The notes under the pieces: model-generated | The model's database searches: none | The model's input: only the letters and a program-made list of their open reading frames with translations | What the model was told of the DNA's origin: nothing | Translations under genes and position numbers: made by a program | Assembly (NCBI GenBank): GCA_947467625.1 | Contig: CANIJN010000025.1 | Location: 1 to 34,873, forward strand | DNA from: Opitutia bacterium | GTDB lineage: Bacteria > Verrucomicrobiota > Verrucomicrobiia > Opitutales > Opitutaceae | Length of the DNA stretch: 34,873 nt | Direction of reading: 5' to 3' | Part shown: piece after piece, positions 1-34,873 of the stretch | Layout of the letters: every line of letters starts with the position of its first letter | How positions within the stretch are numbered: the stretch's first letter is position 1

Positions 1-99
1 ACCATCGGGGTGATGTGCCGCGGTGAACTTGCGGCGATTCGGTCGCGGGCGGATTGGACCGAGGCGGAGATCATGCGCGTCGCGACGGGGAGCGTCTAA
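1..99 (+). CDS. Sugar ABC transporter ATP-binding protein, C-terminal end (partial)
   Basis: The first 33 codons read in frame 1 to a TAA at 97-99. The peptide contains VMCRGEL, then DWTEAEIMRVATG, which matches the C-terminal tail of the RbsA/MglA/XylG family of duplicated-ATPase subunits (typical ending: WTEEEIMRLATG). The protein would energise uptake of a monosaccharide by the permease that starts nine bases downstream. No nucleotide-binding motif is visible because the gene enters from the left edge. The assignment rests on the tail motif plus the adjacent RbsC-type permease. The sugar cannot be read from the sequence. Confidence 0.8.
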   Translation, partial: TIGVMCRGELAAIRSRADWTEAEIMRVATGSV

Positions 100-108
100 T
101 TTTCAACG

Positions 109-1068
109 ATGAAATCCACGCTCAAACACCTGCTCGCGAAAGGCGGGCCGTTCATCGGCCTCATTTTGGTGATCGTGCTGTTTTCCCAGCCCACGGAAAC
201 GCGTGAGTTCTTTCTGACCTATCACAATTTCAAGATCATCTTCACGCAGACGGTGATCGTCGCGATCGGGGCGATCGCGATGACGATGATCATTGTGAGC
301 GGCGGCATCGATCTTTCCGCGGGGTCGAGCATTGCGTTTACCAGCGTCGTTGGGGCATTGCTGATCCAACGCGAGTTCGGGACGATTCCGACTGTCATCC
401 TTGTTCTCCTCGCTGGTGCGATCATCGGACTCGTGAATGGGACGATGATTGCGGCGCTGCGGATGCCGCCGTTTATCGTCACGTTGGGCACGATGAGCAT
501 GATCCGTGGCGCGGGCAAATGGCGGGCGGACAACCAAACCGTTAATTACGAGGGCTCGCCGATCAACCAGTGGATGACCACGGCCGACCCTGCGGGCTAC
601 GCGCTGCCGCCGGGAGTGTGGGTGGCCATCGGGTTGGCGACGGTGACGGCGGTGGTGTTGAAGAACACGGTGTTTGGCCGCCATGTCTTCGCGTTAGGCT
701 CCAATGAAGCGACGGCGCGCCTGTGCGGCCTGCCGACGGTGCGCCTGAAGATCATGATCTACGCGCTCGCCGGAGGTTTCTTCGGTCTCGCCGGATTGTT
801 TCAACTTTCACGACTCAGGCAGGGCGATCCGACCGTCGCGGTCGGACTGGAACTCGACATTATCGCGGCCGTGATCATCGGCGGGGCGAGTCTCTCGGGT
901 GGCGTTGGTACGATTCTTGGCTCGATGATCGGCGCGCTGATTATGGCGGTGTTGCGCAACGGCTCTCAACAGATGGGTTGGCCGACGTATTTTCAGGAAA
1001 TTATTATTGGCCTCGTGATTATCGTCGCCGTGTTTCTCGACCGACTGCGGCAGGGAAAACAAACGTAG
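109..1068 (+). CDS. Sugar ABC transporter permease (RbsC family)
   Basis: This 319-residue inner-membrane protein is almost entirely hydrophobic helices and has the usual length of ribose/xylose/galactose-type permeases. Family motifs are intact: SGGIDLSAGS near residue 65, GRHVFALGSNEATARLCGL in the cytoplasmic loop near residue 190, and GGASLSGGVGT near residue 265. It would form the channel for a sugar delivered by a periplasmic binding protein and driven by the ATPase ending just upstream; the two are almost certainly co-transcribed. The ATG at 109 follows the upstream stop by nine bases. The substrate is not determinable. No substrate-binding protein gene follows, so it must lie outside the window. 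Confidence 0.9.
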   Translation: MKSTLKHLLAKGGPFIGLILVIVLFSQPTETREFFLTYHNFKIIFTQTVIVAIGAIAMTMIIVSGGIDLSAGSSIAFTSVVGALLIQREFGTIPTVILVLLAGAIIGLVNGTMIAALRMPPFIVTLGTMSMIRGAGKWRADNQTVNYEGSPINQWMTTADPAGYALPPGVWVAIGLATVTAVVLKNTVFGRHVFALGSNEATARLCGLPTVRLKIMIYALAGGFFGLAGLFQLSRLRQGDPTVAVGLELDIIAAVIIGGASLSGGVGTILGSMIGALIMAVLRNGSQQMGWPTYFQEIIIGLVIIVAVFLDRLRQGKQT

Positions 1069-1094
1069 TCGGGCGGGCGCAAAAGGCCCCCGGG

Positions 1095-2465
<1,371 letters not shown>

Positions 2466-2483
2466 AAGAACGAAATGAGGGGC

Positions 2484-5480
2484 TTAATTCGGTAGGGGCA
2501 CTTGGGCGGTGGTTTGCAGGTAGGCGATGAGGTGGCGGACTTGGTCGTCGGTTAAGGCGGTGAGGAGGCCTTCGGGCATCATACTTACGGGAAGTTGCTC
2601 CTGTTTGGCGATCTCCGAGCGATCAATGCGCGTCTCCTGATCGATCATTCTCACTGTCACCGCGCGTTCGGATTTCTCACTCAACATGCCGTTCAAGACG
2701 CGTCCGTCTTTTAGCGTCAACACGGTCATGAGGTTTTCGGCGGCGACGAAGGCGCTGGGGTCGGCGATATTTTCGATGAGATACCCAATATCGTGGCGGC
2801 CGCTGCCGGTGAGATCGGGGCCGAGCGTGTTGCCCTCGCCGTAGAGTTTGTGGCACGCGGCGCAGACGGCGTCGTAGATGACGCGGCCCTGACGGGCATC
2901 ACCGGTGCGAAGGAACGCGGGGGTGAGCTTCGCTTTGAGCGTGGTGATGAGTTGCTGCTTATCGGCGCTGGATTCGCGGACTTCGCCCCAGACCTCGGCG
3001 AGCTGCTGCGTGAGCGAGGCATCGTGGAAACTCCGGATTTGCCGAGCGAGGACCGGTGTGAGGTCGGTGTGCGGGATCACAATTTTTTCGACGGGGCGCT
3101 CCATTTGATTAAGGAGGATGCGAGCAAACGTCGGGCGCGCCACGAGGACGGCGAGGGCGGCGGGACGCTCGTGCGGAGAGAGGCCTTTGTAGCGGGCGAT
3201 GATGCGGTCGGCCGCGGCAGGATCGTCGAAAGAGGCGAGTCCCTGAATCGCGGCGACACTGAGCGCGGCGTTGCCGATCAGGGATTCGCAGACCTTGCGA
3301 AGGTCGGGAGACTTTGCCTCGATCAGGGTGCGCAGGGCGGCACGGCGACTCTCGGTATTGGCTTGGTTGTCGAGGGCGATGGCCTGCACTTCGGCCAGTG
3401 CCCGGCCGCTGGCAAAGAGGACTTCGAGATCGCGGAGTGATTGCGTCAGCGCGTCGTCCCGGAGTGCAGCGACGCGGGCGGCAAAGGCGTCCCACGCGGC
3501 GGGTTTCTTGGCCTTGCTCCAGCCGCGGAGGGAGGTACTCATGCCGCGGAGAATGTCGGCCGCGAGGCCATCGGACCGGAGAGAGAGGAGCGTATTGAGC
3601 GGTGCAGGGTCTTGGTCGATGTCCTCGGTGACGCGGCGCGCGATGAACTGGCGCACGAGCGGAATCCGACACGTTGATGCGAGGGCGACGAGTTGAGTGG
3701 GCGCGAGACCGCGGATACCTGACCAATACAGGAGCGGCAGATTGTGATCGGTGGCATCTTCGGCGTGCGTGAGCAGGAGTGCAGCGAGTTGGGCGCGGGC
3801 GTCGGGCGCGAGCGCAGGAAGCGTTGACGCGCGGGCGAGGCGGAGGAACGGGCTCGCGGTGTTCTGCGCGGTGGCAGGCGTGGAGGGCACGGCCCAGCGC
3901 TGGAGGTGTTCGTCCGGGCTCGTGCGCATCGCCGAGAGCAGGGGAGCGATGGGCGCGGGAGCGTCGGGTGCGAAGGCGGAGATTTGTTCCAGCGTCCAAT
4001 ACGCGGCCAGTTTTTTGGCTGGGGTGGGCGCGGTGGTGAACTGCTCGCGGAGAAGTGTGGTCAGAGCGGGCAGGCCGTTGTGTCGGCGGGCGCGTTCGCG
4101 GAGTTCCCAGCGCGCCATGCGCACGAGCCACTCGTTGTCGCTGGGCTGGAGGGCGACGAGTTGGGCGTCGGTGAGTCTCGTGAGATCGGTTTCCTGGGGA
4201 CGCGCGGGGTCGCCGTAGGTGATTTTGTAGATACGTCCGGAGGTGCGGTGAACGCCGTCGTTTTCGTGGCATTCTCCGATGTCGCTCCAATCGAGAATGT
4301 AGACGCCGCCATCGGGGCCGGCTTGAATTTCGATGGCTCGGAACCACGGATCATCCGTCCGCATGAAGTCGGGGGCGTGCTTGCCGACGTAGCCGCTGCC
4401 CCGGCGCTCGAGGCGGTCGATATTCACGCGGCGACCGTGGAGATTGGTTGTGAACACTTGGCCACGATACTCGGGCGGGAAGTTCGTGCCTTGGTAAATC
4501 ATCAGGCCGACGTGCGCGTGGCCACCGCCGACACGGGAGGAGGCGGGGGTGACGCCCAGCTTGCGCACGTCGGTCCAGACCTCGCCGCTATCCCAATGGT
4601 AATGGTCGGCGTGCTGGTCGATGAGTTCGTAAATGCGCGGGTAAGGGTCGTCGCCGTGCATCCGCTTGAAGTGCGCTCCTTGGATGCCGTGCCAGAGGTG
4701 GCCGATGACCGTGTTGATGAAGAACATTTCCCCGTGTTGATCCCAATCCATGCCCCACGGGTTCGTCGTGCCGTGACAGTAGGGCTCGTAGATTTTTTGG
4801 GCGGGATGATAGCGCCAGATACCGCCGGCGGTGGGTGAGCGTTGGTCGCGGGGAGTGCCGGGCACGTCCGCCCAACTCGTGCTGCTGATGCCGACGCGAC
4901 CGTAGAGCCAGCCGTCAGGCCCCCACTTGAGACCGTTGGCAAAGGTGTGGCGGCTGGCGGCCTGGGTGCTAAAACCGTCGATGAGGATCTGCGGTGGGCC
5001 GCTGGGTTTGTCGCCGTTGGTGGGAATGAACAGGAGATGCGGTGGACACATTGCGTAGACGCCCCCGAAGCCGCGCTCGATGCTGGTGAGCATTTGGAGA
5101 TCATCGGCGAATACCGTGCGTCGATCGAAACGCCCGTCGTTGTCGGTGTCCTCGAAGATGACGATGCGATCGCGGAGATTGAGGTCGAAGCGTTCCTTGT
5201 TGTCAGAGTAAGTGTAGTTCTCCGCGACCCAGAGACGACCACGCTCGTCCCAGCACATCGCGATGGGGTTCTGCACGTCGGGTTCGGCGGCGAAGAGCGT
5301 GGCTTTGAACCCGGGAGGCAGGTGCATCAATTTCACCAAGTCCGCTGGGGCGGTGAGGGGCGTGTCGGTGATGTGCTGATTATTGGTCGGAGCGGGGAAG
5401 GCGGCGTGAGTCGAGGAGAGCGGGCAAATCTGACCGAGACCGAGGACGAGAGCGGGGAGCCAACGAAAGCAAAGCGACAT
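2484..5480 (-). CDS. PVC-type secreted propeller/HEAT protein with C-terminal CxxCH cytochrome domain
   Basis: This is a protein of about 998 residues starting at the ATG complement of 5478-5480. That start gives a clean signal peptide (MSLCFRWLPALVLGLG to THA-AF); a 34-codon upstream extension is possible but reads as unlike a leader. The N-terminal third looks like a soluble dehydrogenase beta-propeller: LPPGFKATLFAAEPDVQNP, RGRLWVAENYTY, and EDTDNDGRFDRRTVFADDL with an acidic calcium-loop-like run. The middle is helical HEAT-type repeats. The C-terminal domain has one haem motif, C873-A-A-C876-H, followed by LYGEGNTLGPDLTGSG and SMMPEGLL, which may supply the distal methionine. Proteins of this architecture are common in Planctomycetota and Verrucomicrobiota and are thought to oxidise sugars or alcohols, but their substrates are mostly unproven. 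The sulfatase follows it. Confidence 0.88.
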   Translation of the reverse strand: MSLCFRWLPALVLGLGQICPLSSTHAAFPAPTNNQHITDTPLTAPADLVKLMHLPPGFKATLFAAEPDVQNPIAMCWDERGRLWVAENYTYSDNKERFDLNLRDRIVIFEDTDNDGRFDRRTVFADDLQMLTSIERGFGGVYAMCPPHLLFIPTNGDKPSGPPQILIDGFSTQAASRHTFANGLKWGPDGWLYGRVGISSTSWADVPGTPRDQRSPTAGGIWRYHPAQKIYEPYCHGTTNPWGMDWDQHGEMFFINTVIGHLWHGIQGAHFKRMHGDDPYPRIYELIDQHADHYHWDSGEVWTDVRKLGVTPASSRVGGGHAHVGLMIYQGTNFPPEYRGQVFTTNLHGRRVNIDRLERRGSGYVGKHAPDFMRTDDPWFRAIEIQAGPDGGVYILDWSDIGECHENDGVHRTSGRIYKITYGDPARPQETDLTRLTDAQLVALQPSDNEWLVRMARWELRERARRHNGLPALTTLLREQFTTAPTPAKKLAAYWTLEQISAFAPDAPAPIAPLLSAMRTSPDEHLQRWAVPSTPATAQNTASPFLRLARASTLPALAPDARAQLAALLLTHAEDATDHNLPLLYWSGIRGLAPTQLVALASTCRIPLVRQFIARRVTEDIDQDPAPLNTLLSLRSDGLAADILRGMSTSLRGWSKAKKPAAWDAFAARVAALRDDALTQSLRDLEVLFASGRALAEVQAIALDNQANTESRRAALRTLIEAKSPDLRKVCESLIGNAALSVAAIQGLASFDDPAAADRIIARYKGLSPHERPAALAVLVARPTFARILLNQMERPVEKIVIPHTDLTPVLARQIRSFHDASLTQQLAEVWGEVRESSADKQQLITTLKAKLTPAFLRTGDARQGRVIYDAVCAACHKLYGEGNTLGPDLTGSGRHDIGYLIENIADPSAFVAAENLMTVLTLKDGRVLNGMLSEKSERAVTVRMIDQETRIDRSEIAKQEQLPVSMMPEGLLTALTDDQVRHLIAYLQTTAQVPLPN

Positions 5481-5555
5481 GAAAACAAAGCTGACCAAGT
5501 CTCCGGCGAGGTGAAGCGGTAAGTTACTCGCGAAGCGCCCGCTCGCCCGCTTCAG

Positions 5556-5578
5556 CCTGGGCAAATCCGCCTGGGCAC
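5556..5578. repeat. Short direct repeat between divergent genes
   Basis: GCCTGGGCA occurs at 5556-5564 and again at 5570-5578, 14 bases apart start to start. It lies in the 247-base gap between the divergent PVC cytochrome gene (start 5480) and metK (start 5728). Same-side direct repeats at about one and a third helical turns could be a regulator site, but nothing else supports that. Confidence 0.3.
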
Positions 5579-5635
5579 GCATCTCATTTTAAATGACGAG
5601 AATCCCGATCGAGCGGTGAAATGTTTTGGCGGGGA

Positions 5636-5719
5636 ATGCGGAATTCTTATCGCATCAGGAAATCGGCATATGTTGATATTTAGACTTGCTCGCTGGCTGG
5701 ACGGCGTTTTTCTGGCCGT
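5636..5719 (+). promoter_or_regulatory. Structured metK leader (two short hairpins), possible cis-regulatory RNA
   Basis: Two hairpins can be drawn in the leader before metK. One pairs ATGCG (5636-5640) with CGCAT (5651-5655). The other pairs ACGGC (5701-5705) with GCCGT (5715-5719) and ends eight bases before the start codon. No good Shine-Dalgarno sequence is visible between the second hairpin and the ATG at 5728. SAM- or SAH-sensing RNAs are often found upstream of metK-ahcY pairs, but I could not match this stretch to the SAM-I, SAM-II or SAH consensus by eye. The call is speculative. Confidence 0.25.
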
Positions 5720-5727
5720 ACTCTACT

Positions 5728-6900
5728 ATGGCAAAATCATTCGTTTTCTCCTCCGAGTCCGTGGGTGAAGGACATCCTGACAAAGTCGCTGACTTGATCT
5801 CCGACAGCGTGCTCGACGCCTGCCTTGCGCAGGATCGCTCCAGCCGCGTCGCTTGCGAAACCATGGTTAAATCCAACATGGTCATTCTCGCTGGGGAGAT
5901 CACGACGAAAGCGAAGCTCAATTACGAGGCGGTCGTGCGCGCCGCCATTCGGGATATTGGCTATGTGAACAAGGATGACGTGTTTCATGCCGATCAGGTT
6001 TTCATCAATAACTATTTGACGAAGCAGTCTGAGGACATCGCCCAGGGCGTCGATGCGAAGAAAGCCAAGGGGAAGAAGACGGCCGAGCAGGGGGCGGGCG
6101 ATCAAGGGATTATGTTTGGTTACGCCTGCAATGAGACTCCCGAGCTGATGCCAACGCCGATCATGTTTGCGCACCGGCTGGGTCGCGAGCTGACGAAAAT
6201 TCGCAAATCTGGCATCGCGCCTTGGCTGCGCCCGGACGCCAAGTCACAGGTTTCGGTGCGCTATGAAAACGACAAACCCGTCGAGGTCGTCAATGTGGTG
6301 ATCTCCACGCAGCACACCGAAGACGTCGCGCATGCGACGATCGAAAAATATTTGATTGAGCATGTGGTCAAAAAGGTAATCCCAGCCGGGTTGCTCAACA
6401 AAAACACCGAGTATCTCATCAATCCAACTGGCCGGTTTGTGATCGGCGGTCCGCAGGGAGACTCGGGGCTCACCGGTCGTAAGATCATCGTTGATACTTA
6501 TGGTGGCTGGGGCCGCCATGGTGGCGGTGCGTTTTCTGGTAAGGATCCATCGAAGGTTGATCGCTCCGCCGCCTACATGGGCCGCTGGGTGGCCAAGAAT
6601 ATCGTCGCGGCGGGTTTCGCGACGCACGCCGAGATTCAATTTGCCTATGCGATCGGGCATCCCCAGCCGGTTTCGGTACGAGTCGAGACGTTTGGCACTG
6701 CGCCTAAAGGTGTTTCGGACGAGCAAATTACTGATGCGGTCCGCGCGGTTTTCAGTTTCAAACCGGCCGATATCGTGGCCGATCTCAATCTGCTCCGCCC
6801 CATTTATCGTCAGACGACGAACTACGGTCACTTCGGCAAGAAGGGTCTACCGTGGGAGCAAATCAATAAGGTCGCAGCCCTGAAAGCTGCGCTCAAGTAA
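5728..6900 (+). CDS. metK: S-adenosylmethionine synthetase
   Basis: This 390-residue enzyme makes S-adenosylmethionine from methionine and ATP, releasing phosphate and diphosphate. Signature motifs are intact: [20 protein letters not shown] near the N terminus, [32 protein letters not shown] and [19 protein letters not shown]. It ends in a normal C-terminal region ([17 protein letters not shown]). The ATG at 5728 ([11 protein letters not shown]) is preferred over an upstream in-frame ATG because homologues begin there and the extra residues are not conserved-looking. ahcY follows after 48 bases with no visible terminator between them, so the two probably share a transcript. That transcript would link synthesis of the methyl donor to recycling of its product. 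Confidence 0.97.
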
Positions 6901-6948
6901 GGCGAAACGTCCGCTCTCCTCCGCATCCTCAATTTAAAGTTTTCCATC

Positions 6949-8385
6949 ATGGCCAAAGCCTCCAAACCTTCGCGCAAATCACCTGCGCCCGATTACCACG
7001 TCAAAGATATTACGCTAGCCGATTGGGGCCGCAAAGAGATCGCGGTCGCCGAGCATGAAATGCCCGGCCTCGTCTCGGTCCGCAAAAAATTCGGACCGAA
7101 GCAGCCGCTCGCGGGTGTGCGCATCACGGGCTCGTTGCACATGACGATTCAGACGGCGGTGCTGATCGAGACCCTCAAGGAACTCGGCGCCGATGTTCGC
7201 TGGGCTTCGTGTAATATTTTCTCCACCCAAGACCACGCTGCGGCTGCCATCGCGGCGACCGGCACGCCGGTCTTCGCTTGGAAGGGCGAGACGCTGGAAG
7301 AATACTGGGATCTGACCCTCAAGGCCATTTCGTTTCCGGGAAACAAAGGCCCGCAATTGGTGGTAGACGACGGCGGTGACGTGACGCTGCTCATCCACAA
7401 GGGCTGTGAATTGGAGGAGGGCAGCGATTGGGTGAACACCCCGTCGACGTCGCATGAAGAGCAAGTCATCAAGAACATCTTGAAGCGCGTGCATAAAGAG
7501 GATCCGAAGCGCTGGACCAACATCGCGAAGGAATGGCGCGGGGTTTCAGAGGAGACGACCACCGGCGTTCACCGCCTTTATCAGATGCTCGAGAAGGGCA
7601 AACTCCGCGTGCCCGCGATCAATGTGAATGACTCCGTCACCAAGTCGAAATTTGACAACCTTTACGGTTGCCGCGAATCGCTCGCGGATGGTCTGAAGCG
7701 CGCCACGGACGTCATGATTGCCGGTAAGGTCGCGTGTGTTTGCGGCTACGGTGATGTCGGTAAGGGTTCTGCGTTTTCCCTCAAAGGCTTTGGCGCCCGT
7801 GTTATTGTGACGGAGATCGATCCCATCAATGCGCTGCAGGCCGCCATGGAAGGTTTCGAGGTCAACACGATCGAGTCCACGTTTGGCAAGGCGGATATCT
7901 ATGTGACCACGACCGGTAACAAAGACATCATCACGCTCGAGCATATGCGGAAGATGAAGGATCAGGCGATCGTCTGTAACATCGGTCACTTCGATAATGA
8001 GATTCAAATCGACCGTCTGAATACGTCCGATGCGAAGCGCGTGAAGATCAAGCCGCAATACGACCTCTACACATTTCCGACTGGCAACAGCATCTACATG
8101 TTGGCCGAAGGCCGCTTGGTAAATCTCGGCTGCGCGACGGGCCATCCGTCGTTCGTGATGTCTGCCAGTTTTACGAACCAAACGCTGGCTCAGCTGGACC
8201 TGTGGAAAAACAAAGATGCCTATGCGATCGGCGTCTATCGTCTGCCGAAGCTTCTCGATGAAGAGGTGGCCCGGTTGCATCTCGATAAGATCGGTGCGAA
8301 ATTGACTAAGCTGACTAAAGATCAGGCGGCTTACCTCGGGGTGCCGGCCGGCGGGCCGTACAAGCCTGATCACTACCGCTACTAA
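6949..8385 (+). CDS. ahcY: Adenosylhomocysteinase (SAH hydrolase)
   Basis: This 478-residue cytosolic enzyme splits S-adenosylhomocysteine into adenosine and homocysteine, relieving product inhibition of methyltransferases. It has the substrate-domain motif [14 protein letters not shown], the Rossmann NAD-binding motif [29 protein letters not shown], and the C-terminal KPDHYRY that completes the NAD site of the neighbouring subunit. The length and the insertion around residues 160-200 ([20 protein letters not shown]) match the longer bacterial form. It lies directly behind metK and ends at a strong rho-independent terminator. Confidence 0.97.
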
Positions 8386-8410
8386 TCGGTGGGAAAGATT
8401 TCCTCCAACC

Positions 8411-8443
8411 AAAACGCCGGCCTATCTGGGCCGGCGTTTTTTT
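8411..8443 (+). terminator. Rho-independent terminator after ahcY
   Basis: A perfect 12-bp stem (8411-8422 with 8429-8440) encloses the six-base loop TATCTG and runs into seven T residues (8437-8443). It begins 25 bases after the ahcY stop codon and closes the metK-ahcY unit. The four A residues on the left arm mean it could also work for minus-strand transcripts coming from the HTH/metallo-beta-lactamase gene, 275 bases away. Confidence 0.93.
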
Positions 8444-8717
8444 GTCACACGTCGACGTTAAGTCCCCGAGCAACGGACCGGAGCGACCTCAGCGGGAGGA
8501 GGTGCCTTTTTCGTCGTCACTCCGCATCGAAGCGAGGTCATACCCTCGGCGGGCTTGCTGTCGGACCGAGCTGGCTCCGGCCCTCGGCCCGACCTCTGTG
8601 ATTGGCTGTGAGTCGCCGGGCGCTGTGGGCACCCCCTCGACCGACCCCGATCAATGCGATTTATTCAGGGGGGGGGGCCATCAGAGGGCCAATGGGGCCG
8701 GTGGACCGAGCGGGAGG
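8444..8717. other. Gap without a convincing gene; hairpin and ten-G run
   Basis: This stretch separates the ahcY terminator from the end of the metallo-beta-lactamase gene. It contains an imperfect hairpin at 8560-8593 (GTCGG/CCGAC, then CCGAG/CTCGG, with one A-C mismatch) that lacks a T-run on either side. It also contains an uninterrupted run of ten G residues at 8668-8677. A plus-strand reading frame crosses the region, but it continues antisense through the metallo-beta-lactamase gene and has no recognisable motif, so I do not call it a gene. Confidence 0.6.
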
Positions 8718-9542
8718 CTAGCGGGCGAAGAAAGGGTTGTGCTGCTTTTCCTGACCGAGGGTCGTGACCGGCCCGTGCCCACAGGCGAGGACGGTGTCGC
8801 GGGGGAGCGTGAGAATTTTCTCACGGTTGTTGCGATACTGCTCGGCGAAGTGGGTGGCGCTGCCACCCATGGAACTGGCGAAAATCGAATCACCGACGAC
8901 GGCGAGCGGCCAACTCAAGCCGGTGACATAGAACGTCGTCATGCCGGGTGAATGACCCGACGTGAGCAGCGTCTTGATCGCGAGGGGTCCGAGGTGGAAG
9001 TGGGCGTTTTCCTTGAAGGTCTGCGCGCCGGGGAGCGGAGCGGGTTCCAGTTCGCTGGCCCAGACCTGCGCTTTCGTTTCGGCGGCAAAGCGAGTCAAGT
9101 CGGCGATATGATCGTCGTGGGTGTGCGTAATAAAAATGTAGTGAACGCTCAGGCGTTCAGCGCGGATGAGGTCGAGCATGGGCTCGCAGGTCGCGCCCGT
9201 GTCGAAGGCCGCGGCGACACGCGTGCGGCCGTCCCAGATCACATAGCTGTTAACGGTCATGTCCTCGTGGACCGTATTGAACGCGGCGAAGCCGGCGGGA
9301 AAAATAGGTTGTTGCGGATACCAACGCTTGTGGGCGAGCGCTTCGAGAGCGGCCGCGGACAGCTTGAGTGCGAAGGCGACGCGGCGGATCACGGCGTCGA
9401 GCGGTTGGCCCGCTTTCACGGCAGCCAAATCCTCGGCGGTGACTTCGGCGCGCTGGGCCAAGTCCGCGTCGGTAATTTGAAGGCCGCGCTGGGTCTTGTT
9501 GATCACGTCGTTGAAATTATCCTCTAGCGGAATTCGGGCCAT
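8718..9542 (-). CDS. MBL-fold metallo-hydrolase with N-terminal HTH-like domain
   Basis: This 274-residue protein starts at the ATG complement of 9540-9542; reading further upstream gives only low-complexity, basic sequence. Residues about 15-70 (KTQRGLQITDADLAQRAEVT, then the segment ending ALKLSAAALEALA) look like a Cro/CI-type helix-turn-helix. Residues about 90-274 form a metallo-beta-lactamase domain with a full glyoxalase II-like metal set: H140-T-H142-D-D144-H145, H197 in SGHSPG, D218 in GDSIF and H256 in CGHGP. Hydrolysis of a thioester or similar compound is likely, but the substrate is unknown. The fusion suggests either a regulatory enzyme or a helical bundle that merely resembles an HTH. 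It is transcribed divergently from the SDR gene. Confidence 0.85.
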   Translation of the reverse strand: MARIPLEDNFNDVINKTQRGLQITDADLAQRAEVTAEDLAAVKAGQPLDAVIRRVAFALKLSAAALEALAHKRWYPQQPIFPAGFAAFNTVHEDMTVNSYVIWDGRTRVAAAFDTGATCEPMLDLIRAERLSVHYIFITHTHDDHIADLTRFAAETKAQVWASELEPAPLPGAQTFKENAHFHLGPLAIKTLLTSGHSPGMTTFYVTGLSWPLAVVGDSIFASSMGGSATHFAEQYRNNREKILTLPRDTVLACGHGPVTTLGQEKQHNPFFAR

Positions 9543-9545
9543 GGT

Positions 9546-9560
9546 CCGAGTAAAGCTCGG
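9546..9560. promoter_or_regulatory. Palindrome beside the start of the HTH/MBL gene
   Basis: CCGAG-TAAAG-CTCGG is a perfect 5-bp inverted repeat with a five-base centre. It lies three bases upstream of the minus-strand start codon of the HTH/metallo-beta-lactamase gene. It could be an operator for that protein's own HTH or an mRNA hairpin that limits translation. It lies in the 205-base divergent gap shared with the SDR gene. Confidence 0.35.
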
Positions 9561-9747
9561 TGGACGCGCCCGCCGAGATAAAACTGCGCCGTGCGATGGC
9601 TCGTCGCCCGATTGATTTTTCCTCTCAGGTATCCCCACGGAATCCTGAAGCCCTGGTACTCTCGATGCTCGCCCGCGTGCGGCCCGCCAATCTGGGCAGG
9701 ATTTTCCGTTGCCAGAGTGCGACGCGCGCGGCTTCCTTCGCGCCTTT

Positions 9748-10539
9748 ATGAGCAATCCAACCGAGTATCTCGCGTCTCTTTATGCACTCAGCGGCAAGGT
9801 CGCTGTCGTTATTGGCGGCACGGGTGAGTTATGTGGGGCGATGGCTGAGGGTTTGGCGGGTGCGGGTGCCGAGGTGGTCTTGGTGGGCCGCAACGAAGAA
9901 AAGGCAAAACCGCGCTTGGACCGTATTCATGCGGCGGGCGGAAAAGGTTATTTTGTCTCGGCTGAAGCGAGTGAGAAGGCCGCGCTCCAGCAGTTGCTCG
10001 AAACGGTGCTAAGACGCTCTGGCAAGGTGGATATTGTAGTGAACGGTGCAGGCATAAATTCAGCCACGCCATTTTTCGATATCGCCGAGGACGAGTTTGA
10101 TCGGATCGTGAAGGTCAACCTCAAGGGCGTATTTCTGGGCTGCCAGATTTTCGGAAAGTATCTCGTCGAGCGCGGCGAGGGTGGCTCGATCATCAATCTC
10201 GGCTCAATGTCCGGCATTGTGCCGTTGTCCCGAGTGTTTACTTATTCGGCGACGAAGGCGGCGGTGCACAATCTTTCAAAAAACCTCGCGCGCGAGTGGG
10301 CCCCGAAGCGCGTGCGCGTCAATACACTGGTGCCCGGTTTTTTCCCGGCAGAGCAAAATCGTAAGATTCTTTCCCCCGAGCGCGTCGCGTCGATCATCGG
10401 TCATACTCCGATGAAGCGATTCGGCGAGGCCCGCGAACTCGTGGGTGCGACCTTATTGATGGCGAGTGACAATGCGGGTGGGTTTCTTACGGGAGCGGAG
10501 ATTGTAGTCGATGGTGGCTACCACGCTATGACGATTTGA
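9748..10539 (+). CDS. Short-chain dehydrogenase/reductase (SDR)
   Basis: This 263-residue classical SDR oxidoreductase acts on a hydroxyl or keto group with NAD(P). The Rossmann glycine motif is [11 protein letters not shown] near residues 20-30, a little different from the usual TGxxxGIG. Then come VNGAGI, the serine in NLGSMSG, the catalytic YSATK, and [10 protein letters not shown]; it ends with a typical DGGYHAMTI. The ATG at 9748 (MSNPTEYL) is chosen because the preceding in-frame residues are not conserved in the family. Sugar-acid enzymes such as D-mannonate oxidoreductase-like SDRs share this look, but the substrate cannot be set from sequence. It is divergent from the HTH/MBL gene. 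Confidence 0.9.
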
Positions 10540-10616
10540 GGTTAGGCCTTTTGGCAGCGCATTTCTAGATAAAGCGGCTTGCATTCCGGAGCCTACAGGC
10601 GTGACATCGCGTTTCT

Positions 10617-10994
10617 ATGATTGCTAATAAACTCAAAGAAATCGAAGCCGCTAGGGCTCACATTGCCTCACTGGAAAAATCCATCGCGGCGCAATTGAAG
10701 AGCGAACTCGCCGCGCTCCCAGCCAACTATGGTTTTTCAACCTTCAAAGCGTTCGCCAAGGCGGTGAAGGCCGCGGTGGGTGGCGGGGACAAAGTCCGCG
10801 GAGCCGCCAAGTCCAAGGCGAGTGGCGGTAAAAAACGCACCCGCGCAGTCATCACCGACGAGACTCGCGCAAACGTGAAGAAACTGGTTGAAGAGGGCAA
10901 ATCAGGCGTGGCCATCGCCAACGAACTCGAGATTTCGCTGCCGAGCGTGCAGAATATTAAGAAAGGGCTTGGTCTCGTTAAAGCCCGTAAATAA
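10617..10994 (+). CDS. Small basic protein: coiled coil plus HTH-like C terminus, probable DNA binding
   Basis: This 125-residue protein has three parts. Residues 1-30 are charged and helical, likely a coiled-coil dimeriser (NKLKEIEAARAHIASLEKS). Residues 50-85 are rich in lysine, alanine and glycine (GAAKSKASGGKKRTR). Residues 85-125 are an HTH-like segment resembling the C terminus of resolvases (ITDETRANVKKLVEEGKSG, then a turn and SLPSVQNIKKGLGL). The layout recalls H-NS-like or histone-like nucleoid proteins with a coiled-coil oligomeriser and a flexible basic linker, but I do not recognise a named family. It is flanked upstream by the SDR gene (77-base gap) and downstream by its own terminator, so it is probably a single-gene unit. 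Confidence 0.75.
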   Translation: MIANKLKEIEAARAHIASLEKSIAAQLKSELAALPANYGFSTFKAFAKAVKAAVGGGDKVRGAAKSKASGGKKRTRAVITDETRANVKKLVEEGKSGVAIANELEISLPSVQNIKKGLGLVKARK

Positions 10995-11033
10995 TCAGGA
11001 CTGCTCTCTTTTCACGATCTTCGATTCGCACAG

Positions 11034-11060
11034 GCCTCCGTCATAAAGCGGAGGCTTTTT
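11034..11060 (+). terminator. Rho-independent terminator
   Basis: GCCTCCG (11034-11040) pairs perfectly with CGGAGGC (11049-11055) across an eight-base loop and is followed by five T residues. It lies 39 bases after the stop of the small basic protein gene and separates it from the aminotransferase. Confidence 0.9.
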
Positions 11061-11110
11061 GTTTGGCTTCACCGAGCCGATTCGTGATTCTATTTTTCGT
11101 TCAAACAGCC

Positions 11111-12025
11111 ATGTGTGCGCATATCATCCAAGCCAATACCAATGGTCGCTTACACGCGGCTGATGAGCCTTCGATTTCGCCTTTGAACCGCGGGTTTCTT
11201 TATGGAGACGCGATCTATGAAGTGTGGCGGACGCAGGAGGGAGTGATCTTCACCTGGGAGCAACACTGGGCGCGGTTGGAGCGTTCGGCGCGCGCTTTGC
11301 ACTTCGAGTTGCCGCTGGTGGCGGGGGCCATGTTGGTTGAGATCAAGCGGACTGTGGCTCGTTATCGCGAATGCAGCGGAAATCGTGGAGAGCTCTATAT
11401 TCGCCTGCAGGTTACGCGCGGCGGCGGCGCCATCGGACTCGATCCGGCTTTAGCGGATCGGTCTGACTTCGTGCTCTTGGTGCAGCCGTGTCCAGAAGTA
11501 GCGGCGGAAAAACTGCGCGATGGACTGCACCTTTCCCTTGCGACCGAATTACGCCGAAATCCCGTCGATGCCCTGAGTCCGGCATGGAAGACGGGGAACT
11601 ATCTAAATAACATTCTTTGCCTGCGGGAGGCCCGATCGCGCGGTGCTGATGAGGTGGTGATTCTGAATCACGCGGGTGAAGTCACCGAGGCGGCCGTGTC
11701 CAATATTGCTTTTGTGCGCGACGGAGTGGTGCTGACGCCGCCCTTGTCGGCGGGTATTTTGGGCGGGATCACGCGGGATCTCATCCTTAATGAGGTGGCG
11801 CTTGCCGCGGGCATCACGGCTCGGGAGGAGCGCGTGCGACCGGCGGACTTCGGTGGGATGAGCGAGTGTTTTCTCCTTTCGACGACGAAGGATGTGGGAC
11901 CGGTGGCGGCGATTGACGCGGCGAGATTTACCGTCGGACAAGATACGGTGTCGGCGCGGTTGAAGGCGGCGTTCGCAAATTACGCGCGGGCGTACGCGGC
12001 GGCGCATCCCGAGCTCCGGGTCTGA
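11111..12025 (+). CDS. Class IV PLP-dependent aminotransferase (branched-chain / D-amino acid type)
   Basis: This 304-residue enzyme belongs to the fold-type IV family, which includes IlvE, D-amino acid aminotransferase and aminodeoxychorismate lyase. It has RGFLYGDAIYEVWR near residue 28, the Schiff-base lysine K160 in AWKTGNYLNN, the acidic partner E193 in GEVTEAAVSN, and the phosphate-binding GILGGITRD segment. The start at 11111 (MCAHIIQAN) is chosen because an earlier TTG would sit almost in the preceding terminator. Which substrate it uses cannot be decided by eye; the RLQVTRGGG stretch is compatible with both D-amino acid and branched-chain types. It converges on the moeB-like gene. 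Confidence 0.88.
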   Translation: MCAHIIQANTNGRLHAADEPSISPLNRGFLYGDAIYEVWRTQEGVIFTWEQHWARLERSARALHFELPLVAGAMLVEIKRTVARYRECSGNRGELYIRLQVTRGGGAIGLDPALADRSDFVLLVQPCPEVAAEKLRDGLHLSLATELRRNPVDALSPAWKTGNYLNNILCLREARSRGADEVVILNHAGEVTEAAVSNIAFVRDGVVLTPPLSAGILGGITRDLILNEVALAAGITAREERVRPADFGGMSECFLLSTTKDVGPVAAIDAARFTVGQDTVSARLKAAFANYARAYAAAHPELRV

Positions 12026-12046
12026 CGGCAGTGCCGTTGTGCCCGG

Positions 12047-13222
12047 TTAGTAGCGACGTAAGGCGGGATCAATCTGCTCCGCCCACGCGTCGATCCCGCC
12101 TGCGATATTGGTCACGGCGGAGTAGCCTTGGGCGCGCAAGTATTGGGTCACGCGCAGGCTCCGACCACCGTGGTGACACATGATGAGCAGGTGCTCGTCG
12201 CGCGGGAGCGAATGCGTGTTTGCCGGGATCTGCCCCATGGGGATCAGCTCGGCCCCGCGGACGCTGGCGATCTCGACCTCGTAGGGTTCTCGCACGTCGA
12301 TGAGCAGAACCCCGCAGGGTGACTGATCGAGCAACTGTTTCGCTGCGGTGACGGAAATTTCGAGAGGATACTCTTCGTTCGGCATGGACGTAGTGGGTGG
12401 TGGCGGGGTGCAACGCACAGAGCAAGCTTCGGTCGTGAGTTGAGTGATCGTCGGCGCGGGGCCGCAGAGTGGGCAATCCGAGTTGCGGGCGAGCGTGAGA
12501 GTCTGGAAGACTTGGGTGAGGGCGTTGTAGGTGAGCAAACGCCCGCTGAGTGGCGTGCCGATACCGGTAATCAGTTTGATACTTTCGAGGGCCTGGAGGC
12601 TGCCGATGACTCCGCACAGCGCGCCGAGGACGCCCGCTTCGCCGCAACCGGGCACGCTGCCCTCGGTCGGTGGGGAGGGGAAGAGGCAGCGATAGCACGG
12701 GCCGCCGCGCGTGGAATCGAAAACGGACACTTGTCCTTCGAATTTGAATACGCTGCCGCAGACGATAGGTCGCTGCGCGAAGAACGCGGCGTCGTTGTTG
12801 AGGTACCGGGCGGTGAAATTATCCGTGCCGTCGACGATCACATCGTAGTCGGCGAACAGGGCGAGGGCGTTGCCGACGGTCACGCCGTCGCCATGTTCGA
12901 CGATTCGGATGAAGGGATTGATCGCGCGCAGTCGCCGCGCGGCGGAGGTGACTTTCGTTTCGCCGATGGCAGCGGTGTCGTGGAGGAGCTGGCGCTGGAG
13001 GTTGTGATCGGCGACCCGATCGAAGTCGGCGATGCCGAGCGTCCCGACTCCGGCGGCCGCGAGGTAGAGGGCGGCGGGACTGCCGAGTCCGCCGGCGCCA
13101 ATGACGAGCACGCGGGCGCCTGCGAGTTTGCGCTGACCAACGACGCCGATTTCGCCGAGGAGGATATGCCGGCTGTAGCGCGCAAGTTCGGCGGGCGAAA
13201 GATGTGGCAACGCAGTGGGCAT
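12047..13222 (-). CDS. moeB: MoeB/ThiF-type adenylyltransferase with C-terminal rhodanese domain
   Basis: This 391-residue protein resembles MoeZ and MOCS3/Uba4. Residues 1-245 are an E1-like adenylating domain, with GAGGLGSPAALYLAAAGVG near 42-60, the DGTDNFTARYLNN motif, two zinc-binding pairs (CYRC and CPLC), and a cysteine in PGCGEAG. Residues 285-391 form a rhodanese domain (LLIDVREPYEVE, active site CHHGGRS, then GGIDAWAEQI). Such enzymes adenylate the C terminus of a ubiquitin-like sulfur carrier (MoaD or ThiS) and load it with sulfur for molybdopterin, thiamine or tRNA thiolation. No carrier gene is adjacent, so the pathway is open. It is transcribed divergently from ruvX. Confidence 0.92.
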   Translation of the reverse strand: MPTALPHLSPAELARYSRHILLGEIGVVGQRKLAGARVLVIGAGGLGSPAALYLAAAGVGTLGIADFDRVADHNLQRQLLHDTAAIGETKVTSAARRLRAINPFIRIVEHGDGVTVGNALALFADYDVIVDGTDNFTARYLNNDAAFFAQRPIVCGSVFKFEGQVSVFDSTRGGPCYRCLFPSPPTEGSVPGCGEAGVLGALCGVIGSLQALESIKLITGIGTPLSGRLLTYNALTQVFQTLTLARNSDCPLCGPAPTITQLTTEACSVRCTPPPPTTSMPNEEYPLEISVTAAKQLLDQSPCGVLLIDVREPYEVEIASVRGAELIPMGQIPANTHSLPRDEHLLIMCHHGGRSLRVTQYLRAQGYSAVTNIAGGIDAWAEQIDPALRRY

Positions 13223-13299
13223 CGTCGGGAAAGAGAGCGTGAAGCGCGGTCGTCGTAAATGAATTTGCGCCGGAAGCGCGCCGCGGCGGGAATCACGGG

Positions 13300-13731
13300 A
13301 TGCGTTATATTGGCATTGATCTCGGCACTCGCCGCATCGGACTCGCGTTTGGCGACGAGTTGGGCGTGGCGACGCCGTTGCCGGCGTTGACCTCGGCGGA
13401 TGCGGCGGAGCGGCGGGTGGCGCTGCTGAAGGTGATCGGCGAGCGGCGAGCGGACGAGATTGTGATCGGACATCCCCTCAATATGGACGACAGTGAGGGG
13501 CCGAAGGCGAAGGAGGCGGAGGGGTTTGCTGCCCAGCTCAGTGCGGAGCTGGGGAAGCCGGTGCATCTCGTCGATGAGCGGCTCACGAGCTACGAGGCGG
13601 AGGCGAGCATCGCGAAGCACAAGCGTCGCGACGTACGGGCGAGTGGCATAATTGATTCGCGGGCGGCGACGTTAATTTTGCAGGACTACCTGAATCAGAT
13701 TTTCCCGCCAATCGAGGAAGATCGGGCCTAA
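13300..13731 (+). CDS. ruvX: Putative pre-16S rRNA nuclease / Holliday junction resolvase-like protein
   Basis: This 143-residue protein of the YqgF/RuvX RNase H-like family starts with the metal-binding strand YIGIDLGTRRIGLAFGD. It continues with VIGHPLNMD and LVDERLTSYEAE, which carry the remaining acidic residues, and ends with DSRAATLILQDYL. In other bacteria the family trims the 5' end of 16S rRNA and has been linked to DNA repair and transcription. The length is standard. Its last four bases overlap the convergent HAD gene. Confidence 0.95.
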   Translation: MRYIGIDLGTRRIGLAFGDELGVATPLPALTSADAAERRVALLKVIGERRADEIVIGHPLNMDDSEGPKAKEAEGFAAQLSAELGKPVHLVDERLTSYEAEASIAKHKRRDVRASGIIDSRAATLILQDYLNQIFPPIEEDRA

Positions 13732-14378
13732 AGCCCATAAGCTGCGGCGAACGCGGCGAGGTCGGGGAAAACGGGAGCGCCACTGGCATGCAGTCGCTCG
13801 AAGGAGTGGTGCCCGGCGGCGATGAGAGCGCAGTCAACCCCCAGTTCGCGGGCGACTTCGAGGTCGTGCAGCGTGTCCCCCACGAGAAGAATTTGGGCGG
13901 GAGCGATGGCGAGGCGCCGGACGAGTTCGTGGCCGAGGGCGAGTTTGCTGTGGGCGTGGATGTTAGCGAGTCCGGCGATGTGGTCGAAGTGTGCGGCGAG
14001 GCCGAAATGTTGGACGATTTCGTGCAGCGTTTCCTGACGGTAAGCGGAGAGGATCGATTGGCGAAGTCCGGCGGCCGAAGCTGCGGCGAGGATGCGGCGG
14101 GCCGCCGGATGCAAGGAGCTTTCGAGGCGCCGCGCATCGTAGCCGGAAATGAATTCGACGCTCAGTCGCGCGAAGCTGTCTTCCGCGGGGTCGAAACCGA
14201 GGCGCTCGTAGTAAGTGCGCACCGGAAAATCGAAGAGCGCGTGATAGCGCGCGCGGTGAAGCTGCGGGAGTTGGCGGCGGCCGAGGATGGCATTCATCAC
14301 GTCGATACAGAGATCGAGGTCGTCGAGGAGCGTGCCGTTCCAATCCCAAATCAGATGGTGGTAGCGCGTGAGTGGCAT
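13728..14378 (-). CDS. HAD-superfamily hydrolase with DxN catalytic motif
   Basis: This 216-residue protein of the HAD superfamily, phosphoglycolate-phosphatase-like branch, has an alpha-helical cap between residues 20 and 85. Motif I is D12-W-N14-G-T-L. The nucleophilic aspartate is present, but the second acidic residue of the usual DxD is asparagine. Motif II is in SILSAYRQE, motif III lysine is in HAHSKLALG, and motif IV is LLVGDTLHDLEVARELG. It probably removes phosphate from a small metabolite, though the N14 change may lower phosphatase activity. It overlaps ruvX by four bases tail to tail and lies divergently from truA. Confidence 0.88.
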   Translation of the reverse strand: MPLTRYHHLIWDWNGTLLDDLDLCIDVMNAILGRRQLPQLHRARYHALFDFPVRTYYERLGFDPAEDSFARLSVEFISGYDARRLESSLHPAARRILAAASAAGLRQSILSAYRQETLHEIVQHFGLAAHFDHIAGLANIHAHSKLALGHELVRRLAIAPAQILLVGDTLHDLEVARELGVDCALIAAGHHSFERLHASGAPVFPDLAAFAAAYGL

Positions 14379-14429
14379 GGAGCGAAAACACTTTGGACAG
14401 CAGCCCCTGAGCGGCGCAACCTTCCGGTA

Positions 14430-15191
14430 ATGTCCGATGTAAAGTCAGCCGAAATTCGCCGCTGGAAATGTGTCTGTGCCTATGACGGCACGGGTTTCAC
14501 GGGCTGGCAGAGTCAGGCCGGAGGTCGCGCTGTGCAGGATGTGATCGAGGCCCGGCTGGCGGAGATTTTGGAGTTATCCGTGCGGATTTATGGGAGCGGG
14601 CGAACGGATGCCGGCGTGCATGCCCGGGGGCAGGTGTTTCATTTTGATGCGGCCTGGCCTCATGGCGCGGACCGGCTCTGCAAGGCGCTGCGATGCGGAT
14701 TGCCGGGCACGATCCAGATCCGCAGCGCGCGGGTGGTGGCGGCGGATTTCCACTCCCGGGTTCAGGCCACTCGCAAGCGCTACGTGTACTACGTGCAGCT
14801 CGGGGAAGCCGACCCATTTACCAAGCCGTTTTGCGTGGAGATGTTCCGTCCCCTCGACTTCGCGGCGATGGCCGCAGCGGCGGCGGTATTGCGCGGGCAG
14901 CACGATTTTCGAGCGTTTACCGCGCTCAACGGCACCGAGCGGGAAAATACCGTGCGCACCGTGAGCCGACTCGACATTACGCGGCGCGGGCGGCGGCTGC
15001 AGATCACCGCCGAAGCGGAAGGATTTCTCTATAAAATGGTGCGGAGTTTGGTGGGTGCGCTGCTGGCGGTGGGCGAAGGTCGGCTCACTCCCCAGCGGGT
15101 GCAGGAAATTTTGGACGCCAAGGAACGTACGGCGCTCGTGAAAACGGCGCCGCCGCAGGGACTGTTTCTCGACCGGGTTTTTTATTCATGA
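14430..15191 (+). CDS. truA: tRNA pseudouridine synthase A
   Basis: This 253-residue enzyme isomerises uridines 38-40 in the anticodon stem-loop of tRNAs. Family motifs are present: CAYDGTGFTGWQSQ, the catalytic aspartate in GSGRTDAGVHARGQV, RKRYVYYVQ, and LYKMVRSLVGALLAVGEG near the end. The ATG at 14430 gives a normal length. An open frame extends far upstream, but that part lies antisense to the HAD gene and is rejected. The stop codon overlaps the ATG of comF by four bases (ATGA), so translation is probably coupled. Confidence 0.95.
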   Translation: MSDVKSAEIRRWKCVCAYDGTGFTGWQSQAGGRAVQDVIEARLAEILELSVRIYGSGRTDAGVHARGQVFHFDAAWPHGADRLCKALRCGLPGTIQIRSARVVAADFHSRVQATRKRYVYYVQLGEADPFTKPFCVEMFRPLDFAAMAAAAAVLRGQHDFRAFTALNGTERENTVRTVSRLDITRRGRRLQITAEAEGFLYKMVRSLVGALLAVGEGRLTPQRVQEILDAKERTALVKTAPPQGLFLDRVFYS

Positions 15192-15970
15192 ATCCGACGC
15201 TCAGTCGGCTGATGCGCGGGGTTAGTGATGTCGTGTTTCCGCCCTCGTGTGTGCATTGTCGCAGGCTCGTCGAGCAAGAGCGGGCGGGGGCGAGGGGTGA
15301 GTCCGAGGTCGCCGTCGCGGGCCCGGGCGGGTTTCGGCACCTGTGTAAAAAGTGTGTGGGGGAACTCGATTTTGTGCAGCCGCCGCATTGCACGACGTGT
15401 GGGTCGCCGTTTTACGGCGAGGTTGAGGGGGATCGGGGTTGTCCGAATTGCGAAGGGCTGCATCCGGCGTTTCGAGAGGGGCGGACGGCGGTGCTGTTCA
15501 AGGGACCGGCGCGGGCCTTGGTGATTGAGCTCAAATATCACCGCGGTCTGCACGTGTTGGCAGATATGGAGGAGATTTTTCGCCGCGCGACCCATGTGCG
15601 CGAACTGGCGCGGGGAGCGGTCGTCGTGCCGGTGCCCCTGCACCCACGAAAGTTGCGCGAACGAGGCTACAATCAGGCGGCGTTGCTCGCGGAAATACTC
15701 GCACGGGTGGCGGGCGGCGGGGCGCGCGTTGAACAGGCGTTGCGCCGGGCCGAGGACACGGCCACGCAGACCGCCTTCGACCGCCGCACCCGAATGGCGA
15801 ACCTGAAAAATGCCTTTGCTCTGGCTCGCGGCACCACCCTTAATCCCGACCTTCATTATGTTCTCGTTGACGACGTTTTCACGACAGGGTCCACGCTCAA
15901 CAGCTGTGCGCGGGCGCTCCGTCGTGCGGGCGGTCTCAACCTCGACGTGATCACCTTCGGCCACGGCTGA
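15188..15970 (+). CDS. ComF family protein (zinc ribbon plus phosphoribosyltransferase domain)
   Basis: This 260-residue protein has four CxxC pairs in its N-terminal third (C21/C24, C53/C56, C68/C71, C85/C88), giving a double zinc-ribbon-like region. A phosphoribosyltransferase-fold domain follows, with the PRPP-binding motif VLVDDVFTTGSTLNS near residue 225. ComF in naturally competent bacteria takes part in DNA uptake, while homologues in other species have unclear roles. It sits in the truA-comF-accD-folC run, with the start overlapping truA and accD beginning 11 bases after the stop. Confidence 0.9.
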   Translation: MNPTLSRLMRGVSDVVFPPSCVHCRRLVEQERAGARGESEVAVAGPGGFRHLCKKCVGELDFVQPPHCTTCGSPFYGEVEGDRGCPNCEGLHPAFREGRTAVLFKGPARALVIELKYHRGLHVLADMEEIFRRATHVRELARGAVVVPVPLHPRKLRERGYNQAALLAEILARVAGGGARVEQALRRAEDTATQTAFDRRTRMANLKNAFALARGTTLNPDLHYVLVDDVFTTGSTLNSCARALRRAGGLNLDVITFGHG

Positions 15971-15981
15971 AAATCTCTCCC

Positions 15982-16854
15982 ATGCATTTCGACAAACCGA
16001 CCTATACCGTTCGCAAGACCCGCAAGAAAGACATCCCGAAGGGGGTTTACACGAAAGATCCCGCGAGCGGGGAGATTATTTTCAACAAGGAGATTGAGGA
16101 CAACCAGATGGTGGTCCCGAAGAGCGGTCATCATTTTCCCATCAGTGCCCGCGCGCGGATCGCGAAGCTTTTTGATGAAGGCACATTTGTCGAAGTGGAC
16201 GCGGCGGTGAAGTCCAGCGATCCGCTGAAGTTTATTGATTCGCAGCCGTATCCGGATCGTCTGAAGCGTTACGAGAAAGACAGTGGCCTGCCGGAGGCTG
16301 TGGTGTGTGGCACGGGGAAGATCCATGCGATTGGGGTATCGGTCGCGGTGATGGATTTTCGCTTTTGTGGCGGTGCGATGGGTGCGGCCGCCGGGGAGAA
16401 AATCACGCGCGCCATCGAAGTTGCGTTGAAGCAGAAAATCCCCTGCATTATTTTTAGCGCATCAGGCGGCGCGCGAATGCAGGAAGGGATTTATTCACTC
16501 ATGCAAATGGCCAAGACCAGCGCGGCGCTCGGGCGGCTGGCGGCGGCGAAATTGCCTTACATTTCCGTGCTGACGCATCCGACGATGGGTGGGGTGACGG
16601 CGAGTTTCGCGACGTTGGGCGATGTTATTTTGGCCGAGCCCGGAGCTTTGGTTGGATTTGCCGGAGCGCGGGTGATCAAGGATACGACGAAGCAGACGCT
16701 GCCGCCCGGTTTTCAGACGGCGGAGTTTTTGCTGAAGCATGGCTTGGTCGACCAAATCGTGAGCCGTCTGGACATGCGGGATCGCCTGCGCGATTTGCTG
16801 TTAGCGTTGCATGTGGGTAAGGGGTCCATCGCGCGGGCGGCGGGTCGAAACTGA
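15982..16854 (+). CDS. accD: Acetyl-CoA carboxylase carboxyltransferase beta subunit lacking its zinc-ribbon cysteines
   Basis: This 290-residue subunit of the carboxyltransferase moves the carboxyl group from biotin to acetyl-CoA in the first step of fatty-acid synthesis. The core is normal: AVMDFRFCGGAMGAAAGEKI, the oxyanion-hole region FSASGGARMQEG, and THPTMGGVTASFATLGDV with AEPGALVGFAGARV. The N-terminal region should be a four-cysteine zinc ribbon (TKCPSCG and VCPKCGHH in typical AccD). Here it reads TKDPASG (residues 24-30) and VVPKSGHH (44-51): the four cysteine positions are D26, S29, V45 and S48. The surrounding residues remain aligned, so the loss is not a frameshift. folC follows 26 bases later. 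Confidence 0.95.
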   Translation: MHFDKPTYTVRKTRKKDIPKGVYTKDPASGEIIFNKEIEDNQMVVPKSGHHFPISARARIAKLFDEGTFVEVDAAVKSSDPLKFIDSQPYPDRLKRYEKDSGLPEAVVCGTGKIHAIGVSVAVMDFRFCGGAMGAAAGEKITRAIEVALKQKIPCIIFSASGGARMQEGIYSLMQMAKTSAALGRLAAAKLPYISVLTHPTMGGVTASFATLGDVILAEPGALVGFAGARVIKDTTKQTLPPGFQTAEFLLKHGLVDQIVSRLDMRDRLRDLLLALHVGKGSIARAAGRN

Positions 16855-16880
16855 GCGCGGCGGCGGCAATCGCGTCCACG

Positions 16881-18194
16881 ATGGCAATCGGAGAACCGAC
16901 CGATTACGCGGCGGTAACGGACTACCTCTTCGGCCTGAAGGCCCACGGAGTTCGCTTCGGGATCGACCGCATGAACCTGCTCGTGGCAGAGCTCGGACAT
17001 CCCGAGCGTGCGGTGCCGTGTATCCATGTAGCCGGCACCAACGGTAAGGGCTCGGTGGCGGCGATGCTCGATGCGATTTTGCATGCGGCGGGATGGCGGA
17101 CCGGACTCTATACATCGCCGCATCTGGTGAAATTGGGCGAACGGGTGCAGGTCGAACGTCGGGCGTTGACGGAGGCGGAAATTGTCTCCTACGCGCGGGA
17201 GTTGCAGCCGGCGGCGGAGCGGGTCGCTGCAGTGAACCCGGGCGATCACCCGAGTTTCTTTGAGTTCATGACGGCGATGGCCTTTCTGCAGTTTGCGCGC
17301 CAGCAGTGTGAAATGAGCGTGATCGAAGTCGGACTTGGCGGGCGACTCGATGCGACGAACGTCGTGACACCGGAGGTGAGCGTCATCACTTCGATCGGAC
17401 TCGATCACTGTGAGTTTCTGGGCAACGAGCTGGCGCAAATCGCCGCGGAGAAAGCGGGGATCATTAAGGCTGGTCGCCCCGTGGTGATCGGACGGATGCC
17501 GGCGGTGGCGGAAGCGGTGATTCGGGGCATCGCGGCCGAGCGCGGAGCGCGAGTGACGTCGGTCACGGCAGACTACGGGGATGCACTGGAACGATATCCG
17601 CACACCAATCTCGAGGGTGATTATCAGCGGTGGAATGCCGCGACGGCGACCTTGGTGGCGCGGGCGTTGCCCGAAAAATGGCGGATTTCAGACCAGGCGA
17701 TTGCGCAGGGATTGGCGCACGTGGACTGGCCGGGACGCTGGCAGCGCGTGCGAATCGGCGGCCGGATTACCATGCTCGACGCGTCGCACAATCCCGAGGG
17801 GGCGCGGGTGCTCGATGCAAATTTGAGGGGCTTGGTGGCCGAAACCGGGCGCGCGCCAGTGGTCATTACGGGCGTGCTGGGCGTGGCGCGTGCACGACCG
17901 CTGATTGAGACGATCTGCCGGCACGCGCAGGAGGTTTATTTTGTCGTGCCCAATCAGGCGCGAGCGTGCAGCTACGAAGAGCTCGAGGCGCTCGTGCCGG
18001 CGGATTTTTTCGCGCGCGGCGGACGGATTGTGCGCGGAACCGTGGCGGGGTTGTTTCCCGACGATGGGCGCTGCGCGGCGGGAGGAGCCGATGATGTCGT
18101 CGTGGTGACAGGATCCATCTACTTGCTGGGCGAAGTGCTGGCGCGGATCAGGCCGGGCGGCGCTGCTGGCGAGGGGCGATTGCAGGATTTCTAG
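16881..18194 (+). CDS. folC: Folylpolyglutamate synthase / dihydrofolate synthase
   Basis: This 437-residue Mur-ligase-like enzyme adds L-glutamate to dihydropteroate and to folates, using ATP. It has the nucleotide-binding loop VAGTNGKGSVAAMLDAIL, the TSPHL segment, EVGLGGRLDATNVV, TSIGLDHCEFLG, the lysine-bearing EKAGIIKAGRPVV, and the C-terminal ligase domain marker LDASHNPEGARVL. The usual family length is about 420-440. It follows accD at 26 bases, an arrangement found in many bacteria. It ends in the gap before purA, about 30 bases from the left arm of a large inverted repeat. Confidence 0.95.
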   Translation: MAIGEPTDYAAVTDYLFGLKAHGVRFGIDRMNLLVAELGHPERAVPCIHVAGTNGKGSVAAMLDAILHAAGWRTGLYTSPHLVKLGERVQVERRALTEAEIVSYARELQPAAERVAAVNPGDHPSFFEFMTAMAFLQFARQQCEMSVIEVGLGGRLDATNVVTPEVSVITSIGLDHCEFLGNELAQIAAEKAGIIKAGRPVVIGRMPAVAEAVIRGIAAERGARVTSVTADYGDALERYPHTNLEGDYQRWNAATATLVARALPEKWRISDQAIAQGLAHVDWPGRWQRVRIGGRITMLDASHNPEGARVLDANLRGLVAETGRAPVVITGVLGVARARPLIETICRHAQEVYFVVPNQARACSYEELEALVPADFFARGGRIVRGTVAGLFPDDGRCAAGGADDVVVVTGSIYLLGEVLARIRPGGAAGEGRLQDF

Positions 18195-18680
18195 ACGGAT
18201 GGCGCTTGGAAAGTTTGAAACGTTACGCGCTCTGACGGTACGGGCCAGGGCGAGAAATGTTGGCCGTCAGAGCGCGTGCGCGCCTGCCAACTCGCGGGCC
18301 CAGCGCTCGACGTGATGCGGCAAGACGAAATCCGCAACAGCGACGCCAGCGGCATCTGGGCGTTGATAGTGACCGCGGAAATGTTTCAGTGGTTGAGCGG
18401 TGAGGCCACGGAGGAAACCGACCTGATCGAGCAGCAAGCATGGTTCGCCAAGCATCGTCATGATATGACCTGCTCGCCGCGGCCGAAGTGGTGTCAGGAT
18501 TTTGGCGGCGGATGGATTGTCGGGACTACGTGAGCGGAGGGCAATCTCAGCCCACAGCGCGTCAACCGCGATGGGTGTTACAACGAAGAAAATGAGTAGC
18601 CGCTCGCGGACTTGCAGGAAGCGCCTGAACTCGTGGCGCACGTGCAGATACTGAAAAAAGCGGGCGCGGTCGCTGGGTGC
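18195..18680. other. Gap between folC and purA; dubious minus-strand frame
   Basis: In this 486-base region the clearest structure is the inverted repeat at 18225-18277. On the minus strand a frame runs open from the purA stop through 18267, in the same frame as purA. From a GTG at 18641 it would encode about 124 residues (segments such as FRRFLQVRERLLIFFVVTP), with plausible base composition but no family I recognise. A plus-strand frame of 85 residues (18276-18533) overlaps it and cannot also be real. Possible readings are a small unrecognised gene behind purA or a decayed one. Confidence 0.5.
18225..18277. repeat. Perfect 14-bp inverted repeat
   Basis: ACGCGCTCTGACGG (18225-18238) is the exact reverse complement of CCGTCAGAGCGCGT (18264-18277), with 25 bases between. 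The inner CCA/TGG (18245-18247 with 18261-18263) can add three more pairs. There is no T-run on either side. It could stop transcripts from both folC and the minus strand, or be the remnant ends of something lost. Confidence 0.8.
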
Positions 18681-20225
18681 TCAGACGAGTTTTACCAGAT
18701 CGGCGGTCGCGGGGACGTCCTTGATAATCTGTGACGGTTCGGGGCCGACGCCGAGGTAGCGAAGGTTCGGGAGCTTGTCGGCGGATGGCCACGGGGTGCC
18801 CTCGTAGGCAACGTCGAGCGTGGCCTTCATCATCGCGGCGACGTAGCGTTGAGCGTTCTGCGGGAGATCGGCAAAGCGGCGGACGAGGGAGATGTCTTCC
18901 GTCCAGCCGGGATGTTGCGTGTAGACGGGCCTGAGGTTCTTGCGGACGGCTTCGTTGCGGGGGACGTGGTGGTAGAGCTTGCCGGCGGCATCTTGATAGG
19001 ACGTGCAGATGAGGAGGTCGCCGTGCCATTCGCCGTGGTGCGTGAGGGCGTCGGACTTGTTGATCATGACGTCTTGGAACCCGCCGTAGCGCAGGGCGTC
19101 GCCTTTTTCGACCGCGTCAAACCAACCGACCATCCGTTGGCGGCCTGTGCTCGTGCCGAATTCGATCCGCTTGAGTTTGATGGCGAGCGGGTGGGCGTCG
19201 TCCATCTGCGTCAGGAAAGTGTGCGTACCGACCTTGGTGTCGTAGGCCTTGGCGACGCCGAAGGTGTGAATGCGCTGCACGGGGATGCCGGCGCTCTCGA
19301 AGAACTCAGGCGTGTAGGTGTGCGAGGCCGTGACGTTGGGTGAGTAGCCGTGGCGTTTGTCGAGCCAGTACGCCTGACCGAATTCGCCAATGATGGTCCG
19401 GCCGGCTTGGAATTCGCGGAGAATCAACTCACGGACTTCCCCGATGTTTTTGGCGAGGGCAGTACCGGCGGCCCAGTAGGTCGCGGTCAGCGCTTCGAGG
19501 TTGAGCGTGAAGGGCGCAGTGCCGCGAAATTGAGTGAAGTCGAATTCGTCCGGGGTGAACACCCCGAGTTCGATGGCCTCGGTATTGGCGCGTTGTTCGG
19601 CGGCGGAGAGTTGGTCGAAGAAGCCGGCGAACGTTGCCGGACTGACGCGGTAGACGTGTTGGATGGTGCGCAGGGCGCGGTCGGCGCGTTGGGCGAGTTT
19701 GCGGGCGAAGAAATTCGGGCCCGCGAGAAAATCGGAAAACGTGATTTGTTGTTGGCCGACTTCGTCGAGGTAGGCGGGGGTGATGCCGCGGCCGGTGGAG
19801 CCACGCGGTTCTTCGCCGAGGACCTTGACGCGGTAATCTTCGGTGGCGAGGTCGAGGAGTCGGTGGGTGAAGTCGGAGACCATCGTCCGCTCGTCGATCA
19901 GGAGGCGGGAGAGGATCGCGTGGCCCTTGAGTTCGAGGGGTTTCGTTTCCCACCAGATCTTGCGTGGATCTGCCACCACGCCGGCCCCGATGCAGAGGTG
20001 CGGGGCGTCGCGGACGACGACACCGGCAGGAAGGAGGTTGAGCTTGATGCCACCGGCGGTGTGACCGGAGTTGGCACCGCCATTTACCTTCAGGACCACC
20101 GAGACGGCAGCGCGCGTGCCACGGAGTTCGTCGGCCACTTCGGGGATGAGGCGGCCCTTGCCCTCGTCACCGAGGGAGATACCGACATCGGCGATCAGTT
20201 GGCTGGAAAAAGGGATGAGTGACAT
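18681..20225 (-). CDS. purA: Adenylosuccinate synthetase, divergent long form
   Basis: This 514-residue protein resembles PurA, which joins aspartate to IMP with GTP in AMP synthesis. The N terminus has [11 protein letters not shown] (the catalytic aspartate is D20) and [13 protein letters not shown] (catalytic histidine H55). Further matches are [42 protein letters not shown], the base-binding [13 protein letters not shown] and INKSDAL. It is about 80 residues longer than usual and several invariant words differ: QWGDEGKGK becomes SLGDEGKGR, and EGAQG becomes EFGQA. All parts of the active site look present, so it is likely functional, but a related function cannot be excluded. A hairpin lies one base before the start codon. 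Confidence 0.85.
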
Positions 20226-20226
20226 G

Positions 20227-20249
20227 GGTTGCGTGAGGCGAGTGCAACC
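20227..20249 (-). promoter_or_regulatory. Hairpin abutting the purA start
   Basis: GGTTGC (20227-20232) pairs with GCAACC (20244-20249) across 11 bases. In the minus-strand mRNA this hairpin ends one base before the purA ATG, where the ribosome must bind, and no clear Shine-Dalgarno sequence is visible. Possible translational control, unproven. Confidence 0.3.
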
Positions 20250-20385
20250 GGGTCAGAACCGACGAGCGGAATGACTCCTGTTACGGAAAAGGTGAAACGC
20301 GGTGCGGCGAGGGAGGGCAAACAAAAATCCGATTCATGACGCGCTCAGGGGAGCATGGGGTGGGGTTCGTTGGCTCATCGCCGTT

Positions 20386-20410
20386 GCCCCTCTTGCGATG
20401 ATGGAGGGGC
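20386..20410 (+). other. Hairpin in the sulfatase leader
   Basis: GCCCCTC (20386-20392) and GAGGGGC (20404-20410) form a perfect 7-bp stem with an 11-base loop, extendable by G-T wobbles. It lies 54 bases before the sulfatase start in the 239-base gap after purA. There is no T-run, so it is not an obvious terminator. It may be mRNA structure or a regulator site. Confidence 0.35.
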
Positions 20411-20464
20411 GATTGGAGGCTCGACGGGGCCGTGCGCGATTCAGCAGACTCCGAGCTTACCTCC

Positions 20465-22027
20465 ATGAAATCACTCCTGCTTTGCTTCCTTGCTATTGCC
20501 GCGATGGCGCGCGCTGCCAGCACGCCAAAGACGCCGAACATCGTCTTTATTTTCTCCGACGATCATGCCTATCAGGCGATCAGCGCCTACGGTGATGCGC
20601 GCAAACTACTCGACACTCCGAACATCGACCGCATCGCGAAGCAGGGGGTGCGCTTCGACCGGTGCCTCGTGACGAATTCGATTTGCGGTCCAGCTCGCGC
20701 GACGATTCTCACGGGAAAATACAGTCACCTGAACGGATTTCCCAATAACTCGAATTCCACCTTCGACGGCGCGCAGCAGACCTTTCCCAAGCTCCTGCAA
20801 AAAGCCGGCTACCAGACGGCCATCGTTGGAAAATGGCACCTGGGCTCCGATCCGACCGGCTTTGATTTCTGGCAGATTCTCCCGGGCCAGGGCGTTTACT
20901 ATAATCCGCCGATGATCAAAATGGGCGAACGGGTGACGATGCCTGGCTACGTGACGGATATCATCGGAGACGTGTCGCTCGAATGGTTGAAGAATCGGGA
21001 CAAAACGAAACCCTTTATGCTCATGTGCCAACACAAGGCACCGCACCGGGAATGGGCGCCGCCGCTGCGCCACCTCGGCTTCGATAAAGACCGTGTTTAC
21101 GCCGAGCCCGCGACCTTGTTCGATGATTACTCCGGTCGCGGTATCGCCGTGCGCGATCAAGATATGACGATTGCGAAGACCTTTACCGACCGCGACGCGA
21201 AGTTGGCGCTGCCGGCGGGGATTTCGCCCGAACAACAAAAAGTGTGGGATGCTTACTACGAGCCCCGCAACGCCACGTTCCGCGCCGCGAATCTCACGGG
21301 CAAAGCGCTCGTGAGCTGGCGCTACCAGCGCTACATGCATGACTACCTCGCGACGGTAAAAGCTGTGGATGAAAATGTCGGCCGCGTGCTGGACTATCTG
21401 GACAAAGAGGGCCTCGCGGAAAACACGATCGTCGTTTACGCGAGCGACCAAGGTTTTTACTTGGGTGAGCACGGTTGGTTCGACAAGCGCTGGATCTTCG
21501 AGGAATCCGTGCGCACGCCGTTGCTCGTGCGCTGGCCGGGGGTGACGAAGCCCGGTACCGCCACCAAGGCGCTCGTCTCGAATCTCGATTTCGGCGAGAC
21601 CTTTCTCGACGTGGCGGGCGTTCCGGTGCCGGCCGACATGCAGGGTCGCAGCTTTCAGCCACTGTTGCGCGGGGAGCAGCCGGCCGATTGGCGCACGGCT
21701 TTCTACTACCAGTATTTCGAGTATCCCGCGCCGCACCGGGTGCGTCCCCACTACGGCGTTATCACCGATCGCTACAAACTCGTGCACTTCGAGGGTATGG
21801 GAGAAGCGTATTGGGAACTCTACGACCGCGAGAAAGATCCGAATGAAATGAAGAGTGTCTACGCCGATGCCGCGTATGCGGCGACCGTCATCCAGCTAAA
21901 GAAAGAACTCGCGCAACTGCGGCAGGAGTTGAAGGTGCCGGCGGACATTCCGGCGCGGTTCTACGGTAATCAGGGCGCGGGCGGTGAAGGTGGGAAGAAG
22001 AAGAATAGAAATGGGAAACAGCCATAG
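20465..22027 (+). CDS. Secreted sulfatase (S1 type, CGPAR)
   Basis: This 520-residue protein starts at the ATG giving a signal peptide ([19 protein letters not shown]). The mature part has [17 protein letters not shown] for metal binding, the formylglycine motif C74-G-P76-A-R78 followed by [41 protein letters not shown] and [17 protein letters not shown]. It needs a formylglycine-generating enzyme, which is not in the window. It would remove sulfate from a polysaccharide or other ester outside the inner membrane. The sequence is very like the common PVC and Bacteroidota polysaccharide sulfatases. The tail is basic ([10 protein letters not shown]). It opens the block that includes a second sulfatase and a TonB-dependent receptor. 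Confidence 0.94.
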
Positions 22028-22052
22028 GGCGTGCGGAGGCGCGGTTGTGGCG

Positions 22053-22081
22053 TTGACTTGCCCCAGGTCTGCCGAAACTTT
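22053..22081 (+). promoter_or_regulatory. Possible promoter for the toxin-antitoxin pair
   Basis: TTGACT at 22053-22058 is a good -35 match. About 17 bases later there is only a weak -10 (AACTTT near 22076). It sits in the 60-base gap between the sulfatase stop and the antitoxin start, where such modules usually carry their own promoter. The evidence is the -35 only. Confidence 0.25.
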
Positions 22082-22087
22082 TTTAGC

Positions 22088-22282
22088 ATGACCGCCACCA
22101 GTGTCATCCGTCAGTTGGAAAGGCTGCCCGCACGCGAGCGGAAAAAAGTGTTCGCCTATGTGGATACCGCGCGCGCGCTTCGGGAAGACGCTGCGGATCG
22201 CAAGGCGTTGGCCGAAGCCCGGGGTGATCCACGTCCACCGGTCGCGTGGAAGAGCGCCAAGGTGCGGCTCGGCCTGGCGTGA
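22088..22282 (+). CDS. Small antitoxin-like protein paired with a RelE/ParE toxin
   Basis: This 64-residue, strongly charged protein starts at the ATG at 22088. An N-terminal helical part (VIRQLERLPARERKKVFAYV) is followed by a C-terminal VAWKSAKVRLGLA, reminiscent of the WEEVKAELGL-like tails of RelB/ParD-type antitoxins. It would bind the toxin and repress the operon. Its stop codon overlaps the toxin's GTG start by four bases (GTGA), the classic coupled arrangement of type II modules. The antitoxin is assigned mostly by position and size; the N-terminal DNA-binding fold is not identifiable. Confidence 0.75.
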   Translation: MTATSVIRQLERLPARERKKVFAYVDTARALREDAADRKALAEARGDPRPPVAWKSAKVRLGLA

Positions 22283-22542
22283 ATCGTTACACCGTCAATC
22301 TGTCGGCGAGGGCTGCGGATTGGCTGGAAGCATGCCGCGATGAAAAACTCAAACGCCGCGTCGGTCGGGCCATCGACGCGTTAGAGATTTGCCCGCGTCC
22401 GCCCGGAAGCATCAAGCTGACGGGCGAGGAAACCGTCTGGCGCGTGCGCGTTGGCGACTACCGAATTCTCTATGAGATCTTCGATCAGAAGCTGAATATT
22501 CTCGTTATCCGGATCGCGGATCGCCGCGATGCTTACCGTTAA
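22279..22542 (+). CDS. RelE/ParE family toxin
   Basis: This 87-residue protein starts at a GTG overlapping the antitoxin stop. The RelE/ParE fold is shown by YTVNLSARAADWLEACR, RRVGRAIDAL, GSIKLTGEETVWRVRVGDYRILYEI and the C-terminal VIRIADRRDAYR. RelE-like members cut mRNA on the ribosome, and ParE-like members poison gyrase; the sequence does not settle which. The arginines in WRVRVGDYRILY and ADRRDAYR are typical of the RelE side. It is the second gene of a two-gene module placed between two sulfatase genes, and 17 bases separate its stop from the next sulfatase. Confidence 0.9.
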   Translation: MNRYTVNLSARAADWLEACRDEKLKRRVGRAIDALEICPRPPGSIKLTGEETVWRVRVGDYRILYEIFDQKLNILVIRIADRRDAYR

Positions 22543-22559
22543 TCCCCCTACGCTGTCCC

Positions 22560-24011
22560 ATGAACTCTAATCGCCGGTTCGCCTTTTCCCTCCTCGTTTA
22601 CGCTCTGACTGCGTTATTCGCGGCCGCCAAACCCAACGTCCTCTTCATCGCTGTCGACGACATGAACAACGACCTCGGCTGCTACGGTACGCCGCTCGTG
22701 AAGTCGCCGAATATCGACAAATTGGCTGCACGCGGCGTCCGCTTCGAGCGTGCCTATTGTCAGTTTCCGCTCTGTAGTCCGAGTCGCTCGTCGATCATGA
22801 CCGGACTGCGCCCTGATACGACCAAGGTGTTCAATCTCCAGTATCACTTTCGCCAAGGGTTGCCGGACGTCGTCACCATCCCGCAGCTCTTTCGTCAAAA
22901 CGGCTATTACGCCGCGCGGGTTGGAAAAATCTACCACTACGGCAATCCGGGTGACATCGGCACGAGCGGCCTCGACGACCCTGCTTCGTGGCAGGAAGTC
23001 GTCAATCCGGCGGGTGTCGACAAGACCGCGCTCGAGCCGGACATCACGAATTTCACGCCGCAGCGCGGGCTCGGCTCGGCGATGTCGTTTCTGAGCGATG
23101 CCAAAGGCCGCGACGAAGACCACACTGATGGCAAGGTCGCGACCGAAGCGATTCGGCTCCTCGAGAAACACCAGGGCGAGCCCTTCTTTCTCGCGGTGGG
23201 TTTCTACAAACCGCACACGCCCTACGTCGCGCCCAAAAAATATTTCGACCTCTATCCATTGGAGAAAATCGACATCCCCTCGCTCCCGGCCGGCTACGAG
23301 AAGACGGTGCCGACGGGTGCACTATCCTCGACAAAACCGTGGCCGAATTTTGGCACGAAACTTGATCAGGCACGCCTGACTAAGCAGGCGTATTACGCGG
23401 CGATTTCCTTCGTCGATGCGCAGATCGGCCGCGTGGTCGATGCGCTGGATCGCCTCGGCCTGCGGGAGAACACGATTATCGTTTTTTGGAGCGACCACGG
23501 CTACTCACTCGGCACCCACGGACTCTGGATGAAACAAAATTTATTCGAAGACGCCGCCCGCGTGCCGATGATCTTTGCCGGTCCGGGGATCAAAGCCGGC
23601 ACGCCGTCACCGCGCATCGTGGAGTTTGTGGATGTCTATCCCACGCTCGCGGACCTCGCGGGCTTGAAGGCGCCGGCGAATCTCGCGGGTGCGAGTCTGC
23701 GCCCGCTCCTCGTAAAACCCGATGCCGCGTGGAATCGTCCCGCCTTCACGCAAGTTGAGCGCGGTGGTTTCCCTGGACGGAGTGTGCGCACGCCGCGCTG
23801 GCGTTACACGGAGTGGGACGGTGGCAAGCAGGGCTCGGAACTTTACGACCATGACGCTGATCCGAAGGAGATGAAAAATCTCGCGGCCAATCCGGCGCAG
23901 GCGGCTGTCGTCGCGGAACTCAAGGTGCTCGTGGCGAAAAACTGGCCGGAGCGTGTCGAGGGTGGCCAGGCCGAAGCTGGGGCGAAGAAAAAACGAGCGA
24001 AGGCCAAATAG
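22560..24011 (+). CDS. Secreted sulfatase (iduronate-2-sulfatase-like)
   Basis: This 483-residue protein has a signal peptide (about residues 1-23) and then VLFIAVDDMNNDLGCYG, the metal-binding start of iduronate-2-sulfatase-like enzymes. The formylglycine motif is C72-S-P74-S-R76 followed by SSIMTGLRPDT. Later segments include GFYKPHTPYVAPKKYFD, IVFWSDHGYSLGTHGLW and a C-terminal ELYDHDADPKEMKNL. Such enzymes remove 2-O-sulfate from uronic acids in glycosaminoglycan-like or algal polymers. The fine specificity is inferred only from the N-terminal pattern. It ends in a lysine-rich tail, and a hairpin (24020-24049) follows before the receptor gene. Confidence 0.93.
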   Translation: MNSNRRFAFSLLVYALTALFAAAKPNVLFIAVDDMNNDLGCYGTPLVKSPNIDKLAARGVRFERAYCQFPLCSPSRSSIMTGLRPDTTKVFNLQYHFRQGLPDVVTIPQLFRQNGYYAARVGKIYHYGNPGDIGTSGLDDPASWQEVVNPAGVDKTALEPDITNFTPQRGLGSAMSFLSDAKGRDEDHTDGKVATEAIRLLEKHQGEPFFLAVGFYKPHTPYVAPKKYFDLYPLEKIDIPSLPAGYEKTVPTGALSSTKPWPNFGTKLDQARLTKQAYYAAISFVDAQIGRVVDALDRLGLRENTIIVFWSDHGYSLGTHGLWMKQNLFEDAARVPMIFAGPGIKAGTPSPRIVEFVDVYPTLADLAGLKAPANLAGASLRPLLVKPDAAWNRPAFTQVERGGFPGRSVRTPRWRYTEWDGGKQGSELYDHDADPKEMKNLAANPAQAAVVAELKVLVAKNWPERVEGGQAEAGAKKKRAKAK

Positions 24012-24019
24012 GACCGTGC

Positions 24020-24049
24020 GGCCCAGGTGACAATTGCGTGACCTGGGCC
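24020..24049 (+). terminator. Hairpin after the second block sulfatase, terminator-like but without a T-run
   Basis: GGCCCAGGT (24020-24028) pairs perfectly with ACCTGGGCC (24041-24049) over a 12-base loop, starting nine bases after the sulfatase stop. It is followed by AGCCTAAAG rather than T residues, so termination may be partial. It would separate or attenuate transcription into the TonB-dependent receptor gene. Confidence 0.5.
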
Positions 24050-24094
24050 AGCCTAAAGTATCTTCCGTGACGATGAGCCGTCTGGACGGACCTC

Positions 24095-27028
24095 ATGGTG
24101 CAAAATCTACTCGTTAACGTTTATCTCCCTTGGGCATCGCGCGGTCTCGCTCGCGTGGCGACCCTTGGAGTCATGTTTTCATCATTACCGCTGGCCGCGC
24201 AGACCGTCGTGCCGTCATCCAAGCCGGCCGTGGAGAAAGCGGTTGAGTTGTCACCGTTTGAGGTTCGCTCGGACGATGACGTCGGCTATCAGGCGATGAA
24301 CACGACGTCGGGCAGCCGACTGGGCACGAATCTCAAGGACACCGCTGCATCGATCTCACCTTTTACCGCCGAGTTTCTCTCCGACATCGCGGCGACGAAT
24401 GTGAACGAAATGTTGGCCTACGCGGCCAACGCCGAACTGAACGCGGGCGATGCCGAAGGCGCGGGCTTCAATAATCCCCGCGATTTCAGCTCCGCTGGCG
24501 GTGAGCCATTCCGCATCCGCGGAATCCCCGGAGGGGTGTCAACGGACTACGTTGAAAACTCCGCACCGCAGGATCTCTACAACATTGAGCGCGCCGAGGT
24601 CGCGAGCGGTCCGAATTCGATTCTCTTCGGTTCGGGCGACGCGGGCGGACTGGTTTCGCTTTCGGGCAAGAAGGCGAATGTCGCCCGCAACAAGTATTCC
24701 GCGAGTGCGCAGTTTGGTTCGTGGGCTTACCAGCGCTACACCACCGATCTGAATCAAGTGCTCGTGCGCAAGACGCTGGCGTTGCGTCTCAACGCGCTCT
24801 CCAGCGACGCGAAAGCGTGGCGCCGCTATGAGTTCAACGACGCGAAACGCTATAGTGGTTCGCTGACCTACAAGCCGTTCAAGCGAACGACCCTCACGGC
24901 CAATTACGAAGACGGTATTACGAAGAGCAGCGTCGGACTGAAGTGGAACACGACGGATCAGATCTCGCGTTGGATCGCGGCGGGCCGGCCGATCTCCGAT
25001 GCGACGGCGGCGGACACGACGCGCGGGTTCTCGAGCCAGGGCGCGAACCAGCGCTTCACGTATTTCACGCAGGATGGTTTCGTGTCGAATCAGCGGAACG
25101 AACTGCGCTCGAACATTGCCCCCGGCACGGCCGACACCTTGCTCGCGCCGACGATCTTTCCCTACGATGTGAATTGGGCGGGGCCGCAGACGAAGCTCAC
25201 GCGTGACTTTAATAATTACCAGTTTGCGCTCGAGCACCGGTTCTCGGATGCGCTTACGGTGCAAGGGATCTATTTGAAAAACGAGACGAAGGCGAAGGCG
25301 CGTTCGTTTGTCTACAACGGCAATACGATGGATTTCCTCGGTGACCCGAATCTTACGATCCCAGCGCAGAGCGGGACGGGCACGATCGCCAATCCGCGGG
25401 CCGGCCAGCTTTACCTTGAGACGAATCAATTCGGTGACGCCACCGAAACAGAGAACGCGGTGAAGCGCGTGACCGTCGCCTATGAGCTCAAACTGGGGAA
25501 GTGGTTCGGCGACCACCGCGTCGCCGCGATGGGTGAGAACGCGGTGCAGCACAAACACACGCAATCGCGCCGCGAGATTCTAGTCGATCCGCTCAACCGG
25601 CCGCTGGCCAACGTCGGCGCGCCGGAGAATGCGCAGAATCTCCTCTATCGCCGGACCTATGTGCGGGAGGGCGATTTTTCCACCTACGCGCACACGGGAC
25701 TCTATACGCCGCTCGCACCGTTCACCTACAACGGACTCACGGTGAGCTCGCGCCACATCAACACAGGCGAGCTTAGCTCCGTGAAGGACATCGACAGTCT
25801 GATGTTCGCCGCGCAGAGCGCGTGGCTGAACGGCCGCGTCACGACCACGCTCGGCTACCGTCGTGACAACATTGTGTATCTCGACACGACCTCAGGTCGC
25901 GTGACCGACCCCGCCGATCCGCGCGTCACCTCTGGCCAAATGCTCCTCAACGAGGTCGTCGCGCTGCCGGGCTACAACCAGAACACCTACATGGCGGACA
26001 CGTTGACGGCGGGCGGGGTGTGGCATCTGCACAAGCGTTTTTCGGTTTTCTATAACCAATCCACGAACCACGGTGCGCCGCGCTTCGACCGGCGCATTTT
26101 ACCGACGGGTGCGATTCCTGAGCCGCCCGAAGGGCAAGGACGCGACCTGGGCGTGATGATCGATCTCTTCGGCGACGATCGGTATTTTGCACGCGTGACT
26201 TATTTTGAGACGAAGCAGGTCGGCGACGCCGCGGTTTCGCCGAGTGGCGCGGTCACGAATGCAGCCGCGCTCGGTCGCTCGCAAACGCTCGCGGTAAACG
26301 CCGCGTTGGTGGCTGCCGGCAAGATGACGCAGGCGCAGTCGGATGCGGCGGGATTCAACTGGAACGCGGCGATCATCGACACGGTCAGCAAGGGCGTCGA
26401 GTTGGAGCTAATTGCGAACCCGACGCGGAACTGGACGATCCGGGCGAATTACTCGCACTCGGAGCGCGACCGGGAAAATTTCTTCGCGGAAGGCTATACG
26501 TTTTTCGCGGTGAAGTTCGCCGAATGGCGCGCGCTGGCCGCCGGCAACTCGGCGCTGCTCGCGACCGTCGAGACCAACATCGCGGCCATTCAGGCCAATG
26601 AACTTGACGGCCGCGCGGTGGCGCAGGAGCAAGGATTTGGGTCCATTCCGCACAAGGCGACACTCACGACGCGTTACAAATTTGATGGCAGCAGTCCGTT
26701 GGGCGACCGGTTGAAAGGTGCGTTTGTCGGCGCGGCGGTGCGTTACCAGTCGCAGGTGTTCAGTCAGACGGATACCCGGGCGGCAAGCGCTGGTGGCACG
26801 GGCAAGGATTACTTTGCGGAAGGTACGCTGTTGACGGACGCGTTTGTGGGCTACCGCTTTCGTCTGCCGTGGAGGCAGCTGCCGATGAGCGTGCAGCTGA
26901 ATGGGCGCAATATCTTCAACTCCGACCTCGTGAGTCTCGCGCGCTACAATGCTGATTTCAGCGGCGCCCGGCGTATTTACCTCCGCGAACCGCGCTCGCT
27001 TCGGCTGACGGTATCAGTGGATTATTGA
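24095..27028 (+). CDS. TonB-dependent outer-membrane receptor
   Basis: This 977-residue outer-membrane protein has a hydrophobic leader (about residues 20-36, SSLPLAAQT). It then has VELSPFEVRSDDDVGYQAMN (50-69), the entry to the plug in Opitutaceae-type receptors. The plug (about 65-195) contains EPFRIRGIPGGVSTDY and IERAEVASGPNSILFGSGDAG. The rest is a beta-barrel with alternating pattern, ending in RIYLREPRSLRLTVSVDY with a terminal aromatic. It would import a large ligand, such as an oligosaccharide released by sulfatases, with energy from TonB-ExbBD encoded elsewhere. No carboxypeptidase-like N-terminal extension is visible. The leader start is uncertain by some codons. The next gene begins seven bases after its stop. 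Confidence 0.93.
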   Translation: MVQNLLVNVYLPWASRGLARVATLGVMFSSLPLAAQTVVPSSKPAVEKAVELSPFEVRSDDDVGYQAMNTTSGSRLGTNLKDTAASISPFTAEFLSDIAATNVNEMLAYAANAELNAGDAEGAGFNNPRDFSSAGGEPFRIRGIPGGVSTDYVENSAPQDLYNIERAEVASGPNSILFGSGDAGGLVSLSGKKANVARNKYSASAQFGSWAYQRYTTDLNQVLVRKTLALRLNALSSDAKAWRRYEFNDAKRYSGSLTYKPFKRTTLTANYEDGITKSSVGLKWNTTDQISRWIAAGRPISDATAADTTRGFSSQGANQRFTYFTQDGFVSNQRNELRSNIAPGTADTLLAPTIFPYDVNWAGPQTKLTRDFNNYQFALEHRFSDALTVQGIYLKNETKAKARSFVYNGNTMDFLGDPNLTIPAQSGTGTIANPRAGQLYLETNQFGDATETENAVKRVTVAYELKLGKWFGDHRVAAMGENAVQHKHTQSRREILVDPLNRPLANVGAPENAQNLLYRRTYVREGDFSTYAHTGLYTPLAPFTYNGLTVSSRHINTGELSSVKDIDSLMFAAQSAWLNGRVTTTLGYRRDNIVYLDTTSGRVTDPADPRVTSGQMLLNEVVALPGYNQNTYMADTLTAGGVWHLHKRFSVFYNQSTNHGAPRFDRRILPTGAIPEPPEGQGRDLGVMIDLFGDDRYFARVTYFETKQVGDAAVSPSGAVTNAAALGRSQTLAVNAALVAAGKMTQAQSDAAGFNWNAAIIDTVSKGVELELIANPTRNWTIRANYSHSERDRENFFAEGYTFFAVKFAEWRALAAGNSALLATVETNIAAIQANELDGRAVAQEQGFGSIPHKATLTTRYKFDGSSPLGDRLKGAFVGAAVRYQSQVFSQTDTRAASAGGTGKDYFAEGTLLTDAFVGYRFRLPWRQLPMSVQLNGRNIFNSDLVSLARYNADFSGARRIYLREPRSLRLTVSVDY

Positions 27029-27035
27029 GGCTACC

Positions 27036-29165
27036 ATGCACACCCTCACTCGTCGCTCTCTTTTGAAGTCGGCCGCAGTCGCCAGTGCGGCGTGGGCGGT
27101 TCCCCCTTTGCGTGCCGCTGAATCGGTCGCAGCGGTCACCCACTATCTCGCGGCGCACGCCCGGCCCGACGGCGGTTACGCTTTTGCGGACCAGCAGCGC
27201 TCGCACCTGACGCCGACTTACGCGGTGATCGGTGCGTATCGCTTGGTTGGACAGATGCCGCCGAACCGAGTCGCGCTCACGGACTATGTGCGCACGCACC
27301 ATCCGCGGGAACTCAAGAAACTCGAGCAAGAACGCCGGATTTTTGAGTTTCAACAGGTGCAGTCGCTCGTGTGGCTCGGCGATCCGGCGGGGGAGTTTCA
27401 CGAGCGGTTGAAGACGTGGACGGCGCCGTTGCCGTATTTGAAACAGTACGAACAACACGGATACCCGATCTTCCAGTCGGAGCTCGGGCTCGTGCAATGC
27501 CGGGCGCTGCTGGGCATGGATATCGAGCCGTTGAAGCCGGCGTTTTCGGATTACGTGACGGCGCGACGGCGTGCGAACGGGAGTTATAATAATACTCCGA
27601 CGGTCGACGGTGGTGACGGCCACGCGATGAATACGCTGTGGGGTCTACAGGCGGCGCGCGTGCTCGGATTGCCTGCGGATAAGAAGGCGGAGACGATCGC
27701 GTGGCTGCGGGCGTGCCAGGTGCCGAGCGGCGGGTTTACGTATCAGCCGAGTCCGGACTTTGGTGGCGTGGACGACGTGGCCTACACACGGGCGGCGTTG
27801 AAGGGGCTCAAGCTGCTCGGTGGCGAGCCGATGAACCGTGAGGCGTGTCTCGCGTGGTTGCGCTCGCTCGCGAATGCGGACGGCGGATTTGCTGATCGAC
27901 CGGGTTGGCTGAGCAATCCGCTCGCGACCTATTACGCGCTCGATGCGCTCGACGCGTTGGGTGAGGTGAAGACCGTGGCGACGATGGCGCGGCGGACGGC
28001 GCCGGCGAAGCTCGTGCTGCCAAGAAATTTACAGGTATGGTCGATCCAGATTGAATCACATGGCACGGGTAGTCCGGCTGAGGCGGTGGCGCTGGCGGCG
28101 GGGTTGCGCATCGATTTGTGGGGAGCGAAAAACGCGAAACCCGAGTGGCTGGCGCGGGTGCGGGCGCTGGCCGCGGAGCAGAAAGTGCCGGTGCAGTTTT
28201 TCCGGGCCAACGAAGAATACGGCACGTGGACCGATGTGCCCGGACTCGGGACTTACAGCCACATGAGCGATGTAATCGCGCCGGCCCACACGGATATCGG
28301 GCCGCCGCTCGGCACGCGGGGTGAGGCGTCGCCGCCGGTGTCTTGGCTGGAATTTCGCCAGCGGCGCATCGAGCCGTTGCAGGGCGGGCAGGGCCGGATG
28401 GTGTGGCAGTTTGGTGAAAACGAGGAATTGGTGCGGGCGCTCCTCGACGATTCGGTGGGGCGCGGCGGATTTGCGGCGATCAGCACGTTTCATTTCGGCA
28501 ATCCCGACTTCATGAACTCCGAGCCGTTTTTGCAGCGGTGGCGCGGGCTGATTCCGTATATCGGATTACAGGATGCGCACGGCACCGAGCCGTGGTGGTT
28601 TGCCGATCAGACGACTGGCTATCGCACGCTCTTTCTGGCGACGGAGCCGACGTGGGGAGGCTGGCTGAATGCGTTACAGCAGAACTGGGTCGTCGCCGTG
28701 CGGCACGATGACATGAGCCGCGGCGAGACGTGGATGCACAGCGGCTCGGACGAAGTCCGCGATTTCGTACAGGCGCGCGAAAGCGATTGGCGCTGGTGGA
28801 GTGGTGACCAAGCCAAGGCGTGTCGGCCGCTGGTATCGCTCGTGGCGCTGCGACCCGAGGATGAGTTTGAGGTGGGACGGCCGGCGCAGGGGATCGCGTT
28901 ACGGGTGCGCTGTGCTTGGAAGAATACGCCCCAAGGAATGCCGCAGACACCGCTTGCGGAGTTTGTGAAGTTACGGGTAGGCGGTGCGGACGTGCTGCCG
29001 ACACTCGTGGAGCGGAAGCGGCCGAACGGGAACGGGCTCGCGGATCGGTATCACCTCTACGTGTTGCCAGAGGGCGCGGATGGGAAAACGGGCACGCGCA
29101 CCGCAACCGTGGTGGCGAGGGAGATTGTGACGAAGCGCGAGGTAACGCAGACGGTGCGGTTTTAG
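27036..29165 (+). CDS. Tat-exported alpha/alpha-toroid (prenyltransferase-like) protein with C-terminal extension
   Basis: This 709-residue protein has a Tat signal (T5-R6-R7-S-L-L-K followed by an alanine-rich stretch to RAAES). Residues about 30-315 show helix pairs with glycine-rich turns like those of prenyltransferase/squalene-cyclase toroids: DGGYAF (45-50), NGSYNNTP (181-188), SGGFTYQPSPDFGGVDDVAYT (split over 231-251) and ADGGFAD (281-287). From about 330 to 600 there is a different domain with SIQIESHGTG, TFHFGNPDFM, DAHGTEPWWFADQTTGY and AVRHDDMSRGE, reminiscent of PHP/amidohydrolase barrels. The final 110 residues are beta-rich and sandwich-like. It is exported folded, so a cofactor or complex partner is possible. 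It begins seven bases after the receptor gene and is probably co-translated with it. Function unknown. Confidence 0.8.
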   Translation: MHTLTRRSLLKSAAVASAAWAVPPLRAAESVAAVTHYLAAHARPDGGYAFADQQRSHLTPTYAVIGAYRLVGQMPPNRVALTDYVRTHHPRELKKLEQERRIFEFQQVQSLVWLGDPAGEFHERLKTWTAPLPYLKQYEQHGYPIFQSELGLVQCRALLGMDIEPLKPAFSDYVTARRRANGSYNNTPTVDGGDGHAMNTLWGLQAARVLGLPADKKAETIAWLRACQVPSGGFTYQPSPDFGGVDDVAYTRAALKGLKLLGGEPMNREACLAWLRSLANADGGFADRPGWLSNPLATYYALDALDALGEVKTVATMARRTAPAKLVLPRNLQVWSIQIESHGTGSPAEAVALAAGLRIDLWGAKNAKPEWLARVRALAAEQKVPVQFFRANEEYGTWTDVPGLGTYSHMSDVIAPAHTDIGPPLGTRGEASPPVSWLEFRQRRIEPLQGGQGRMVWQFGENEELVRALLDDSVGRGGFAAISTFHFGNPDFMNSEPFLQRWRGLIPYIGLQDAHGTEPWWFADQTTGYRTLFLATEPTWGGWLNALQQNWVVAVRHDDMSRGETWMHSGSDEVRDFVQARESDWRWWSGDQAKACRPLVSLVALRPEDEFEVGRPAQGIALRVRCAWKNTPQGMPQTPLAEFVKLRVGGADVLPTLVERKRPNGNGLADRYHLYVLPEGADGKTGTRTATVVAREIVTKREVTQTVRF

Positions 29166-29237
29166 GTTTCGAGGGCTGCTGCTCTTCGGCCAGCCGTCGG
29201 GGAAATCGCGTTCGTGGCACGGCGACGCGCGGAGGTG

Positions 29238-32200
29238 CTATAACGTTTCAATAAACGTCAGCAGGTCGGCCATGTCTTGCAGGGACAGGCCGGCTTCGAG
29301 GCCTTCGGGCATCAGGCTTTTTCCGGAGGAACTGCTGCCGCGGACGTTCGCGCGAGCGAGCACGACTTCGGCGCCACCCATGATTTTGAGCGAGAGGCCG
29401 GTCGCGTCGTCGCGGGTAATTATGCCGGCGTAGGCATTGCCGTCTTTCGTGGTGACATCGTAGGCGATGTACTGGGGCGCGACCTCCTTGTGCGGTTCGA
29501 GGATCGCGGTGAGCAGGCCATCGCGGCCGCGTGTTTTTACCGTGATGAGATCGGGCCCGACCGCGATCCCTCCGACGCTCCCGGCTTGGTGGCAGACGAT
29601 GCAGCGTGTTTGAAACTGGATACGTCCGCGTGAGGCGTCGCCGGCGGTGGTGACGGCGGGTTGAAACGTGATCGTGACCTCGGCGCGAGATGGCGGAATC
29701 ACGGAGGCGAGGGCGGTCTTCGCGAGCGCGGTGACGGAGGGGCTTTTGTGGTGCGTGAGGCTTTGGACCTGCGTGGCGGGCAACTCGGTGGGCTTGATCG
29801 TGCCGGCCTTGATGGCGTGGAGGAGGGCGGTCGCGCGATCTTCGCGGGCGACGAGGGTGGCGAGGGCGGTCTCCTTGGTGGCGGGTAGGTAGTGGGGCCA
29901 CGCGCGGATCAGCGCGGCGCTGACCTCGGGGGTGGTGTGTTGCGCGAGGGACTTAATCGCGGCGGACTGGATCGTGGCGGGTTGGCCGGGGGCGAGACAG
30001 GCCATGAGCGGCTCGCGCGATTGAGCGTACGTCGCGACATCGAGGAGTTCGATGGCCTCGAGGCGGGCGGGTGTCGGGGACGCGGAATCGGCGACGGTTG
30101 TGGCGGCGCGGGTGAAGAGGGCGGTGAGTTTGTGCGCGGTGTCGGCTTTGGCGATGGTGGTGCTGGCCCGACGCAGACCGTCACCGAGGGCGCGTAACCA
30201 GAGCGGGCTGGTGCCGGGTTGGGCGACGAAATCAATGAGCGCGGCACGATCGGCGGCGGGCGCGGAGGCGGCCTGAATTTCGATGAGCTTCGCGACGAAC
30301 GCTGCTGATTTTTTCGCAGTGGCGAGGTCACGCGTGAGCGCGGGGAAGAGCACGCTGTTCACGAGGGCGGGCGGGCCGCTGAGGAGGGCGGTGGAAATCC
30401 ACGAGTCGGAGAAATCACGGGCGGCCAGTTGCGCGTAGGCGGTGGCGAGGTCCGGCGAGGATTGGACGGTGAAGGCGAGTTGGTAGCGCACGCGGTCGTC
30501 GGGGTCGTTGACGAGGGCGGAGAGTTGAGCGGCGAGTGCAGGGGAAAGGGAACTGCGGCCGATGAGTTTTTCGGCGTAGACGATCCCGTGTTCGCGGAGA
30601 CGGGCATCGCGGTCGGCGAGCGTGGCTAGCACGGATGCTTCGGTGAGTGCGGCGAGACCATCGAGGACGCCGAGGGCGTGATGTTTCGCGAGCGGCGACT
30701 TCGAATCGCGGATGAGTGTAGCGAGCAGGGGAACCGCGGATTTGTCCTGACGTTCGTAGAGGAGACGCGCGGCGGTGTCGCGGTGCCAGCCGTTCGGGTG
30801 CGCGAGGGTGGCGACGAGTTCGGCGGTCGTGGCGGAGCCGAGGGCGACGCGGGTGCGGCGGTGCCAGCCGGTCGTCGTGGGGACGACACGATAGATGCGA
30901 CCGCGGTCGTTGCCGTTGTTGAGGTCGAGGTGCTGCTTGATCTCCTCAGGGAGGCTCCACGGGTGCTCGATGATTTCGCGATACATGTCGCAAACATGGA
31001 GGGTGCCGTCGGGGGCGTTGGCAAAATTCACGACGCGGACCCACGTGTCGGTGCTGGCGGCGAACTCGAGGTTTTGTTCGTCGGCGGGACGGCGGCCGAT
31101 GAGGCTCACGCCGTCGGGGTAGATTTTTTTGCGATGGATCAGTTGGCCGCCGGCATCGCCGCTGAAGGTGTTATTGACGAAGTCGTCGCCGTAGGCATCG
31201 CCACGGAAAACGGTCGTGCCCGTGGCGCCGGTGAAATAGCCGCTGACGCGACCACCGCCCTCGACGGCGCCCTTGACGACGCCACTGATCCGCCAGCGCG
31301 TGCGCACGATGCGCCAGGGTTCGTCAGGGCTGATCCGATACACCTCGGCGGCACCCCCATCGGCGGCGATGCTCTGGCGGGTGGGCGGCAGGGTGAAGAA
31401 AGGGTTGCGCGCGGCGTAACGATCATCGTAAACGAAAAACTGGAGGTGGTCGGAATTCGAGCAGGCGAATTTGCGGCCGTAGTTGTCGAAGCTCATGCCG
31501 TATTGTGCGCCGCCGCTCTCGAAGCCGAATTCGTAGGTACGCGGGTCGAACCAAAAATCGCGCCCGGCGATTTCCTCGGCGGGCTGGCCGAGACGTTTCG
31601 GACTGGAGATTTTGCCGCGGTTGCCGGGACCGCCCTGGACGTGGATGCGGTTGTCCTGACTCCACTGGAGACTGTTGAGCATGGCTTGGACGTTGAGCGC
31701 TTTGAGGCCGGTGCCGAAGCCGGTGAACGCGATTTCGCGGCCGTCGGCGCGGCCGTCGCCGTCTTTATCTTCGAAACGCCAGATGTTGGGCGAGGCCGCG
31801 ACGAAGAGGCCGCCGTTGGCCCAGATGAGGCCGGTGGGCAACGGGAGATCGTCGGCGAAGACGGTACTGGTTTCGTAGAAGCCGTCGCCATCTTTGTCCT
31901 CGAGCATTGAAATGCGGCCGAGGTGGGGTGTGCGGTCGCGTTCCTCCGAGTAGTCGATCATTTCGCAGACGAACATCCGGCCGTTTTCGTCGAACGAGAT
32001 CGCGATGGGATCGCGGACCTGGGGTTCGTGGGTGACGAACTCGATTTTGAAGCCGGGCTTCACTTTCCATGTGGCGACGGCGTCTTTCGGCGCGACGGCG
32101 GGGTAGCGCGGAAGTTCTTTGGCGGGATCAAAGGCGGTGCTGGCGCGGGAGTTCGCGGCGGGCGCGGTGGCGTTGGGATTGCGCGTGGTGAGGCCGTCGG

Positions 32201-32270
32201 GGGCTGCAGGGGCGTTGGCGGCAAAAGCACAAGAAGCGGCGGAGAGGGAGGCGAGGAGGAATAGCTTCAT
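29238..32270 (-). CDS. PVC-type secreted propeller/HEAT protein with CxxCH cytochrome domain
   Basis: This 1010-residue protein has the same architecture as the one at 2484-5480 but diverges strongly from it. A short signal peptide (MKLFLLASLSAASCAFA-AN) leads into a propeller domain with KVKPGFKIEFVTHEPQVRDP, NGRMFVCEMIDYSEERD, two acidic loops (EDKDGDGFYETS, EDKDGDGRADGRE) and CDMYREIIEHPWS. HEAT-type helical repeats occupy about 480-870. The C terminus has one haem motif, C890-I-V-C893-H, followed by GIAVGPDL and SLMPEGLEAGL. It is probably a periplasmic oxidoreductase passing electrons to the respiratory chain. It converges on the Tat toroid gene and lies at the edge of the sulfatase/receptor block. 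The exact substrate is unknown. Confidence 0.88.
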   Translation of the reverse strand: MKLFLLASLSAASCAFAANAPAAPDGLTTRNPNATAPAANSRASTAFDPAKELPRYPAVAPKDAVATWKVKPGFKIEFVTHEPQVRDPIAISFDENGRMFVCEMIDYSEERDRTPHLGRISMLEDKDGDGFYETSTVFADDLPLPTGLIWANGGLFVAASPNIWRFEDKDGDGRADGREIAFTGFGTGLKALNVQAMLNSLQWSQDNRIHVQGGPGNRGKISSPKRLGQPAEEIAGRDFWFDPRTYEFGFESGGAQYGMSFDNYGRKFACSNSDHLQFFVYDDRYAARNPFFTLPPTRQSIAADGGAAEVYRISPDEPWRIVRTRWRISGVVKGAVEGGGRVSGYFTGATGTTVFRGDAYGDDFVNNTFSGDAGGQLIHRKKIYPDGVSLIGRRPADEQNLEFAASTDTWVRVVNFANAPDGTLHVCDMYREIIEHPWSLPEEIKQHLDLNNGNDRGRIYRVVPTTTGWHRRTRVALGSATTAELVATLAHPNGWHRDTAARLLYERQDKSAVPLLATLIRDSKSPLAKHHALGVLDGLAALTEASVLATLADRDARLREHGIVYAEKLIGRSSLSPALAAQLSALVNDPDDRVRYQLAFTVQSSPDLATAYAQLAARDFSDSWISTALLSGPPALVNSVLFPALTRDLATAKKSAAFVAKLIEIQAASAPAADRAALIDFVAQPGTSPLWLRALGDGLRRASTTIAKADTAHKLTALFTRAATTVADSASPTPARLEAIELLDVATYAQSREPLMACLAPGQPATIQSAAIKSLAQHTTPEVSAALIRAWPHYLPATKETALATLVAREDRATALLHAIKAGTIKPTELPATQVQSLTHHKSPSVTALAKTALASVIPPSRAEVTITFQPAVTTAGDASRGRIQFQTRCIVCHQAGSVGGIAVGPDLITVKTRGRDGLLTAILEPHKEVAPQYIAYDVTTKDGNAYAGIITRDDATGLSLKIMGGAEVVLARANVRGSSSSGKSLMPEGLEAGLSLQDMADLLTFIETL

Positions 32271-33102
32271 CGGGGGCGGCGGTGGCGGTGGGTGTCAGCG
32301 TGGCCGCTAAGCTGGAGGTAAGTGAGAAGCGACTTCAATCGCGTTTTGAGGCCGGCGACGGAGACGTCTTTTAGGGCCGCCAATTCAGAACGGTGGACGC
32401 AGGCGAGAAGACAGCCCCGCTTGTTCGGAACTCGGCGTTGGTTTTCTCGATGGAGCGAACATGAGACAGATGGAGGGATGAGAGCGTGCAGATCTCGAAT
32501 GTTTGCGCTGCGCACACGCTCGCGCGCACGCGACGCCCGTCGGGAAGAGGAGGCCGACGATGGCAGGGTGAGCGTGACGTGGAGCGTCGATAGCGGGGTG
32601 AGGCGCTGGCTTATTTTTCTCGCTCCACTTTTCCGACAAATGGATCGCAGTGTTTTAGCAGAAAGATGGGGTTAGAATGATTTCTGTGACGATGGTCCGC
32701 GGGGGCGGTGCGAAGGTGCGGGGTGGGACGGGGTTTTGAGGGCCGGCGGTTGGGAAATCGATCGGTTTACTTCAGTTCGGCGAGGGAGCATTGAGCGGGG
32801 GAGGGGCGCGGGGCTGCAGCACATTTTGCAAGGCTAGGCGGTGCTCAAAACGGACTGACTGAGCGAATGGGATTAGGGCGGACTGCGGTCAGCCCGGCTT
32901 TTCGAACCGTGCGGCAGGTGATGGCACGAGGCACACGTGGCGGGAATCCGGCGGCGATTCCGTCGCTGAGACGAGGGCGGGGACGAAGATGGGGACGAGG
33001 ATGGGCGAAAGGTAGAGACGGGAAACCTCGGCGTTGGTTTGAATGTATCCCAATTTTGAGGCGCCGTCTTGCGCTCCCGGCGAGGATTCTTCCCATAGGG
33101 CC
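32271..33102. other. Long gap between the PVC cytochrome and the peptide-binding lipoprotein
   Basis: I see no convincing gene in these 832 bases. A plus-strand frame at 32322-32675 (117 residues, rich in arginine and tryptophan) lacks any motif. A minus-strand frame ending at 32267 overlaps the cytochrome start by four bases; its last part (LAALKDVSVAGLKTRLKSLL) is only vaguely like a sigma-factor tail. A 12-base near-perfect tandem repeat, GGGGACGA(A/G)GAT, spans 32979-33002. The stretch presumably holds promoters for both flanking divergent genes, but no clear -35/-10 pair stands out. Confidence 0.55.
32979..33002. repeat. Two-copy 12-bp tandem repeat
   Basis: GGGGACGAAGAT (32979-32990) is followed directly by GGGGACGAGGAT (32991-33002), with one difference. 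It lies about 100 bases upstream of the peptide-binding lipoprotein start. It could be a regulator site or simple sequence slippage. Confidence 0.5.
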
Positions 33103-34734
33103 ATGACTATTCGCCGCTCTCCCTGGCTTTATTGTTCTGTCGCCGCGCTTTTCTGGTTGGCTGGATGCAGTCAGCCAGAACCCAAGTCTGGCCTGAGCAC
33201 ATCGGCGGTCAGCACCGGGGGGCGCACGGTGCTTAACTTCGGCAACGGCACCGAACCGCAGGATCTCGACCCGCAGATCGTCACGGGGGTGCCGGAGAAC
33301 AAGATCGTCAACGCGCTCTTTGAAGGCCTCGTGGCCGAGGGGCCTACCGGTTCCGACACGGTAGGTGGTGTCGCCAAGCGGTGGGAGATTTCGGAGGATG
33401 GGCGGGTCTATACGTTTTTCCTGCGCACCACGGCCAAGTGGTCCAACGGTGATCCGATCACAGCGCAGGACTTCGTAGCCTCCTATCGCCGCATGCTGAC
33501 GCCCTCGCTGGCTGCCGAATATGCCTACAAACTCCATCACGTCGTCGGCGCAGAGGCGTTCAACAAGGGCGAGCTGAAAGATTTCACGCAGGTCGGCTTT
33601 GCGGCGCCCGACGCGCACACGCTGCGGATCACGTTGAAGCACCGCGTACCGTTTCTCATCGAGGCCATGAAGCATTACTCGTGGTTTCCGGTGCACATCC
33701 CGACGGTGGAGAAATTTGGCGGGCTGGCGCGCAAGGGCTCGGCGTGGACGCGGCCGGAAAATCTCGTGGGTAACGGACCGTTTGTGCTGAAGGAATGGCG
33801 GCCGAACCAGCGGATCGTCGTGAGCCGGTCGGCGACCTATTGGGACCGGGAGCACGTGAAACTGGAGACGATTAACTTCCTGCCGACGGAGAGCATCGAC
33901 ACGGAGGAGCGGATGTTTCGCACCGGGCAGGTGGACCGCACCAACGAGCTGCCGAACACCAAGATCGACACCTACAAACGTGACTATGCGGCGAGTTACC
34001 GGCAGGATCCCTACTTTGGAGTGTATTTCTACCGGGTGAATGTGACGAAGGCACCGCTCAACGACAAACGCGTCCGCCGCGCGCTGGCGTTGGCCATCGA
34101 CCGGGAATCGCTCGTGCGCAATGTGACGCGGGGCGGCCAGCAGCCGGCCTATAATTTTTGTCCGCCCTCGCCGATGTTTACCTCGCAAGCGCGGATCGAC
34201 GGTGATCTCGCCGAAGCGAAACGTTTACTGGCCGAGGCGGGTTTTCCTGCGGGGCGGGGCTTTCCGAAGGTGGATATCCTTTACAACACTTCCGAGAACC
34301 ACCGCGCGATCGCGGAGGCGATTCAGCAAATGTGGCGTACACGCCTCGGGGTGGAGATTGGGTTGGCGAACCAAGAGTGGAAGGTGTATCTGGATTCCCA
34401 GGATACATTGAACTATGATCTCTGCCGGGCTGGGTGGATCGCCGACTATACGGACCCGAACACGTTTATGGACATGTGGGTCACGGGCGGCGGCAACAAC
34501 GACACCGGCTGGAGTAACGCGACCTATGATGCGCTTGTGCGGACGTCACTGGCAGCGGGCAGTGAGACGGAGCGTCTGGCGAGCTACCAGAAGATGGAAG
34601 TGATGCTGGCGGACGAGTTGCCAATCATTCCGATTTATTTCTACACGCGCGTCTTCGCGGTGAATCCGAAACTACGCTACGTCCCCAATGCGATCGACAA
34701 CCGAAATTGGAAGTTTGTAGAGTTTCTGCCTTGA
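33103..34734 (+). CDS. oppA: Peptide ABC transporter substrate-binding lipoprotein (OppA family)
   Basis: This 543-residue lipoprotein has a basic N terminus (MTIRRSPW), a hydrophobic stretch and the lipobox L19-A-G-C22. The mature protein follows the SBP family 5 pattern: LNFGNGTEPQDLDPQIVTG, VGGVAKRWEISEDGRVYTF, AKWSNGDPITAQDFVASYRRML, LVGNGPFVLKEWRPNQRIVV, NDKRVRRALALAIDRESLV, LCRAGWIADYTDPNTFMDMW and LPIIPIYFYTRVFAVNP. It captures oligopeptides for an Opp-type ABC transporter. The permease and ATPase genes would be expected downstream, beyond the window. The ATG at 33103 is chosen over one 60 bases earlier because it gives the lipoprotein signal directly. Murein-peptide or other peptide specificity cannot be told apart. 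Confidence 0.93.
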   Translation: MTIRRSPWLYCSVAALFWLAGCSQPEPKSGLSTSAVSTGGRTVLNFGNGTEPQDLDPQIVTGVPENKIVNALFEGLVAEGPTGSDTVGGVAKRWEISEDGRVYTFFLRTTAKWSNGDPITAQDFVASYRRMLTPSLAAEYAYKLHHVVGAEAFNKGELKDFTQVGFAAPDAHTLRITLKHRVPFLIEAMKHYSWFPVHIPTVEKFGGLARKGSAWTRPENLVGNGPFVLKEWRPNQRIVVSRSATYWDREHVKLETINFLPTESIDTEERMFRTGQVDRTNELPNTKIDTYKRDYAASYRQDPYFGVYFYRVNVTKAPLNDKRVRRALALAIDRESLVRNVTRGGQQPAYNFCPPSPMFTSQARIDGDLAEAKRLLAEAGFPAGRGFPKVDILYNTSENHRAIAEAIQQMWRTRLGVEIGLANQEWKVYLDSQDTLNYDLCRAGWIADYTDPNTFMDMWVTGGGNNDTGWSNATYDALVRTSLAAGSETERLASYQKMEVMLADELPIIPIYFYTRVFAVNPKLRYVPNAIDNRNWKFVEFLP

Positions 34735-34823
34735 GCCGAGTGCCTTAGCCCCAATACTGTTCACTTATAAGAGGGCGCAGCGATGACGGGCGGATAGAAC
34801 TGAACCTGAGTGGGGGCTCGGGC

Positions 34824-34873
34824 GTGACGCAGTGGATAGCCGGACATTTTTCGTTTGAGTCCGCGGGGAATCC
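34824..34873 (+). CDS. Possible start of a further gene (partial)
   Basis: A GTG at 34824 opens a frame to the right edge (first residues MTQWIAGHFSFESAGNP). A G-rich, Shine-Dalgarno-like GAGTGGGGG precedes it. Only 50 bases are visible, so this may be coincidence. The peptide does not look like an Opp permease. Confidence 0.25.
   Translation, partial: MTQWIAGHFSFESAGN

What the first reader, a model, noticed from the sequence alone, without database searches (positions are those of the whole stretch)
15982..16854. AccD that has lost all four zinc-ribbon cysteines while keeping a normal catalytic core
Typical AccD has TKCPSCG and VCPKCGHH near its N terminus. Here the aligned positions read D26, S29, V45 and S48, with flanking residues still matching (IPKGVYTK, GEIIF, PKSGHH). 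A zinc ribbon cannot form. The ribbon is linked to substrate and mRNA binding in the E. coli enzyme, so the carboxyltransferase here may be assembled or regulated differently. Selective loss of all four cysteines with the frame kept suggests lineage-wide adaptation rather than decay.
Basis: partly seen in the sequence, partly recalled or inferred. Interest (0 to 1): 0.7.

Follow-up and report, generated by a model that had tools for sequence, protein, structure and literature searches.

The report
AccD ribbon without its zinc cysteines
A bacterial order seems to have replaced the zinc-holding cysteines of an essential fatty-acid enzyme (AccD) with a conserved motif while keeping the domain, which makes it a natural test of what that zinc is for.

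Summary
The window's AccD reads D26, S29, V45, S48 where E. coli has four zinc cysteines; the core is normal, and it is the only AccD found in its draft genome. The loss is lineage-wide. Of genomes with a full AccD, 83 of 137 were read in the window's family: none has Cys29, 45 or 48. In the rest of its order, 54 of 54 lack Cys45 and Cys48, and 52 of 54 lack Cys29. Outside the order, 91 of 117 were read, all CCCC. Loss was stepwise: three cysteines early, then Cys26, which exchanged with Asp at least 4 times (7-10 changes by parsimony). Position 26 is Cys or Asp in 166 of 167 non-redundant rows. The cysteine-poor ribbon is as conserved as the core, has nearly fixed Pro/Gly turns, and AlphaFold2, given no CCCC rows, predicts the usual ribbon. 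Best reading: a working carboxyltransferase whose ribbon no longer needs structural zinc, D-P-x-S/T-G replacing the first zinc knuckle. Metal content, activity and mRNA binding are untested. The motive is open: the order's bL36 also lacks its zinc motif, but ComF zinc ribbons are mostly kept.

The parts
15982..16854 (+). accD, acetyl-CoA carboxylase carboxyltransferase subunit beta, 290 aa, ribbon without zinc cysteines
   Evidence: TIGR00515 366.6 bits over cut-off 317.45; only TIGR00515 match found in the draft genome
16036..16146 (+). ribbon domain, about residues 19-55
   Evidence: AF2 strands 23-25 and 32-34, helix 35-40; pLDDT block means 90, 93, 95, 96 for residues 21-60; within the range aligned to 2f9i_B and, from residue 22, to 2f9y_B
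16057..16071 (+). first knuckle replacement: residues 26-30, D-P-A-S-G (C-P-x-C-G in many CCCC rows)
   Evidence: among 167 cysteine-poor non-redundant rows position 26 is C 111, D 55, H 1; position 27 P in 167; position 29 S or T in 163
16114..16128 (+). second knuckle replacement: residues 45-49, V-P-K-S-G
   Evidence: position 45 V in 146 of 167, position 48 S in 165 of 167, position 49 G in 160 of 167
16147..16851 (+). carboxyltransferase core
   Evidence: PF01039 79 bits, residues 56-236; VIA Z 32.4-34.0 to crystal structures of AccD
15188..15970 (+). comF with a double zinc ribbon (control for general zinc loss)
   Evidence: PF18912 DZR_2 39.9 bits, cut-off 27; four CxxC motifs

Best explanation
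This is the organism's ordinary AccD, but its N-terminal ribbon has become independent of structural zinc. SHOWN: relatives across the order lack the second cysteine pair and nearly always Cys29; a replacement motif, P-x-S/T-G ... V-P-K-S-G-Y/H-H, is kept as tightly as the catalytic core; Cys26 exchanged with Asp several times, with almost no other residue seen. PREDICTED: the ribbon still folds as in cysteine-bearing AccD. INFERRED: Pro and Gly at the turns, Ser/Thr side chains, and a carboxylate (or lone thiol) at position 26 accept the backbone NH bonds that a zinc-bound Cys would accept, as an Asx/ST-type turn (recalled term), and V45 and M43 pack where metal ligand and charge were. The ribbon then keeps its place in the AccA-AccD enzyme, which makes malonyl-CoA without zinc in AccD.
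For: One TIGR00515 match, one accA, and no further PF01039 match in the genome. States by genome, recounted: family 83 read of 137 with a full AccD, none with Cys29, 45 or 48; rest of order 54 of 54 plus two fragments, none with Cys45 or Cys48; rest of class 50 of 51 and rest of phylum 41 of 66, all CCCC. Mean pairwise identity of the ribbon without the four ligand columns, divided by that of the core: 0.993 in 167 cysteine-poor rows, 0.748 in 114 CCCC rows. P27 167/167 against 75/114; G30 159/167 against 51/114; P46 160/167 against 67/114; G49 160/167 against 48/114; M43 143/167 where CCCC rows have K or R in 71/114. Position 26, C/D: 10 changes on the careful core tree, bootstrap 9-11, at least 4 forced by starred branches; 7 on the N-terminal tree; one clade of the D rows within the family rejected, AU p 4.3e-5. 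AF2 on 93 of the 96 cysteine-poor rows of the 85% set, none CCCC: ribbon pLDDT 90-96, same strands and helix as the CCCC control; to 2f9i_B Z 34.0, rmsd 2.0, 259 aligned, model 19-281.
Against: No metal, activity or structure measurement. AF2 was trained on cysteine-bearing AccD structures (recalled, from no call), so its ribbon may be remembered; it does not show stability. A review states that the AccD zinc finger is required for catalysis in E. coli (PMC3896788, passages). The Pro/Gly enrichment may partly be inherited from one ancestor. The free core trees do not hold the cysteine-poor rows as one clade, though the held tree scored better. Parsimony changes at 26 may include reversals to Cys or 5'-end recombination.
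Confidence: 0.72

Rival explanations
1. A weak or rebuilt metal site remains: Cys26 or Asp26 with H50, H51 or other residues still binds zinc or another metal at low affinity.
For: In H. volcanii TFE-alpha a degenerate ribbon with a single conserved cysteine still binds zinc weakly (PMC5861453, abstract and section 14). Position 26 is C or D, both possible metal ligands, in 166 of 167 rows, and H50 goes with D26: 38 of 55 D rows against 4 of 111 C rows.
Against: H51 is invariant in CCCC rows too, so it is not a new ligand. The H50-D26 link is not shown to be independent of descent: only 4 pairs on starred branches. Positions 29, 45 and 48 are mostly S/T, V and S, poor zinc ligands.
Confidence: 0.15
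2. Zinc economy drove the loss: the order lives or lived with scarce zinc and shed zinc from several proteins. This is about the motive and can be true together with the best explanation.
For: bL36 is a form without the zinc motif (one to three cysteines) in 26 of 26 order loci read, with one L36 match per matching genome, and in two more order loci.
Against: Of 27 bL36 loci read outside the order, 21 have the CxxC motif, 5 (f52, f31) lack it and 1 was not recovered; AccD of f52 and f31 keeps CCCC. 39 of the 69 phylum genomes gave no locus for bL36 in that search. ComF in the flanks of accD has four or more CxxC in 85 of 98 cysteine-poor loci and 37 of 49 CCCC loci where ComF was found. Other zinc ribosomal proteins were not surveyed.
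Confidence: 0.3
3. Relaxed constraint: the ribbon is a dispensable relic that is decaying.
For: The ligands that define the domain are gone.
Against: Ribbon as conserved as the core (ratio 0.993); V44 and H51 in 167 of 167 rows, N41 in 166 of 167, one gap at position 48 in 167 rows.
Confidence: 0.04
4. Artefact: sequencing error, or a copy that is not the housekeeping one.
For: The genome is a 362-contig draft, 96.1% complete.
Against: The pattern recurs in 137 genomes with a full AccD of the family and order, including the single-contig assemblies G004, G049, G071 and G075; no second AccD found.
Confidence: 0.01

Closest known systems
Bacterial AccD (TIGR00515): E. coli 2f9y/8uz2, S. aureus 2f9i
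   Same: Near full-length alignment, 47-48% identity in the structural alignment, same predicted fold including the ribbon
   Different: All four ribbon cysteines replaced; the four distinct AccD sequences found in the PDB set all keep them
Pfam PF17848 Zn_ribbon_ACC
   Same: Same position and predicted secondary structure
   Different: No match at E <= 1 and no ligand cysteines
Ribosomal proteins with alternative forms not predicted to bind zinc (L31, L36; PMC13343924, start of abstract in a listing)
   Same: A zinc-ribbon protein that persists in a form without the metal ligands
   Different: There, alternative ribosomal proteins; here, a central metabolic enzyme with one gene copy found
Haloferax volcanii TFE-alpha degenerate zinc ribbon (PMC5861453)
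   Same: A ribbon that lost most ligands while the domain is kept
   Different: A transcription factor that still binds zinc weakly; metal binding of this AccD is unknown

Membership tests
AccD, TIGR00515 | Whole-protein score over curated cut-off | tested here: met
   366.6 bits against 317.45
AccD, TIGR00515 | Carboxyltransferase core of the AccD fold | tested here: met
   PF01039 79 bits; predicted model VIA Z 32.4-34.0 to crystal AccD
AccD, TIGR00515 | Partner AccA in the genome | tested here: met
   TIGR00513 409.2 bits on contig C90; the gene apparently runs off the contig end
AccD, TIGR00515 | Carboxyltransferase activity | not testable with these tools
   needs purified AccA-AccD
Zn_ribbon_ACC, PF17848 | Match to the domain model | tested here: not met
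   not listed at E <= 1; control L050 38.6 bits, cut-off 24.5
Zn_ribbon_ACC, PF17848 | Four zinc-ligand cysteines | tested here: not met
   D26, S29, V45, S48
Zn_ribbon_ACC, PF17848 | Ribbon fold | tested here: inconclusive
   predicted, pLDDT 90-96; prediction only
Zn_ribbon_ACC, PF17848 | Bound zinc | not testable with these tools
   needs metal analysis

The most novel reading that the evidence does not exclude
A whole bacterial order runs its AccA-AccD acetyl-CoA carboxylase without the zinc held to be needed for catalysis and for accA/accD mRNA binding. It converted a metal-stapled ribbon into a sequence-encoded one, with Asp repeatedly standing in for the last zinc cysteine. Such an enzyme would either have lost the mRNA autoregulation or show that it does not depend on zinc.
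Probability: 0.5. Interest if true: 0.72.

Novelty: new variant of a known kind. Interest (0 to 1): 0.57.

Why it matters
The AccD zinc ribbon is described as unique to the bacterial enzyme (title of Bilder 2006 as cited), as required for catalysis, and as the part that binds accA and accD mRNA (review passages in PMC3896788). An order that kept the domain but dropped the zinc ligands is a natural experiment: if its enzyme works metal-free, zinc is a structural staple that sequence can replace, and the mRNA-binding role can be tested without it. The states CCVS, CSVS and DSVS look like living stages of a metal-site loss, and the repeated Cys-Asp exchange suggests a design rule for metal-free ribbons.

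Tried and rejected
A guessed accession came first (NF006078, no use). Second accD: not found. Decay: rejected by conservation. General zinc loss: not supported by ComF, partly supported by bL36; a motif pattern for uS14 in 18 stretches, most of them around bL36, found nothing. AccA: 24 order and 26 other rows show some order-specific columns, not placed in 3D. Covariation: Y23 and H50 go with D26 in counts, but only 4 independent pairs exist on starred branches, too few for significance. Residues 4-13 also go with D26, so some repeats of D on the core tree may be recombination of the 5' end; the N-terminal tree still needs 7 changes. The cysteine-poor rows were not one clade in the quick core tree (3 changes; the scattered pieces are listed), but a tree holding them together scored 101.8 log units higher, p-AU 0.95; the careful tree also places two CCCC rows (L141, L144) among them. 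The CCVS rows (L136, L138) may be intermediates or reversions. Rows left out: 3 of 96 cysteine-poor rows from the structure alignment A1 and 9 of 84 CCCC rows from A2. Genomes without a full AccD were not counted: 13 of 150 family, 11 of 70 order (two of these read as fragments), 13 of 76 class, 17 of 106 phylum (the samples overlap). A 24121-aa open frame in G178 is masked sequence. Plasmids: best place in each of 86 records under 60% identity. No other phylum was surveyed. Literature: nine searches listed no title or abstract start about AccD without its zinc cysteines; the library lacks most subscription papers. Bilder 2006, Benson 2008 and Meades 2010 were not read (Meades looked up and not held). 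The Asx/ST-turn idea is recalled, from no call.

Full report
WHAT IS THERE. The ORF at 15982-16854 (+) encodes a 290-residue AccD (TIGR00515 366.6 bits, cut-off 317.45). Alignment with E. coli AccD, gap-free over residues 9-275, puts D26, S29, V45 and S48 on the four zinc cysteines, while the surroundings still match. The Pfam ribbon model is not listed, although it is found in a cysteine-bearing relative. The four distinct AccD sequences found in the solved-structure set all keep the cysteines.

ONLY COPY FOUND. The draft genome (5.59 Mb, 362 contigs, 96.1% complete) has one TIGR00515 match, one accA and no further PF01039 match. Single-contig relatives carry the same type: G004 and G075 (DSVS), G071 (CSVS), G049 (DTSS). 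G004, G049 and G071 show a single TIGR00515 match; G075 shows a second, weak one in a 540-aa frame, the size of PCC-type proteins.

DISTRIBUTION. The four positions were read in 311 loci, 190 cysteine-poor and 121 CCCC (recounted by genome). Family: 83 of 137 genomes with a full AccD were read; none has Cys29, Cys45 or Cys48; 51 have Cys26 and 32 Asp26. Rest of the order: 54 of 54 with a full AccD, plus two fragments; none has Cys45 or Cys48; two (f20: L136, L138) keep the first pair as CCVS; Asp26 occurs in 8 (five of f7, two of f14, one of f4); one small genome reads HTDS and one has a gap at position 48. Rest of the class: 50 of 51, all CCCC. Rest of the phylum: 41 of 66, all CCCC. The 80 named loci, partly the same genomes, are 50 cysteine-poor and 30 CCCC; many of the cysteine-poor records are titled Opitutaceae, Opitutae or Opitutales, others only Verrucomicrobia or similar. 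No other phylum was surveyed.

HISTORY. Trees used the core (residue 56 on), without the ribbon. The free quick tree scatters a few CCCC rows among the cysteine-poor ones, but a tree holding the 96 cysteine-poor rows together has a likelihood 101.8 higher (p-AU 0.95); the careful tree also places L141 and L144 among them. The simplest order is loss of the second pair and Cys29, then Cys26 to Asp. Position 26 needs 10 C/D changes on the careful core tree (bootstrap 9-11; at least 4 forced by starred branches) and 7 on a tree of the N-terminal part; within the family one Asp clade is rejected (p-AU 4.3e-5). Some of this may be reversal or 5'-end recombination, because an N-terminal residue set travels with Asp26. 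Cys to Asp needs two base changes, yet in 167 non-redundant cysteine-poor rows position 26 is C 111, D 55, H 1.

CONSTRAINT. Without the four ligand columns, the ribbon's mean pairwise identity relative to the core is 0.993 in cysteine-poor rows and 0.748 in CCCC rows. Pro27, Gly30, Pro46 and Gly49 are nearly fixed, Ser48 is in 165 of 167 rows, and the K/R common at position 43 becomes Met. This is what one expects if turns once held by metal must be held by sequence, and if charge next to a zinc-thiolate centre is no longer needed (inference).

STRUCTURE. AlphaFold2 on the window protein with 93 cysteine-poor rows and no CCCC row gives mean pLDDT 87.5, ribbon blocks 90-96, strands 23-25 and 32-34, helix 35-40. 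The CCCC control L050, with 75 CCCC rows, gives the same elements two residues earlier. The model aligns to S. aureus AccD 2f9i_B with Z 34.0, rmsd 2.0 over 259 residues, model 19-281, and to E. coli 2f9y_B with Z 32.6; the control scores 36.0 and 34.8. AF2 may remember the fold, so this is support and not proof.

MECHANISM. I think the ribbon is kept because it shapes the carboxyltransferase, and that zinc has been replaced by sequence-encoded turns: Asp26-Pro-x-Ser/Thr-Gly for the first knuckle and Val-Pro-Lys-Ser-Gly for the second. Shown: distribution, constraint, repeated C/D change. Predicted: fold. Inferred: hydrogen-bond replacement and metal-free activity. The main rival is a weak metal site; in H. 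volcanii TFE-alpha a ribbon with one conserved cysteine still binds zinc weakly (PMC5861453).

WHY. The motive is unsettled. bL36 in the order lacks its zinc motif in 26 of 26 loci read, which fits zinc saving. But 5 of 27 bL36 loci read outside the order lack it too, in families whose AccD is CCCC, and ComF near accD keeps four or more CxxC in 85 of 98 cysteine-poor loci where it was found.

KNOWN OR NEW. The enzyme is a member of AccD. It fails the defining cysteines and the model of the zinc-ribbon Pfam family. A review states that the AccD zinc finger binds accA/accD mRNA and is required for catalysis (PMC3896788, passages seen; primary papers not read). Nine literature searches listed nothing on AccD without these cysteines, in a library that lacks most subscription journals.

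Noticed in passing
L372-L397; L396 is G000:C232:5544-5666: Ribosomal protein bL36 in the window's order is a form without the zinc motif, with one to three cysteines (26 of 26 loci); 5 of 27 loci read outside the order (f52, f31) also lack it.
   Followed up: partly
G002, G051 (family, genus g3); G161, G179, G193, G204 (f13); the 12 f26 genomes: Near-complete genomes with no full AccD, only weak PCC-type matches. AccA is also not over cut-off in the one f13 and six f26 genomes searched for it. The AccA-AccD enzyme may have been lost or replaced more than once.
   Followed up: no
window 15985-16020 (residues 2-13 of AccD): An N-terminal residue set (FDKPTYTVRKTRKKD against FSKPKYSTVTVKKKD) travels with Asp26; L041 has the Asp-type N terminus with Cys26, which hints at recombination within accD.
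   Followed up: partly
L312, L315-L335, L355, L358 against L344-L371 (AccA): AccA of the order has its own conserved changes (numbering of the L325 frame: 192 F to S/A, 90 Q, 121 Q), possible partners of the ribbon change.
   Followed up: no
L238 (G169): In a 0.9 Mb genome of the order the four positions read H, T, D, S, a different set with possible metal ligands.
   Followed up: no

Follow-up and report, generated by a model that had tools for sequence, protein, structure and literature searches.

A toroid-PHP protein encoded beside a TonB-dependent receptor and sulfatases in Opitutaceae

The gene, its product and its neighbours

The window analysed here is a stretch of 34,873 nucleotides from an Opitutia bacterium (contig CANIJN010000025.1), and its forward strand carries an open reading frame (27036..29165, ATG to TGA) that encodes 709 residues. 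The product, termed here the toroid-PHP protein, is composed of an alpha/alpha toroid, a domain with the fold of the polymerase and histidinol phosphatase (PHP) superfamily and a C-terminal beta-sandwich. An earlier sequence-only reading had proposed this three-part build; each part was tested and borne out, and the architecture is well supported by predicted models and profile matches. Conservation was judged from 19 aligned sequences, relatives being 55-95% identical.

The protein starts with a putative twin-arginine signal (residues 1-28; 27036..27119, forward strand), in which the motif TRRSLLK is followed by a hydrophobic stretch, as in Tat substrates. The profile match to TAT_signal is weak (0.015, and 5.5e-5 for the best relative). 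The arginines R6 and R7 are invariant (19/19) and a TatC gene was found in the source genome. The Tat signal read from the sequence alone thus stands, and export via Tat, probably to the periplasm, can be inferred.

The ATG lies 7 bp downstream of the stop codon of a gene for a TonB-dependent receptor (24095..27028, forward strand; Plug domain at 1e-10), the immediate neighbour already recognised in the first reading, and GAGG stands immediately 5' of the ATG. This spacing together with the GAGG suggests that receptor and toroid-PHP gene are probably co-transcribed. Further upstream on the same strand are two sulfatase genes, both with the C-x-P-x-R formylglycine motif. Near 9 other loci there is an ortholog of the nearer one (22560..24011, CSPSR), at least 78% identical, and near 11 other loci one of the farther (20432..22027, CGPAR), at least 73% identical. 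The nearest solved relative of the latter is an N-acetylglucosamine-6-sulfatase, and the nearest solved relatives of the two sulfatases include ones named for sulfated sugars. Downstream, a PVC-type heme-binding CxxCH protein is encoded convergently (29238..32270, reverse strand; TIGR02604 9.1e-112) and occupies the same position in same-genus loci. It is one of two DUF7133-like / PVC-type heme-binding proteins in the window (the other at 2484-5582), both near sulfatases.

About 23 loci of this family were found, nearly all in Opitutaceae. Nineteen came from species-representative genomes, mostly Opitutaceae, and one each from whole-genome scans of two further genomes (G015 and G534). The C-terminal half was clearly matched in only 3 genomes out of 387 for the phylum and 4 out of 384 for the class, and no relative was found in viral contigs or plasmids. 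The family is narrow in distribution. In one genome (G005; L009, 1501-3240) only the tail of the gene (residues 625-706) is left and runs into a shortened receptor gene, which reflects either a deletion or an assembly fault. In another (G004; L017 and L007) the gene and the adjoining receptor are both broken by frame breaks and a stop, the locus being either in decay or affected by sequencing error.

The neighbourhood was compared over 23 loci, including the window, the remnant L009, L117 and L118. A receptor ortholog (60-98% identity) adjoins the gene or lies one sulfatase away in 19 of them, so that the neighbourhood suggested by the first reading proved to be conserved; L012, L023, L026 and L118 do not belong to this set, the last two being the most diverged. 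In a set of 57 relatives receptor and toroid-PHP gene co-occur; G001 alone has the receptor without the gene, and there the contig breaks off two bases past the receptor match. In one subgroup (L117 and L025) the order is receptor, sulfatase, toroid-PHP gene and MFS transporter; the transporter of L117 has sub-threshold similarity to GPH sugar symporters. LacI regulators are encoded near the cluster in L117 and L019. Among the neighbours identified, which are a part of all, no glycoside hydrolase or lyase adjoins the toroid-PHP gene. With its receptor, its sulfatases and, in one subgroup, a transporter and LacI regulator, the predicted gene set looks like a glycan-uptake cluster.

Several other genes near these loci deserve mention. 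In L117 (G015) the gene for a CehA/McbA-type PHP protein (2185-4884) directly precedes the receptor gene on the opposite strand, about 4.4 kb away from the toroid-PHP gene. DUF6282 proteins are encoded near the cluster in L117 (17045-18085, beside a LacI regulator) and L025 (10344-11240). In L118, where no receptor is nearby, the gene is followed by one for a neutral/alkaline ceramidase-like protein (6519-8108; PF04734).

A prenyltransferase-type toroid with an altered zinc site

Residues 30-315 (27123..27980, forward strand) match Pfam Prenyltrans (PF00432) at 2.8e-14, with 53.7 bits against a cut-off of 26.5, and this is the sole Prenyltrans match in the genome. The best structural match of the AlphaFold model is the beta subunit of RabGGTase (3hxc_B; Z 25.8, 2.6 A over 260 residues). 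Profile score and structure place the domain in the prenyltransferase/squalene cyclase toroid superfamily, and the toroid expected from the sequence was thus recovered by structure prediction and fold search. The first reading had left it between terpene cyclase and prenyltransferase; it is closer to a protein prenyltransferase beta subunit than to a terpene cyclase, and has lost zinc ligands of the former. Three of the GG-aromatic turns then described are present (DGGYAF at 45-50, SGGFTYQP at 231-238 and ADGGFAD at 281-287), but residues 181-188 read NGSYNNTP and hold no GG turn. The pattern GG[FYW] occurs five times in the protein, three of them within the toroid, a count that 3 of 20,000 shuffled versions of its sequence attained. 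Weak toroid matches at phylum level were mostly squalene-hopene-cyclase-like or other toroid proteins that have no C-terminal half of this kind.

In RabGGTase the zinc is bound by a triad of Asp, Cys and His. In the repeat that corresponds structurally to this site, the Asp-x-Cys pair corresponds to D247-V-A249 (27774..27782, forward strand) and the His to A297 (27924..27926, forward strand). The Asp is kept, position 249 is Ala in most sequences and Val in 3 of 19, and Ala is invariant at position 297. Since Cys and His of the triad are both replaced by Ala, the toroid is no working prenyltransferase and prenylation is not expected. The DxDD motif of class II terpene cyclases and DDxxD are absent from the toroid. 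Prenyltransferase or cyclase activity, for which the motifs are lost, was consequently rejected as the function of this domain. Its many invariant charged residues include K94, K95, E97, R177-R179, D194, D282 and D287.

The PHP-fold domain and its candidate metal site

The C-terminal half consists of the PHP-fold domain (residues about 332-596; 28029..28823, forward strand) and the beta-sandwich (residues 597-709; 28824..29162, forward strand), which resembles Ig-like folds at Z about 7. Sequence searches of Pfam, NCBIfam and the PDB with residues 324-709 returned no significant match, and none of the 19 members matched NF038032 at its curated cut-off. In the full-length model the PHP part had low confidence, and the domain modelled by itself came out better. 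The best of five AlphaFold models of the C-terminal half reached pLDDT 79.8 and pTM 0.83; confidence ranged from 79.8 to 48.6, and residues 487-494 were poorly modelled. The first two thirds of this model matched BVU_3505 (3e38_B; Z 14.0, 4.1 A, 214 residues) and TM0559 (2anu_C; Z 13.0, 2.9 A, 181 residues), as well as the PHP domains of EndoQ, RNase AM and DNA polymerase III. Of the top 22 entries in the structural comparison, nearly all were PHP proteins (Z 14.0 to 7.8), and the next class was Ig-like, covering the tail only, at Z about 7.5. Foldseek alone returned no match for this model at E 0.001 or better, and without realignment it ranked Ig-like matches to the tail first. The barrel fold of the PHP superfamily is thus present in a model of moderate confidence, in line with the PHP-like region first read from the sequence.

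Profile comparison points the same way. With hhalign the domain aligned to CehA/McbA-type PHP proteins at a probability of 71% (P 3.8e-5), to small PHP proteins at 59% (P 9.5e-5) and to both sets combined at 89% (P 2.6e-6), the probability varying with the template set between 15.6 and 88.7%. Controls (reversed, sulfatase, receptor and toroid) gave 0.9% or less; reversed-versus-reversed rows are no controls and were left out. In a genome scan with HMMER, the C-terminal profile also weakly matched the DAHG motif of a separate PHP protein in L046. Conservation is highest in the PHP domain, where 40% of the columns are invariant, compared to 30% in the toroid and 18% in the tail.

Metal-binding PHP domains use nine ligands in the order H, H, D/H, H, E, H, C/H, D/N, H (PMC3666897). 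We assigned the register by hand against the BVU_3505 sequence; the DxH pair alone was aligned by tools, as hhalign pairs QDAHG with the DAH motif of small PHP proteins and HMMER places it likewise. In this hand register the nine positions are E340, H342, none, N366, E394, H409, F459 (or Q458), D513 and H515; apart from E340, these residues do not vary among the 19 sequences. The HxH motif (ligands 1 and 2) would thus be E340-S-H342 (28053..28061), with Glu in 18 of 19 sequences and His in all, while ligand 5, E394 (28215..28217), ligand 6, H409 (28260..28262), and the DxH motif D513-A-H515 (28572..28580, ligands 8 and 9) are invariant; all are encoded on the forward strand. Five canonical ligands are therefore kept and a sixth position holds Glu. 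Four of the nine are altered: position 1 is Glu, 3 is absent, 4 is Asn and 7 is Phe or Gln. N366 is preceded by an invariant lysine, K365, where PHP proteins have the Asp of the DH motif. The conserved metal site that was looked for is thus present in part, but it is incomplete against the nine ligands of a canonical metal-dependent PHP hydrolase, and the putative site would probably hold one or two metals instead of three.

The His- and Asp-rich stretches singled out in the first reading (TFHFGNPDFM at 484-493, DAHGTEPWWF at 513-522 and AVRHDDMSRGE at 554-564) are all present, and every one of the 19 sequences has H486, D513, H515, R556 and D558. H486 was considered as the His of the HP motif and dropped; strand order and hhalign place it on the next strand. 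In L118, the most diverged relative, every candidate PHP ligand is kept, but H196 of the toroid is not.

Proposed function and relation to known systems

The combination of folds and the siting beside receptor and sulfatases in many lake bacteria suggest that the protein is probably an uncharacterised enzyme in the digestion of sulfated sugar polymers. In the reading that we favour, with a probability of roughly one half, it would be a PHP-type hydrolase of the periplasm whose toroid holds the substrate, and it would belong to a TonB/sulfatase system that handles a sulfated glycan or glycoconjugate. Judged from the gene neighbours, the receptor would bring in the sulfated compound and the sulfatases would strip its sulfate. 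Fold and conserved residues point to the PHP-fold domain as the catalytic part, which may bind metal at a reduced site of E340, H342, E394, H409, D513 and H515 and might break a bond of the ester type in the periplasm. The toroid, having lost prenyltransferase chemistry, would serve as a substrate-holding domain, the beta-sandwich may pack or orient the substrate, and a transporter would then carry the product into the cell. The link to sulfated glycans comes from the neighbouring genes. As the first reading suggested, the protein may also carry a cofactor and share a ligand with the receptor.

Alternatively, both domains may lack catalytic activity, in which case the protein would serve receptor and sulfatases in the periplasm as a binding partner or chaperone. 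The PHP domain of E. coli Pol III, a structural one, has five of its nine ligands altered and is inactive (PMC3666897), and a dead PHP domain is therefore a real rival. The loss of the toroid zinc site, the four altered PHP ligands and K365 at the place of the DH-motif Asp all fit such a role. However, five canonical ligands and E340 are kept in nearly all relatives, within the most conserved part of the protein, and we consider a dead protein possible but considerably less probable. It is unlikely that the active site resides in the toroid, which would then act enzymatically on glycans or lipids in a cavity that differs from the prenyltransferase one, with the PHP domain in a secondary role. 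Many charged toroid residues are invariant, which would fit such an enzyme, but the toroid shows no known enzyme motif such as DxDD or DDxxD, and in L118 it is the toroid loop around H196 that changes and not the PHP residues.

We regard it as very improbable that the neighbourhood is incidental, with adjacency due only to shared ancestry in genomes rich in receptors and sulfatases. The source genome does contain 147 first-look receptor candidates and most loci belong to one family, but the receptor ortholog (60-98% identity) precedes the gene in some lineages but follows it in others, so that the pairing has survived rearrangement. That the protein works as an exported protein prenyltransferase or terpene cyclase, for which fold and repeats similar to RabGGTase beta would speak, is hardly credible with two of three zinc ligands replaced by Ala and neither DxDD nor DDxxD, and prenyl diphosphates are cytosolic.

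The periplasmic hydrolase reading can be extended: the toroid might be a prenyltransferase barrel repurposed as an extracytoplasmic clamp that grips a sulfated glycan or glycolipid and passes it to the fused PHP hydrolase, whose metal site would be arranged in a new way. We offer this as a tentative idea that is rather doubtful; if true, it would represent an undescribed enzyme class in sulfated-glycan breakdown. The protein suggests in any case that a prenyltransferase-type barrel is used outside its known chemistry. Little is known about the enzymes that act together with the many sulfatases of freshwater Verrucomicrobia (PMC5615132), and the conserved unit of receptor, sulfatase and toroid-PHP gene is a concrete candidate for a missing step, with residues and genes to test. 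In the literature searched, which was limited in scope, the combination of toroid and PHP domain, the altered metal site and this setting were not found. The protein is a new combination of known parts and no new kind of system.

Compared with RabGGTase beta (PDB 3hxc, 1dce; PF00432), the toroid is alike in fold (Z 25.8) and repeat pattern; unlike it, the toroid-PHP protein has D247, A249 and A297 in place of the triad, is predicted to be exported, is fused to a PHP domain and has no alpha subunit partner in sight. With BVU_3505 (PDB 3e38) and TM0559 (PDB 2anu) it has in common the barrel (Z 14.0 and 13.0) and the second His of HxH, the Glu, the His and the DxH positions. It differs in the first His of HxH (Glu here), in DH (Lys-Asn) and HP (Phe-Gly), and by sequence no PDB entry matches. 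In the CehA/McbA metallohydrolases (NF038032), too, a beta-rich stretch comes after the PHP domain (hhalign 71%), but the ligand set is different here, a toroid precedes, and the protein is below detection by the NCBIfam model. In freshwater Verrucomicrobia, sulfated-polysaccharide clusters with sulfatases and planctomycete-type cytochromes have been described (PMC5615132). Unlike those clusters, the loci described here contain the toroid-PHP protein and no identified adjoining glycoside hydrolase or lyase; they have in common sulfatases beside PVC-type heme proteins, with TonB receptors in the same genomes.
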